Shown here one piece after another: positions 1-64,000 of a stretch of DNA of 64,000 nucleotides. Made by a program: the position numbers and the translations under genes. Numbering within the stretch: the first letter of the stretch is position 1; the number at the start of each line of letters is the position of its first letter. A model generated the notes under the pieces. That model was not told the DNA's origin and made no database searches. It saw only the letters and a list, made by a program, of their open reading frames with translations. Origin of the DNA: Oxalicibacterium faecigallinarum (GTDB taxonomy: Bacteria; Pseudomonadota; Gammaproteobacteria; Burkholderiales; Burkholderiaceae_D); the NCBI RefSeq assembly GCF_014635705.1, contig NZ_BMDI01000001.1, positions 124,001 through 188,000 of the forward strand. The letters are read 5' to 3'.

Positions 1-403
1 CGTGCAGATCGAGCTGGCTCTGGATTACCCAGTGACCGCGTCGCAGCTTGCGCAAGACGTCCGGGCCGATACCGTTGCGCGCGTAGCTGAGCGCCTCATC
101 AGTGTCGAGCAGGGATTCAATCGTGAATTCGTCAGAGAGCGATTCGCGTAGCGCGGCCTGTTCATCCGCCAGATGCTGGCGTGCAATGGGCAGGGGACGT
201 GGTTCGGCAACAATGATCTTGTCTGCTGACTTGAGTGGCTGAACGTCGCCAATGCTGCTGCGGAACAGGTTCGCTTCTTGCCGAGCAACGTGTTCTGCAC
301 GCAGCCGTTCCGCTTCGGCAAGACGACGCGCTTCTTCCTGCTTCTTCAAATCCTTGTGCAAGGATTTGAGTGCGGTGAAGTCCTTGATCGACGCAGGCGG
401 CAT
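1..403 (-). CDS. Smr-domain (MutS2-like) protein, 5' part only
   Basis: The reading frame opens with ATG at 403 and runs off the left edge, so only the first 134 residues are present. A GGAG ribosome site lies six bases before the ATG. Residues about 10-45 are rich in K/E/R/A and look like a charged helix or coiled coil. The last visible residues read LDLH (131-134), preceded by RRGHWVIQ, which is how the Smr domain typically begins (LDLHGM). Smr domains are associated with nuclease activity on nucleic acids. This stand-alone short type is common in proteobacteria and its cellular role is poorly known. It lies downstream of trxB on the same strand, but a terminator at 471-504 separates them. 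The family call rests on the start of the domain only. Confidence 0.72.
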   Translation of the reverse strand, partial: MPPASIKDFTALKSLHKDLKKQEEARRLAEAERLRAEHVARQEANLFRSSIGDVQPLKSADKIIVAEPRPLPIARQHLADEQAALRESLSDEFTIESLLDTDEALSYARNGIGPDVLRKLRRGHWVIQSQLDLH

Positions 404-470
404 GATGCACTCCGCTAGTAATTACGTGTCTGAAATCACGTATGAGGAACGACGAGGAAAAGAATAAAGA

Positions 471-504
471 AAAGGGCCGGCCTCAGCAATGGTGGCGGCC
501 CTTT
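471..504 (-). terminator. Rho-independent terminator after trxB
   Basis: A 9-bp perfect stem (AAAGGGCCG / CGGCCCTTT) with a 16-nt loop is followed on the minus strand by a T-rich run. It starts four bases beyond the trxB stop codon and separates trxB from the Smr-domain gene. Confidence 0.8.
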
Positions 505-507
505 CTC

Positions 508-4123
<3,616 letters not shown>

Positions 4124-4132
4124 AAAGAGAAT

Positions 4133-4807
4133 ATGAACAATCGCAGACAGCAGGTACAAACCGCTAAACGTTTTGATTTTCGCTTGCCGGCACTAAGTGT
4201 ATTGCTCGTTGCTGCAGCGTTGGCTCTGCCGACGCTTGCTCAGGCCTCGGCACTGGATCAATTCAAGACTTTTGTCTCGTCAACGCAATCGGCTAAAGGT
4301 AATTTCACGCAGCAACTGGTGAAGGTGGAAAGCGGCACACCAAAAGTATCCAACCAGTCGTCCGGTACGTTCGTTTTTTCTCGTCCGGGCAAGTTCATCT
4401 GGACGTATCAAAAGCCTTATGAGCAATTGCTGCAGGCTGATGGCGAAAAGCTGTACATCTATGACAAGGACCTGAATCAGGTCACCATCAAAAAACTGGG
4501 GGATGCGCTGGGTTCTTCGCCAGCGGCCATTTTGTTCGGTAGCAATAACCTAGAACAAAACTTCAATCTCAAGGACGCCGGTGCACGTGATGGCATGGAA
4601 TGGCTGGAAGCCACCCCAAAAGCGAAAGACACGACCTTCGACCGTATTGGCATTGGCATGAAAAACGGTGTGCCGGCCGCGATGGAACTGCGTGATTCGT
4701 TTGGCCAGGTTTCCCTGCTGACTTTTGGCAGTTTTGAGAAAAATCCGGCGATGTCTGCAGGACAATTCAAGTTTGCGGTGCCCAAGGGCGCTGACGTTTT
4801 CCAGTAA
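4133..4807 (+). CDS. lolA: Outer-membrane lipoprotein carrier protein LolA
   Basis: A 224-residue periplasmic chaperone that accepts lipoproteins from the LolCDE transporter and passes them to LolB at the outer membrane. The N terminus has a basic stretch and a hydrophobic core (about 20-36, ending near AQASA), consistent with a Sec signal peptide with an unusually long n-region. The mature part shows the LolA pattern: an early F-x-Q-x-K/N-FTQ segment (SAKGNFTQQ), then SSGTFVFSRPGKFIWTY, then a D-K-D-L-NQVT strand. The start is 9 bp after the ftsK stop with a weak AAGAGA ribosome site, so it is probably co-transcribed with ftsK. A strong terminator lies about 45 bp downstream. Confidence 0.95.
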   Translation: MNNRRQQVQTAKRFDFRLPALSVLLVAAALALPTLAQASALDQFKTFVSSTQSAKGNFTQQLVKVESGTPKVSNQSSGTFVFSRPGKFIWTYQKPYEQLLQADGEKLYIYDKDLNQVTIKKLGDALGSSPAAILFGSNNLEQNFNLKDAGARDGMEWLEATPKAKDTTFDRIGIGMKNGVPAAMELRDSFGQVSLLTFGSFEKNPAMSAGQFKFAVPKGADVFQ

Positions 4808-4850
4808 TCGCGCATTAAACTAAAATACGCTGCATGCGTGCAGCATGACG

Positions 4851-4889
4851 CGACGCCAGACCGATATTCGGCTGGCGTCGATTGTTTTT
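4851..4889 (+). terminator. Terminator between lolA and rarA
   Basis: A 9-bp stem (CGACGCCAG / CTGGCGTCG), a 12-nt loop and a T-rich tail. It ends the ftsK-lolA transcript about 40 bp before the rarA start. A smaller perfect hairpin, GCTGCATGCGTGCAGC, lies just upstream (about 4829-4844). Confidence 0.8.
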
Positions 4890-4927
4890 GATGCTGTCGT
4901 TTTTTCGATCTTATTTTCCGACTTGAC

Positions 4928-6217
4928 ATGGCCATTCCGCTCGCTGAACGACTACGACCGCATCACCTCGACGAGGTGATCGGGCAGCAGCATATCCTTG
5001 GCCCGGGCAAGCCCTTACGGGTTGCGTTCGAGTCGGGAGAGCCGCATTCGATGATTTTGTGGGGCCCGCCAGGTGTGGGCAAGACCACACTGGCCCGTCT
5101 GATGGCGGATAGTTTTCAGGCAGATTTCATCGCGTTGTCGGCTGTGCTGTCGGGCGTCAAGGATATCCGTGATGCTGTTGAACGTGCAGAACTGTCGCGC
5201 GGTGCGATGGGGCGCCGCACGATTTTGTTTGTCGACGAGGTACACCGTTTCAACAAGAGCCAGCAGGATGCGTTTCTTCCTCACGTTGAAAGTGGTTTGT
5301 TCACCTTCATTGGCGCCACGACGGAAAACCCTTCCTTCGAGGTCAATGGCGCCTTGCTGTCGCGTGCTGCCGTCTATGTACTGAAGTCGCTGGCCGAAGA
5401 CGATCTGTTTGCCATGCTCGAGCGCGCCGCCCGCGAGGAACTGAATGGCATTACCTACAGTGATGACGCCAAGACGATGCTTGCCGCGAGCGCTGATGGA
5501 GATGGCCGCAAGCTATTGAATAATCTGGAAATTGTCGCGCGTGCTGCGCACGCTGCAGACAAGAACGAGATTGATGTGCCTTTGTTGCAGGCGACGTTGG
5601 GCGATGCATTACGTCGTTTCGATAAAGGCGGCGATACCTTCTACGACCAGATTTCCGCACTGCATAAATCGGTACGCGGTTCCAATCCCGATGCGTCGTT
5701 ATACTGGTTTACCCGCATGCTCGATGGCGGTGCCGACCCACGTTATCTGGCGCGCCGTATTGTGCGCATGGCGTGGGAAGACATCGGTCTGGCCGATCCG
5801 CGCGCCATGACGATTGCGAATGAGGCAGCGGCAACCTATGAGCGTCTTGGATCACCGGAAGGTGAGCTGGCACTGGGGCAAGCCGTGATCTATCTGGCGA
5901 TCGCCGCAAAAAGCAATGCCGGTTACAACGCCTACAATCAGGCGCGTGCCTTTGTATCCAAGGACAAGTCACGTCCGGTGCCTGAACATTTGCGCAATGC
6001 GCCGACCAAGTTGATGAAGGAACTGGGTTACGGCAAGTTATATCGTTATGCACATGACGAGCCGGAAGCCTATGCCGCAGGGGAAACCTATTTGCCTGAC
6101 GGTATGGCCGATCCGCACTGGTACCAGCCGACGCCACGCGGTCTGGAAGGCAAAATCGGCGAAAAGATGGCGCATTTACGCGCACTGGATCGCGACGCCA
6201 AGAAGAATAACAAGTAA
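4928..6217 (+). CDS. rarA: Replication-associated recombination protein A (RarA/MgsA AAA+ ATPase)
   Basis: A 429-residue AAA+ ATPase related to clamp loaders and to eukaryotic WRNIP1, acting at stalled replication forks. Walker A is GPPGVGKTT (about 45-53). Walker B with the sensor region is LFVDEVHRFNKSQQD (about 100-114). The arginine-finger region LSRAAVYVLKSL follows. The C-terminal half has the MgsA tetramerisation domain (YDQISALHKSVRGSNPDASLYW and the GYGKLYRYAHDEPEAY segment near the end). Length is normal (E. coli 447). It lies between lolA and serS, the conserved neighbourhood. A terminator upstream implies its own promoter in the preceding 40 bp or read-through from ftsK-lolA. Confidence 0.96.
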   Translation: MAIPLAERLRPHHLDEVIGQQHILGPGKPLRVAFESGEPHSMILWGPPGVGKTTLARLMADSFQADFIALSAVLSGVKDIRDAVERAELSRGAMGRRTILFVDEVHRFNKSQQDAFLPHVESGLFTFIGATTENPSFEVNGALLSRAAVYVLKSLAEDDLFAMLERAAREELNGITYSDDAKTMLAASADGDGRKLLNNLEIVARAAHAADKNEIDVPLLQATLGDALRRFDKGGDTFYDQISALHKSVRGSNPDASLYWFTRMLDGGADPRYLARRIVRMAWEDIGLADPRAMTIANEAAATYERLGSPEGELALGQAVIYLAIAAKSNAGYNAYNQARAFVSKDKSRPVPEHLRNAPTKLMKELGYGKLYRYAHDEPEAYAAGETYLPDGMADPHWYQPTPRGLEGKIGEKMAHLRALDRDAKKNNK

Positions 6218-6258
6218 GGCACTGCAGGCTGCGGCATCTCCTGGCTTTTTTGGTCTTT

Positions 6259-6468
6259 TTAGCGTTTCTGCGCAACAAACTGTGCCCAGATCTGTTTGCC
6301 AAAGGAATAGCTCGCGCCCAGACAGACGCCGCCGATCACGCCATAAATGATGCTGCCGCCGTACACGAAAAACATCAGGCCACACCAGATCATGCAGCCA
6401 AGTACCAGCACGAGGCCGACAATCAAAATGGGTGCCGGGATGGGTTTGTCGTCGTCCTGATCGTTCAT
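6259..6468 (-). CDS. Small two-helix membrane protein, unknown function
   Basis: A 69-residue protein with an acidic N terminus (MNDQDDDKP) followed by two hydrophobic segments at about 14-35 and 38-54 and a short polar C terminus. It therefore looks like a small hairpin-type inner-membrane protein. I recognise no family. It is encoded against the strand of its neighbours rarA and serS, inserted into an otherwise conserved co-directional cluster. The coding call rests on clean membrane topology in a stretch with no competing gene. There is no strong ribosome site ahead of the ATG, so start and expression remain uncertain. Confidence 0.65.
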   Translation of the reverse strand: MNDQDDDKPIPAPILIVGLVLVLGCMIWCGLMFFVYGGSIIYGVIGGVCLGASYSFGKQIWAQFVAQKR

Positions 6469-6588
6469 AGCGAGTTGGAAATATCTATATGTCTGAAGGA
6501 AATCCGGGCGTCATCGCGGATAGCGAGGCCACGGCAGAAAGTCGCCATGGTAACGCACCTGTGTCACCTGCTGCGATACGGTTTCTGA

Positions 6589-7959
<1,371 letters not shown>

Positions 7960-7964
7960 TTTTC

Positions 7965-7988
7965 CGATCGATCAGGTTTGATCGATCG
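7965..7988. repeat. Perfect inverted repeat after serS
   Basis: A 10-bp perfect stem (CGATCGATCA / TGATCGATCG) around the loop GGTT begins five bases after the serS stop. It lacks a T-run of its own and is followed within four bases by a separate terminator hairpin, so the serS transcript ends in two stacked hairpins. Confidence 0.75.
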
Positions 7989-7991
7989 CTG

Positions 7992-8050
7992 AAAAATCCC
8001 GAGTGAAAACCAGATGATGGTTTGGTCTCGGGATTTTTCCTTTCCAAGGA
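7992..8050 (+). terminator. Terminator after serS
   Basis: A 12-bp stem (AAAAATCCCGAG / CTCGGGATTTTT) with a long loop of about 33 nt and a T-rich 3' side, located 32 bp after the serS stop codon. Confidence 0.75.
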
Positions 8051-8246
8051 GCGAAAATGTAATGCTCCACATTCATCGCAGTGCTGATCGCGCAAAGTTT
8101 TTCTGCATCACTATTGCGTCAGGGCACGTAATCCTTGTTTGATTGCCCGCATCCTCGTTCATGGCTATATTCTGTGCGTGCACATTCGGTTTGTCGCTGA
8201 ACAAGCAGAATGCGCGCATCAACTATAAAACCATGAAGGAGACACC

Positions 8247-9038
8247 ATGACTGAAATCAGTAGACGTGGCATGCTTCAGGCCGCCGGTTTGTTGACGGTG
8301 GGTGCGATGACTGGCTGCGCATCATCGCGCAGTAGTAGTAACGAACAGGCACTTTTCTCTGTTACACCAACAACGATCCCGATTGTCGGCCGCACGGACC
8401 GATTTCCCGTACGACGTATTTACTGCATAGGTCGCAACTATGCTGCGCATGCGCGCGAGATGGGTTCCGATCCGACACGCGAGCCGCCTTTCTTCTTCCA
8501 GAAACCAAGTGATGCAATCCAGTTTGTGCCGCCGGGACAGACAGTGGATCATCCCTATCCCACGCTGACCAAGAACTATCATTACGAAATTGAACTGGTC
8601 GCCGCGCTGCACAAAGGCGGCAAGGACATTCCGGTCGAAACGGCGTTGCAGCATGTCTTTGGTTATGCCGTCGGACTGGACATGACGCGTCGTGATCTGC
8701 AGGCAGCGATGAAGAAGGAAGAGAAGCCCTGGGAAATCGGCAAGAGCTTCGACAAGTCGGCACCGATCGGTCCCTTGCATCCTGCCGCCAGCATTGGCAA
8801 CTTCACCGAAGGGAAGATCTGGCTGAAGGTCAATGGTCAGGTCAAGCAAAGCTCTGATCTGAAGAACATGATCTGGTCGGTCGCCGAGCAGATCAGCAAT
8901 TTGTCCCGGGCATTTGAGCTGATGCCGGGCGACATCATCTATTCCGGGACACCAGAAAACGTTGGCCCGGTGGTACGCGGCGATGTGATGGAAGGCTATA
9001 TCGAGCGACTGCCGAGTATTTCACTCAAGGTGGTGTGA
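8247..9038 (+). CDS. Fumarylacetoacetate hydrolase-family protein with Tat/lipoprotein-type signal
   Basis: A 263-residue protein. The N terminus SRRGMLQAAGLLTVGAMTGC (5-24) looks like a twin-arginine signal ending in a lipobox-like Cys24. From about residue 55 it is a FAH-fold enzyme: IGRNYAAHAREMG (61-73), PFFFQKPSDA (81-90), the metal ligands E114-x-E116 in HYEIELV and D145 in GLDMTRRD, then GKSFDKSAPIGP and SGTPENVGPVVRGD. Family members hydrolyse or decarboxylate 1,3-dioxo acids in aromatic catabolism and are normally cytoplasmic, so an exported form is unusual. A GAAGGAG-like ribosome site precedes the ATG. It is flanked by the serS terminator and its own terminator, so it is monocistronic. 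The substrate is unknown. Confidence 0.85.
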   Translation: MTEISRRGMLQAAGLLTVGAMTGCASSRSSSNEQALFSVTPTTIPIVGRTDRFPVRRIYCIGRNYAAHAREMGSDPTREPPFFFQKPSDAIQFVPPGQTVDHPYPTLTKNYHYEIELVAALHKGGKDIPVETALQHVFGYAVGLDMTRRDLQAAMKKEEKPWEIGKSFDKSAPIGPLHPAASIGNFTEGKIWLKVNGQVKQSSDLKNMIWSVAEQISNLSRAFELMPGDIIYSGTPENVGPVVRGDVMEGYIERLPSISLKVV

Positions 9039-9045
9039 GCGAAGA

Positions 9046-9075
9046 AATGGCCGGACACTCTCCGGCTATTTTTTC
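9046..9075 (+). terminator. Terminator after the FAH-family gene
   Basis: A 10-bp stem with one G-T pair (AATGGCCGGA / TCCGGCTATT), the loop CACTC, then a T-run. It lies immediately after the stop codon at 9038. Confidence 0.8.
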
Positions 9076-9130
9076 ATGCTGATTCGTTTATCGGATCAAT
9101 GAATGTTTCAAATGATGGATCGTATCTTTG

Positions 9131-11056
9131 TTATGCAGACGAGCTGGTACGGGCATCGTCCGGCATTACCTCCGGTACAGAAGGTGCGAGGCGACGTTCG
9201 ATGAACAGGCTGTTGCCCGGAATTTTCTTTGCCTGTTTCTTAGCATCGGCAGCGGCAGCAGCAATCTGATGATGTGAGCCGTAAATGCCCGGTTTGACCT
9301 TGAGCAGGCCGAGCGAGATGGTCGCCAGTTCATGAAACACGCGACGTCCACGTCTGTCTTCACTCACATACCCACCCATGCGTCGATGTTCTTCGCCATA
9401 GAACGGCGGCACGATTTCCGCAAAGGCATCGATGATGGACAGGCATCGCTGTTCCCAATCTTCGCTCTGAAACAGCATGATGAAATCGTCGCCGCCAATA
9501 TGGCCGACAAAATCGCGTTGAGGATCACTGTGCGCACTCAGGATCTTGCCGGTCAGACGAATCATGTCGTCCCCCTTGCGATAGCCATACACGTCGTTGT
9601 ACGGCTTGAAGTGATCGAGGTCGATATAGCAGACGCAGAACGGCGCCTGACTTTCCAGCAGGCGATCAATGTGCTCGTCGATCGGCACATTGCCTGGCAA
9701 CATGGTCAAGGGATTGGCATAGCGTGCGGCATTGATCTGCATTTGCGTGATCTCGCGCATCAGATCGTGTGCATTGCCCATGCCGACATACCGGCCGTTA
9801 TCAGTGATGATGAAGCCGTTGAACAGATGGTGACGATCACCATCCACGATTAATTGACTTAGTGCGTGCAGGGGCGTGCTTCTGTCTGCAATCAATGGAT
9901 TGGCATCCATGAACAAGGTGCAGGATTTCTTGCCATGCAGTTCACGCAGATACGGACGAGCGAAACGATCAATCAGATTGGCGCGTGTAATCAGGCCCAC
10001 CGGAATGCCATTGGCTACTACGGGAATGATCTGCAGACCCGGATCATTCTTGAACATTTCATAGATGCGGTTGTTGGGTGTGTTCGGCGATACTTCCTTC
10101 ACGTGACGCAGCAATTTGCCGGCTGTCAGCACTTCATGCGAGAGGCGTGTGTCGGTTGGATAGATGCTGACACCGTTACGGCGCAATTGCGCAAACAGAT
10201 CGCCAGTCAGGCGTGTCTTAGGATTGGCGTGAGGGCGTGCAATCTTGTAACCCTGCCCACAGGCGACGCCCAGATCGCGAATCATCAATAGTTCAGCATC
10301 GGTTTCGATCCCTTCGGCAATGACGATGGTGCCTGATTTTTCCGCAATTTCCTGAATGGAGCGGACGAACTGTAGCTTGATCGGATCCTGATTGATGCCT
10401 TGCACAAAGTGCATATCGATCTTGACGTACTCGGGCCGGATTTCCGACCACAGACGCAAACTGGAAAAACCTTCGCCCAGATCGTCGATGGCAATCACAA
10501 AACCCATGGCGCGGTAATGTCTGACGGCTTCACGCAGCAGATCGTAGTCGTAGGTCGGATGGCTTTCCGTCAGTTCGATGATGACGCGATCCGGATTGAT
10601 GCCGACTTCATGGATGTAGCCTAGCGTCTCGCCATGTCTTTGCCCCGATTGCACCAGACATTCCGGACTGACGTTCAAGAATAGTTTGCCTGGCAGCTGC
10701 AGTTCGGCAAATTTTTCCAGTGTGATGCGACGACACAAATGCTCGACCTCCACACTCAGTCCGCAAGCGCGTGCGACCTTGAACAGATTGAGAGGCGCAT
10801 GGAGCGGGCTGTCGGAAGGGCCACGGATCAAGCCTTCGTAGCCGACGATTTCGCCGCGTTGCATGTCGATGATGGGTTGAAACAACGGCGTGAGTTGTCG
10901 ATGCAGAATCACCTCGCGCAGGCGCTGCACGAGATGGTCGTCCTGATCATTTGCCGGCGCGGTGGACAGCATGACCTGGAGGTCTTGGGCGGCGAAAGGC
11001 AAAGTCGGCTCCTTGAACTTGAAGCGATGCGGGATGGCAGGGAAGATGTTCGACAT
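9131..11056 (-). CDS. EAL-CBS-GGDEF cyclic-di-GMP signalling protein
   Basis: About 641 residues in three parts. First is an EAL phosphodiesterase domain with EGLIRGP, NVSPECL, ELTES, DDLGEGFSSL, KIDMHFV and EGIET, so the metal and catalytic positions look kept. Next is a CBS pair. Last is a C-terminal GGDEF domain with the variant GGDDF. The five-residue spacing before GGDDF has PQRD rather than RxxD, so the inhibitory I-site seems absent. There is no membrane segment. The CBS pair probably binds a nucleotide and tunes the output. ATG at 11056 has AGGA seven bases upstream and is preferred; ATG at 11110 would add 18 residues but has no ribosome site. Both activities are predicted from residues only. 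Confidence 0.93.
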   Translation of the reverse strand: MSNIFPAIPHRFKFKEPTLPFAAQDLQVMLSTAPANDQDDHLVQRLREVILHRQLTPLFQPIIDMQRGEIVGYEGLIRGPSDSPLHAPLNLFKVARACGLSVEVEHLCRRITLEKFAELQLPGKLFLNVSPECLVQSGQRHGETLGYIHEVGINPDRVIIELTESHPTYDYDLLREAVRHYRAMGFVIAIDDLGEGFSSLRLWSEIRPEYVKIDMHFVQGINQDPIKLQFVRSIQEIAEKSGTIVIAEGIETDAELLMIRDLGVACGQGYKIARPHANPKTRLTGDLFAQLRRNGVSIYPTDTRLSHEVLTAGKLLRHVKEVSPNTPNNRIYEMFKNDPGLQIIPVVANGIPVGLITRANLIDRFARPYLRELHGKKSCTLFMDANPLIADRSTPLHALSQLIVDGDRHHLFNGFIITDNGRYVGMGNAHDLMREITQMQINAARYANPLTMLPGNVPIDEHIDRLLESQAPFCVCYIDLDHFKPYNDVYGYRKGDDMIRLTGKILSAHSDPQRDFVGHIGGDDFIMLFQSEDWEQRCLSIIDAFAEIVPPFYGEEHRRMGGYVSEDRRGRRVFHELATISLGLLKVKPGIYGSHHQIAAAAADAKKQAKKIPGNSLFIERRLAPSVPEVMPDDARTSSSA

Positions 11057-11275
11057 GCAGGCATCCTGTGCTGGGACAATATGGGTAAGGGATTGTGCGG
11101 ATGGCTGCATGTCGGATGGTGCTGATACGGATTGATCTCGGCGGAATACTACGCGCCATTTATGACAGGATGATGATGGGAAATATGATCAATCCTGCAA
11201 GTCAGGGCCGCATAAAAATACCCGTACGTGTCACTTGATCCGCAAATGGGGTTTCCCATTGCAAAAAAGCTCTGC

Positions 11276-11281
11276 TATAAT
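11276..11281 (+). promoter_or_regulatory. -10 element ahead of tRNA-Ser
   Basis: A perfect TATAAT lies about 40 bp before the tRNA and is followed by a GC-rich TTGCGGGC stretch like a stringent discriminator. The -35 region is weak (TTTCCC at the right distance). Confidence 0.55.
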
Positions 11282-11321
11282 TGCGGGCTTCGCAGTAAGC
11301 AACACGAACGAGACCGCATCC

Positions 11322-11411
<90 letters not shown>

Positions 11412-11420
11412 AATTATCGA

Positions 11421-11452
11421 TAAACAAGGGCTCCCTAGGGAGCCCTTGTTTA
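11421..11452 (+). terminator. Palindromic terminator after tRNA-Ser
   Basis: A perfect 32-nt palindrome (14-bp stem, CTAG centre), beginning 10 bases after the tRNA and ending in a T-rich stretch. It is symmetrical and could also act on the opposite strand, stopping read-through from the kinase gene. Confidence 0.8.
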
Positions 11453-11558
11453 TTTACACCATCTCTAAAAAAGCATTTAAATTGCTGTATCTGGGCCGAT
11501 TTAAACGAGTTCTGTATAGCAGCGTCTTCACTCGCCTAGCAAAGCAGCTACGTAAAAC

Positions 11559-14135
11559 TTAGAAATCTTTATTCTTGAGACTTAATTTTTCTAAGAGCAT
11601 CGAGAGTGTCTGGATGTCTACCGGCTTAATCAGATGATGATTGAATCCTGCGGCCATTGAGGACTCGACGTCTGTATTCTGTCCATAGCCTGACATAGCG
11701 ATCAGGTAGGCGTTACTGGTTTCTTTCTGACTTCTCAGGCGTCTGGCAAGCTGGTAACCATCCATACCCGGCATACCAATATCGAGTATGAATACATCTG
11801 ATCGACTATCGGTAGACCGCGCCAAGGCGTTAAAGGGATTCGTGTCGACTTGTACTTCATGTCCAAGTTCCTCAAGCAGCATTGCGAGCATCTGCGCTGC
11901 ATCGCTATTGTCATCGACGACGGTTATCTTCAGAAATGTTTCTGTGGATCGATCAATCACAATGTCTTGCGCGTCGTTCGTGGATTGATCGGGTAGGTAA
12001 TGGCGAGGCAGCCTGATTGTAAACACGCTTCCTAGCCCGCTCCCTTCGCTGAAAACATGGACGCTCCCATTGTGGTGCTCCACAAGACTTTTCACCAAAG
12101 GGAGGCCCAAACCCAACCCACCCAGCTGACGATCTGGCGTTCTTTCACCTTGAGCAAAAAGATCAAAGATACGATCTTTCAAATGGGGAGGAATTCCTAT
12201 GCCGTCATCTTTGACATTAATGAGCAGATTGTCTGCATCCGCTTCTAACGTCAGTTTTATATGGCCATTGTTGTTGGTGTACTTCCCTGCGTTTACCAGA
12301 AGGTTGACGACGATTTGGATGAGACGCTTCTCGTCGCCGATCACGTAAAGTGACTCGGAATCAAGCTCCGCCAAGAACGCATGGTTTTTACTCTGCATAA
12401 GTGGTTGAGTTTGCTCCACGGACGCAGCAATTACTTTTTTGATGTCCACGACATCTTTGTTGAGCTTGATGATGCCTTTGGTGACTCTTGACACATCTAA
12501 CAGGTCATCAAGAAGCCCAGCCATGTGTTTAACTTGGCGCGTGATAATGTCAGACGTTTTTGTCACTTTCGCTGTATCAGGTGTAGACAAGCGCAGAAGG
12601 GATGCCGCAGAAGCAATGGGTGCCAAGGGATTGCGCAATTCATGAGCGAGCATTGCCAAAAACTCATCTTTTTGGCGACTATCTCTCTCCAGACGTGCCT
12701 CGACTTCCTTGTTCCGACTGATATCGATCGTAATCCCGTCAAAACGAATTGGGCGATCTTCGAGATCGTAGTAAGCACGGCCTTTTGCGCGAATCCAGCG
12801 TGTTCTGCCATCCGGGGAGATCGTCCGATACTCGGCGTCATATTCTGAATGGTGAAATACGGCTGCCTCGACTGCTATGCGGGTAGGTTCACGATCGTCT
12901 GGATGGATACGATCATAAAAGACTGAAATATCAATTTCCGATTCGTCATCCAGAAAGAAATGACGCTTGCAGGTGGCATTCCAATAAATCTTTCCTAGGG
13001 GAAGCGGACAATAGAACGTACCTAGCTCGGCTGAATCCACAGCAAGTTGCAGAAGTTCGCCTGCCTCGCTTGCGCGAGCTTCCGCTAACAACCTGGAATC
13101 ATTGGCGCGACTTAACTGCTCACCAGCATCACTTAAGGCAGTGTAGAGCTCGTTAACCTCGGTAATGTTTGATTTTTCAAAAGCTGGTTTGGTGCGATGT
13201 CCAAGTTGTCCGGCTGCTGTTTTTGCCAATTTAATTGCGCGGACAATGCGTCCACCAAAAACAAGAGCCAAGAGCGTGGCAAAGATGACGCCGACGCCCA
13301 TTCCCAACCCGGCGATCCTCGCCGCCTGATTAGAGGCAGCGTCAATTGCCTGTTTGGGTGCGGCGATACTGACTGTCCAGTTTGTGTTGGCAATACGTCT
13401 GAAGGAGTTGTAAGAGGCGACGCCTTCCAGTGTTTGGTGCGGGATCATTCCCTTTGTTTCGGTTCGAATGATTTCTTTCATTCGAGGCATGGTGGGTTTG
13501 CCTATGGTGCTATCTGTGTCCAGTGTTCTGGCAATAAATTTTCCCTGTCCATCCAGCAGGCCGGCGACCCAATCATTGGATATATCAGCAGTTTCAATGA
13601 GATCAATGAAATAGTTAGCGCTGAATACTGCCAATAACACATAGCGCTTACCGTTTTCTAGCGTGACGGGGGTTGCGAGTGTCGTAACCAATTTGTCGGT
13701 GCCTGGACCGTATACCACTTCCGATACGGCCGATTTCCCGTATGTCATCAGCTTTTGAATACGTTCTTTTGCCTGCGGCGGCGATACCAAAGGCGTGCCG
13801 TAAGCAAAGCGTGTATTGATAAGCTGCTGTCCCTCCATGTCCAGAAGAACAAACCATTTATTCGTTGAGTTATTGGCTAGTTTGGCTTGTTCATAAAGCG
13901 CCTGGAAATTTTCGCTGCGCAAATACCTAGACGAAGCAAGAATACGTAAGGTCGTATCTGCCCCTGATAACTCTCTTTCAACAAGCAAGGAGATCGTATG
14001 CACTTTCTCATCTAGCTGTTTGAATGTGGATTCCCGCTCTGCATCCTCCAGCATATTTAGTGCCGCAGCGTGAAACGCAATGACTGGTATCAGAATCGCA
14101 GCCGACATCAATACTAGATAAGTACGAAGACGCAT
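11559..14135 (-). CDS. Membrane hybrid histidine kinase (Cache-PAS-HisKA-HATPase-REC)
   Basis: An 858-residue sensor kinase. One transmembrane helix at about 7-28 precedes a periplasmic double-Cache-type region (about 30-270) and a second helix (about 272-296). The cytoplasmic part has a linker, a PAS domain (about 365-475), the phospho-acceptor segment LAHELRNPLAP (about 495-505), an ATPase domain with GIGIPP and GGLGLGLPLVKSL, and a C-terminal receiver whose acceptor is the Asp in ILDIGMPGMDGY (about 782). Base composition is visibly AT-richer than the neighbours and the gene sits next to a tRNA. It is divergent from a stand-alone receiver gene, a plausible phosphorelay partner. The signal is unknown. 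It resembles the kinase at 20947-23202 in the kinase core and receiver. Confidence 0.94.
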   Translation of the reverse strand: MRLRTYLVLMSAAILIPVIAFHAAALNMLEDAERESTFKQLDEKVHTISLLVERELSGADTTLRILASSRYLRSENFQALYEQAKLANNSTNKWFVLLDMEGQQLINTRFAYGTPLVSPPQAKERIQKLMTYGKSAVSEVVYGPGTDKLVTTLATPVTLENGKRYVLLAVFSANYFIDLIETADISNDWVAGLLDGQGKFIARTLDTDSTIGKPTMPRMKEIIRTETKGMIPHQTLEGVASYNSFRRIANTNWTVSIAAPKQAIDAASNQAARIAGLGMGVGVIFATLLALVFGGRIVRAIKLAKTAAGQLGHRTKPAFEKSNITEVNELYTALSDAGEQLSRANDSRLLAEARASEAGELLQLAVDSAELGTFYCPLPLGKIYWNATCKRHFFLDDESEIDISVFYDRIHPDDREPTRIAVEAAVFHHSEYDAEYRTISPDGRTRWIRAKGRAYYDLEDRPIRFDGITIDISRNKEVEARLERDSRQKDEFLAMLAHELRNPLAPIASAASLLRLSTPDTAKVTKTSDIITRQVKHMAGLLDDLLDVSRVTKGIIKLNKDVVDIKKVIAASVEQTQPLMQSKNHAFLAELDSESLYVIGDEKRLIQIVVNLLVNAGKYTNNNGHIKLTLEADADNLLINVKDDGIGIPPHLKDRIFDLFAQGERTPDRQLGGLGLGLPLVKSLVEHHNGSVHVFSEGSGLGSVFTIRLPRHYLPDQSTNDAQDIVIDRSTETFLKITVVDDNSDAAQMLAMLLEELGHEVQVDTNPFNALARSTDSRSDVFILDIGMPGMDGYQLARRLRSQKETSNAYLIAMSGYGQNTDVESSMAAGFNHHLIKPVDIQTLSMLLEKLSLKNKDF

Positions 14136-14420
14136 GTAAATTCAATAAGAAGAGGAGGAGGAGAGGTATTTATTTTTTTGATAATTATTTTAATCAACTA
14201 TGGGCTATTGGACGATGAGTTTTTGAATGCGTTCGAAAGATCTCGGCACTGCTGAACTAGAACAAAGCATGCTTTTCTAGGCGCGGCCCGCTGTTTCGTT
14301 GATAAGTAATAAAAGACATGCTGGTAACGTAATCAGGGAACAAAGCTTCGAAGATGCGTTCTCATACCACGATCCCAGTACATTAAGGCAGACAAAAAAC
14401 TATTAACTCACGAGGATTAA

Positions 14421-14783
14421 GTGAAGAAACGCATTCTTATTGCTGATGATGATGCTGACATCGCATATACACTTTCAGAAATACTGCACGATGCGGGATT
14501 TGAAACTGCGTTAGCCAGTTCAGCCAAAGACGCTTATAACATGCTTGCAGCGCAGCCTTTTGACCTGTTGCTGACGGATATCAACATGCCAGAATTGAAT
14601 GGTTTCGCGTTAAAGAAAATGATCAAGCAATGTGAGGCGCTCAATGGCATGCCCGTTATTTTCATGTCCGGCTATTCCCCTTACATTGAAAGAGCGCCAA
14701 GCGTCGTTCTCATAAAACCGTTTAACACAGATGACTTGCTGAGTGTGATTGAAATGACTCTGATGTCAGAAGCTGTGCATTGA
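14421..14783 (+). CDS. Single-domain response regulator (CheY-like receiver)
   Basis: 120 residues forming one receiver domain: acidic pocket D9-D10-D11, phospho-acceptor D53 in LLTDINMPELNG, S83 in FMSGYS and K99 in VLIKPF. There is no output domain, so it must act by protein interaction or as a phosphorelay intermediate. It starts with GTG preceded by GAGGAT. It is divergent from the membrane hybrid kinase across a 285-bp AT-rich gap and followed by a good terminator, so it forms its own transcript. Like the kinase it is AT-richer than the surroundings. Its partner is inferred only from position. Confidence 0.9.
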   Translation: MKKRILIADDDADIAYTLSEILHDAGFETALASSAKDAYNMLAAQPFDLLLTDINMPELNGFALKKMIKQCEALNGMPVIFMSGYSPYIERAPSVVLIKPFNTDDLLSVIEMTLMSEAVH

Positions 14784-14820
14784 ATATCGATGCAGGTAAC
14801 TTCCGCTCACCGTGGATATC

Positions 14821-14852
14821 AAAAAGGCCCCAGAAATGGGGCCTTTTTGTTC
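14821..14852 (+). terminator. Terminator after the receiver gene
   Basis: An 11-bp perfect stem (AAAAAGGCCCC / GGGGCCTTTTT) with a 6-nt loop and a T-rich tail, 38 bp after the stop codon. Confidence 0.85.
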
Positions 14853-15033
14853 TTCTCGATAGCAGTGATGAATGTTCAGTGGCTGGCATAAAGGATACTT
14901 TCAGGACGCGGAACCTTGGAGTAAGGTGTCGGGTGTTAGTGTCTTTTTGATTGACTGTGGCAAGCAGCTTGATACCCTGTTTGCTGGTGCATACCATTTC
15001 GGATAGATGGCCCATCGTTGAAAAAGGTGCAGG

Positions 15034-15639
15034 ATGAAAAAAAGCCTACTGCTCTTGTCCCTTGCATGTGCGGGTCTGACTGGTTGTCAGTCCAGTAGCA
15101 ACGACAGTACGACGTTTGTCAGCAAGGAGGGCGATATCCGTTTGCAGCGACCTGCGCGCGTGGTGCCGTCTGAGGATTTCAGTGGCAGAGCATTACTGCA
15201 ACGTGGCTGGCGTGTCATTTGGGACGGCAGTGATGCAGGGGATGGGCAAGGCGTCGTGCGCTTGACGCTGCCGGCGCGTGCCCCCGACGGCAGTGCGATT
15301 TCCGAAGTGCTTCAGATTGGCCGTAGCCAGCACCCTGATGTCGTTGCCAGTTGTCTGACTTACGGTCTGGTATCCGGTAGTGGCATGCGTTTGCCGGTCA
15401 CAACCATCAATCGTCGGGAATGGACGACTTATTCAAGCAGCGATGCGGGGATGAGTCAATCCATCAAGGCGACCAATTACCGTCTTGTAGTTGAAGATAC
15501 CTGCTACACGATGGATCGTATCTCTTATGCTGTGCGCGCGGCAAAAGCGACGGAAGATGCGCTGTCGGATGGCGAGGCCGCGAACCTGATGGATGCAGTC
15601 CTGGCTTCTGTCGAAATTCAGCCGATGACGACACGCTAA
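15034..15639 (+). CDS. Hypothetical lipoprotein
   Basis: 201 residues. MKKSLLLLSLACAGLTGC ends in a good lipobox with Cys18, so it is predicted to be a lipid-anchored periplasmic or outer-membrane protein; the residues after Cys are Q-S-S, not an inner-membrane Asp retention signal. The mature part has no family that I recognise. It is beta-rich in appearance, with two cysteines (SCLTYG and DTCYTMD) that could form a disulfide. The ATG has an AGGTGCAGG ribosome site. It converges on the acyltransferase gene across 50 bp with no clear terminator between them. Confidence 0.82.
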   Translation: MKKSLLLLSLACAGLTGCQSSSNDSTTFVSKEGDIRLQRPARVVPSEDFSGRALLQRGWRVIWDGSDAGDGQGVVRLTLPARAPDGSAISEVLQIGRSQHPDVVASCLTYGLVSGSGMRLPVTTINRREWTTYSSSDAGMSQSIKATNYRLVVEDTCYTMDRISYAVRAAKATEDALSDGEAANLMDAVLASVEIQPMTTR

Positions 15640-15689
15640 GATCGGGCTGCGTTCACGGTTCTACGCGTTCCAAACAACAGTTTTCACGG

Positions 15690-16847
15690 TTATGGTGTTT
15701 TTGCACCACCCAGTAAAAAGGCCGGCATCTTCAATTGCACCTTGCGCGAACGTTCACGCAAGGGGTGTTCAATAAAGCGGTACACCAGATGGCTGAGCAG
15801 CAGCAACAGCGCCAGAATCACGATATACGACAATAAAGCTTGCACGAAGCTCAGTTGCGGGACCATGCGACCTTCGATCAGAATTTCCGAACGCTTGAAG
15901 AAAAAGCGATGGACCTGATTGAAGCTCCACAGCAGGGCTGAATGGGACATGTAGATCGAATAAGAAATCGTTCCCAGCCATAGAAAAAATCGCAGACGTA
16001 GCATGCGGCGAATGGCACCATCATCCGAAAGCACAATCGCCAAGACCAGCACGGCTGTGAACAGATAGATCCACAAGTCGTGCTGCTTTGGCGTTTTCAT
16101 TTGCAGATAAAGCAGCAGTAGCACGACCGCAAGCGCAACGCTTTGGGATGGCAACTTGAACCTCACCCGTTCCGATGCCCATGCCGTGCAGCAGCCGATA
16201 AAAAAACCTGCAAGACACGACAGCAGATCGGCAAAACCATTCTTGGGGTCGGCCGCAAGAACGACGCAAGCCGCGATGCCGAGCGTGGCGAACACGACCA
16301 TCTTCATGCGGCCCATGTACAGCACAATCAGACTGAAAAGCAGATAGGTATAAAACTCCACGCTGATTGACCAGGCGGGGGCATTAAAGGTCAATGCATT
16401 GCCAGTTGGCCCAATCGCCTGAATCAGGAAGAGTTGCTGGACCAATGCCGTGAGATCGTTTTCGACAAATGGCGTGGTCTTGTTGCTCTTGATGCCGTAA
16501 TGCGTATAGGCAATGTATTTGGCAATCTCCATCCCCAGAAATACGAGCAAAAACAAGAGATGGACCGGGTAGAGTCGCGCAAACCGCAGAAACTGGAAGC
16601 GCGCCAGTTTGGCTGGCGAATCGATATTGTCGGCATACGCCTTGTAGATCACAAAACCGGACAGGACAAAGAACAGTTCGACCATCAGGTAACTGTTGCG
16701 AAACAGCGGCAGGTCAAACAGCGCTGCATTCCAGTTGGGTATGTGATAAATGACCACGAGCAGGGCGGCGATGCCACGAATGCTTTCCAATTCGTCGATG
16801 CGGTTTCGTTGTACGGCGGGCGTCACGCCGATGATTTGCTGTGCCAT
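15690..16847 (-). CDS. Acyltransferase-3 family membrane protein (OafA/YrhL-like)
   Basis: 385 residues with about ten hydrophobic helices. The N terminus carries the family signature ELESIRGIAALLVVIYH, with R and the catalytic His of the first helix, followed by FVLSGFVIYKAY. Family members transfer O-acetyl or other acyl groups from inside the cell onto polysaccharides, LPS O-antigen or Nod-type sugars. I chose ATG at 16847, which has AAGGA eight bases upstream. A TTG at 16865 is in frame, but that ribosome site would lie inside its coding sequence. There are no glycan-synthesis genes nearby, so the substrate cannot be guessed. It is monocistronic. Confidence 0.92.
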   Translation of the reverse strand: MAQQIIGVTPAVQRNRIDELESIRGIAALLVVIYHIPNWNAALFDLPLFRNSYLMVELFFVLSGFVIYKAYADNIDSPAKLARFQFLRFARLYPVHLLFLLVFLGMEIAKYIAYTHYGIKSNKTTPFVENDLTALVQQLFLIQAIGPTGNALTFNAPAWSISVEFYTYLLFSLIVLYMGRMKMVVFATLGIAACVVLAADPKNGFADLLSCLAGFFIGCCTAWASERVRFKLPSQSVALAVVLLLLYLQMKTPKQHDLWIYLFTAVLVLAIVLSDDGAIRRMLRLRFFLWLGTISYSIYMSHSALLWSFNQVHRFFFKRSEILIEGRMVPQLSFVQALLSYIVILALLLLLSHLVYRFIEHPLRERSRKVQLKMPAFLLGGAKTP

Positions 16848-17153
16848 CACACAATCCTTCAGCAAATTATTGTTAATTTATTAATTATATTTTTAATAAT
16901 ATAGTGAAATTGCGCGTATAGGTGTAACAAGCGCGCAAAAGGTGGCAAGCGCACAACGTGTATTGCCGGGATGAACAAAAGGAGGATTGACCACCGTCCT
17001 GAAACGGTGGCGCAAAAAAGAAAAGACCCGCATCTTATGGAGGCAGGTCTGGATCGGTTCACCCAAACCTATAGTGGAGAGTGGCAAACCGAAGGGAAGT
17101 ATAGCTCCCTAATGTGACAGTTTGATGACTGTTCTGATTTGTTCGCGAATTCT
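16848..17153. other. AT-rich intergenic region with a short hairpin
   Basis: The first 70 bp are very AT-rich and presumably hold the acyltransferase promoter. A short inverted repeat (CCACCGT / ACGGTGG) lies near 16990-17008; no T-run follows it in either direction. No gene is supported here. Confidence 0.45.
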
Positions 17154-18020
17154 TTAGAAACGCGCTTTCACGAACAGCGACGGGCCGCGGAAGCGAATGT
17201 TCAGTTCTGCATCCGAATTGGCGCTGCTACGTTCCAGTTTTACCCGGTGTACGCCATAGTCCGCCACGAGACCGATGTTTTTCCATGGGAACCATTCCAG
17301 GCCAACGTTTCCGTTGTAGATGTGGCCTTGCAGATTGCCGCCATTTTTCTTGACACCACCGGCTTCGAGATACATGCGCACGTTCGGGGTGAACGCATGG
17401 CGCCAGCCGAGTTCGATCAGCGGTGCCACCGCATCATCGGTGTAGCGATCCGAGCTGCTGCCGTCATAGGTGACGCCGCCTGCCGTGGCCGAGCCACTGA
17501 TGGTGCCGGTCAGATCTGCACGATAGTATGCGCCGCCCAGGCCAATGCCGAATACGCTGTTACCGCTGCCGAGCCACCATTTATAAGACAGTCGCGCCAT
17601 GTCGAGTTTGAACTTGGAGTCAAACGTGGCGCTGCCGGTGACAGGATTGCCGTCGATGACAGAACCTGCTCCAACGCTTTCGCTGTACGAACGATCGTAG
17701 CGGTAGTAGTCGAACGAGATGCCTTGGCTGTCAAACAGCAGAATGTCGGCACGCAGGCGAGGAATTGTCACGTCGCTGTTGGTGCGATCCGGAGTGTCAA
17801 TGCTGCCGTATGGGGTGATGACGCCGGCCTTGAAGGTTGGCTCTGCGCGGAATGCACCAGCCGAAATGCTGATGCGGTCGAGCGCAGGAGAAGGATCTGC
17901 AAAAGCGGGAATACTCGCCGACATGCAAAGGCCGAGGACCGATGCAACCTTGGTCAGCTTGCGCCCGTTGAAAGAAAATGTGCTCGGATTGCGTTGGCTA
18001 TCATCCAGGCTATTGCGCAT
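17154..18020 (-). CDS. Outer-membrane beta-barrel protein, unknown function
   Basis: 288 residues. A basic start and a hydrophobic core ending SIPAFA (about 36-41) make a Sec signal peptide. The mature protein alternates polar and aromatic residues in short strands (LDMARLSYKWWL, FGIGLGGAYYRADL, VGLEWFPWKNIGLVADYGVHRVKL) and ends in Phe (FVKARF), the usual outer-membrane insertion signal. That points to an 8-12 strand barrel, perhaps of the OmpW or surface-antigen type. A GGAG ribosome site precedes the ATG. It lies upstream of, and co-directional with, the acyltransferase gene, with a 306-bp gap. The ligand or role is unknown. Confidence 0.85.
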   Translation of the reverse strand: MRNSLDDSQRNPSTFSFNGRKLTKVASVLGLCMSASIPAFADPSPALDRISISAGAFRAEPTFKAGVITPYGSIDTPDRTNSDVTIPRLRADILLFDSQGISFDYYRYDRSYSESVGAGSVIDGNPVTGSATFDSKFKLDMARLSYKWWLGSGNSVFGIGLGGAYYRADLTGTISGSATAGGVTYDGSSSDRYTDDAVAPLIELGWRHAFTPNVRMYLEAGGVKKNGGNLQGHIYNGNVGLEWFPWKNIGLVADYGVHRVKLERSSANSDAELNIRFRGPSLFVKARF

Positions 18021-18258
18021 GACTGTCTCCAGAAAATGATTGATGTCGTTGTAAAGCGTGCGTACGATTCAAGGGAAATCGCTTGCGTTGTCGATGCATT
18101 TGCATTGATGTATCGAGACTAACGCAGACAATTGCACTCTCAATGTGCGTTTTCTTACATACGAAATTGGTTTGGCGGAAAGTGTTGCATGATTGATGCA
18201 GCGCCTGAAAGAATGGACGTGAATCCGAGCATGCGCATTCAGTCAGCTGACCGACTTC

Positions 18259-20670
18259 CTACTTTTCCTCTGCATGCTCATTACTGTTGGTGCCCAGTAG
18301 CATGGTGTTGATACGTTCCAGAGGAATGTCTGCTTCACGCAAGCGCCTGAGCACGTCAAACAGAAGATTGCTGCGGATGCCGTAAGTCAGTCGCGGCGAA
18401 GAGGCAAAGCCGGTGGCATTGAACACAAGATAGCCTTTGTCGATGCCATCCAGCTGGACGTTGGGAGCCGGCGTATCCAGAATGTCCGGATTGCTTGTAA
18501 ATGCATCCATGATCAGAGCGCGTGCATGTTCGGCATCAATATCGAACGGCAGAGGAAGCTTGATCTGCACCAGACCAAGCGGACTGGCATGCGTGACGTT
18601 GCGTACGGTCTTGGTGATAAATTCGGAGTTTGGCACGATCACCGTAGAACGATCACCCATCTGGATTTCCGTTGCGCGGACATTGATGCGTCGAATATCG
18701 CCTTCGACACCACCTAGCGACACCCAGTCACCGACCTTGACCGGTCTTTCCGCCAGCAGGATGAGTCCGGACACGAAATTTTGTACGACAGCTTGCAGGC
18801 CAAAGCCGATGCCGACCGATAGCGCACTGGCAACCCACGCAATGCGTTCCAGTCCAATGCCGGCAGCCGACATGGCCAGTGCTACGGCAATGATGCCGCC
18901 GGCGTAGCCAAACAAGGTTGATGCAGAAACCTGCATGCCGGTGTCGAGGCTGGTGGTTGGCAGATAACGCTTTTCCAGCCATTGCTTGAGCAGGCGCAGT
19001 CCGATGAAACCGAGGACTAATACCAGAACCGCTTGCGTGATGGCGCTTGGCTTGATCTGTACTTCGCCGATGGATAACCCGTCATTGAGTTGGCCGATAC
19101 GGTGAATCAATTCGTTTGGGCCTTCGCCGAAAGGCGCCAGCAGGAGCATGGTGGCAAGGAGCAGCACGATGGCACGGGCAGCCCCCGACAACAAAACCGC
19201 TGCCTGGTCGCGCGCCTGCGGGGTTGGCAATACCGTGTGCTTTGCGTCGGGATCCGGCGCAGTTGACGACAGCAGCATGCAGGTATCGTCGACCAGCACC
19301 ATCAGCAGGTACGTGCTGCATACAACCACTGCAATCCAGGCGATCTGTTTGATGACAAAGCTACCGAGCGCGACATAGCCAGTCAGCAAACTGATGGTAC
19401 TGATCGACAGTGCGACCCAGATCAGTACTGTCGTCATGCGCAGCCAGATCGGCGTGACATGCGCCTGGTCGGGTTCACTGTTTTTGATGTGACGCCACAT
19501 GCGTTCTGCACGCTGTATGCCAAGCGCCATCGTCGCACCCAGCATCAATGCCACAATGCAATTGATCGCAACCGCGGTCGTCAACCCGGCATTGATTGCG
19601 GTCGTGACCAGTTCGGCAATCCAGCAGAGCGCAACAACCAAGGCGAAGACCAGAGGAAACTTGCGCATGCGATGCGCCAGACGGTCATGTAATGGTAGTA
19701 GCCGCCATGACGGACGTCCGGGTGACAGCAATGCATAGCCGATACCAGCGATAAAGCCAGAAAAACAGATGATGCCGATCAGACTGCCGAGAAAGTTCAT
19801 GGCCTTTTCGGAGAGGCCATCGTCCCAGCGCAAGCCCATCTTGAGCAGTTCGGTGATCAGGAAGGGCGTGGCAACCGCCAGCAGGGTGAGAACCAGCGCA
19901 TACACGGAGCGTCGCAAACGTCCATGCGGCACGCGTGTTGAGGTAAAGGCCAGCAGTGCATTTCCGAGCTGAATGCGAGCCAGAGTGACGATGATGATAC
20001 CAACGGCAATCGCAAGCCATACCTGTGTCGAGGTGTTGCGTGCAGATTGGTTGATGCTGTCGAGCAGTGCTTGCACGCGTTGCAGATTCTGAGGCAGTTC
20101 GCTGACCAGTTGTGTCCAGAACGGTTTCGACAGGATCGATGTGGTGCGCTCTCCCAGCCGGGCCTGCAATTGCGTGCGGCGTACCGTAGACACTTGTTCG
20201 GAAGCCTGATCGGCTTCGACCGAGAGAAGGCGTGCCAGTTTGACCTGCGAGTCAAATGCGCTGCTGTCCTTTTCCAGTTGTTCACGTTGTGCGGCGACAT
20301 CCTTGGCTTCCTTGGTGTCTTGGCTGGGTTTGCCCAGTTCGGCCAGTCGCGCCTGCACGGCGATCAGTTGCGGGTCGATGTCGCGCGCTATCCGATCTGC
20401 TTCCGCACCGGCACCAAGCGCATCGGCTTTCATTTTCGATAGCGTTGCGTCATCCAGCGCTGCTTCGTTCTTTAGCGCCGTCTGAATCGATGTAATTTGC
20501 TGCCGCAAGCTATCCAGCTGCTGGTCGACACTGCCGGCAATATTGTCTTGCGTCCAGCCTGGATGTGCCGCACTGAAAAAAGCCAGCAAAGCAAACGAGA
20601 CAAATGTCAGCCAGCGTTTCAATGTATGGCCGAAAATGGATGTTTGGGAGAAGTAGGCAGAGGGATGCAT
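18259..20670 (-). CDS. Large MscS-family mechanosensitive channel with DUF3772-type periplasmic domain
   Basis: 803 residues. A signal-like N terminus (to about residue 42, ending HPGWTQ) leads into a helical periplasmic region (about 45-195) with coiled-coil character, LDSLRQQITSIQTAL and following, as in DUF3772 proteins. About ten transmembrane helices follow. The MscS core is at about 600-790, with the pore-lining and beta-domain signature GIGFGLQAVVQNFVSG, then RPVKVGDWVSLGGVEGDI and VPNSEFI. Such MscK/YjeP-like proteins open on membrane tension during osmotic down-shock. No strong ribosome site precedes the ATG. There is no operon partner. The family is clear, but the physiological gating signal is not. 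Confidence 0.93.
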   Translation of the reverse strand: MHPSAYFSQTSIFGHTLKRWLTFVSFALLAFFSAAHPGWTQDNIAGSVDQQLDSLRQQITSIQTALKNEAALDDATLSKMKADALGAGAEADRIARDIDPQLIAVQARLAELGKPSQDTKEAKDVAAQREQLEKDSSAFDSQVKLARLLSVEADQASEQVSTVRRTQLQARLGERTTSILSKPFWTQLVSELPQNLQRVQALLDSINQSARNTSTQVWLAIAVGIIIVTLARIQLGNALLAFTSTRVPHGRLRRSVYALVLTLLAVATPFLITELLKMGLRWDDGLSEKAMNFLGSLIGIICFSGFIAGIGYALLSPGRPSWRLLPLHDRLAHRMRKFPLVFALVVALCWIAELVTTAINAGLTTAVAINCIVALMLGATMALGIQRAERMWRHIKNSEPDQAHVTPIWLRMTTVLIWVALSISTISLLTGYVALGSFVIKQIAWIAVVVCSTYLLMVLVDDTCMLLSSTAPDPDAKHTVLPTPQARDQAAVLLSGAARAIVLLLATMLLLAPFGEGPNELIHRIGQLNDGLSIGEVQIKPSAITQAVLVLVLGFIGLRLLKQWLEKRYLPTTSLDTGMQVSASTLFGYAGGIIAVALAMSAAGIGLERIAWVASALSVGIGFGLQAVVQNFVSGLILLAERPVKVGDWVSLGGVEGDIRRINVRATEIQMGDRSTVIVPNSEFITKTVRNVTHASPLGLVQIKLPLPFDIDAEHARALIMDAFTSNPDILDTPAPNVQLDGIDKGYLVFNATGFASSPRLTYGIRSNLLFDVLRRLREADIPLERINTMLLGTNSNEHAEEK

Positions 20671-20946
20671 GGCGTGAAGGTTGATCAGTAGGCGCTGGCG
20701 TTAGCCACGTCGTGTCCGTTGTTTTTGTTGTTGACGGTGTTTTTCTTTTGATTTCGACTGTGCCGCCGGAACGAATGTTCCGGGAAAGGGAAATCCGTGT
20801 ATTGCATGCACGAACGTGTAAAAAATACAGAGTGCGAATGCCGTCTTCAAGCAGGTTTTACATTACGCAATGATTGTCTTGCGCAAACGTTTTTTCATTG
20901 TCAGTATCAACATATTCCCTAACCCTAATTATCGCGGCACAAGCAC

Positions 20947-23202
20947 ATGGATCGTCCTGCCAATCAAAATCGGCCTACCGTGGATGCGGTTCTGGCGCGC
21001 ATTTCGGATGGCTACTATTCGGTGAATTCGGCGTGGCAGTTCACCGATGTCAACAGGCAGGCATTGCAAATACTCGACTGCTCGGCCGAGGATTTGCTTG
21101 GTAAGGATTTATGGGAAGTCTTTCCGGGGCTGCGCGGTAGCGTGTTCGAGGAGGGTTACCGCAGGGTCATGCTGCAGCGTGAACCGGAAGAGCTCAAGGC
21201 ATTTTATCCAGACCACCAACGCTGGTATGAAGTGCAGGCGTACCCGACAGGCGATGGCTTGTCGGTCTATTTTCGTAACGTCACCGACATCGTCAACGTT
21301 GATGCCAAACTAAAGCAGAGCGAGCAGCGCCTGCAGAAAATGGCCGACTCTATTCCGCAGATCGTCTGGATTTGCGACGCGCAGGGGAACCTACAGTACA
21401 TCAATCAAAAATGGCATGAATTCACCGGTTTCCCATTTGATCCTCTGCTCGTGCAGGATCAGATCTCGGCGATCCTGCATGAAGACGACCGCGATGTCAC
21501 GTTGCGTGCATGGGAAAGGTCGCGGTCCGATGGCAGGGCATTTTATGCAGAGCACCGAATGAAGTCGGCCTCTGGTGAATATCGATGGTTCATGGCACGT
21601 GCCCAGCCGGAGATCGATCCCGAGACGGAGCAAATTCTCGGCTGGTTTGGTACCTCGACCGACATCCATGAACAGAAACTGGCGCAGATGGCGGCGGAAA
21701 CCAGTGAGGCTCGCTACAACTCGCTATTCAATTCGATTGATGAAGGGTTTTGTGTCATCGAAATGCTATTCGATTCGGCAGGAAATCCCTTTGATTATCG
21801 CTTTGTGGATGTCAATCCCGTATTCGAAGCGCAAACTGGCTTGCATGATGCAATCGGCAAGACCGCTAGGCAGATGGTTCCGCAGCATGAGTCGTACTGG
21901 TATGAGATTTATGGCGACGTGGCATTGACCGGCCAGCCGGTTCGTTTCGAAAACGAAGCCAAGGCATTGCAGCGCTGGTATGACGTCTATGCCTTTCGCA
22001 TTGATGCGCCGGAAGACAGGCATGTCGCTGTCCTGTTCAAGGATATTACCGAGCGCAAGGTAACGGAGCGACAGTTGCTGCTTGATAGCCAGCGCAAGGA
22101 TGAGTTTCTTGCCATGCTGGCGCATGAACTGCGTAATCCGTTGGCACCTATCAGTGCGGCGGCGGACTTGCTGCGTTTGGCACAACCCGACGATGCACGC
22201 GTTCGCAAGTCGAGTGAAATCATCTCCCGTCAGGTGCGGCATATGACCAGCCTGATCAATGACCTGCTGGATGTGTCCCGCGTGACGAGTGGCCTGGTAT
22301 CACTTGACTCTGCAGCGACCGACCTGCGGCAGATTTTGCTGGAGGCGCAGGAACAGACGCGGCCGCTGATCGAATCAAGGCGACACCATTTTTCAAGCAC
22401 GATGCCTTCCGAGACGATGATCGTGCGCGGTGACAGCAAACGGCTGATCCAGATTTTTTCCAATCTGCTCAATAATGCGGCCAAGTACACCCCGGAGGGG
22501 GGCATCATCAGCCTGCGCGGTGAGGTTCGTGAAAATGAAGTCGATATCATGGTGGCTGACAACGGTATAGGAATGTCTGCATCCCTCGTCAAGAATGCCT
22601 TTGAACTGTTTACACAGGCCGAACGGACGGCGGATCGCGCGCAGGGAGGATTGGGTATCGGGCTTGCTCTGGTGAAAAGTCTGGTTGAACTGCATGGTGG
22701 CCGTGTGGTTGGTAGCAGCGCGGGATTGAATGAGGGGAGCGAATTCCGCGTCACATTGCCTCTGATGGTGTCACATGCGGTACACGTACCTCTCGATGAC
22801 GAGCCGACACACAATGCGCTGGAACCCTTGCGGCTGATGGTGGTCGACGATAATGAAGATGCCGCACGAATGCTGGCGATGTTTCTGGAAGCGGCCGGGC
22901 ACGAGGTGATCGTCGAATTCGAGTCGCGTCGCGCGCTGGAACGGGCCGCCATCGAGCGTCCTTCCGTTTGCCTGCTGGATGTGGGTTTGCCGGATATCGA
23001 TGGATACGAACTGGCGCGTCGTTTGAAGAGAAATCCGGATACCGCCGATATGATCCTGATCGCGATCACTGGATATGGACAGGAAAAGGATCGTCTGAAC
23101 ACGGCGCAGGCCGGGTTTTCCCATCATTTCGTCAAGCCCGTATCGACGGATGCACTGATGGCCTTGCTGACAGAAATTGCAGTGAGTCGCCAGCCTGGCT
23201 GA
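20947..23202 (+). CDS. Cytoplasmic multi-PAS hybrid histidine kinase
   Basis: 751 residues without membrane helices. Three PAS-type sensor modules come first (about 10-120, 126-245, 255-370); the second contains FPFDPLLVQDQISAILHEDDRD and EYRWFMARAQPEID, typical of PAS_3. Then come the acceptor segment LAHELRNPLAP (His about 391), the ATPase domain (DNGIGM, GGLGIGLALVKSL) and a C-terminal receiver with acceptor Asp in CLLDVGLPDIDGYE (about 678). The kinase core and receiver match the membrane kinase at 11559-14135 closely in layout and motifs, so the two are paralogues with different sensors. No ribosome site is obvious. Two small unknown genes follow on the same strand. Confidence 0.94.
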   Translation: MDRPANQNRPTVDAVLARISDGYYSVNSAWQFTDVNRQALQILDCSAEDLLGKDLWEVFPGLRGSVFEEGYRRVMLQREPEELKAFYPDHQRWYEVQAYPTGDGLSVYFRNVTDIVNVDAKLKQSEQRLQKMADSIPQIVWICDAQGNLQYINQKWHEFTGFPFDPLLVQDQISAILHEDDRDVTLRAWERSRSDGRAFYAEHRMKSASGEYRWFMARAQPEIDPETEQILGWFGTSTDIHEQKLAQMAAETSEARYNSLFNSIDEGFCVIEMLFDSAGNPFDYRFVDVNPVFEAQTGLHDAIGKTARQMVPQHESYWYEIYGDVALTGQPVRFENEAKALQRWYDVYAFRIDAPEDRHVAVLFKDITERKVTERQLLLDSQRKDEFLAMLAHELRNPLAPISAAADLLRLAQPDDARVRKSSEIISRQVRHMTSLINDLLDVSRVTSGLVSLDSAATDLRQILLEAQEQTRPLIESRRHHFSSTMPSETMIVRGDSKRLIQIFSNLLNNAAKYTPEGGIISLRGEVRENEVDIMVADNGIGMSASLVKNAFELFTQAERTADRAQGGLGIGLALVKSLVELHGGRVVGSSAGLNEGSEFRVTLPLMVSHAVHVPLDDEPTHNALEPLRLMVVDDNEDAARMLAMFLEAAGHEVIVEFESRRALERAAIERPSVCLLDVGLPDIDGYELARRLKRNPDTADMILIAITGYGQEKDRLNTAQAGFSHHFVKPVSTDALMALLTEIAVSRQPG

Positions 23203-23302
23203 TTGATACGTTGTACACTCGTTCTATCAATGGACGTATTACGCAATGCGTTCAGCAATGCAGATCGTGCAGCAAGCGCGACGGGATGGAAAGGAGATTG
23301 CC

Positions 23303-23554
23303 ATGCCAGACAAACTGATTGGGGTGTACAACGTCAGCTATTCCGCCGTACCGCTGCCGGATGAGCAAGGTTGGGCCGCACACCTCACCATTGCCGGACC
23401 ATCAGCGAATCCGATGCATCGAAACATCGTGTACCCGGATCATCGCATTTCACCAGACAAGATTTTTTCGAGCAGCGAAGAGGCCGAACAGGCCGCTTTG
23501 CATGTTGCTGAACAAATGGTGCAGGCAGCACAAGAGGGCAGAGCGCACGATTGA
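23303..23554 (+). CDS. Small hypothetical protein, first of a related pair
   Basis: 83 residues from ATG 23303, which has a strong AAGGAG ribosome site seven bases upstream; an in-frame ATG at 23246 lacks one. The N-terminal half reads like short beta strands (YNVSYSAVPLPDEQGWAAHLTI) and the C-terminal half like one amphipathic helix (SSEEAEQAALHVAEQMVQAA). There is no signal peptide. The next gene has the same plan and similar key positions (aromatic-hydrophobic strand, P..xxGW.A, then an E-rich helix), so they are probably distant paralogues. No family is recognised. It lies 100 bp after the PAS hybrid kinase and may be co-transcribed with it. Confidence 0.75.
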   Translation: MPDKLIGVYNVSYSAVPLPDEQGWAAHLTIAGPSANPMHRNIVYPDHRISPDKIFSSSEEAEQAALHVAEQMVQAAQEGRAHD

Positions 23555-23623
23555 ATCGTGACGTGTGGCGTGCCTGATGCTGCATGCGATGTTTTGTCAC
23601 TCTCACGGACGAGGAGCATCAAC

Positions 23624-23860
23624 ATGAGTCGTATCCCAGACGCTGTTTATGGTGGCTTTGATATCTTTACCGTCATCGTGCCCGGTGATCATGGTGGCTG
23701 GTCAGCCATCGCCGATGTCGAACGCGCGGGGGCAGATGGTGTGGAAGTCTTTCAGGATTTTGGTGGGCCGTGTGAAGGGCAGACGGCCGAACAGGCCAAG
23801 GCAAAGGTTCTCGACAATACGCGCCGGAAGATCGACGATCTGAAAGCCGATCCGGTGTGA
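23624..23860 (+). CDS. Small hypothetical protein, second of a related pair
   Basis: 78 residues from ATG 23624 with a GAGGAG ribosome site; longer in-frame starts lack one. It has a strand-rich first half (FDIFTVIVPGDHGGWSAIADVERAG) and a helix-rich end (GQTAEQAKAKVLDNTRRKIDDL). The fold plan resembles the preceding gene and, loosely, the small HicB-like or DUF1902-type strand-strand-helix proteins, but I cannot assign a family. It follows the first protein by 69 bp and precedes a 164-bp gap before the MgtC-like gene. It is cytoplasmic by absence of a signal. Confidence 0.72.
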   Translation: MSRIPDAVYGGFDIFTVIVPGDHGGWSAIADVERAGADGVEVFQDFGGPCEGQTAEQAKAKVLDNTRRKIDDLKADPV

Positions 23861-24024
23861 AGTGGGCGGGGTAACTTTACCTTTTTGGCTGCCTTTTCCT
23901 TAGGCTTTTTGTCGAAATAAGGCGAGCAAGCCGCATGCGTTGTGCATAACGGTATGCGTAATTTGCACGGACAAGTGCAACGGTCTGGTTTATAGTTTGC
24001 CATTAGCTTGTTGCTTGTCGAATC

Positions 24025-25407
24025 ATGTCCGTCTCCGATCCCCAAACCATCCAGTCTGTCGTTCAGCCCCTGATTCAAGTTGGTATGTCGCTGCCCGAGG
24101 TCAAATGGCCATATCCGGTCAGCCTGATGCGCTTGAGCCTCGCGCTGGCGCTTGGCCTGTTGATTGGGCTGGAGCGGGAGCGTCGTGGCAAGGAGGCTGG
24201 CCTGCGTACCTTCGGCTTCGTCGCGCTGCTGGGGGGGATGGGCGGCGTGCTGGGCGATCATTACGCGTATCTGATTCTGGCATTGGTGGGTGTGCTGGCG
24301 GTATTTCTCAATATTCAGCGCTTGCGTACCAATGACACGACCGAACTGACGACGTCGGCAGCCATGATCATTACCTGCGTGGTGGGTATTTTGTGCGGAA
24401 AAGGGCATACCGCGACGCCGGCCTCGATCATGGTGATTGTCACCGCTTTACTTGCCTATAAGGATCGTCTGAGCGGGTTCAGTCTCGGCCTGACCGAAAA
24501 TGAGATGCGTTCGGCATTGCTGCTGGCAATCTTGGCGATTGTGATCTATCCCGCCTTGCCGGAAGGCGCAATTGGTCCCTGGCACCTGATTGAGCCGCGC
24601 GCTGCGTGGGTAACCGTGATCCTGATCGCCGGAATTGGCTTTGCCAACTACGTACTATGGAAGATGTACGGTACGCGCGGCATTGTCATGGCAGGTTTTC
24701 TCGGTGGCCTCGTCAACAGCAGCATTACCGTCAGCGAGTTGGCAGCACGGGCACGCGATCAGCATCGCGATACGATCAGTGCGGCTTATCGCGGCATCTT
24801 GCTCGCAACGAGCGCCATGCTGATTCGCAATGGCGGACTGCTGGTGATTCTTGCGCCTGCCGTAGCCGTGACCGCTACCATGCCTTTTGTCGTCATGCTG
24901 ATCGTGACCGCAGCCTGGTTCTTTGCCGATCGCAATGCGACGCGGCAGGTTGCCAGCGATCCGACGGGACAGGTTGATTTGCCTTTGCCATTTTCTCTAA
25001 CGGCTGCGCTGAAGTTTGGTCTGATTTTCCTGGTGCTGAATGTAGCCGGCTTGCTGGCACAGCAGGCGTTTGGCGAAGCAGGCTTTTATGTCGTGAGTGT
25101 AATTGGCGGTGTGGTCTCCAGTGCCAGCGCGGTTGCGGCAGCGGCTACGCTGGTCGGCAGCGGTTCGATCCCTGTGCATGTAGCTTCAACCGGCGCGGTA
25201 CTTGCCTCGTTGGCCAGCGTAGCCATCAATCTGCCGCTGGTCATGCGTTCCCACAATCGCCGCTTGATGCTGCGCCTGGGCATTGCAATGCTGTCTATTG
25301 CGATTCTTGGCATCATCGGCGCATTAGCCGCCAAGCCCATGATGGCTTTCCTGATGGAAATAGTGCCGGGGCTGGATCAGCTTGTGCCCGTTACGCCCGT
25401 GCGCTAA
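24025..25407 (+). CDS. MgtC/SapB-family membrane protein with DUF4010 C-terminal half
   Basis: 460 residues, about 12 hydrophobic helices. The N-terminal third has the MgtC/SapB signature (RLSLALALGLLIGLERERRGKEAGLRTF, residues about 31-60). The remainder is the DUF4010 region (GFLGGLVNSSITVSELAARARD near 230, and GVVSSASAVAAAATL near 360). These two-domain proteins are common in proteobacteria; a role in ion or magnesium homeostasis is suggested by MgtC but not proven for this subclass. No clear ribosome site precedes the ATG. It is monocistronic, with only a weak CCTATT/AATAGG inverted repeat after the stop. Confidence 0.9.
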   Translation: MSVSDPQTIQSVVQPLIQVGMSLPEVKWPYPVSLMRLSLALALGLLIGLERERRGKEAGLRTFGFVALLGGMGGVLGDHYAYLILALVGVLAVFLNIQRLRTNDTTELTTSAAMIITCVVGILCGKGHTATPASIMVIVTALLAYKDRLSGFSLGLTENEMRSALLLAILAIVIYPALPEGAIGPWHLIEPRAAWVTVILIAGIGFANYVLWKMYGTRGIVMAGFLGGLVNSSITVSELAARARDQHRDTISAAYRGILLATSAMLIRNGGLLVILAPAVAVTATMPFVVMLIVTAAWFFADRNATRQVASDPTGQVDLPLPFSLTAALKFGLIFLVLNVAGLLAQQAFGEAGFYVVSVIGGVVSSASAVAAAATLVGSGSIPVHVASTGAVLASLASVAINLPLVMRSHNRRLMLRLGIAMLSIAILGIIGALAAKPMMAFLMEIVPGLDQLVPVTPVR

Positions 25408-25474
25408 GCTGATCCTATTCCGGCGGCAATAGGAAGATATCCCTTTCTTGTAAGACGAACAAATCGTGCTGTCA

Positions 25475-25488
25475 GTGTGTTCTCACAC
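25475..25488. promoter_or_regulatory. Candidate Crp/Fnr-type operator
   Basis: The inverted repeat GTGTG-TTCT-CACAC lies about 86 bp before the Crp/Fnr-family gene. The half-sites and 4-bp spacer resemble operators of this family, so autoregulation is possible. This is inference from symmetry and position only. Confidence 0.35.
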
Positions 25489-25573
25489 AAAGTCGGGCAA
25501 ATCGCTGATTTTGTAATTCTCTCTTTGCGACCATCATGCAACCCATGATGTGATGACTTTTAGGGAGTTACCC

Positions 25574-26419
25574 ATGGCACAAGTTTCGACAATCCGCACT
25601 TCCAGTACCGGTCAGCAAGTGATCAACGCCAAAGCCTTTGCTGCTCTCAAGGCGAAGGAAAACGACTCGACACAAAGCAAACGCCCAGTCGCACCACGTG
25701 CATTGGCCGGCCTGCATGGTCACAACCCGAAACACAATGGCTTGCTGGCTGCATTGCCTGCTGCCGATTATGATCGCCTGCTGCCTCATCTTGAATTTGT
25801 CGAAATGCCATTTGGCATGACGATCTGCGAGGCTGGCGAGCAAATGCAGCATGTTTATTTCCTGACCAACAGCATTGTTTCCCTGTTGTATGAAACTGCG
25901 GATGGTGCTTCGTCCGAAACCGCGGTCATCGGATACGAAGGCGTGGTCGGACATGATGTGTATATGGGCGGCGGTGCCTCGCTCAACCGTGCTTTCGTGA
26001 AAAGCGCGGGCTATGGTTTCCGTATCAAGGCATCTGTACTGCAGGCGGAATTTGCGCGTGGTGAAGCCTTGCAACAAGCGCTGCTGCGCTTTACCCAGGC
26101 ACTCTTTACGCAAATGGCCCATACCGTTGCATGCAATCGCCACCACACCATTGTGCAACAGCTGTGCCGCTGGTTGCTCCTGAGTCTGGATCGTCTGCAG
26201 TCCAACCAGATCAGCATGACGCAGGATCTGATCGCCAGCATGCTCGGCGTGCGCCGTGAAAGTGTGACGGAAGCCGCGCGCAAGCTGCAGGATGAAGGTC
26301 TGATTCATTACAGCCGTGGTCAAATCACCGTCGTGGATCGCGTCGGCCTCGAAGATCATATTTGCGAATGCTACGCCAGTATCAAGAAAGTGTACGAAGG
26401 CCTCCTGCCTAACAAGTAA
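25574..26419 (+). CDS. Crp/Fnr-family transcriptional regulator
   Basis: 281 residues from ATG 25574, preceded by AGGGAG at a seven-base spacing; an in-frame GTG at 25550 would put this ribosome site inside the gene. The N-terminal roughly 55 residues are polar and probably disordered. A cyclic-nucleotide-type beta-roll follows at about 60-180 (YDRLLPHLEFVEMPFGMTICEAGEQMQHVYFLTNSIVSLL) and a winged-helix DNA-binding domain at about 205-265 (MTQDLIASMLGVRRESVTEAARKL). The cysteine cluster of Fnr is missing, so it does not bind an Fe-S cluster in the Fnr way, and the effector is unknown. It is monocistronic with a terminator. Confidence 0.92.
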   Translation: MAQVSTIRTSSTGQQVINAKAFAALKAKENDSTQSKRPVAPRALAGLHGHNPKHNGLLAALPAADYDRLLPHLEFVEMPFGMTICEAGEQMQHVYFLTNSIVSLLYETADGASSETAVIGYEGVVGHDVYMGGGASLNRAFVKSAGYGFRIKASVLQAEFARGEALQQALLRFTQALFTQMAHTVACNRHHTIVQQLCRWLLLSLDRLQSNQISMTQDLIASMLGVRRESVTEAARKLQDEGLIHYSRGQITVVDRVGLEDHICECYASIKKVYEGLLPNK

Positions 26420-26441
26420 TCCGAAGTCTCCTGGAATAATT

Positions 26442-26466
26442 AGCCGCTCTTTGAGCGGCTTTTTTT
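26442..26466 (+). terminator. Terminator after the Crp/Fnr gene
   Basis: An 8-bp stem (AGCCGCTC / GAGCGGCT), the loop TTT and a run of T, 22 bp after the stop codon. Confidence 0.85.
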
Positions 26467-26671
26467 ATGCAGAGAGTTACGAGCATATGCATGGAGTACA
26501 CAAGCAAGCGATGTTGAAATGCAAGTGTCAGGCTTGCACCGGCCAGTTTGTCATGCACGCATTGATAACGTGGAGAGAGGCCTTGACAGTGGATGTCGAA
26601 CATATGACATGTAACGAGGCAAGCAATGGGTCACTCGATTTCTTCGTTATCTTGAAATCTGTTCCGCATCG

Positions 26672-26703
26672 CATAAAAAAATCCCCGGACATGCCGGGGA
26701 TTT
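26672..26703 (-). terminator. Terminator after the OmpA-like gene
   Basis: A 10-bp stem (AAATCCCCGG / CCGGGGATTT) followed on the minus strand by a T-run, 18 bp beyond the stop codon of the OmpA-like lipoprotein. Confidence 0.85.
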
Positions 26704-26721
26704 CTTATGGAAGATGCAAGA

Positions 26722-27402
26722 TCAACGCTGTTGATATTGCTGCTGATGCTGTTGTGGTTGCTGTGGTTCGGCAACGTAGATTTCCACACGGCGGTTACGG
26801 GCTTTGCCTTCGGTGGTCGCGTTGCTGGCAATCGGTTCTTTGCTGCCACGGCCGTCGACATAGATGCGTTGCGGCGAAACGCCACGACCTGCCAGGTAGT
26901 CACGTGTACGCGATGCACGATCCATCGACAATGGATTATTGATGGCGTCGCTGCCGGTGGAGTCGGTGTGGCCGATAATGGTGACCGTCGCAGCCGGGTT
27001 TTCATTCAGGCCAGTGGCAAAGCGATCCAGGATCGGGCGGAAGCTGCTGTTGATGTCGGAACGGCCGGTAGCGAACGAGATGTCGCTCGGGATTTCCAGT
27101 TTCAGACGGTTATCTGCCGTTTGGGTAACTTGTACGCCGGTGCCTTGGGTTGCCTGTTCCATTTGCTGACGCTGGCGTTCCATGCGGGTGGACCAGACGT
27201 TGCCAGCAACCGCACCAACCAGGCCGCCTGCCGCCGCGCCTTTGACAGCGCCACTGCTGCCACCGGTCAGAGCACCGATTACGGCACCCGCGCCCGCGCC
27301 GATACCGGCGCCGCGCGCCGTACCACGTTCCGTTTCGTTCATGTTTGCGCATCCCGAGAGGACGACAACTGCAGCGACGCTGCCGATCATTAATTTACGC
27401 AT
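26722..27402 (-). CDS. OmpA-family lipoprotein with glycine-zipper segment (YiaD-like)
   Basis: 226 residues. The signal ends in the lipobox LSGC with Cys18, so the protein is predicted to be lipid-anchored at the outer membrane. Residues about 30-70 are a Gly/Ala-rich glycine-zipper (GAGIGAGAGAVIGALTGG and on). Residues about 115-215 are an OmpA C-terminal peptidoglycan-binding domain with GHTDSTGSD, LSMDRASRTRDYL and NRRVEIYV, including the Asp and Arg that bind diaminopimelate. The tail is Gln-rich. E. coli YiaD has the same plan. It probably tethers the outer membrane to peptidoglycan. Single gene with its own terminator. Confidence 0.93.
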   Translation of the reverse strand: MRKLMIGSVAAVVVLSGCANMNETERGTARGAGIGAGAGAVIGALTGGSSGAVKGAAAGGLVGAVAGNVWSTRMERQRQQMEQATQGTGVQVTQTADNRLKLEIPSDISFATGRSDINSSFRPILDRFATGLNENPAATVTIIGHTDSTGSDAINNPLSMDRASRTRDYLAGRGVSPQRIYVDGRGSKEPIASNATTEGKARNRRVEIYVAEPQQPQQHQQQYQQR

Positions 27403-27557
27403 GGCGGTTTTCCTTATAAAAATGATGTGGGGTGCCGTCTGTGCGGCGGATGAAACATATGTTTAAGACAAGCATTGCACAATTAAGTTGTCATGATCGT
27501 CATAACGGATGTCACCGCGTTGAGTATTTACAAATATTTACCTGAAAGGACGTAGAT

Positions 27558-27611
27558 GCATGATCAATCGGGTATCGTTTGCTGATGCGTTGATACCCGA
27601 TTGATCCATGC
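27558..27611. repeat. Long inverted repeat (15-bp perfect stem)
   Basis: GATCAATCGGGTATC at 27562-27576 is exactly complementary to 27592-27606 across a 15-nt loop. Allowing one bulged base, GCAT/ATGC extends the stem to 19 bp. No T-run follows on either strand, so it is not a textbook terminator. Confidence 0.8.
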
Positions 27612-27694
27612 GCCTCCCAGCGGGCCGCCGATCAGCCCTCGGCGCTGCTTGTTGTTATTGCACCGATGTCGGCAGAATAATCAGCCCTTTGACA

Positions 27695-27731
27695 CCGGTC
27701 TGTGCGTTAACACACGCAATGCACAGACCGG
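27695..27731. repeat. Inverted repeat just after gshA (11-bp perfect stem)
   Basis: CCGGTCTGTGC and GCACAGACCGG are perfectly complementary around a 15-nt centre that can pair further (GTT/AAC). It begins 33 bp beyond the gshA stop. There is no T-run, so it may be a weak terminator, an mRNA-stabilising hairpin or an extragenic palindrome. Confidence 0.7.
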
Positions 27732-27764
27732 CAGATCGGAGAGGAGGAGATAGGGAAGGCGGGA

Positions 27765-29351
27765 TCAGCCGCACAGGCGGCTTGGCGTACGCAGATTGTA
27801 AGCCGCAACAAAGGCATCGAAATCGCCTGATTGTTGCTGTTCCATCTGCGTCTGCTCATTGAGTGATGCTTGTGACATGCGCACAAATTCGGCCTCTTCC
27901 TGAGCACTGAGCGGGCGCGCTGCAAAATATGCGGCATGGTCACGGCTTTGCTGCAGACCGAAAGCAGTAAAGGAGTTACCGTGTTGGGCCAGTCGTGCCA
28001 GGACTTTTGCGGATGGCGTTTTGTCAGCGTCCAGCAGCTTTTCCTTTTGCAGCAGCAGAGCGTCACTATGGCGGCGGTCATCGCACTGGGAATCCAGCAA
28101 GGTGGCTGTGGCCTGTATGCGATCAAGCAATGTGAGGCCCCACTCCTGCAAGCTGATTGCCTGTCCATCGCGTTGCAGCATCAGACCGGGACGACGACCT
28201 TCCTTGACGGTGCGTGCAAAGTTGCCGGTCGCTTCGAGACTGGCTTTTTCATCCGTTGGCGGACTGTCGGCGAGTGCGCAAAACAGCAGGAAGGCATCGA
28301 GGAAGCGTGAGGTTGCCAGGCTGATGCCCAGCGGTTCAAACGGATCGATATCGAGACAACGCACTTCGATGTATTGCACGCCGCGTGCGCACAAGGCTTC
28401 AACCGGACGTTCACCGCTATTGATGACACGCTTGGGACGAATCGTGGCGTAGAACTCGTTTTCGATCTGCAGCAGATTAGTATTGAGCTGTATCCACTCG
28501 CCATTGCGACGTGTACCAATGGCTTCGTAATCGGGATACGGTTGACGTACCGCACGCGACAGGCTGCGCATGTAGCTGTCGAGGTCGTTGTATGGTGGCA
28601 TGATGCCGGACTGCGCGGTGTTCTGATAACCCAGATCGCTCATGCGAAGACTTGTGGCATATGGCAGATACAGCGTATCGTCCGACAGCTTGTCGAGCTG
28701 ATGCGGGCGTCCACGCAGGAACTGCGTCGAGAGGGCTGGCGAAGCACCGAACAGATACATCAGCAGCCAGCTGTAACGATGGAAGTTGCGGATCAGCGCA
28801 ATATAGCTTTCGGACTGAAAATCCTTGTCGTCGAGTGGCGAGTCGGTATCGGCCTTGAGCACACGCCACAGGTCTTCCGATAGCGAATAGTTGTAATGCA
28901 GGCCGGCGATGCACTGCATGGCCTTGCCATAGCGTACCGCCAGACCGCGACGATAGACGTGTTTGATCATGCCGATATGCGAGGTGCCGTACCAGGCAAT
29001 CGGGATTTCGGTTTCTGCCGGCAAGACGCACGGCATGGACTGGCTCCACAGCAGTTCGTCGCCAATGTTTGCATTGCTGAAGCGGTGGATCTTGTCGAGT
29101 TGCGCAAGCGCGTCGGCAACGTCATGCTCGGTCGGCGTGATGAATTCGAGCAGCGATTCGGAATAGTCGGTGGTGATCTGCGGATGGGTCAGGGCCGAGC
29201 CAAGGCTGACCGGATGGGCATCCAGCGCCAGATGGCCAGTGGGCGTGACACGCAAGGTTTCGCGTTCGATGCCGCGGTAGCCTTTGGTCAGCAGATGGCG
29301 ATGGGCATCGCCGGCCAGCAGTGACAAGCGATGCGCAAACAAGTTGTTCAA
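27765..29351 (-). CDS. gshA: Glutamate--cysteine ligase
   Basis: About 528 residues; catalyses ATP-dependent gamma-glutamylcysteine formation, the first step of glutathione synthesis. It is of the proteobacterial GshA type: [12 protein letters not shown] near residue 23, [12 protein letters not shown] near 65, [18 protein letters not shown], a [12 protein letters not shown] segment and a [16 protein letters not shown] segment typical of the active-site region. I placed the start at TTG 29351, which has AGGGAG six bases upstream; a TTG at 29393 would put that site inside the gene, and no ATG is suitably placed. Glutathione made here would feed the adhC/fghA pathway in this window. Monocistronic. 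Confidence 0.93.
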
Positions 29352-29492
29352 GTGATGCTCCCTATTCGGTTTCCGCCTTTGCAAGCACGGCAAGTGGCGG
29401 AAGAATAACCGAAAATGCCGGAGCAGGTCGGCCGCCTGAATTTTACAGGTCGCGCAAGCAACGAGCGGGAATGAAATTGTGGATGAGACCGC

Positions 29493-31814
29493 TTATTTGC
29501 GGCCGCTTTTAATGATCACGGCTTTGCCGCGCGCAGGTCGTTGGCTACCCGCTGTGCGCGCATTTTGGGTTGCTGGACGATTCGGGGTGCGTACGACGGC
29601 AGCACCCTGTCGTGGCTTGTTCTGCCCGAATTTTTTGGCAAGCTGATTCGGCCCCGGTGTCTCGCGGCGCAGATTGGCAGCCGCCGCAGACGGCGATAGA
29701 TCATGCCGTGGTACCAGATGATGCTCGCCACTGCCGATCAGATCGGCGCGGCCCATGCGCTGCAAGCCTTCACGCAGAATTGCCCAGTTCTCCGGATCGT
29801 GATAGCGCAGGAACGCCTTGTGCAGTTTGCGGATCTTGCCGATACGTGGCGTCTCGACCGTTTCCGAATTGGCGTCGATCTTGCGCAACGGATTCTTGCG
29901 TGTGTGATACATGGTGGTGGCCATCGCCATCGGTGTCGGCATGAAGGTCTGCACCTGATCCAGACGGAAATCGTTCTGCTTGAGCCACAGCGCCAGATTC
30001 AGCATGTCTTCATCGGTCGTACCCGGATGCGCAGCGATGAAATAGGGGATCAGGTACTGTTCCTTGCCCGCTTCCTTCGAATACTTTTCGAACAGTTCCT
30101 TGAACTTGTAATAGGCGCCCATGCCCGGTTTCATCATCTTGGACAGCGGGCCTTCTTCGGAATGTTCGGGTGCGATCTTCAGTAATCCGCCAACGTGGTG
30201 CGAGACCAGTTCCTTTACATATTCGGGCGAACGGACAGCAAGGTCGTAACGCAGACCGGAGCTGACCAGAATCTTTTTGATGCCGGGTATCGCACGTGCC
30301 TTGCGATACAACTGGATCAGCTTGCTGTGATCGGTATTCAGATTCGAGCAGATACCAGGGAACACGCACGACAGTCGCCGGCACGATTCTTCGATGCGCT
30401 TGTCGCGGCAGGCGAGACGATACATATTCGCAGTCGGGCCGCCCAGATCGGAAATTGTGCCGGTAAAGCCTTTGACCTTGTCGCGGATCAGTTCGATCTC
30501 GCGCAGGATGGAGGGCTCGGAGCGGCTCTGGATAATCCGGCCTTCATGCTCGGTAATCGAGCAGAAGGTACAGCCACCGAAGCAGCCACGCATGATGTTG
30601 ACCGAGAAGCGGATCATTTCCCAGGCAGGAATGCGCGCCTTGCCATACACCGGATGCGGCGCACGTGCATAGTTCATGTCGTACACGCCATCCATCTCAT
30701 CCATTGCCAGCGGCAATGGCGGCGGATTGATCCAGACGTCACGTTCGCCATGTGCCTGCACCAGCGCACGCGCATTGCCCGGGTTGGATTCCAGATGGAA
30801 CACACGCGAGGCATGCGCATACAAAACCGGATCATCCTTCACCTGATCGTAGGACGGCAGGCGTACCACGGTCTTGTTGCGGACCTCTTTCTCTGCTTCA
30901 CGGCGCTCTTCGCGCGACATGATTTTGATGACTTTGACGGGGGTTTCTGCTGGTTTGGATGGTTCTGTGGTTGCGCCGTCCAGGGCCGGATTCGATGTCG
31001 TATTGGATGAATCAGCGGATGTCTTGCAGCTCTCCGTGTTTTTCATCTTCATTTCATACGGATCGGGATGTGCATCGATCTTGCCCGGTGTATCCACGCG
31101 GGTGGAATTGGCTTCGGCCCATTCCGGCGTCGGGCGCCAGCCAGCAGGCACCATGAAGGCCGTGCCGCGCAAATCACGGATATTGCCGATTGGTTCGCCT
31201 GCAGCGAGTCGATGGGTCAGATCGACCAGTGCACGTTCGGCATTGCCAAAGATCAACAGGTCGGCCTTGGAGTCGGGCAGCACCGAGCGGCGTACCTTGT
31301 CTGACCAGTAATCGTAGTGCGCGATACGGCGCAGGCTGGCTTCGATACTGCCGATTACGACATTGATGCCCGGATAGGCTTCGCGCACACGTTGCGCATA
31401 TACGGTGACCGCGCGATCTGGTCGCTTGTTCGGTTCGCCATTCGGCGTGTAGGCGTCATCCGAGCGAATCTTGCGATCGGCCGTGTATCGGTTGATCATC
31501 GAATCCATATTGCCGGCGGTGATGCCGAAGTACAGATTGGGTTTGCCCAGTGCGCGGAAAGGTTCTGCCGAATGCCAGTCAGGTTGACTGATGATGCCGA
31601 CGCGGAAACCTTGCGCTTCCAACAGACGTCCAACCAGCGCCATGCCAAAACTCGGATGATCGATATAGGCGTCGCCCGTGACCAGAATCACATCGCAGCT
31701 GTCCCAGCCCAGCTTGTCCATTTCCGCCCGCGACATCGGCAGAAACGGTGCCGGTTTGACGGCACGCGCTTTTGAAACAGGGTAGGAGAAAAGATTCTTG
31801 GGTACGGCGCTCAT
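29493..31814 (-). CDS. YgiQ-family radical SAM protein
   Basis: About 773 residues. The N-terminal UPF0313 domain starts [34 protein letters not shown], as in E. coli YgiQ. The radical-SAM cluster motif C-F-G-G-C-T-F-C (CX3CX2C) is at about 407-414. The C-terminal region carries the family's [12 protein letters not shown] segment and a basic, low-complexity tail. Between about residues 258 and 320 there is a Ser/Thr/Pro- and charge-rich insertion that looks disordered. The biochemical function of YgiQ is not established. I use ATG 31814 ([12 protein letters not shown]); a GTG at 31841 is an alternative with a GGAAAA stretch upstream. Confidence 0.92.
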
Positions 31815-32124
31815 GGTGACATTCTGCAAACTAGACAGCACGCTTTTCCAACAAAGAAAACGGGCTGACGGGAGAAGGCGACAGTATGACAGCTTTGCCC
31901 GCCGGGATTTGTCTTTCGATGTAAACGGCGCCGGAAAACCACGCTTTCACGATATGTTTCCAGTGCCAAATCGACACGCAGGTGTGATGAACACTCATTT
32001 TTTTTGAAAAGCAGCCGTTACAGAAACAAGAAAGCGGTAATCCGCAGCACGCGTCTGATCATATCGGGGCGTGGCCTGCGGCATTTTTAAATCCTGCGGC
32101 CGGGGGCCGCGCGCGAGGTATGGC
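31815..32124. other. Divergent intergenic region
   Basis: 310 bp between ygiQ and the DUF5610-like gene. It should contain both promoters. Only very short frames occur. No operator, hairpin with T-run or RNA gene is recognised. Confidence 0.45.
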
Positions 32125-32796
32125 ATGGGCATCACCATTTCCGGTTTTACAAGTACGCAATCGTCATCCACGATTCCTGCCGGCACAACGGCAACGGCTG
32201 GCAAGACAGTTGATCAGAAGACGTCGATTCAGGATGTATCTGCCGACAAGGTTTCGCTGGGTAACCAGAACAGTGACGAATCGCTGACCTATCTGAATCC
32301 GCGCAACAAAGGCAGCGGCGTGGCGGCGACGCAGCAGGATTTACAGGCCATGCTGGAAGAGTCTGATCGTCAGGCGCAGGAGATGATCAACCTGATTCTG
32401 TCCATGGTAAATCGTCAGGGCACCACACTGGAAAAAATCATCAGTGGTGAAGACGTGCTGCAGGCCGATCCGGAAACGATTGCGGCAGCGCAGGAAGCGG
32501 TCTCGGAAGAAGGCGAATGGGGCGTGACCAAGACTGCAGAACGTATTCTCAGTTTTGCCAAGAGTGTGATTGGCGATGATGAATCGAAGATCGACCAGAT
32601 TCGTGCTGCCGTGGAACAAGGCTTTAACGAAGCAACCAAGGCACTCGGCGGCAAATTGCCTGAGATCAGTGAAAAAACCTATGCAGCCGTGATGGCTGAA
32701 TTTGATCGCTGGAAAGCAGAAGGCTTGTCCGATGTGAAAGCAACGCAAGAACCTTCAAAACAAGCGTCAAAAGAAACAGAGACAGTCGCGTCCTGA
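32125..32796 (+). CDS. DUF5610-like hypothetical protein
   Basis: 223 residues from ATG 32125 (MGITISGF), with a GCGAGG-type ribosome site. The first 60 residues are Ser/Thr-rich and probably disordered. The C-terminal region (about 120-205) has helices with TKTAERILSFAKSVIGDDESKIDQ, RAAVEQGFNEATKALGG and LPEISEKTYAAVMAEFDRW, which resembles the DUF5610 pattern found in motile gamma- and beta-proteobacteria. That match is from memory and not verified. There is no signal peptide. It precedes a chemoreceptor gene by about 300 bp on the same strand; a functional link is possible but unproven. Confidence 0.72.
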   Translation: MGITISGFTSTQSSSTIPAGTTATAGKTVDQKTSIQDVSADKVSLGNQNSDESLTYLNPRNKGSGVAATQQDLQAMLEESDRQAQEMINLILSMVNRQGTTLEKIISGEDVLQADPETIAAAQEAVSEEGEWGVTKTAERILSFAKSVIGDDESKIDQIRAAVEQGFNEATKALGGKLPEISEKTYAAVMAEFDRWKAEGLSDVKATQEPSKQASKETETVAS

Positions 32797-33094
32797 TAAT
32801 TGTGTCTTGATCGATACGGACTTGTTAAAAAATGTTTCGTCAGAGGAGAACTTAAGCCGATATTGTTTGGCAGTTCTCCCATGAATACGGTATAAAGTTT
32901 CCTCCCGGAACACAATTGGACACATTTTCATGTGCCCATGCGGTAGACGGCGATGCACAGTACTCAACAATAATTTGCATCGCTGCGTTTCGGGTTGTCA
33001 CGACGCAGGTCGGCGGCGGGGAAGCTTTCAGGGAATCCCACTTCTGCTCATCGTCCTGCGGCAGCACACAAGCATTATTAATTCAGGAGACACG

Positions 33095-34807
33095 ATGCGC
33101 ATCGCGAACATGAAGATAGGCACCCGGCTTGGCTTGGGATTTGGTTTGATCCTGTTGCTGGTCATTGCCATGGGCATAACGGGCATTATGCGTCTCGAAA
33201 ATATCAATCAGGCTAGCCGCCAACTGGTTGATGAATCCTTGGCCAAACAAAAAACGGCGCAAACGTGGCTGATGGGGACCAGTGTCAATGCGACACGTGC
33301 ACTGGCTTTGGTGAAGGCTGGTGATGCCGATACGCAGGATTTCTTCCAGAAAGAAATGACGGCGCAAACCAAGGACATCGACGCTATCCAGAAAGGTCTC
33401 GAAGACAAGATCAGCACCGACAAGGAAAAAGCCCTGTTCGCCGATGTCGCGCAGCGCCGTACGGCCTATGTCGATATTCGCCGCGGCATTATCCAGTTGA
33501 AATCGGCCGGTTCACTGGCTGAAGCGAATGAACAGATTGCCTCGCGCATGATTCCGGCGCTGAATGCCTACGTGGACAGCGTCAAGGCTGTGCTGGCGCA
33601 CTACGACGAGGAAGTGGCGCAATCGGATGCATCGATTACCGACGATTACCAGTCCGGCCGCATGACGCTGATCATCGGTGCGGTCATCGCGACTTTGCTG
33701 GGCGCGCTGATTGCATGGCGTCTAACTGCCGGTATTACCGCGCCATTGCGTGAGGCAGTCAAAGTTGCCGAGTCGGTTGCAGAAGGTGACCTGACCGTTC
33801 GCAACAATCTGCCAGCATCGGAAGACGAGCCAGGCCAGTTGCTGGCGGCATTGGGTCGCATGCAGGACAACCTGATGAAGATCGTCAGCCAGATTCGTAT
33901 GGGTACGGACACGATTGCGACGGCGTCGAGCGAGATCGCCAGCGGCAATCTGGATCTGTCGTCGCGTACCGAAGAGCAAGCCAGCTCACTGGAAGAAACA
34001 GCTTCGTCGATGGAAGAGCTGACCTCGACCGTCAAGCAGAATGCAGACAACTCGCGCCAAGCCAATCAACTGGCAGTGGCCGCATCCAGCGTGGCAATCA
34101 AAGGCGGTACGGTGGTGTCGCAAGTGGTCGACACGATGGGCGAGATCAACACCTCGGCACGCAAGATTGTGGACATCATCGGCGTCATCGATGGCATCGC
34201 TTTCCAGACCAATATTCTGGCGTTAAACGCAGCAGTGGAAGCAGCACGTGCGGGAGAACAGGGGCGTGGTTTTGCCGTGGTGGCAACCGAAGTGCGCAAT
34301 CTTGCACAACGGTCTGCTGCAGCAGCGAAAGAAATCAAGGCACTCATCAGCGATTCCGTCGAGAAGGTCGATGCAGGCAGCAAACAGGTTGCCGAAGCCG
34401 GTACCACGATGGATGAGATCGTCGATGGCGTGAAGCGCGTGGCCGACATCATGGCTGAAATTACCGCTGCCAGCCAGGAGCAGAGCGACGGGATCGAACA
34501 GGTCAATCAGGCGATCACCCAGATGGATCAGGTTACCCAGCAGAATGCCGCATTGGTGGAAGAAGCGGCAGCGGCAGCAGAATCCTTGCAGGATCAGGCC
34601 AAAGGCCTGGCGCAAGCCGTCAGCGTGTTTCGTATCAATGGTAGTATGTCAGTCGCATTGGCAGAGCAGCCTGTGCGCCGTACGGTCCAGTCCACCGCAC
34701 AGCGTGCGCCGGTCGTTGCCAAAGCCGCGGCACCGGCAGCGATTGAACGCAAACCTGCGCCACCAGCCAAGCCAACACAGAACAACGATGACTGGGAAGA
34801 GTTCTGA
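33095..34807 (+). CDS. Methyl-accepting chemotaxis protein with C-terminal CheR-docking pentapeptide
   Basis: 570 residues from ATG 33095, with AGGAGA just upstream; in-frame residues before it are unlike an MCP. One helix at about 9-29, a four-helix-bundle periplasmic sensor (about 30-185), a second helix (about 188-208) and HAMP (about 208-262) precede the signalling domain. The conserved hairpin tip is about 370-410 ([30 protein letters not shown]). Candidate methylation sites lie in the [17 protein letters not shown] segment. The protein ends DWEEF, matching the xWxxF tether that recruits CheR and CheB. It resembles Tsr/Tar-type receptors. The ligand is unknown. A strong terminator follows. 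Confidence 0.95.
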
Positions 34808-34841
34808 TCGTAATGAGTCAAGGCGGCAATGCCGTCTGCAT

Positions 34842-34883
34842 AAACAAAAAGGGATTCTGTAAAACAGAATCCCTTTTTGTTTA
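34842..34883. terminator. Bidirectional terminator between the chemoreceptor and fghA
   Basis: A 17-bp perfect stem (ACAAAAAGGGATTCTGT and its complement) with a 3-nt loop. A and T runs on both sides let it serve the convergent genes on both strands. Confidence 0.9.
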
Positions 34884-34898
34884 TGACGACTGATTAAC

Positions 34899-35741
34899 TT
34901 ACTTGTTCAGCAGTTTGCTATGGAAGGCGATGTGATCTTCCATGAACGTGGAGATGAAGTAGTAGTTGTGATCGTATCCAGCATGTCGGCGTAGCGTCAG
35001 TGGTTGTTCTGCTGCCCAGCAGGCCATTTCAAAATGATGCGGTAGCAGTTCGGTTTCCAGAAACTGATCGTCCAGACCCTGATCGATCAGAATGCCGTCC
35101 GGGAAGGGGGTCTTGCGTTCACGCATCAGTGCGCTGGCATCATGCTGCGCCCATTGCGACTGATCGCTGCCCAGATAATTCGAGAATGCCTTCTGTCCCC
35201 ATGGGCAATGCGATGGTGCGGCGATGGGTGCGAAGGCCGAGACCGACTTGAAAATCTCGGGATGCCGCAACGCCAGTGTCAGTGCGCCGTGACCACCCAT
35301 CGAATGACCGAACACGCCGATACGATCGGGCAAGGCAGGGAATTCGTTGATGATCAGCGAGCGTAATTCCTGCACGACAAACGATTCCATACGGAAGTGT
35401 GTCGCCCAGGGTTGTTGCGTTGCATCGAGGTAGAAGCCGGCACCGTGGCCGAAATCCCAGCTGTCAGCTGCACCTTTGATACCGGTACGGCGCGGGCTGG
35501 TATCGCAGGAAACCAGCATGATGCCGTGCTCGGCAGCGTAGCGCTGTGCGCCGCCCTTGATCATGAAGGTTTCTTCGGTGCAGGTCAGACCGGCCAGGTA
35601 AAACAGAACCGGTACCTTCTTGTTCCTTGCTTGTGGTGGCTGATAGACCGAGAACGTCATCGGCAAGCCGGTTGACGTTGATTCGATCTTGTAAAAGCCT
35701 TGCAGACCATTGAAGCACTTGTGCTGACTGATGATTTCCAC
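34899..35741 (-). CDS. fghA: S-formylglutathione hydrolase
   Basis: A 280-residue esterase-D-type serine hydrolase that splits S-formylglutathione into formate and glutathione, the second step of glutathione-dependent formaldehyde removal. The nucleophile is S147 in GHSMGG (145-150). An early GLTCTEETFM segment (51-60) and the D and H of the triad further on fit the family (280 is the usual length). It lies 56 bp downstream of adhC on the same strand, so the two form a detoxification operon. The ATG start yields the expected N terminus MEIISQHKCFNG. Terminator shared with the chemoreceptor gene. Confidence 0.96.
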   Translation of the reverse strand: MEIISQHKCFNGLQGFYKIESTSTGLPMTFSVYQPPQARNKKVPVLFYLAGLTCTEETFMIKGGAQRYAAEHGIMLVSCDTSPRRTGIKGAADSWDFGHGAGFYLDATQQPWATHFRMESFVVQELRSLIINEFPALPDRIGVFGHSMGGHGALTLALRHPEIFKSVSAFAPIAAPSHCPWGQKAFSNYLGSDQSQWAQHDASALMRERKTPFPDGILIDQGLDDQFLETELLPHHFEMACWAAEQPLTLRRHAGYDHNYYFISTFMEDHIAFHSKLLNK

Positions 35742-35797
35742 TTCTTCCTCGACTTCCAGACTTGAGAATGGTGACGCGATAAAACTTGACCGGCAAA

Positions 35798-36904
35798 TTA
35801 ATACAGGACGACGGAGCGGATCGACTCGCCGCTCTTCATCAAATCAAAACCTTCGTTGATGCGATCAAGTGGCAGCGTGTGCGTGATCAGATCATCAATG
35901 TTGAGCTTGCCGTCCATGTACCAGTCAACAATCTTCGGTACGTCGGTACGGCCGCGTGCACCGCCGAAGGCCGAGCCTTTCCATTCGCGGCCGGTCACCA
36001 GCTGGAACGGACGCGTGCTGATTTCTGCACCGGCTTCTGCCACGCCGATGACGATCGATTTGCCCCAGCCCTTGTGGCAGCATTCGAGCGCCTGGCGCAT
36101 GACCTTGGTATTGCCGATGCATTCAAAACTGTAATCGGCACCACCGTCGGTCAGCTGGACGATGGCATCGACCACGTTTTCGACATCGTTCGGGTTGATG
36201 AAGTGCGTCATGCCGAACTTGCGAGCCATGGCTTCGCGGCCTGGATTGATGTCGACCCCGATGATCTTGTCGGCCCCGACCATCTTGGCGGCCTGAATCA
36301 CGTTCAGGCCGATACCACCGAGGCCGAACACGACGACGTTGGCGCCTGCTTCAACTTTTGCGGTGAACAGGACCGCGCCGACGCCCGTGGTGACACCGCA
36401 ACCGATATAGCAAACCTTGTCAAACGGCGCATCTTCACGAATCTTGGCCAGTGCGATTTCAGGCACCACAATGTAGTTCGAGAAGGTCGACGTACCCATG
36501 TAATGGAAAATCGGTTTGCCATCGAGCGAGAAGCGGCTGGTTGCATCCGGCATCAGGCCGCGGCCTTGCGTGGAGCGAATCTTCTGGCACAGATTGGTCT
36601 TCTGCGAGAGGCAGAATTTGCACTCGCGGCATTCCGGCGTGTAGAGCGGAATGACGTGATCGTTCTTCTTCAGGCTTTTGACACCAGGGCCGACATCCAC
36701 CACGACGCCTGCGCCTTCATGGCCCAGAATCGCAGGGAAGATGCCTTCCGGATCGGCGCCTGACAGCGTGTAGTAATCGGTGTGGCAAATGCCGGTTGCC
36801 TTGATTTCCACCAGCACTTCGCCTTCGCGCGGGCCTCCGAGTTCGACTTCTTCGATGGTCAGTGGTTGTCCTGCTTTCCAGGCGACGGCGGCTTTGGTCT
36901 TCAT
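35798..36904 (-). CDS. adhC: S-(hydroxymethyl)glutathione dehydrogenase (class III alcohol dehydrogenase)
   Basis: A 368-residue zinc enzyme that oxidises S-hydroxymethylglutathione to S-formylglutathione with NAD+. Catalytic zinc ligands are C40, H62 and C169. The structural zinc is held by C92, C95, C98 and C106. The NAD-binding motif is GLGGIGL (194-200). ATG 36904, with AAGG upstream, gives the normal N terminus [12 protein letters not shown]; longer in-frame starts add residues alien to the family. It is first in the operon with fghA. Unlike E. coli, no FrmR-type repressor gene is adjacent, so the control is unknown. Also named frmA or flhA-type in other species. Confidence 0.96.
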
Positions 36905-36974
36905 GGCGGTCCTTGGGTGAATATGATGAAGGCGAAATGATACGTGATGCGTGCGGATGTTGCTTTCCGCAACG

Positions 36975-37004
36975 AGAGATGCCTGCCGCATGATGACGGC
37001 AGGC
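36975..37004 (-). terminator. Probable terminator after minE
   Basis: An 8-bp perfect stem (GCCTGCCG / CGGCAGGC) with an 8-nt loop starts nine bases beyond the minE stop. The following minus-strand sequence is only moderately T-rich. Confidence 0.55.
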
Positions 37005-37012
37005 AGAAGGTC

Positions 37013-37288
37013 TTACTTGGCTGCTTCCGACTCGACCTCGGCTTCCGGCAGTACGACGTTGACGTCCAATACTTCCAGCGTACCCTGACTGTTGAGCGAA
37101 ATCTTAATGTCTTCCGGATTGACCTTGACGTACTTCGAGATCACGGCAATCAATTCCTGATGCAGCGCAGGCAAAAAGTCAGGACCGGCACGGCCATTGC
37201 GCTCGCGCGCGATGATGATCTGCAGCCGCTCCTTGGCCGCCGATGCGGTTTTCGGTTTGGAATTGAACAGGAAGGAGAGCAGTGACAT
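37013..37288 (-). CDS. minE: Cell-division topological specificity factor MinE
   Basis: 91 residues. The N-terminal amphipathic membrane helix and anti-MinCD region ([29 protein letters not shown]) match MinE; the [11 protein letters not shown]-like element is the part that contacts MinD. The C-terminal dimerisation domain follows ([22 protein letters not shown]). MinE stimulates MinD ATPase and drives pole-to-pole oscillation so the division ring forms at mid-cell. It starts two bases after the minD stop, so it is translationally coupled. A GAGGTAAGTA-type ribosome site lies inside the end of minD. Confidence 0.97.
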
Positions 37289-37290
37289 GG

Positions 37291-38106
37291 TTACTTACCT
37301 CCAAACAAACGTGCCAGCAGGCCAGGCTTTTCGTAGTCGGTAAAGCGCAACGGCAATTCTTCACCAAGGAAGCGCGAGACGACATCCTTATAGGCTTCCG
37401 ACACTTCGCTGCCCTCGATATGGATGGCAGGATTGCCGGCGTTGGACGCGTGCAGCACCGATTCCGATTCCGGGATGATGCCGATCAGCGGAATACGCAG
37501 AATTTCCTGCACGTCGGTGTACGACAGCATTTCACCCGCTTCGACACGTTTTGGCACGTAGCGGGTAATCAGCAAATGCTCCTTGACCGGCTCTTGGCCA
37601 TTGAGCGCACGGCGCGATTTTGCCTGGATGATGCCGAGAATACGGTCGGAGTCACGTACCGAAGAGACTTCCGGATTGGTAACGATGATCGCTTCATCCG
37701 CAAAGGTCAGCGCCATGACGGCACCGTGTTCGATACCGGCTGGCGAATCGCAGATGATGTATTCGAAATCCATCGCCTTCAGATCGTTGAGCACACGCTC
37801 GACGCCTTCTTCCGACAGCGCATCCTTGTCGCGCGTTTGCGAAGCAGGCAGAACGAACAGGTTGTCGCAATGCTTGTCCTTGATCAGAGCCTGATTCAGC
37901 GTCGCTTCCTGATTGACGACATTGATCAGATCGTAGACCACCCGGCGTTCGCAACCCATGATCAGGTCGAGATTACGCAGGCCGACGTCAAAGTCGATCA
38001 CGACCGTTTTGTGGCCGCGCATGGCGAGGCCGGAGGAGAAGCTCGCGCTGGAAGTGGTTTTGCCGACGCCACCTTTACCCGACGTCACGACGATGATTTT
38101 TGCCAA
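37291..38106 (-). CDS. minD: Septum-site determining ATPase MinD
   Basis: A 271-residue deviant-Walker ATPase that binds membrane when ATP-bound and recruits MinC. The Walker A motif is [10 protein letters not shown] (9-18) with signature Lys11 and Lys16. Switch segments [12 protein letters not shown] and [10 protein letters not shown] are present. The C-terminal amphipathic targeting helix ends [10 protein letters not shown]. Length equals E. coli MinD (270) closely. It lies 43 bp after minC and immediately before minE, forming the standard minCDE operon. Confidence 0.98.
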
Positions 38107-38149
38107 AGTAAGCCCCTTTTTTAGAGATTAATCTGCGAGAGATTGATTG

Positions 38150-38968
38150 TTATGCTGCTGCCTTGATCGGCAGCATGTCGATACGATCGCCAACCAGACG
38201 CACCTGCATGGTTTTGCGGGCCTGATCGGCTGGTAAGCCATTTTCAAATGTGCGATACATGCCGGCGATCGAAACCAGTTCGGCTTCCATGCTCAGCGTA
38301 AAAATACGTGCTTCGGTATTGCCGCTTGCACCAGCCAGTGCACGACCGCGCAAGGGCGCATAGACGTGAATGCTGCCGTCGGCGATGACTTCGGCGCCGT
38401 TATTGACGGCGGCCGTGATCACCAGATCGGCACCGCGCGCATACACGCGCTGACCGGCACGAACCGGCGTGTCGATGATCATCGTATTGGCAGCAAACTG
38501 TGCAGGAGCCGCTTGCGGGGCCGCAGCAACCGGCGTGGCCTCGACCGCAGCAACTTCAACAGCGGCGGCAGGCGACAAATCGATTTCTGCCTGATGCGGC
38601 GTGGCTTGAAGCTGCGCATCAGTCGCGTCAACTTCTTCTGTGCGTGGTTTGACGCTGCCATCGATGCTCAGACCGTGCGCGGCAATCTCGCTCACCATAT
38701 CCGGCGTCGCGTTGCGTACGGCAACGGCGTTGAGTCGATAGGATTTGAGCAGGGCAGCGATACCCGCCCAGTCGATAGTCGTGCCGCTTTCCAGCGAGCC
38801 GACATCAATGACGGCAAATTCATCATCGAAGAAATCGGCATTGCCGCCCGTCATTTCCTGCATCGCCTTGTCGAGCACGGTCAGATTGGCGTCGTGCAGA
38901 ATCGCGGAGACGGCCACAACGGTGGAAATTTTGATTTCGATCGGCTTACGGGTTGGACTTTTGGACAT
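38150..38968 (-). CDS. minC: Septum-site determining protein MinC
   Basis: 272 residues; inhibits FtsZ polymerisation away from mid-cell. The N-terminal FtsZ-interacting domain (about 8-110) begins [22 protein letters not shown]. An Ala/Pro-rich linker of about 60 residues (about 112-165) is longer than in E. coli MinC (231 residues). The C-terminal beta-helix domain binds MinD and the septum (about 168-272; [40 protein letters not shown], with the family RGRALAGA segment). ATG 38968 is chosen because the sequence further upstream is not MinC-like; no strong ribosome site is seen. First gene of minCDE. Confidence 0.95.
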
Positions 38969-39214
38969 GGAGCGTTGGACGATGCAAAGAGCGATTAGGT
39001 TTCCGGCTGGTAATGCGATTTTTGTTTCACAGAACGGCCTGCAAAAAACAGCCGGCAAATAACAGGCGGTATTATAACCCTTGCAACGCCTGATTCGGCC
39101 TCGGCGCAATGGGAAGATGCGGGTATTTTCGGCAGGCAAGCCGCGCTGGTATTGGGCTGCTTGTGACAAGAAGGAGCGCGTGTAGAATAGCCCCCTTTTT
39201 TGCCGGAGCAAGTC

Positions 39215-40123
39215 ATGTGGTTCAAGAATCTTCAGGTCTATCGTCTTCCCGCCCCATGGCAGATTACCGCTGAGAAGCTGGAAGCCGATCTGGCACCGCA
39301 TGCCTTCCAGCCATGTTCCAGTCTTGAGATGCAAAGCCAGGGCTGGATTTCCCCACGTGAAAATGGCCAGTTGGTCTACTCCATCAACAAGCAGATGCTG
39401 CTGTTGCTGGGCACCGAGAAAAAACTGCTGCCGACCACGGTCATCAATCAGGTGACCAAGATCAAGGCGGCGGAAATCGAAGAGCAGCAGGGCTTCAAGC
39501 CGGGCCGTAAACAGATGAAGGAGCTCAAGGAGCAGGTTACCGACGATCTGTTGCCACGTGCATTCAGCGTCTGGCGCTCGACCTGGGTCTGGATCGATCC
39601 GGTCAATGGCTGGCTGGTGGTCGATGCCGGCAGTCAGGCCAAAGCGGATGAAGTGCTGAAACTGCTCTTCAAATCGATTGACAAGCTACCGCTGGAAACG
39701 CTGCACGTCGCGCAGTCGCCGGTTGCCGCCATGACTGACTGGCTGGTCGCGGATGAAGCGCCGGGGGGCTTTACCGTTGATCAGGATACCGAGTTGCGTT
39801 CCAATACCGAAGGCAAGGCAACGGTACGTTATGTGCGTCATACGCTCGACCCGGATGACGTGCGTCGTCACATCACGGCAGGCAAGCAATGTACGCGTCT
39901 GGCGATGACCTGGGCTGATCGCATTTCCTTTGTGCTGACCGAGAACCTGACCATCAAGCGTATCGCGCCGCTGGATGTGATCAAGGAAAACAGCGATTCG
40001 ACCGCGCAGAACGACGACGAGCGTTTTGATTCCGACATCATGCTGATGACGGGGGAGTTGAGCAAGCTGCTGGCTGATCTGATGCAGGCGCTGGGCGGTG
40101 AGGTCAAACAGCCGGGTTTGTAA
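39215..40123 (+). CDS. rdgC: Recombination-associated protein RdgC
   Basis: 302 residues from ATG 39215 with a GGAG ribosome site; it starts [11 protein letters not shown], the standard RdgC N terminus. RdgC forms a ring dimer around DNA and limits RecA function. Conserved segments [39 protein letters not shown] and [25 protein letters not shown] are present across the whole length. E. coli RdgC is 303 residues. It is divergent from minC across 246 bp and followed by a DUF2721 gene. Confidence 0.97.
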
Positions 40124-40222
40124 GAATCCAGACAAGTTTGTGCGGTATAAGGTAGGTGCAAAATGCCGGCGAGTGCGCTACGCTGGCATGCGTCATCCGC
40201 CTATCTTCTTTCTCGAAACAGC

Positions 40223-40684
40223 ATGGAAATTCAAGTCTCCGATATCGGACACATCATTCAACTGTCGGTTGCGCCGGTCTTTCTTTTGACCGGTGTGGGC
40301 ACGACATTGACCGTGCTGACCAACCGTCTGGGTCGTATCACCGATCGCTCGCGTGTGCTGGAAGAGCGTCTGCGTACCACGACGGACGAAGCAGTGCGCG
40401 ACGAGTTGCAGTCGGAACTCAACTCGCTCTATCCACGCGCGCACATGATCAACCGCGCCATTATTTTCAGCACCGCGTGTGCGTTGATGGTGGCAACCGT
40501 GATTGCTTCGTTGTTTCTTGGTGATGCATTGAACGTTGATTTGTCCAAATTCATCGCAATCGCATTCATCACGGCGATGTTTTCACTGGTGCTGGGATTC
40601 ATCTTTCTGCTTAAAGAGATTCTTGTTGCAACGGGTACGCTCTATCGCAGCAAGATCGTGCCGATCGAGCGGATAGAACGCTGA
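40223..40684 (+). CDS. DUF2721-family membrane protein
   Basis: 153 residues from ATG 40223; longer in-frame starts give a non-conserved N terminus. It begins with a hydrophobic helix in SDIGHIIQLSVAPVFLLTGVGTTLTVLTNRLGRI, followed by a charged helix (DRSRVLEERLRTTTDEAVRDELQ) and two more membrane helices (about 78-98 and 110-133). That is the DUF2721 pattern. Function unknown. It is about 100 bp downstream of rdgC on the same strand and ends at a terminator, so it may share a transcript with rdgC. Confidence 0.87.
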   Translation: MEIQVSDIGHIIQLSVAPVFLLTGVGTTLTVLTNRLGRITDRSRVLEERLRTTTDEAVRDELQSELNSLYPRAHMINRAIIFSTACALMVATVIASLFLGDALNVDLSKFIAIAFITAMFSLVLGFIFLLKEILVATGTLYRSKIVPIERIER

Positions 40685-40685
40685 T

Positions 40686-40716
40686 AAAAGGGATGCCGCG
40701 GCATCCCTTTTTATTT
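40686..40716 (+). terminator. Terminator after the DUF2721 gene
   Basis: A stem AAAAGGGATGCC / GGCATCCCTTTT with a minimal GC-rich loop and a T-rich tail, immediately after the stop codon. It may also act for soxR on the opposite strand (soxR ends at 40743). Confidence 0.85.
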
Positions 40717-40742
40717 TGGTGACGCTTGGTAGAACCTCTTCA

Positions 40743-41213
40743 TCAAGGTCGTTCGAGAATGCGTGGCCCACTTCCTTCCTTGCCGAGGCGATCATCGGGA
40801 TTACGCAACGGACAATCTTCCAGTGACAGGCAGCCACAGCCGATGCATTGATCCAGCTCATCGCGCAAACGTGTCAGGCGTTCGATACGTTCATTCATGC
40901 TTTCCCGCCAGTGCGATGACAGTTTCTCCCAGTCCTTTGACGTCAGCTTGCTGCCTTGCGGATAGCTGTCCAGCGTCGTCTTGATCTCTTCCAGTGAAAT
41001 ACCGGCGCGTTGTGCAACTTTGATGATGGCGATGCGACGTAAAACGCCAGCAGGAAAGCGTCGTTGATTACCCGCTGTGCGTATGCTCTGGATCAAGCCT
41101 TTGGATTCATAGAAATGAATAGCTGAAACGGCGACACCGCTACGCGTGGCTACTTCGCCAATTGTTAGCTGGCGCGAAGATACGGAAACCGGCGTCGATA
41201 TTATCCCTGCCAT
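40743..41213 (-). CDS. soxR: Redox-sensitive transcriptional activator SoxR
   Basis: A 156-residue MerR-family activator that senses redox-cycling compounds through a [2Fe-2S] cluster. The winged-helix N terminus is [25 protein letters not shown] (16-40), followed by RRFP. A dimerisation helix leads to the cluster motif C123-x2-C126-x-C128-x5-C134. ATG 41213 has GAGGT upstream; an earlier in-frame start would run through the operator. It is divergent from a doxX-like gene, and the shared 125-bp gap contains a near-perfect SoxR box, whose edge lies only 10 bp from this ATG, so autoregulation is likely. Confidence 0.96.
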
Positions 41214-41218
41214 GTTAC

Positions 41219-41249
41219 TTGACCTCAAGTTAAGTTGAGGTTTTATACT
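41219..41249 (+). promoter_or_regulatory. SoxR-controlled promoter with SoxR box
   Basis: -35 TTGACC (41219-41224) and -10 TATACT (41244-41249) are 19 bp apart, the over-long spacing used by MerR-family activators. Between them lies CCTCAAGTTAAGTTGAGG (41223-41240), one base from a perfect 18-bp palindrome of the known SoxR-box type. It points toward the doxX-like gene. Confidence 0.92.
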
Positions 41250-41338
41250 GCGATCCGACTTATTTGACAACCCTGATAAGCGTGCCGGTGCTCTTTTTGT
41301 GAGCCGACGCTAATCGTCAACGCAAGCGGAGAGAGTGG

Positions 41339-41782
41339 ATGCAAGGGCAGATGGAGGCAGTACTGGAAAGTCGTTGGTTATGGCTGACCGCACGCGTGTT
41401 GATCGTCGTGGTGTTTGCTGCATCCGGTTTGGCAAAGCTCATTGATTTTGATGGCGGGTTGGCAGAAATGCGTCAGGCGGGATTGGAGCCGGCGTGGCTG
41501 TTCAATATCCTGGTCATCGCTGTCTTGCTCGTGGGAGCATTGCTGATCCTGCTGGATCGCGCCTTGTGGCTGGGTGCTGCTGCCCTTGCTGTCTTCCTTG
41601 CACTGACGATTGTGATCGTGCATCACTTCTGGTCACTGCCGGAACCGCAAGCCATGCTTTCAATGTTCCTTGCGCTGGAACATTTGTCCGTGATCGGTGG
41701 ATTGATTGCTGTGGCCATCGCGAGTCATCTGCGCAATCAGTGGTTGCAGGCGATGCAGCGCTGGAATACATCTACCAACTGA
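41339..41782 (+). CDS. DoxX-family membrane protein, predicted SoxR target
   Basis: 147 residues with four predicted membrane helices (about 15-35, 52-72, 76-95, 110-130). The first contains the family-like LTARVLIVVVFAASGLAKLIDF. DoxX-type proteins are small quinone- or redox-associated membrane proteins, including thiosulfate:quinone oxidoreductase subunits and MauE/DoxX carriers. The exact activity here is unknown. ATG 41339 has GGAGAGAG upstream. It lies 90 bp downstream of a SoxR-type promoter, so it is expected to be induced by redox-cycling agents. Single-gene transcript with its own terminator. Confidence 0.88.
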   Translation: MQGQMEAVLESRWLWLTARVLIVVVFAASGLAKLIDFDGGLAEMRQAGLEPAWLFNILVIAVLLVGALLILLDRALWLGAAALAVFLALTIVIVHHFWSLPEPQAMLSMFLALEHLSVIGGLIAVAIASHLRNQWLQAMQRWNTSTN

Positions 41783-41784
41783 TA

Positions 41785-41830
41785 AATAAGCATCCCGAAG
41801 ACGACTAGCGTTTTCGGGATGTTTATTTTC
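41785..41830 (+). terminator. Terminator after the DoxX-family gene
   Basis: A long stem AATAAGCATCCCGAAGACG / CGTTTTCGGGATGTTTATT with two G-T pairs, followed by T-rich sequence, directly after the stop codon. It also faces the end of the YeeE-family gene. Confidence 0.85.
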
Positions 41831-41844
41831 TGATTGAGCGTGAT

Positions 41845-43014
41845 CTAGCTATTCCAGCCAAAGCGAACGCGCGCCCGCCACCCCAGCCAGAGGCCGCCAA
41901 ACATGAAAACGGCGAAGATCCAGCCGGATGCCGCGCCAGCCATGATGCCGGATAACAGCGTGCCAACGGTGCAGCCGAGTGCAACCATCGATCCCCAGCC
42001 CATCAGGACGCCGCCGAGTAGGGCGCGCACGACTTCAAACAGGCGTGGGCGACGCAGTTTGAAATCACCGGCAGACAAGGCCGCAGCGAGAGAGCCGATG
42101 ATCAATGCCACGATGAAAGCGCCGTTCGGTGACCACAAGGTTTCCTTGATGCGTGTTGCACAACCGGAGAAGGTATCGAGGCCTTCCAGTCGCGTGGGGA
42201 GCAGATGCGCACTGTCAGCTGTGGTACGCGCCAGACTACCGAGTTCTGCCGTCACGCCCAGCGGGCCAAGACGGAAATAGGCCAGTACGCCGATAAAGCC
42301 AACCAGAATCCCGCCGGCATACGTCGGCCAGCGTCGTTGCCACGGATCGCTATTGGGGGCGCTTTCCGGTTTGCGATGCTGCCGCCACAACCAGATCGCA
42401 ACGGCTGCCAGCGCAAACAGTTGCAGCGCCACCGATCCACCGTACCCGAGATGATGTGGCAGCCAGACAATTGGCGCTTCCTGAATCGCAGCCAGGTACA
42501 GGGTGTTCCAGCTGAGAAAGCCGAGGAAGAAGCCAAACAAGGTGCCGAGCAGCGCAAAAGGTGACAGCACCGAGCCTTCGCCAAGGCGATACAGATGCGC
42601 GCTGATGCACGAGCCTGACAAGGCCATGCCGAGTCCGAAGCTGAACGCGCCTGCGCCCAGGACCCAGCTGATCGGACCAATATGCGCTTGTGGCGGCAGT
42701 CTGCCCGGTGCTGGTACTGGCAGGAAGGCACCAAATACCAGGTGATAGCCAAGAATGCCAACCGCGAGCGCGACCACAATCCCGAGCAGGCCACGCACAT
42801 CGCGCCGCTCGTAAAAGTCACGACTGACGCAAAAGAAGCAAAAGCGAGAGCGTTGAAGAACGATACCGAATGCCGTGCCGAACAGCGCCGCTAAAGCAAG
42901 ATCGCGCCCGCTGTCGGCAAAAGAGCCGAGAGCGAGCGCGAACAGGATTGCAGCAATGAAGGCAATGGCAGACGGCACCAACCGCCGCAAGGGCGGTAAT
43001 GCCGCATCAGCCAT
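41845..43014 (-). CDS. YeeE/YedE-family sulfur-compound transporter
   Basis: 389 residues, about nine to ten membrane helices. It has the repeated YeeE/YedE halves with conserved cysteines in GSCISAHLYRLGEGS, FSGCATRIKE and ALGCTVGTLLSGIMAG; in the thiosulfate channel TsuA such cysteines line the pore. It starts two bases after the stop of a periplasmic rhodanese gene, so the two are translationally coupled. This suggests uptake of thiosulfate or a related sulfane-sulfur compound linked to periplasmic sulfur transfer. The substrate is inferred from family and operon only. Confidence 0.9.
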   Translation of the reverse strand: MADAALPPLRRLVPSAIAFIAAILFALALGSFADSGRDLALAALFGTAFGIVLQRSRFCFFCVSRDFYERRDVRGLLGIVVALAVGILGYHLVFGAFLPVPAPGRLPPQAHIGPISWVLGAGAFSFGLGMALSGSCISAHLYRLGEGSVLSPFALLGTLFGFFLGFLSWNTLYLAAIQEAPIVWLPHHLGYGGSVALQLFALAAVAIWLWRQHRKPESAPNSDPWQRRWPTYAGGILVGFIGVLAYFRLGPLGVTAELGSLARTTADSAHLLPTRLEGLDTFSGCATRIKETLWSPNGAFIVALIIGSLAAALSAGDFKLRRPRLFEVVRALLGGVLMGWGSMVALGCTVGTLLSGIMAGAASGWIFAVFMFGGLWLGWRARVRFGWNS

Positions 43015-43016
43015 CG

Positions 43017-43931
43017 TTATTTACCGCCCCATACCGTACCAGCAGGGTTGGAAACAGGGACGCCAACCGCGTTACCGTACTCGGTCCACGAACCGTCGTA
43101 GTTGCGCACGTCATAGCCCAGCAGTTTGGACAAGGCAAACCAGGTGTGGCTCGAGCGCTCGCCGATACGGCAGTAGGTGATGACCGGCTTGGTGCCATCG
43201 ATGCCAACTGCACCATAGATTTTTTTCAGCTCTTCCACCGATTTGAAGGTGCCGTCAGCTGCCACTGCCTGACCCCAGGGAACGTTGGCTGCGCCTGGCA
43301 CGTGGCCGGCACGGACTGCCAGTTCCTGAACGCCTGCCGGTGCGAAGATCTTGCCGCTGTATTCGTCAGCCGAACGGATGTCGACCAGTTTGGCATCACT
43401 TTTCTTTTCAGCCACGGCGACGACGTCAGCCAGACGGGCGCGCAGTTTTTGGTTGGCCGGGGAAACCTTGATGTTGCCGGCAGCGTGCTGCTTGGCCACT
43501 GGGGTCAGCGGACGATTTTCTGCTTCCCATTTTTTTCGGCCGCCATCGAGCAGTTTGACGTTCTTGACGCCATAGATATCGAATACCCATGCGCCCCAGG
43601 CTGCAAACCAGTTGTTGGTGTCGCCGTACAGAACGACAGTGCTGTCGTTGTTGACACCGGCATTGCGCAGCAGTTTTTCAAAGTCCTGCTGGCTGGCGAT
43701 ATCACGTCGGACCGGATCGACCAGATCGGTATGCCACGACACGTTGGTCGCGCCCTGGATGTGACCGCGCTCAAACAGGCCTGGATTCACGCTGACTTCG
43801 ATCAGACGCAGTTTCGGGTCATTGATGTTTTTTTCCAGCCAGTCGGTGCTGACGAGGAAGTCGCTAGGCGCGGCATGTGCTGTACCAAACAGCAGGGTGC
43901 CTGCGACGAGCAGGGTTTTGACGAGCTTCAT
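43017..43931 (-). CDS. Periplasmic thiosulfate sulfurtransferase (two-domain rhodanese)
   Basis: 304 residues. The N-terminal MKLVKTLLVAGTLLFGTAHA is a Sec signal peptide. Two rhodanese domains follow: the first (about 26-145) has no Cys in its active loop (YGDTNNWFA) and is structural. The second (about 180-295) has C254 in ITYCRIGERS, the catalytic loop type for thiosulfate or mercaptopyruvate. It transfers sulfane sulfur to thiol or cyanide acceptors. It is first in an operon with the YeeE-family transporter. The upstream 200 bp is AT-rich and shared with the divergent carbonic anhydrase gene. Confidence 0.94.
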   Translation of the reverse strand: MKLVKTLLVAGTLLFGTAHAAPSDFLVSTDWLEKNINDPKLRLIEVSVNPGLFERGHIQGATNVSWHTDLVDPVRRDIASQQDFEKLLRNAGVNNDSTVVLYGDTNNWFAAWGAWVFDIYGVKNVKLLDGGRKKWEAENRPLTPVAKQHAAGNIKVSPANQKLRARLADVVAVAEKKSDAKLVDIRSADEYSGKIFAPAGVQELAVRAGHVPGAANVPWGQAVAADGTFKSVEELKKIYGAVGIDGTKPVITYCRIGERSSHTWFALSKLLGYDVRNYDGSWTEYGNAVGVPVSNPAGTVWGGK

Positions 43932-44136
43932 GGGTTCTCCGTAGTTGTTAAGAAATCGTTAGTCACATTAATCAAACGATTGCCAGTCGACAACGAAGCT
44001 TTTTCAATATCGATATGCAAAAACCGAATGAAGACTGCCTCTCTTGGTAACAAACTTCCTGTTTTAACAATTGTTAAATATGTTAAATTATCGTAATTAA
44101 ATTGCAAATTTATCAACGATGCTGAAAAGGAGCGTT

Positions 44137-44874
44137 ATGCAGTCAAGTCGTAAAAACGGGTGGATGAAGTGTGCAGGGGCAGTCGCCTTGATGACCGCCT
44201 TGGCAGGGTGTGCAACACAGGGCGAACAGCAGGCAACCAAAGTCCGACCGCCAGTGATGACCAGTGAGACCTTGAAGGACATGTCGGCTGATCAGGCAAT
44301 CCAGCTTTTGCAGGAAGGCAATGCGCGTTTTGTGTCCGGCACGCCGACACCGCATAACTATCGGCAACAGGTCAGGACCACGGGCTCAAACGGCCAGTTT
44401 CCGTTTGCCAGCATTGTGAGTTGCATTGACTCCCGCTCGGCGCCTTCCGTGATTTTCGATTTGGGTATTGGGGACATTTTCAGTACCCGCGTCGCAGGTA
44501 ACGTGATCAATGAAGATATTCTCGGCAGTCTCGAATACGGCTCCAAGGTCGTCGGTACCAAACTGATTGTGGTGTTGGGTCACACGTCATGTGGTGCCGT
44601 CAAAGGCGCTTGCGACAACGTGGAAATGGGCAATCTGAGTGGCCTGTTGGCCAAGATTCGTCCGGCGGTCGACGTGACTGCTGATGTGAATGGTCCGGAT
44701 CGGAGTTCACATAATTATCGGTTTGTAGACGCCGTGGCCGAAAATAACGTCAGGCTGATGGTGCAATCCATGCATGAGAAAAGTCCCGTGCTGCGAGAAA
44801 TGGCGGCCAGCGGCCAAATCAAGATCGTTGGCGCCATGCTCGATGTCAAGACTGGCAAGGTCAAGTTTCTTTAA
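44137..44874 (+). CDS. Beta-class carbonic anhydrase with lipoprotein signal
   Basis: 245 residues from ATG 44137, with AAGGAG upstream. The N terminus ends in the lipobox LAGC (Cys25), so the enzyme is predicted to be lipid-anchored in the periplasm. The catalytic part has zinc ligands C96 and D98-x-R100 (SCIDSR), H149 and C152 (GHTSCGA). It interconverts CO2 and bicarbonate. Most beta-type enzymes are cytoplasmic, so export is notable, though exported beta forms are known in proteobacteria. It is divergent from the rhodanese operon and ends in a bidirectional terminator. Confidence 0.93.
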   Translation: MQSSRKNGWMKCAGAVALMTALAGCATQGEQQATKVRPPVMTSETLKDMSADQAIQLLQEGNARFVSGTPTPHNYRQQVRTTGSNGQFPFASIVSCIDSRSAPSVIFDLGIGDIFSTRVAGNVINEDILGSLEYGSKVVGTKLIVVLGHTSCGAVKGACDNVEMGNLSGLLAKIRPAVDVTADVNGPDRSSHNYRFVDAVAENNVRLMVQSMHEKSPVLREMAASGQIKIVGAMLDVKTGKVKFL

Positions 44875-44884
44875 GTGGCATGTA

Positions 44885-44916
44885 TAAAAAAGCCGACGAA
44901 AACGTCGGCTTTTTTA
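44885..44916. terminator. Bidirectional terminator
   Basis: A 13-bp stem (AAAAAAGCCGACG / CGTCGGCTTTTTT) with a 4-nt loop, flanked by A and T runs. It serves the carbonic anhydrase gene and the convergent yggX. Confidence 0.9.
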
Positions 44917-44941
44917 CGCGGGCGAGCAATCAGGCAGTTGC

Positions 44942-45214
44942 TTAGTAGGTTGGGGGTACATAACCCTGTGCCTGATCCGCACCTTCGCCAAAAAAGTGTT
45001 TTTCCATCTGTGCAGCCAGGTACTTGCGTGCGCGCACATCTGCCAGGTTCAGACGGTTCTCGTTCACGAGCATGGTTTGATGCTTGAGCCATGCGGCCCA
45101 GGCTTCTTTCGAAACGCTTTCATAAATGCGTTTGCCGAGTTCGCCCGGATACGGAGGAAAGTCCAGACCTTCCGCTTCCTTGTCGAGTTTGATGCAGTGA
45201 ACCATGCGAGTCAT
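44942..45214 (-). CDS. yggX: Probable Fe(2+)-trafficking protein YggX
   Basis: 90 residues from ATG 45214 with AAGGAAG upstream. It starts [31 protein letters not shown], the standard YggX sequence with its single conserved Cys7, and continues with [22 protein letters not shown] and EKHFFGEG. E. coli YggX is 91 residues, helps protect Fe-S clusters from oxidation and belongs to the SoxRS regulon there. It lies 3.7 kb from soxR here, but no SoxR box was seen ahead of it. It is downstream of argA on the same strand. Confidence 0.95.
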
Positions 45215-45345
45215 TGTTGTCTTCCTTTTACTAGCCTGTCGCGTCGATGCGCGATCCGGGTTAAGTGAATGCCGCCGCCATGTCAGCGTCGGCAAGATAC
45301 ATTTGGCGCTGTTTTACAGTGCGCGCTGCTCAAGTGAAACCAGCA

Positions 45346-46674
45346 TTATAAATTCTTCACGAAGACCAGTGATTTGCGCTGCCAGTTGTACATGCTTTGG
45401 CGATCCTTGGGCAGGCTGTCTACCGTAGCCGGGATGAAGCCGCGCTTGAGGAACCAGTGTGCCGTGCGCGTGGTAAGAACAAACAGCTTTTTCAAGCCAG
45501 CAGCGCGGGCACGGTTTTCCATGTGTTTAAGCAGACGTTCGCCATCGCCCTGGGTTTGCGCATCCGGGCTGACAATCAGGCAAGCCATCTCGGCCATCTT
45601 GTCATCCGGGAAGGGATAGAGGGCCGCGCAACCAAAGATCACGCCGTCATGCTCGATCACGGAGAAGTGGTCGATCTCGCGTTCGATCAGCTCACGCGGA
45701 CGCTTGACCAGCGTGCCATCGGCTTCGTGCGGCTCGATCAGTTTGAGAATGCCGCCGACATCCTCGATGGTCGCCTGCCGCAGACTTTCAAGGTTTTCGT
45801 AGCTGACCATGGTGCCGACGCCGTCGTGCGTAAAGACTTCGAGCAACGCCGCGCCGTCAATGTCATACGGGACGATGTGGGCACGCGGCACACCATGACG
45901 CGTGGCGCGCACGCAATGCTGCAAATAGAAAGCGACATCGGGCGGAAGCTCGCTGCGATCCAGCAGTCGTTCTGCCTGCAGCGATGTCAGTTCGCGGATA
46001 TCGTCGCCAGCGGCGTTCGACATTAGCGGTGTCTCGCTCAGGAAGATCAGTTTGTCTGCACGCAGGGCGGTAGCGGTCGCCACTGCCACGTCTTCCATCG
46101 TCAGGTTGAAGACCTCGCCGGTAGGGGAAAAGCCGAGCGGCGACAGCATGACCATGCCGCCTGCATTCAAAATCGGGTGGATCGCTTCGTACGCAATCTT
46201 GCGGGTGACGCCGGTCAGTTCCAGATCGACGCCTTCGATCACGCCGAGTGGGCGTGCAGTCACAAAGTTGCCGGAAATGATGCGTATTGTCGAACCCGCC
46301 ATGGGTGTATTCGGCAAGCCCTGACTGAATGCCGCTTCAATATCGAGGCGCAGCTCGCCGGCAGCTTCCTTCGCGCATTCCATGGCAGCAGTGTCGGTGA
46401 TGCGCAGGCCATTGTGGAAACGCGCCTCGACATTGCGCAGGGCAAGTTGTTCCTCGACTTGCGGCCGCGAGCCGTGCACGATCACGACCTTGATGCCGAG
46501 CGCATGCAGCAGAGACAGATCCTGCGCCAGTACGGGGAGGGCGCCAGCCTTGACCAGTTCACCCGGGAATGCGATCACAAAAGTCTTGCCGCGAAACGCG
46601 TGGATATATGGCGCGACAGAGCGCAGCCACTGGACGAATTGATCAGGATTTTCCATGTCGAGCATTATAACCAT
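45346..46674 (-). CDS. argA: Amino-acid N-acetyltransferase (N-acetylglutamate synthase)
   Basis: 442 residues; makes N-acetylglutamate from acetyl-CoA and glutamate, the first step of arginine synthesis and usually feedback-inhibited by arginine. The N-terminal amino-acid-kinase-like regulatory domain (about 10-285) shows VIAFPGELV and VIVHGSRPQVEEQL. The C-terminal GNAT domain (about 295-440) has ACLIVSPDAQTQGDGERLLKHME, where the Q-x-x-G-x-G-x-x-L loop binds acetyl-CoA. E. coli ArgA is 443. ATG 46674 has AAAGGA upstream; an in-frame ATG at 46656 follows a TATAAT sequence and is an alternative start. Confidence 0.95.
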   Translation of the reverse strand: MVIMLDMENPDQFVQWLRSVAPYIHAFRGKTFVIAFPGELVKAGALPVLAQDLSLLHALGIKVVIVHGSRPQVEEQLALRNVEARFHNGLRITDTAAMECAKEAAGELRLDIEAAFSQGLPNTPMAGSTIRIISGNFVTARPLGVIEGVDLELTGVTRKIAYEAIHPILNAGGMVMLSPLGFSPTGEVFNLTMEDVAVATATALRADKLIFLSETPLMSNAAGDDIRELTSLQAERLLDRSELPPDVAFYLQHCVRATRHGVPRAHIVPYDIDGAALLEVFTHDGVGTMVSYENLESLRQATIEDVGGILKLIEPHEADGTLVKRPRELIEREIDHFSVIEHDGVIFGCAALYPFPDDKMAEMACLIVSPDAQTQGDGERLLKHMENRARAAGLKKLFVLTTRTAHWFLKRGFIPATVDSLPKDRQSMYNWQRKSLVFVKNL

Positions 46675-46776
46675 AGCAATCCTTTTGGCAGGGCACGCTC
46701 CGTCACTGTTTTACGCAGATTTGCGCAAGATGTGCAAAGGTGCCACGGTGTGTCGGCCCGAGTGGCGGGAGACTGA

Positions 46777-49700
46777 ATGGCAGCGGATAAGCTCTGTATA
46801 ATTCCAGCCCACATGTCTGCATCAGAATCCACCCCAAAATCCGTACTGCCGCGCCGCGATCGTCCATCGCGTGATACCCGTGCGGAAGCTGTGCCGCCCG
46901 TACGTAATCCGCTGCCTGCGATCACTTTTCCCGAAGAACTGCCGGTATCCGGTCGCCGGGACGAAATCGCGCTCGCCATTCAGAACAATCAGGTCGTCAT
47001 CGTCAGTGGTGAAACCGGTTCCGGCAAGACCACACAGTTGCCCAAGATTTGTCTGGAACTTGGCCGGGGCGAGAAGGGGCTGATCGGTCACACCCAGCCA
47101 CGCCGGATTGCCGCATCCTCGACTGCCAAGCGCATCGCGCAAGAACTTGGTTCGCCACCGGGCGAGCATGTGGGTTTCAAGGTGCGCTTCAACGATACGC
47201 TGACCAAGGGCGCGTGGGTGAAGTTGATGACGGACGGTATCCTGCTGGCCGAAACGCAGACGGATCCCTTGCTGCGCCAGTACGACACCATCATCATCGA
47301 TGAGGCGCATGAGCGCAGTCTCAACATCGATTTTCTGCTGGGTTATCTCAAGCAATTACTGCCCAAGCGGCCCGACCTCAAGATCATCATTACCTCGGCA
47401 ACCATCGACGCAGATCGTTTTGCGCGTCACTTTGGGCGTGGCGATACACCTGCACCGGTGATTGAAGTATCCGGTCGCCTGTATCCGGTCGAGATCCGTT
47501 ATCGCCCCGTCGAGCCATTCGACAAGAATGCCCAAAATAATCCCGGCGGCAATCCCAATGCAACATCCGATGCTGCGCAGGCCCGTCGCTCGGCGCTGGC
47601 AGCGAAAGAACGCGGTCAGCGTGATCTGATGGATGCGGTGGTCGATGCCGTGGACGAACTGGCACGTATCGGTTCGGGTGATGTGCTGGTCTTCCTGCCG
47701 GGCGAGCGCGAGATTCGTGATGCGGCAGAAGCCTTGCGCAAGCATCATCCGCCGCATGTGGAAATCCTCCCGCTGTTTGCACGGTTGTCCGCGCAAGAGC
47801 AGGAGCGGGTCTTCAAGCCGAGCAATGCACGTCGCATCGTTCTTGCGACCAACGTTGCGGAAACCTCGCTGACCGTTCCAGGGATTCGCTACGTGGTCGA
47901 TGCCGGTCTGGCACGGGTGAAGCGTTACAGTTATCGCAATAAAGTCGAGCAACTGCAGATCGAGCCGGTTGCGCAATCTGCTGCCAATCAGCGCGCAGGC
48001 CGTTGCGGCCGTGTTGCCGCGGGTGTCTGCATTCGTCTGTACGACGAGCAGGATTATCTGTTGCGGCCGAAATTTACCGAGCCTGAAATTCTGCGTTCGT
48101 CATTGGCCTCTGTCATTCTGCGGATGAAGTCCCTGCATCTGACCGATGTCGAAACTTTTCCGTTTATCGAACCGCCGCTGGGTCGGGCGATTGCCGATGG
48201 CTATCAGTTGCTGCAGGAGCTTGGTGCGGTCGATGATGACAATAGGCTCACCAAGCTGGGGCGTGAACTGGCGCGTCTGCCGCTCGATCCGCGTGTCGGT
48301 CGCATGATTCTCGCTGCGAAGGAGAATGTCTGTCTGACCGAAGTACTCATCATCGCCTCGGCACTGTCGGTGCAGGACCCGCGTGATCGTCCGATGGAAG
48401 CGCAAAACGCTGCGGATGCGGCACACAAAAAATTCGCCGACGAGAAATCAGAATTCCAGAGCTATCTCAAAATCTGGAAATGGTTCAGCGACGCGATCGA
48501 ACACAAAAAATCCAATCGGTTGTTGCAGGAGGAATGCCGCGCCAACTTTCTCTCGCAACTGCGCCTGCGTGAATGGCGCGATGTGCATTCGCAACTACTG
48601 ACGATCGTGCGGGAGCAAGGCTGGCGGCTCAATGAAGCACCTGCTACGTACGAGCAGTTACACACGGCTTTGCTGACCGGCTTGCTCGGTAACATCGGTT
48701 TCAAGGCCGAGGATGAACCCCATTATCTTGGCGCACGCGGCATCAAGTTTCATATCTGGCCAGGCTCGTCTCTGATCAAGAAAGCGGGCAAGTGGATCAT
48801 GGCGGCCGAACTGGTCGACACCACGCGTTTGTATGCACGCTGCATCGCGCAAATCCAGCCGGAATGGCTGGAACGTGTGGCCGGCCATTTGCTCAAGAAA
48901 TCCTATGGCGAACCACGCTGGGAAAAACGTACGGCGCAAGTGTCTGCCTACGAACGCGCTACGCTGTATGGGTTAGTTGTCTACAGCCAGCGCCGCATCC
49001 AGTATGGCTTATTCCATCCTGCCGAAGCGCGAGAAATATTCATTCGCGATGCGCTGGTTGGTGGTGACTTCGAGACGCGCGCCCCATTCTTTGCACACAA
49101 TCACAAGCTGGTGCGCGAGATCGAGAATCTCGAACACAAGTCGCGTCGTCTTGATGTGCTGGTCGATGACGAGCTGATCATTGCGTTCTACGACAAACTG
49201 ATTCCGGCCGACGTGCATAACGGCATCAGTTTTGAAAAGTGGCACAAGGATGCGACAGCCAGGGAACCCAAGCTGCTTTATCTGAATCGTGACGACCTGA
49301 TGCGGCATGAAGCGGCGGGTGTAACGACTGACCTGTTCCCCAAGTCCATGAACGTTGCCGGCGTCGGCATGACCTTGTCCTATCACTTCGAGCCCGGATC
49401 ACCGCGTGATGGCGTGACGCTGACTGTGCCTTTGTATGCACTCAATCAGGTGTCGGCAGACCGGACCGAATGGCTGGTGCCCGGCATGCTGAAAGAGAAG
49501 GTGCATCTGCTGCTCAAATCACTGCCGCAAAAACTGCGTCGTCATTGCGTACCTTTGCCGGATTACGCAGCAGGGTTTTGTGATCGCGTGCAAGAGAAGC
49601 AAATCTTTGGCAGAGGCAGTCTGCTGGATGCCGTGATTGCCGACGTGCGTGAGCAGACCGGCATTGCCACCAAGACCACGGACTACAAGCTCGAAACCTT

Positions 49701-50805
49701 GTCCGCACATCAGTCCATGAATTTCAAGATCATTGATGAACATGGTCGTCAGCTTGAGATGGGCCGCAATCTGGGTGCGTTGCGTGCCGAGCTTGGCGGA
49801 CAGGCGCGCAAGAGTTTTCAGCGCATTGCAGAAAAAACGGCAGCACCTATCGCCACGGCTTCACAAGCTGCGCCAGTCGCTGGCAAGTCGGGTGCAGCCC
49901 AATCTACCCAGAAAGCTCCGACAGATAATAAGGCGACGAACAAAACTGCCAATGCAGGACAACATCAGAATCTAACCGCATGGACCTTCGGTGAGTTGCC
50001 TGAGCTGCTGGAGATTCAGCAAGGCAAGCAAACCTTGATCGGCTTTCCTGCGCTGGTCGATAGAAAAACGCACTGCGATCTGGAAGTGTTTGATGATCCT
50101 GATGAAGCGGCACGCGTACATCGCATCGGCCTGCGCCGCCTGATGGCCTTGCAGCTCAAGGAACAGTTGAAGTTTTTGGAAAAAAATATTCCCGGCTTGC
50201 AGCAAATGGGCATGCAGTTCATGGCTATCGGTTCGCAGGAAGAATTGCGCGGTCAGATCATCGAACAGGCGCTGGAACGTGCCTGTCTGCAGGAGCCTTT
50301 ACCGAAGAATGCCGAGCAGTTCAACGCCCGCAAGGATGAAGGAAAATCGCGTCTCGGTTTGCTCGTCAATGAAATTGCGCGTCTGGCTGGCAACGTGCTG
50401 ACCGAGTACTACGCACTGCCCAAGAAGCTGCAAACCGTCAAAGCACACACGCAAGCGGTCAACGACATCCAGTCGCAGATGCAATCACTGGTCGGCAAAC
50501 GCTTTATCGCCGATACCGATTACACGCACCTCACGCACTTTCCGCGCTATCTCAAGGCCATCAATGTCCGTATCGACAAGTTGCGCGCCGATCCTGCACG
50601 CGATACACGCTCGATGAGCGAGTGGCAGCAGGCGGCGGCCCCGTGGCAGCGGGCTCTGAAGGAGCGTCACGGCGATCCGAAGATGGATGAGTATCGCTGG
50701 ATGCTGGAGGAACTGCGCGTGTCGCTGTTTGCGCAGGAATTGCGGACGCCGATGCCGGTGTCGGTCAAGCGGTTGCAGAAGGTGTGGGAATCAATGCAGC
50801 GGTAA
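46777..50805 (+). CDS. hrpA: ATP-dependent RNA helicase HrpA
   Basis: About 1342 residues; a DEAH-box helicase of the HrpA type, which acts on mRNA and resolves stalled ribosomes in E. coli. Walker A is GETGSGKTT (about 77-85), then IIIDEAHERSLN (about 171-182), SAT, and the motif VI arginine region QRAGRCGR. HA2 and OB domains follow, and a long C-terminal DUF3418 region (to about 1340) typical of bacterial HrpA (E. coli 1300). A low-complexity Ala/Thr/Lys linker sits near 1030-1065. The start is uncertain: ATG 46777 has GGGAG upstream, while ATG 46813 follows a TATAAT box by ten bases. It is divergent from argA. Confidence 0.95.
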   Translation: MAADKLCIIPAHMSASESTPKSVLPRRDRPSRDTRAEAVPPVRNPLPAITFPEELPVSGRRDEIALAIQNNQVVIVSGETGSGKTTQLPKICLELGRGEKGLIGHTQPRRIAASSTAKRIAQELGSPPGEHVGFKVRFNDTLTKGAWVKLMTDGILLAETQTDPLLRQYDTIIIDEAHERSLNIDFLLGYLKQLLPKRPDLKIIITSATIDADRFARHFGRGDTPAPVIEVSGRLYPVEIRYRPVEPFDKNAQNNPGGNPNATSDAAQARRSALAAKERGQRDLMDAVVDAVDELARIGSGDVLVFLPGEREIRDAAEALRKHHPPHVEILPLFARLSAQEQERVFKPSNARRIVLATNVAETSLTVPGIRYVVDAGLARVKRYSYRNKVEQLQIEPVAQSAANQRAGRCGRVAAGVCIRLYDEQDYLLRPKFTEPEILRSSLASVILRMKSLHLTDVETFPFIEPPLGRAIADGYQLLQELGAVDDDNRLTKLGRELARLPLDPRVGRMILAAKENVCLTEVLIIASALSVQDPRDRPMEAQNAADAAHKKFADEKSEFQSYLKIWKWFSDAIEHKKSNRLLQEECRANFLSQLRLREWRDVHSQLLTIVREQGWRLNEAPATYEQLHTALLTGLLGNIGFKAEDEPHYLGARGIKFHIWPGSSLIKKAGKWIMAAELVDTTRLYARCIAQIQPEWLERVAGHLLKKSYGEPRWEKRTAQVSAYERATLYGLVVYSQRRIQYGLFHPAEAREIFIRDALVGGDFETRAPFFAHNHKLVREIENLEHKSRRLDVLVDDELIIAFYDKLIPADVHNGISFEKWHKDATAREPKLLYLNRDDLMRHEAAGVTTDLFPKSMNVAGVGMTLSYHFEPGSPRDGVTLTVPLYALNQVSADRTEWLVPGMLKEKVHLLLKSLPQKLRRHCVPLPDYAAGFCDRVQEKQIFGRGSLLDAVIADVREQTGIATKTTDYKLETLSAHQSMNFKIIDEHGRQLEMGRNLGALRAELGGQARKSFQRIAEKTAAPIATASQAAPVAGKSGAAQSTQKAPTDNKATNKTANAGQHQNLTAWTFGELPELLEIQQGKQTLIGFPALVDRKTHCDLEVFDDPDEAARVHRIGLRRLMALQLKEQLKFLEKNIPGLQQMGMQFMAIGSQEELRGQIIEQALERACLQEPLPKNAEQFNARKDEGKSRLGLLVNEIARLAGNVLTEYYALPKKLQTVKAHTQAVNDIQSQMQSLVGKRFIADTDYTHLTHFPRYLKAINVRIDKLRADPARDTRSMSEWQQAAAPWQRALKERHGDPKMDEYRWMLEELRVSLFAQELRTPMPVSVKRLQKVWESMQR

Positions 50806-50856
50806 AAAATATCCAGGGAAGTGGATGCACTAGTAAATTTCTATCTAGTTTTAAAT

Positions 50857-50888
50857 AAAAAATCGCGTCGATTGACGCGATTTTTTAT
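50857..50888. terminator. Bidirectional terminator after hrpA
   Basis: A 13-bp stem (AAAAAATCGCGTC / GACGCGATTTTTT) with the loop GATT. It ends hrpA and overlaps the stop codon of the convergent secreted-protein gene. Confidence 0.88.
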
Positions 50889-51496
50889 TTATCTTCGATG
50901 ATGACCGTCTCAAATAAACGGTCAGCTTTGGTGGCAAACAATTCATCTTTATTTTGATCGTAGTGTCGGTTGTAGTAACGGACTTCAAAGCCTATTCGTT
51001 TATGTTTAGATAATCCGCATGAAAGCATATGTTGTTCACTCCATTTCTTCTGACTTAGGTCAGCACGCGTAGTTCGAACATCTTCAAGTAACATATATAC
51101 CCGCACACATTGAGGGTTTTGTGGATATTCTTTGATATCAAAAGCCGACAATTTGAAATCTGGATTTTTCTTGTAGCCTTCTTCAGTATTTTTCCGAATC
51201 TGCTCCATGTAGGTTGAAACCGGATGGAATGGTTTGTCCAACCTGATCATGTACGCCTCAATTTCTTGGTTCTCATCGGTCGCTTTACCAGCTCTTTTCA
51301 AGGTAATACTTAAACCGGCTTTTTTTGTGTCCCAATTTGGTTCGTTTGGAGGAATCAGGCTGAGGCCAATTGCTGAACCGCTCTGGTCGGTAATACCTAT
51401 CATCACGCGTTTGCTTTCGTCAGCTGGATCAGTCTCTGCGTGTAGGCTTGTGTTGAAGGACAGTAAAAATACGACAAAGATGGTTAGAAATTTCAT
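50885..51496 (-). CDS. Hypothetical periplasmic protein, AT-rich gene
   Basis: 203 residues from ATG 51496, whose upstream CAGGGA is a reasonable ribosome site. The start MKFLTIFVVFLLSFNTSLHA is a clean Sec signal peptide. The mature protein is charged, with two cysteines (PQCVRVY and LSCGLSKH) that could form a disulfide. It contains repeated K/N/Y-rich strands, and no family is recognised. The gene is visibly richer in A and T than hrpA and dcd on either side. It is convergent with hrpA and divergent from the next small gene. Possibly acquired accessory DNA. Confidence 0.75.
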   Translation of the reverse strand: MKFLTIFVVFLLSFNTSLHAETDPADESKRVMIGITDQSGSAIGLSLIPPNEPNWDTKKAGLSITLKRAGKATDENQEIEAYMIRLDKPFHPVSTYMEQIRKNTEEGYKKNPDFKLSAFDIKEYPQNPQCVRVYMLLEDVRTTRADLSQKKWSEQHMLSCGLSKHKRIGFEVRYYNRHYDQNKDELFATKADRLFETVIIEDK

Positions 51497-51639
51497 TTGA
51501 ATCCCTGATAGCTTGGCGTTACTGAAATAGATGGACTGTAAACAACATGCGATCATATGTGTATGAATGACAATAAAAAACCCATATTTATGGGAGTTTT
51601 CTGCCTCGTTTTTTGAAATTCATTTTCGAGTATCTAGTC

Positions 51640-51894
51640 ATGAAACTGCTTTGGATGAGTTTGATCGTATGCAGTACACCGCTTATTTCGTTGGCATCGA
51701 CGCCAACTGATGTGCAATATTTTATTGAGCGTCGTGATGGTTGCGATCACTTTCGTGGCGAGTATCCATACGATGAAGAACGTGGTCGCTTTATCGCAAA
51801 GAACCTGAAAGACCTTTGCACCGGAACAGATAAGCAATTGAAAAAAGTTAAGGAAGAAATACGTGCAACAGCCTCGAATCATGGAAAAGCTTGA
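51640..51894 (+). CDS. Small hypothetical periplasmic protein
   Basis: 84 residues from ATG 51640 (MKLLWMSLIVCSTPLISLAS, a likely signal peptide). The mature part has two cysteines (RRDGCDHFRGEYP and LKDLCTGTD) and a lysine-rich helix at the end. Sequence elements such as DGCDHFRGE-PYDEERGRFI recall small secreted proteins often annotated only as hypothetical; no family is assigned. The ribosome site is weak; an in-frame TTG at 51613 would destroy the signal-peptide layout. It is AT-richer than its surroundings, like its divergent neighbour. Confidence 0.68.
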   Translation: MKLLWMSLIVCSTPLISLASTPTDVQYFIERRDGCDHFRGEYPYDEERGRFIAKNLKDLCTGTDKQLKKVKEEIRATASNHGKA

Positions 51895-52024
51895 TGAATA
51901 TGAAGAGGAAATTGAATTGCCCAGAAAATAACGTGGCGTCAGATATTATGCAGATGCCTCGGAATGCTCGCCTCAATATCGCGTAAAATTGCGCGAAACT
52001 TCATTACCTACCAATACAAAGAAT

Positions 52025-52591
52025 ATGGCAATCAAATCCGACAAATGGATACGCCGCATGGCGGAGCAGCACGGCATGATCGAACCGTTCGAGCCGGGGC
52101 AGGTTCGCCAGGATAACGGTAACAAGATCGTTTCTTACGGCACGTCATCGTATGGTTACGATATTCGCTGCGCCGACGAATTCAAGATTTTCACCAACAT
52201 CAATTCCACCATCGTCGATCCGAAGAACTTCGATGAAAAGTCCTTTGTGGATTTCAAGGGCGATGTGTGCATCATTCCGCCCAACTCGTTTGCGCTGGCG
52301 CGTACGGTCGAATACTTCCGCATTCCGCGCAGCGTATTGACGATCTGTCTGGGTAAATCGACGTATGCGCGTTGCGGCATCATTGTGAACGTGACGCCGT
52401 TCGAGCCGGAGTGGGAAGGCTATGTGACGCTGGAATTCTCGAACACGACACCGCTGCCAGCAAAAATCTACGCAGGTGAAGGTTGTGCGCAGGTCTTGTT
52501 CTTTGAAAGCGATGAGATTTGTGAAACTTCATACAAGGATCGTGGTGGCAAGTATCAAGGCCAGCATGGTGTAACCTTGCCGAAGACCTGA
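52025..52591 (+). CDS. dcd: dCTP deaminase
   Basis: 188 residues from ATG 52025 ([22 protein letters not shown]); upstream in-frame residues are not family-like. It deaminates dCTP to dUTP, which after dUTPase supplies dUMP for thymidylate synthase (thyA is also in this window). The trimeric dUTPase-like fold is seen in [12 protein letters not shown] (37-48), [10 protein letters not shown] (110-119) and TLEFSN (135-140), where E137 corresponds to the catalytic glutamate. The length matches the 188-193 residue family. Single gene with a terminator. Confidence 0.97.
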
Positions 52592-52608
52592 TTGCCGATT
52601 GATTCAAT

Positions 52609-52641
52609 AAAAAAGCCGACGTTTGTCGGCTTTTTGTTTTT
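52609..52641. terminator. Terminator after dcd, probably bidirectional
   Basis: An 11-bp stem (AAAAAGCCGAC / GTCGGCTTTTT) with the loop GTTT and T-runs on both strands. It separates dcd from the convergent diguanylate cyclase gene. Confidence 0.88.
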
Positions 52642-52670
52642 TGAGCGTAGCCAAGCAAGGCGTCGATTGA

Positions 52671-53579
52671 TCAGTCGGCGACGTAAGCCAGTACTTGATT
52701 GCGACCTGCGCGTTTGGCGTTGTATAGCGCCTGATCGGCACGGCGTTTGACGTCTGTGAAGGAACTGTCGTCCGCCATCAGTTCGCTGAAGCCACCGCTG
52801 ATGGTGCCGGCGCCTTTAATGCCCAACTGCTGCACGGCGCTGGCAATACATTGGCGCAGGCGCTCCACGATGGGTAAGGCGTCCTCGCTACGGGTATGCG
52901 GCATCAGCACGACGAATTCGTCACCACCAACGCGCGCGGCATGGTCGGTTGCGCGTAGTTCGGCACGACACACATTGGCAATCGTTTGCAGTACGACGTC
53001 ACCTTTCATGTGACCGTGCTGATCGTTGACGGTCTTGAAGTCGTCAATGTCGAACATGAAGAGGGTTGCCGGAGTCTGGTAGCGGCAGAAGATGTCGTAG
53101 TGCGCTGCCAGTACATCGAGCAGTTTGCGGCGATTGATCAGGCCAGTGAGTGAATCGCTCTCACTCTGCATGCGTAGTTTGACTTCGAGATCGTTACGGG
53201 CGGTGATGTTGCTGGCGACCCAGAGCACGGCATCTTCGCCACTGACCTGAAAATCCAGCGCCTGAATCCGTCCTTCAAACCAGATCTGTTCCGACGGGCC
53301 GGCCGTTTCCAGTCCGCGAACATCGCTGGCAGCCAATCCGTATTCGACGATATGCAGTTTGCGTGAAGCCAGTGCCTTGTTGATCTCCCCCGAAAACCAG
53401 TTGCTCTTTTCATCGTGCAAAACTTCGTGCATGTACTTGCCGATCAGTGCACTGCCATCGTGGTAATAGCGTGCATCGGCGCCGCCATAGATGGCGGCAT
53501 AACGTCCACTGCGCGTGAGGATAAAGGCAGGATCAGGGAGTGCAGTAAGGATGGCCCTCAACTGCTGTTCATTAAACAC
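52671..53579 (-). CDS. PAS-GGDEF diguanylate cyclase
   Basis: 302 residues, GTG start. The N-terminal PAS domain (about 5-130) begins LRAILTALPDPAFILTRSGRYAAIYGG. The GGDEF domain (about 140-300) has the intact catalytic motif GGDEF near 217-221, and an RxxD (RATD) exactly five residues before it, the inhibitory site that gives feedback control by c-di-GMP. It has no membrane segment, so it is a soluble sensor-cyclase producing c-di-GMP from GTP. The ribosome site is weak. The signal bound by PAS is unknown. Confidence 0.93.
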   Translation of the reverse strand: MFNEQQLRAILTALPDPAFILTRSGRYAAIYGGADARYYHDGSALIGKYMHEVLHDEKSNWFSGEINKALASRKLHIVEYGLAASDVRGLETAGPSEQIWFEGRIQALDFQVSGEDAVLWVASNITARNDLEVKLRMQSESDSLTGLINRRKLLDVLAAHYDIFCRYQTPATLFMFDIDDFKTVNDQHGHMKGDVVLQTIANVCRAELRATDHAARVGGDEFVVLMPHTRSEDALPIVERLRQCIASAVQQLGIKGAGTISGGFSELMADDSSFTDVKRRADQALYNAKRAGRNQVLAYVAD

Positions 53580-53707
53580 GGTGGCACCAGAGAGAATCAG
53601 AGACGGGTGAGAAGGTTACCTCAAATCAACTTTTTAGGCGTCAACTGACTGTTGCTTCTTTTCATATGAGACCGATTGCATTGCCGGTGCTGACATCGGC
53701 GTGGCGT

Positions 53708-54193
53708 TCAGCGTTTTGCAAGTTTGTGTCTGAGCGCTTCCACTGCGTCCTTGTCGGCATCGAGTCCTGCGACTGAGCCAAGCAGTGTGAGCGTCTTGCC
53801 ATGCAGGCGGAAGGCTTCTGCCGTGACGAAGTTGCCACTGCCTGCGTAACGCGTGATGACGACGATATCCGGCTGGCCGTTCCTGTCGATATCGGCAAAG
53901 GACAGTTCCTGTATGACGCCATTGCGCGGACGCACGATACCGGCGACGAAACGATCATAAGGGTATGCAGGATCGTTTTTGGCATAAAGGCGCACGGTAT
54001 AGCTGCCTACGCTACGTGGTTCCAGATCACCTTCGGCCACGACCACGGTTTGTCCGCTCTTGGGCATGGTGGCGTGCTTGACGACGCGACGGGTGTCTTC
54101 GGCATGCGCCGAGGTCAGAAGTAGCAAGGCTGTAGCCGGTACGATGCAAAAGCGTACGACGCGTCGCAGATGGGGATAAGCGGAAAAGGTCAC
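53708..54193 (-). CDS. Periplasmic protein resembling I-type lysozyme inhibitor (PliI-like)
   Basis: 161 residues. The N terminus has a basic region and hydrophobic core ending SAHAE (about 30), a Sec signal. The mature domain has a pattern I associate with PliI: VVVAEGDLEPRSVGSYTVRLYA, then RFVAGIVRPRNGVIQELSFADID and VVITRYAGSGNFVTAEAFRL. PliI proteins bind invertebrate-type lysozyme in the periplasm and protect the cell wall. The assignment is by remembered sequence pattern and should be treated as tentative. It lies upstream of, and co-directional with, the diguanylate cyclase, 128 bp apart. Confidence 0.65.
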   Translation of the reverse strand: MTFSAYPHLRRVVRFCIVPATALLLLTSAHAEDTRRVVKHATMPKSGQTVVVAEGDLEPRSVGSYTVRLYAKNDPAYPYDRFVAGIVRPRNGVIQELSFADIDRNGQPDIVVITRYAGSGNFVTAEAFRLHGKTLTLLGSVAGLDADKDAVEALRHKLAKR

Positions 54194-54532
54194 GATAGAA
54201 AAGAGGCGGCAGGATGGAAAATGTTCGTTAGGTGAGGGGACATATCTTGTTATTTTAATCTGCCACCAAGATTAACCACGTAAAAGTCGCTGACCAGATG
54301 GCTCAGGTTGATGTTGTTTTTTTAGTATCACCCGGCCTGAAACGGGCGCCGACATGACGCGTGGGTGTGAATGTTGCTTGTCTGAAAATAGGTCATCAGC
54401 GTGCGTTGTGCGCTTTTGATAACACATGCAGTTGATGGCAACCGCATAACATCGGTGCCGCACGCGGTCGCAATCTGGTTTTACGTCATCGTTAGCTTCG
54501 TCAATCAATAATAATCAAAAGGCAGGCGTTTC
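54194..54532. other. Divergent intergenic region
   Basis: 339 bp between the PliI-like gene and the HD-GYP gene. The part next to the PliI-like start is AT-rich. No hairpin with a T-run, operator or coding frame is supported. Confidence 0.45.
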
Positions 54533-57442
54533 ATGAAATTCAGACTTCCACTGCATGTGCACTTATCCCTCCTGTTTGCCGTCGCCCTGCTACTGATTGG
54601 CGGCCTGATCACCGCTGTCGGCTATTACATGTCGCACGACATGCTGGAATCGTCGGCGGAAGAATTGACCAGTCGTGCCGGAAGGGAGATTGCTGGCGAG
54701 ATTCGCTCCATTATTCGTCCCGCCAATATGGCGACCGATATGCTGGCGCAGCATCGCGTGACGGATGCCGACACGTTTTCCAAACGCGTCGCCGGTTTGC
54801 GTGCGATGCAGATTGCGTTGCGGGACGATGGCGGTTTGACTTCCATCTATATCGGATACGAGACGGGCGATTACTTTTTTTTGTACGAGCTAAGAGATGA
54901 TGAAGAACGCGTGCGATACGGCGCACCGGTCGGAAGTCGTTATCAGCTGCGCAGCATAGAGCGCAGTGTTGCCAGGCAAGAGGCGCGTTATCTGTATCTG
55001 GATGAGGACCTGCAGGTACTGTCCAGCGAAGCGCATCCCGAATATCTGGCTGCCTTCGATCCGCGCCATCGTGGCTGGTATCAGTTTGCACAACAGGCCG
55101 ATACCACGGTGACCTTGTCGCCCTATCTGTTTTTCTCCACCGGAGAAGTCGGGCTGACAATCGCCAGGCGCGCCGCTAACGATCATGCCGTGATCGGTGC
55201 GGATATTCCGCTGTCTTCCCTCAGTACTGCATTGAAAAAGCAGAAGGTCACACCATCCAGTCAGCTTGTGCTGGTGACTTCCGAAGGCAGCGTGGTGGCG
55301 TATGAAGATATCAAGCGCCTGATTCCCGCCAGTGATGATACGTCCAGCACCATGCTCAAACATCTGGATACGTTTGGCATCAAGCCCTTGCAGGGCATGA
55401 TGGATTTGATCAAGCCGGAAGAATCGGCAATGGGTATGGAGCGCTCCATCAGTGTGGATGATGAAAAATGGCGGATATCGGTCCAGCCGATTCGACTGCC
55501 GGGTGCCCATCCGCTGTATCTGATGGTGGCGATTCCGGAGAGTGAACTGTTTGCAACGGCGCTGAATATTCGTTCTGCTTCCATTGGCTTGAGTCTGCTG
55601 TTGCTGGCCATTGCCATACCGCTGATTTGGCTGATATCGCGTCTGATGTCGCGCTCCATCCGTGCTCTGGCACATGAGACCGAGGCGATCCGTCGCTTCG
55701 AGTTTGCGGAGCCGATCGGCATCAAGTCGGCCATCAGTGAAGTGGATGCGCTGGCGAAGGCGATGGATGGGATGAAGACCACCATCTCGAAATTTACCGA
55801 CGTCACACAAACTGTCGCTGCCGAAAAGAATTTCGACAAGCTGCTCGCCAAACTGCTCAAGGAAACCATGTCGATCAGCGGAGCACGTTCAGGCGCCTTG
55901 TATCTGCTGGATGAAGAGCATATGGTTGCCTGCACCGCCTTCGGTACCAATGGTTTGCCGCAACATGAATCGCTGCGTGAGCTGACCATGAGCGAACTGC
56001 CGGCGGTCGTACGGACCGCATTTGATCGTGGCTGTACCGAGCGTGGTCGCCTGACGCCAGGTGAGATGCGCCTGATGGGATTGGCACCGCTGGCGTGGAA
56101 CGAGGATGATGGTGCGCGCGTTGTGGTGGTGCCGTTGTTCAATCGACAGCGCGTTCTGCTGGGCTTCATGCTGTTGATGCAGGATGAACAGATCGACGAT
56201 GCGCAACTTGCGTTCGTCAGCGCATTGTCGGCCTCGGCCAGCAGTTCGGTTGAGACACGCGGGTTGATCCGCGACCAGAAGCGCCTGTTCGAGGCTTTCA
56301 TAGCCTTGATTGCCGGTGCCATCGATGCCAAGAGTCCTTACACCGGCGGACATTGTGGTCGTGTACCGGAGTTGACCAAGATGCTGGTCAAGGCAGCGTG
56401 CGAGCAGACCAGCGGACCGTATGCCGATTTCAACCTGAACGAGGACGAGTGGGAAGCCGTACACGTTGCCGCATGGTTGCACGATTGCGGCAAGGTGACG
56501 ACACCCGAATACGTGGTGGACAAGGCCACCAAGCTGGAAACGATCTATGACCGCATCCACGAGGTGCGCATGCGTTTTGAAGTGCTGAAGCGGGACGCCG
56601 AAATCAAATGCCTGAAGAACATGGCCGCAGGCATGGAATACAACATTGCGCAGGCAAAACTGAAGGAAGAGTTGCAACAACTGGATGAGGAGTTTGATTT
56701 TGTCGCGAGCTGCAATGAGGGCGGCGAGTTCATGGCGCCTGACAAGATTGAGCGACTGAAGAAAATTGCATCACGGACCTGGTTGCGTACCTTGGATGAC
56801 AGCCTGGGCATCTCGCAGGACGAGCGCCGTCGCAAAGGTGTGGAGCTGCGCAAGCGTCTGCCGGCACAGGAAATGCTGCTCTCGGACAAGGCCGAGCATC
56901 TGCTCAAGCGAGATCCGCAGCACTGGATGGCACCCGGGAATCGCTGGGGCTTTGCCATGGACGTGCCCGAGCATCTTTATAACCGTGGCGAGTTGCACAA
57001 TTTATCGGTGGCGCGCGGTACCTTGTCGGCAGAAGAGCGCTATAAAATCAATGAGCACATGGTGCAAACCATCATGATGCTGTCGCAGTTGCCTTTTCCA
57101 CGCCATCTGCAGCAAGTGCCGGAAATCGCCGGTGGGCATCACGAGCGCATGGATGGCACCGGTTACCCACGCCGACTCAAGCAGGAAGATATGAGCCCGA
57201 TGGCGCGCATGATGGCAATTGCCGATATCTTTGAAGCGTTGACCGCGGTGGATCGTCCGTACAAGAAAGGAAAATCGCTGTCGGAAGCAATCAGGATCAT
57301 GTCGTTCATGAAAAAGGACAGGCATATCGATCCGGAGCTATTTGATCTCTTCCTCAGTTCCGGCGTGTACATGGATTACGCACGGCGCTTTTTATCGAGA
57401 GATCAGATTGATGAAGTCGATATCAAGGCCTATCTGGCTTGA
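54533..57442 (+). CDS. Membrane HD-GYP cyclic-di-GMP phosphodiesterase (Cache-HAMP-GAF-HD-GYP)
   Basis: 969 residues. A first helix at about 11-33 and a second at about 345-370 enclose a periplasmic double-Cache region. HAMP (about 370-425) and a GAF domain (about 435-585) precede the HD-GYP domain (about 595-955). The metal-binding motifs are present: the HDCGK motif at about 649-653 and HHERMDGTGYP at about 869-879. About 215 residues lie between them, far more than the 60 or so in ordinary HD-GYP proteins. The extra part is helical and charged (EVLKRDAEIKCLKNMAAGMEYNIAQ and on). Predicted to hydrolyse c-di-GMP in response to a periplasmic ligand. Monocistronic. Confidence 0.94.
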   Translation: MKFRLPLHVHLSLLFAVALLLIGGLITAVGYYMSHDMLESSAEELTSRAGREIAGEIRSIIRPANMATDMLAQHRVTDADTFSKRVAGLRAMQIALRDDGGLTSIYIGYETGDYFFLYELRDDEERVRYGAPVGSRYQLRSIERSVARQEARYLYLDEDLQVLSSEAHPEYLAAFDPRHRGWYQFAQQADTTVTLSPYLFFSTGEVGLTIARRAANDHAVIGADIPLSSLSTALKKQKVTPSSQLVLVTSEGSVVAYEDIKRLIPASDDTSSTMLKHLDTFGIKPLQGMMDLIKPEESAMGMERSISVDDEKWRISVQPIRLPGAHPLYLMVAIPESELFATALNIRSASIGLSLLLLAIAIPLIWLISRLMSRSIRALAHETEAIRRFEFAEPIGIKSAISEVDALAKAMDGMKTTISKFTDVTQTVAAEKNFDKLLAKLLKETMSISGARSGALYLLDEEHMVACTAFGTNGLPQHESLRELTMSELPAVVRTAFDRGCTERGRLTPGEMRLMGLAPLAWNEDDGARVVVVPLFNRQRVLLGFMLLMQDEQIDDAQLAFVSALSASASSSVETRGLIRDQKRLFEAFIALIAGAIDAKSPYTGGHCGRVPELTKMLVKAACEQTSGPYADFNLNEDEWEAVHVAAWLHDCGKVTTPEYVVDKATKLETIYDRIHEVRMRFEVLKRDAEIKCLKNMAAGMEYNIAQAKLKEELQQLDEEFDFVASCNEGGEFMAPDKIERLKKIASRTWLRTLDDSLGISQDERRRKGVELRKRLPAQEMLLSDKAEHLLKRDPQHWMAPGNRWGFAMDVPEHLYNRGELHNLSVARGTLSAEERYKINEHMVQTIMMLSQLPFPRHLQQVPEIAGGHHERMDGTGYPRRLKQEDMSPMARMMAIADIFEALTAVDRPYKKGKSLSEAIRIMSFMKKDRHIDPELFDLFLSSGVYMDYARRFLSRDQIDEVDIKAYLA

Positions 57443-57485
57443 TCCGGATTGAAGAGGTCCGCTCAGGTCATGCGGCACAACAATG

Positions 57486-59018
57486 CTACAGATCCTCAAG
57501 TTGTCGCCGCAGTTGGTGTGCCTTGCTGCGTAGCGCATCTTTTGATTCATCGGACATCTTTGCAAGCTGCACATAGACCATGCCAAGTCTTGGATTGCTG
57601 CTCAACAAATCGGCGTGGCGATCAAAAAAATCCCAATACAATGCGTTGAACGGACATGCATCGTCTTCTTCACGTTTGCGCCGATCATAATGACAGCCTT
57701 TGCAGTAATCGCTCATGCGATGGATGTAGGCAGCACTGGAAACGTAAGGCTTGGTTGCCAGCATGCCGTGATCGACGAACTGGCTCATGCCCAGCGTGTT
57801 CGGCAGCTCCACCCATTCAAAGGCATCGACGTACACACCCAGATACCATTCGTGTACTTCCTGCGGCGCCAGACCGGCGAGCAGCGCGAAGTTGCCGATC
57901 ACCATCAGGCGCTGAATGTGATGGGCATGTGCATCGTCAAGCGATTGACCAATCGCATGTGAGAGGCAACGCATCCTGGTTTTTCCATCCCAGAACCAGT
58001 GAGGCAGCGGCGTCTCGTGCTTGAACACGTTGAGCTTGTCGTAGCCGGGCATGTGCGCCCAGTACACACCGCGTACATACTCGCGCCAGCCGAGAATCTG
58101 GCGAATGAATCCTTCGACGGCAGGCAAGGGCGCATGACCGCGACGATAAGCCTGTTCGGCCGCTTCCACCACCTCGCGTGGATCGAGCATCTTGGTGTTG
58201 AGTGCGAACGACAGCAGGCTATGGAACAACCTTGGTGCCTTCGTGTGCATGGCATCCTGAAAGTCGCCGAAATGCGGCAATGCTTCGTCGATGAAATGAT
58301 CCAGTTGCTGCAATGCCTGTTCTCGATTCAAAGGCCATGGAATCGCGGCAGCCGATGGCCTGCCGAAGCTGTTGACGCCCGCATCGCGAATCGATTCCCA
58401 GAGCACGGAATGATCGTGCAGCGTTCGCACATCTTCTGGTTCGCGTGGCGTGCCTGACCAGCTTTTGCGATTGTCGTGATCGAAATTCCATTTCGCGCCG
58501 ACTGGTTTGCGTGGCCCGCTCATGAGTACGTTGTGCTTGATGCGCATCTGGCGATAAAAGTGCTCCATCAACCAGTGCTGGCGTCCTTCAAATAAATGAA
58601 AGGCTTCATCACGCGTCGTATAGAAATGCTCGGAGTCGACCATGCGCGCAGGAATGCCGAGCGTGCCGATGTATTGCGCAAGCTGCTCGTCGAGTCGCCA
58701 TTCGTCGGGGGCCTGATATTCGAAGCCGCTTGCATCGTGTTCCTGCAACAGGCGGTCGAGATTCTTCGTCAGGGAAGGAAGATTGCCGGCATCGTCGATG
58801 TGCAGGTAATGCACGCGATGACCTTGTTCGCGGAGATGCCGTGCAAAATCCCGCATGCCGGCGAAGATGGCGATGATTTTCTGCGCATGGTGCAGGACGT
58901 AGTCGGTTTCCTGCCGCACCTCCATCATCAGATAGATGACGTCGCGCCGTTTTTCCCCGAACCAGCTATGGTTCGGGTTGAGTTGGTCACCGAGGATCAG
59001 TCTGCATAACGGTTGCAT
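57486..59018 (-). CDS. phrB: Iron-sulfur bacterial cryptochrome/photolyase (PhrB-type)
   Basis: 510 residues of the FeS-BCP/CryPro class, formerly 'deoxyribodipyrimidine photolyase-related protein', which repairs (6-4) photoproducts with blue light in Agrobacterium. The start MQPLCRLILGDQLNPNHSWF is typical. Four cysteines C351, C439, C442 and C455 keep the spacing of the [4Fe-4S] ligands in Agrobacterium PhrB (350, 438, 441, 454). The FAD pocket region RLMVIGNFALLAG and the HEWYLGVYVDAFEWVELPNTLGMSQF segment are present. It lies between the HD-GYP gene and a decarboxylase with short gaps; no light-sensor gene is nearby. Confidence 0.94.
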   Translation of the reverse strand: MQPLCRLILGDQLNPNHSWFGEKRRDVIYLMMEVRQETDYVLHHAQKIIAIFAGMRDFARHLREQGHRVHYLHIDDAGNLPSLTKNLDRLLQEHDASGFEYQAPDEWRLDEQLAQYIGTLGIPARMVDSEHFYTTRDEAFHLFEGRQHWLMEHFYRQMRIKHNVLMSGPRKPVGAKWNFDHDNRKSWSGTPREPEDVRTLHDHSVLWESIRDAGVNSFGRPSAAAIPWPLNREQALQQLDHFIDEALPHFGDFQDAMHTKAPRLFHSLLSFALNTKMLDPREVVEAAEQAYRRGHAPLPAVEGFIRQILGWREYVRGVYWAHMPGYDKLNVFKHETPLPHWFWDGKTRMRCLSHAIGQSLDDAHAHHIQRLMVIGNFALLAGLAPQEVHEWYLGVYVDAFEWVELPNTLGMSQFVDHGMLATKPYVSSAAYIHRMSDYCKGCHYDRRKREEDDACPFNALYWDFFDRHADLLSSNPRLGMVYVQLAKMSDESKDALRSKAHQLRRQLEDL

Positions 59019-59039
59019 GCGATCCCCGGCGAAAGCGGC

Positions 59040-61295
59040 TTACTGCTTGACGCAATCCACGAAATAGCCGCGCTTGCCATCGACTTCACGCGTGACCAGA
59101 CCATGGACGTCGGTTTCGAAGCCCGGGAATTTCTCGTTGAAGTCGCGTGCGAAGCGCAGGTAATCGACGATGGTGCGATTGAAGCGTTCGCCCGGAATCA
59201 GCAGTGGAATGCCCGGTGGATACGGCGTCAGCAGGATCGAGGTAACGCGACCTTCCAGATCGTCGATCGCGACGCGTTCGATCTCGCGGTGCGCCATCTT
59301 GGCAAACGCGTCCGATGGTTTCATCGCCGGCTGCATGTCGGACAGATACATTTCCATCGTCAGGCGTGCCACGTCGTAGGCCTTGTAGAAGTCGTGGATC
59401 ATCTGGCACAGATCGCGCAGGCCGACGGTTTCGTAGCGCGGGTTGGCGGCAGCGAATTCCGGCAGGATGCGCCAGATTGGCTGGTTCTTGTCGTAGTCGT
59501 CCTTGAACTGTTGCAGCGCCGTCAGCAGCGTGTTCCAGCGGCCCTTTGTGATACCGATGGTGAACATGATGAAGAACGAATACAGACCGCATTTCTCGAC
59601 GATGACGCCGTGTTCGGCGAGATACTTGGTGACGATCGAGGCTGGAATGCCCGATTCACCAAATTTGCCGTCCAGCGACAGGCCCGGCGTGACAATGGTG
59701 GCCTTGATCGGGTCGAGCATGTTGAAGCCCGGCGCCAGATTGCCGAAGCCGTGCCAGGTATCCTCGGCACGAATCATCCAGTCATCCTGCGTGCCGATGC
59801 CTTCTTCGGAGAAGCTGTCCGGGCCCCAGACCTTGAACCACCAGTCCTTGTCACCCCATTCGGCTTCGACCTTGCGCATCGCGCGGCGGAAGTCGAGCGC
59901 TTCGAGAATGCTTTCCTCGACCAGCGCGGTACCGCCCGGTGCTTCCATCATCGCTGCCGCGACGTCGCACGAAGCGATGATCGAATATTGCGGCGACGTC
60001 GACGTATGCATCAGATACGCTTCGTTGAAGGCATCCTGATCGAGTTTGACCTTTTCGGATTCGCGTACCAGGATTTGCGACGCCTGCGACAGGCCGGCCA
60101 GCAGCTTGTGCGTCGATTGCGTCGAGAAGATCATCGACTCGCGTGCGCGCGGACGATCCTTGCCGATCGCATGCATATTCTTGTAAAAGTCGTGGAAGGT
60201 GGCGTGCGGTAGCCAGGCTTCGTCGAAATGCAGTGTGTCGATCTCGCCGTCGAGCAGGTCTTTCAGTACTTCGACGTTGTAGACCACGCCATCGTAGGTC
60301 GACTGCGTGATGGTCAGAATACGCGGCTTCTTGTTGACGGCTTCGCGCGCGAACGGATTGGCTTCGATTTTCTTCTGGATGTTTTCCATCGAAAATTCCG
60401 ACAGCGGGATCGGGCCGATGATGCCGAGGTGGTTACGCGTCGGCATCAGGAACACGGGAATCGCGCCGGTCATGATGATCGAATGCAGGATGGACTTGTG
60501 ACAGTTACGGTCCACCACGACGATATCGCCGGGTGCCACCGTCGAATGCCAGACCATCTTGTTCGAGGTCGAGGTACCGTTGGTCACGAAATAGCAATGG
60601 TCGGCATTGAAGATGCGCGCGGCATTGCGTTCGGACTTGGCGACCGGACCCGTATGGTCGAGCAACTGGCCGAGTTCTTCAACAGCGTTGCAAACGTCTG
60701 CACGCAGCATGTTTTCACCGAAGAACTGGTGAAACATCTGGCCGATCGGCGACTTCAGGAACGCCACGCCACCCGAGTGACCGGGGCAGTGCCAAGAATA
60801 CGAACCGTCTTTTGCATACTCAACGAGTGCACGGAAGAACGGCGGCGCCAGGCTGTCCAGATACGACTTGGCTTCGCGGATGATGTGACGCGCGACGAAT
60901 TCCGGCGTGTCTTCGAACATGTGAATGAAACCGTGCAGTTCGCGCAGGATGTCGTTCGGGATGTGACGCGAGGTGCGCGTTTCGCCATACATGTAGATCG
61001 GGATGTCGGCGTTCTTGTGGCGGATTTCCTCGACGAAGGCGCGCAGCGATTTCAGCGCGTAATCGGTTTCCTCGAACGAGCCGGCACCGAATTCTTCATC
61101 GTCAATCGACAGGATGAAGGCCGAGGCACGCGATTGCTGCTGAGCGAATTGCGACAGATCACCGTAGCTGGTGACGCCCAGCACTTCCATGCCTTCCTTT
61201 TCGATCGCTTCCGCCAGAGCGCGGATGCCGAGCCCTGACGTATTTTCAGAGCGGTAATCTTCATCGATGATGACGATGGGAAAGCGAAATTTCAT
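59040..61295 (-). CDS. Arginine/lysine/ornithine decarboxylase (PLP, fold type I)
   Basis: 751 residues from ATG 61295 with GGAG upstream. The N-terminal receiver-like wing domain begins MKFRFPIVIIDEDYRSENTSG. The PLP-binding core holds NGTSTSNKMVWHS, the H-K pair in DRNCHKS, the FDEAWLPHA segment and Schiff-base K397 in TQSTHKLLAG. A C-terminal domain completes the normal 700-760 residue subunit. Such decamers make polyamines or consume protons under acid stress. Substrate (arginine, lysine or ornithine) cannot be decided by eye. It is the gene upstream of phrB on the same strand, 21 bp away, so co-transcription is possible. Confidence 0.94.
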   Translation of the reverse strand: MKFRFPIVIIDEDYRSENTSGLGIRALAEAIEKEGMEVLGVTSYGDLSQFAQQQSRASAFILSIDDEEFGAGSFEETDYALKSLRAFVEEIRHKNADIPIYMYGETRTSRHIPNDILRELHGFIHMFEDTPEFVARHIIREAKSYLDSLAPPFFRALVEYAKDGSYSWHCPGHSGGVAFLKSPIGQMFHQFFGENMLRADVCNAVEELGQLLDHTGPVAKSERNAARIFNADHCYFVTNGTSTSNKMVWHSTVAPGDIVVVDRNCHKSILHSIIMTGAIPVFLMPTRNHLGIIGPIPLSEFSMENIQKKIEANPFAREAVNKKPRILTITQSTYDGVVYNVEVLKDLLDGEIDTLHFDEAWLPHATFHDFYKNMHAIGKDRPRARESMIFSTQSTHKLLAGLSQASQILVRESEKVKLDQDAFNEAYLMHTSTSPQYSIIASCDVAAAMMEAPGGTALVEESILEALDFRRAMRKVEAEWGDKDWWFKVWGPDSFSEEGIGTQDDWMIRAEDTWHGFGNLAPGFNMLDPIKATIVTPGLSLDGKFGESGIPASIVTKYLAEHGVIVEKCGLYSFFIMFTIGITKGRWNTLLTALQQFKDDYDKNQPIWRILPEFAAANPRYETVGLRDLCQMIHDFYKAYDVARLTMEMYLSDMQPAMKPSDAFAKMAHREIERVAIDDLEGRVTSILLTPYPPGIPLLIPGERFNRTIVDYLRFARDFNEKFPGFETDVHGLVTREVDGKRGYFVDCVKQ

Positions 61296-61470
61296 GGAGT
61301 CTCCAGCAAGACGGATAGCAAGGAATGGCACATCTGGCGCGGGGTGATGCGCCGGTTAAAAAAAGCGAATTTTCGCAGATATGGGCGGCGAGAGGGGAGA
61401 AAATAGCCGCCGTTTGTACGAAGACCCACACTCTGGTGCGGCATTGTGACGACAGGGTGACAAATCGGCT

Positions 61471-61968
61471 CTAGGCGGTGGGTGCACGTCGCTCGTAGGT
61501 GACGTAGGCATAGTCGAAACCGGCGGCATCGGAATGATGCGACTCGCGCGCTGTTTCCTGCCAGACGGTTGGATCGATGGCCGGAAAAAAAGCGTCGCAA
61601 TCGAACACTTTGTCGATGTGCGTGACGATCAGGCGATCGGCAACCGGCATGGTGTCGGTAAAGATCTGCCCGCCGCCGATGATGAAAGCGGGCGTGTCGC
61701 CGACCAGCGCTGTCGCCGCTGCGATCGACGTCACTGCTTCCACGCCATCGTGCTGCCAGTCGGCATTGCGGGTGATAACGATGTTGCGGCGATTGGGCAG
61801 CGGTCGCCCGATCGAATCAAAGGTCTTGCGACCCATGATGATCGGGTGGCCAGATGTTGTGCGCTTGAAATGCGCCAGATCTTCCGGCAAATGCCATGGC
61901 AACTGGTTGTTGATGCCGATGCCGTTATTGGCATCGATGGCGACGACGAGAGTCAGAGGTGCGGGCAT
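61471..61968 (-). CDS. folA: Dihydrofolate reductase
   Basis: 165 residues from ATG 61968 with GAG upstream; a TTG at 61986 is in frame but lies too close to thyA. It reduces dihydrofolate to tetrahydrofolate with NADPH and is the target of trimethoprim. The motifs VAIDANNGIGINNQLPWHLPEDLAHFKRTT, MGRKTFDSIGRPLPNRRNIVITR and FIIGGGQIF are present, including the active-site Asp/Glu-equivalent (E/D after LP) and the GG of the cofactor loop. It is 20 bp after thyA, forming the usual thyA-folA pair that recycles folate. Confidence 0.97.
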   Translation of the reverse strand: MPAPLTLVVAIDANNGIGINNQLPWHLPEDLAHFKRTTSGHPIIMGRKTFDSIGRPLPNRRNIVITRNADWQHDGVEAVTSIAAATALVGDTPAFIIGGGQIFTDTMPVADRLIVTHIDKVFDCDAFFPAIDPTVWQETARESHHSDAAGFDYAYVTYERRAPTA

Positions 61969-61988
61969 GGTGTATCTCGTTGGCAAAG

Positions 61989-62963
61989 TCAGACGGCCAT
62001 GGGCGCGGTCAGCGGCGCATGATGCTGGTAATTCTCCAGCGAGAAATCGATAGGCTCAAGCTTGTCGAGCCATTCCGGTTCGTACTTGCCAGTCACGGCG
62101 TAATCGGGAATGCGATCCGACAGAATCAGTTTCGGTGCAGGATACGGCTCACGCTGCAATTGCTCCTTGAGCATATCCAGATGGTTTTCATAGATATGTG
62201 CGTCACCGATGAAGTAGGTGAGCCAGCGCGGCTGATACCCTGTCAGGCGACCGACCACATGCAGAAGTGCAGCGGCTTCGGCCATGTTGAATGGCGCGCC
62301 CAGACCGATGTCGTTGCTGCGGATATAAAGACAGAGGGAAATTTCCCTGGTCGCCTGATTCGGCAAGAACTGGTACAGCAAATGACAGGCTGGCAGGGCA
62401 ATGGCGTCCAGGTCGGCGCAATTCCAGCCGTGAAACAGGATGCGGCGGCTGCCCGGATTCTTGATGATGGTATCCAGACAGTCGCGCAACTGGTCGATGG
62501 CCTTGTAGAGCAGGACCTTGTCGGTCCCCTGATCCTTGACGACGCCGACGACACGGAAGCCGCGTTGCTGCGCATCCTGAATTTGCGCTTTCTTGTCCGA
62601 TTCGATCAGCTTGTAAGCGGGCCATGCGCGCCATTGCACACCGTACACTGGGCCAAGATCATCTTCTTCAAGACGATATGGGTTGGCCAGCCATTCTGCA
62701 TTTTCGTTGGCGTTCTGATCCCATACTTTGCAGCCCAGTGCGCGAAAATCGGCCGCACTGCGCGAGGCGCGCAGAAAGCCCACCAGTTCGCCGACGACCG
62801 AGCGGAAGGCCAGACGTTTGGTCGTGATGGCCGGGAACCCGTCCTTTTGCAGATCGAAGCGCATCATCGCACCCGGAATGCTGATGGTGCGGATGCCGGT
62901 GCGATTTTCCTGCCAGGTGCCGGTATCGAGAATCGTGCGTACCAGATCCAGATACTGTTTCAT
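61989..62963 (-). CDS. thyA: Thymidylate synthase (long form)
   Basis: 324 residues from ATG 62963; longer than the 264 of E. coli because of an insertion in the small domain (about 75-160), as in lactobacilli and many Burkholderiales. It methylates dUMP to dTMP using methylene-tetrahydrofolate. The nucleophile is C193 in [10 protein letters not shown]. Nucleotide contacts [13 protein letters not shown] and [13 protein letters not shown] are intact. The usual SAWN before the catalytic Cys is HGWN here. It is followed by folA at 20 bp and preceded by an ABC exporter gene on the same strand. Confidence 0.95.
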
Positions 62964-63068
62964 GCTTGTTCCGTATGGTCTGTGAAGTGGCGGGCGGCAG
63001 GCGCCGCGTCGCAAAAGTCGCTATTTTACCGTTATTGCCGTCTTGCTTGCGACGCCGTTGCAGCGCAT

Positions 63069-64000
63069 TCAGGGATGGCCGAATTGCAAGGCGGCCAGCC
63101 CGGCATACAGCCCGCCGGCAGCAACCAGCGAGGCATGGGTGCCGCTTTCGACAATGCGGCCATGTTCCATGACGATGATGCGATCGGCGCGCTGCACAGT
63201 TGCCAGCCGGTGCGCGATGACCAGCGTGGTACGACCGACCATGGCCGCCTCCAGCGCGCCTTGTACCAGACGCTCGGATTCTGCATCCAGCGCGCTGGTT
63301 GCTTCATCGAGCAGTAGAATGGGCGGATTCTTCAGCAAGGCACGTGCAATCGCGATACGCTGCCGCTGCCCGCCGGACAGCCGGACCCCACGTTCACCGA
63401 GGAAGGATTGATAGCCTTCGGGCAAACGCTCGATGAATTCATGTGCGGCCGCCATTCTTGCGGCAGCGATGACATCCGTGTCACTGGCTTCCGGCCGGCC
63501 ATAACGGATGTTTTCCATCGCATTGGCAGAGAAGATCACGGTATCCTGCGGCACGATGCCGATGGTGTCGCGCAATATGTGCAGATCAAGCTGGCGGATA
63601 TCGATGCCATCGACTTCGATGCAGCCTGCTTGCGGATCATAAAAGCGCAACAGCAACTGGAACAACGATGACTTGCCGGCACCGGACGGGCCGACCACGG
63701 CAACGGTTTCACCGGCATCGATGGCGACCGATACCCCTGCCAATGCCGGCGTAAGCGGACGTGACGGATAGTGGAAGGTTACATCGTCGAGTGTGAGTGA
63801 CGCACCGTTGGCACGACGCGGCGGCAACTTGACCGGCGTGGCGGGCGAAGCGATGGCCGATTGCACGGCTAGCAGTTCCAGCAGCCGTTCGGTCGCGCCT
63901 GCCGCTCGCTGGGCATCGCCCATCACTTCGGACAGTCCGCCGATGGCTCCGGCGACAATCGCCGAATACAGCACAAACTGGCTGAGCTGGCCGGCACTCA
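63069..64000 (-). CDS. ABC exporter with fused membrane and ATPase domains (MsbA/LmrA type), 3' part
   Basis: The frame is open to the right edge, so the N-terminal membrane domain is mostly outside; about 310 residues are visible. The start of the visible part ([21 protein letters not shown]) is the last membrane helix. The ATPase domain has Walker [10 protein letters not shown], the Q-loop VPQDTVIF, signature LSGGQRQR, Walker [12 protein letters not shown] and the H-loop AHR. Such half-transporters dimerise to export lipids or drugs. The gene is followed by thyA after about 105 bp. The substrate cannot be assigned from this part. Confidence 0.93.

Follow-up and report, generated by a model that had tools for sequence, protein, structure and literature searches.

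In Pseudomonas aeruginosa, phenazines act through SoxR, which switches on the mexGHI-opmD operon (PMC9272787). MexG, the product of its first gene, is a DoxX protein, and control of a DoxX protein by SoxR is thus already known from this case. The role of MexG is puzzling. It heads a phenazine-efflux operon and is reported to bind the quinolone signals PQS and HHQ (PMC9228389), yet it is also reported to be dispensable, with normal export of 5-Me-PCA and PMS described in its absence (PMC7927275).

Here we analyze a soxR locus within the window, that is, the whole 64-kb stretch of DNA under study. The direct divergent target of soxR at this locus is mexG and not soxS. We propose, with a probability of roughly 0.7, that the locus is a self-contained and probably horizontally acquired SoxR-mexG module, in which redox compounds would act on SoxR, SoxR on mexG alone, and MexG independently of a pump. 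The features are as follows.

40686–40711, plus strand: terminator-like hairpin separating the upstream DUF2721 gene from soxR, from a pattern scan in which about one such site is expected by chance in the region.
40743–41213, minus strand: soxR, 156 aa, MerR-family [2Fe-2S] redox sensor (TIGR01950, match to E. coli SoxR 2zhg, CX2CXCX5C).
41219–41249, plus strand: mexG promoter, TTGACC, 19-bp spacer, TATACT; single occurrence in the window.
41223–41240, plus strand: SoxR box CCTCAAGTTAAGTTGAGG, one mismatch to the classic box; unique in the genome.
41339–41782, plus strand: mexG orthologue by sequence (PF07681, MexG clade), 147 aa, with a DoxX domain, predicted membrane-length helices and no cysteine.
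41784–41828, both strands: strong bidirectional terminator-like hairpin ending mexG, −28.2 kcal/mol, z −8.5.

The preliminary description had assigned a soxR gene with a divergent DoxX-family target, and profile searches bear out both assignments. The SoxR protein scores 217 bits against NCBIfam TIGR01950, whose equivalog cut-off is 116.9, and the product of the target gene scores 61.5 bits against DoxX PF07681, whose gathering cut-off is 23.6. SoxR also matches the solved E. coli SoxR structure 2zhg (E 8e-56), and the [2Fe-2S] ligand motif CX2CXCX5C in its translation aligns with 2zhg. It is the sole SoxR above threshold in the genome. The likeliest start is the ATG at 41213, leaving 9 bases between the start codon and the box; the TTG at 41270 given in the list of open reading frames is an unlikely start. 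The two genes lie back to back, soxR on the minus strand and the DoxX-domain gene on the plus strand.

Between them, the box CCTCAAGTTAAGTTGAGG differs at one position from the classic 18-bp SoxR box CCTCAAGTTAACTTGAGG, so the near-perfect box described earlier holds. It lies in the spacer between a −35 element (TTGACC, 41219–41224) and a −10 element (TATACT, 41244–41249) that are 19 bp apart, as had been claimed, and the promoter is directed away from soxR. This is the arrangement of a SoxR-dependent promoter, an 18-bp box within an over-long −35/−10 spacer of 19–20 bp. The pattern of TTGACC, 19 bp and TATACT occurs once across the 64-kb window. From base composition, 0.002 sites per genome with at most one mismatch to the 18-mer are expected, and 8e-8 in the intergenic gap; when only the 14 outer bases are specified, the expectation at this stringency rises to 0.6 sites per genome, which makes the box less rare. 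Searching the 3.326-Mb genome revealed no second site within three mismatches of the classic 18-mer, and with the 14 outer bases no site with fewer than two mismatches besides 41223–41240. The proposal of a single adjacent target agrees with this, as no second box is found in the genome. Aligning mexG promoters showed the box conserved 5' of mexG in 11 other records, with an invariant TTGACC and a 19-bp spacing in 12 of 12 promoters, the window included; for three of these (PA7, Alcanivorax and Xenorhabdus TH1), the stretch examined contains no soxR. The box looks functional, because it adjoins soxR and is conserved in other lineages.

The DoxX protein shares 63% identity over 137 residues with MexG of P. 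aeruginosa PA7 in a scan of public genomes, and the PA7 counterpart is directly followed by a membrane-fusion protein gene, that is, mexG and then mexH. Our tree places the window protein together with MexG in a 17-row clade (support 100/99) that excludes other DoxX proteins. By this phylogeny, the gene at 41339–41782 is an orthologue of mexG, the first gene of mexGHI-opmD. Other relatives occur in Alcanivorax, Massilia, Xenorhabdus, Acinetobacter and two members of the same order, and plasmid-borne ones in P. nitroreducens, Xenorhabdus and Klebsiella. In the predicted model of MexG, helices of membrane length appear, with a moderate mean pLDDT of 74.9. Comparing this model, of modest confidence, with solved structures gave no informative match, and a sequence search of the PDB with MexG returned nothing usable.

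A quinone- or thiol-linked response had been suggested for this protein. A link to quinones, quinolones or phenazines fits better, because PQS and HHQ are reported ligands of MexG from P. aeruginosa (PMC9228389). The thiol part is unlikely to hold for the DoxX protein itself. The window MexG has no cysteine, which makes thiol chemistry by MexG unlikely, and no cysteine is conserved among its relatives.

A membrane complex of DoxX with SseA and SodA has been described in mycobacteria. At the present locus, genes for a YedE-type sulfur transporter and a secreted sulfurtransferase (rhodanese) adjoin mexG at 41845–43931, and MexG might join their products in a DoxX-sulfurtransferase thiol redox complex. 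We consider such a complex extremely improbable. The sulfur genes are convergent to mexG with a terminator between, the YedE-rhodanese pair is conserved without mexG in seven further genus genomes (8 of 13 genus genomes carry the pair), mexG relatives elsewhere have other neighbors, and a protein lacking cysteine is a poor candidate for thiol chemistry. An operon of mexG with the sulfur genes is rejected for the same orientation and terminator, and the pair appears independent of soxR-mexG. Further on, a beta-carbonic-anhydrase-like gene (44119–44874) has a lipoprotein-type N-terminus as judged by eye, and its relatives adjoin a rhodanese gene in two genus genomes.

The hairpin at 41784–41828 carries T-rich tails, and the gene beyond it is the convergent yedE. 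Because of this stable 3' hairpin and the convergent orientation of the next gene, mexG most likely forms a transcription unit of its own. The gene order of a mexGHI-opmD pump is not found, since yedE follows mexG; across the genome, the absence of the pump was judged by MexH. The MexH search revealed no orthologue in the genome, the best match reaching 27%, and about 10 MexH-like adaptor proteins with 25–29% identity. A hidden pump under the same SoxR is rejected given the lack of a further box and of a MexH orthologue in the genome.

On the other hand, MexG could still serve another, unlinked RND pump as an accessory subunit, and SoxR would then induce the accessory part only. The roughly 10 MexH-like adaptors leave room for such a partner and count against a pump-independent MexG, and several lineages have mexG and mexH in one operon. 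We regard this explanation as unlikely: no adaptor is a MexH orthologue (best 27%), the single SoxR box of the genome is the one 5' of mexG and not near any of them, and MexHI-OpmD export is reported not to depend on MexG (PMC7927275).

The search of related genomes for the gene pair and its box, proposed in the preliminary description, found the same arrangement of divergent soxR, box and mexG in eight other records among those sampled. The hosts are Massilia HP4, X. hominickii, X. mauleonii, A. guillouiae, a P. nitroreducens plasmid, P. mirabilis H63 and two genomes of the same order (G782 and G840). In this small sample, mexH follows mexG in three of the eight (A. guillouiae, X. mauleonii and P. 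mirabilis), as it also does in PA7, and is not beside mexG in the other five (Massilia, X. hominickii, the two order-level genomes and P. nitroreducens), nor in the window. The pump-less pair, here and in several lineages, is the less ordinary part of our finding. We found no description of a pump-less soxR-mexG pair among the open-access papers searched, and it may still be described elsewhere.

The presence of mexH behind mexG in part of the relatives, together with the scattering of the pump-less state over the MexG tree, may also hint at decay, in which loss of the pump genes followed acquisition and left mexG behind as a neutral remnant. This seems very unlikely to us, as both genes, the box, the promoter and the terminator are intact. 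Moreover, six records, counting the window, carry a soxR-mexG pair without the pump, and their MexG proteins differ by 31–44% from the window protein, yet their frames and boxes are intact.

Several plasmids carry related genes. The Xenorhabdus TH1 plasmid (7001–14405 of the record) has a mexG with a SoxR box 1.4 kb ahead of a phenazine biosynthesis cluster. Klebsiella plasmids, mostly typed as conjugative, contain a MexG-like DoxX gene (7992–8402 of the record) adjoining LysE-, GST- and Clp-protease-like genes, and no SoxR box lies within the 16-kb stretch examined. On the P. nitroreducens plasmid (6440–6835 and 10182–10628 of the record), a soxR missing from the listed annotation is divergent to mexG; a second DoxX paralogue lies 3 kb away, beside a gene set similar to that of the Klebsiella plasmids.

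At such similarity, mexG is rare. With the own genome counted, it is present in 3 of the 399 genomes searched for the order and in 6 of the 398 for the phylum, and the 12 other genus genomes lack it. In the SoxR tree, the window protein joins a clade of SoxRs linked to mexG in other lineages (support 94/91) and is separate from the eight SoxRs of its genus that were included. The AU test, whose strength here is only moderate, rejected a SoxR constrained to its genus (p 0.0285) and did not reject one constrained to the wider family (p 0.10). Judging translations by eye, the soxR genes of the genus face a flavodoxin-like, reductase-type gene, and those of the wider family face various small genes. 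The rarity of mexG, the SoxR clade, the AU result and the different targets of the genus soxR genes make acquisition of soxR-mexG by horizontal transfer likely, though not proven. Meanwhile, base composition at the locus is ordinary, with no foreign signature seen, and the nearest genus genome did not offer a clean empty site for comparison, as its gene content differs beyond yedE.

For the induction, the class of ligand and the action of MexG, we infer the following course for the SoxR-mexG module. The [2Fe-2S] cluster of SoxR would be oxidized by redox-active compounds (phenazines, quinones or similar) that probably come from other microbes. The oxidized SoxR would untwist the over-long 19-bp spacer and turn on mexG alone. 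MexG, a small DoxX protein, would then build up in the inner membrane and bind or otherwise handle a hydrophobic redox compound there, independently of the MexHI-OpmD pump. The early steps, SoxR oxidation and promoter opening, are drawn from established SoxR biology, and the action of MexG is our own proposal. The Xenorhabdus mexG, which has a SoxR box and adjoins a phenazine gene cluster, favors the module. As for production by the host itself, no match to PhzA/B was found in the genome; the control genomes likewise gave none, and the missing match is therefore no proof of absence.

Because stand-alone SoxR-mexG pairs occur in several lineages, we tentatively speculate that MexG may by itself detoxify or capture redox-active compounds, without MexHI-OpmD, and that the pair may spread as a minimal two-gene protection cassette. 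Since SoxR here is predicted to control MexG and nothing else recognizable, the role of MexG becomes testable without the pump. The locus also suggests what the neighbors of phenazine producers use for protection.

Compared with SoxR and mexGHI-opmD of P. aeruginosa, the window shares a SoxR box in a 19-bp spacer directly 5' of mexG and a MexG that is 63% identical (PA7). In contrast, its soxR lies next to mexG in divergent orientation, and neither the locus nor the genome has a mexH. The E. coli soxR-soxS pair is likewise divergent and has a near-identical box with a 19-bp spacer, whereas the target in the window is a membrane protein instead of the regulator SoxS. The soxR modules of the same genus have the same box and one divergent target, but their SoxR belongs to another clade and their target is flavodoxin-like and reductase-type by eye. 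The soxR-mexGH(I) loci of A. guillouiae, X. mauleonii and P. mirabilis resemble the window in the divergent soxR, the box and mexG, and the SoxRs form one group; there, however, mexH follows mexG, and in P. mirabilis mexI as well.
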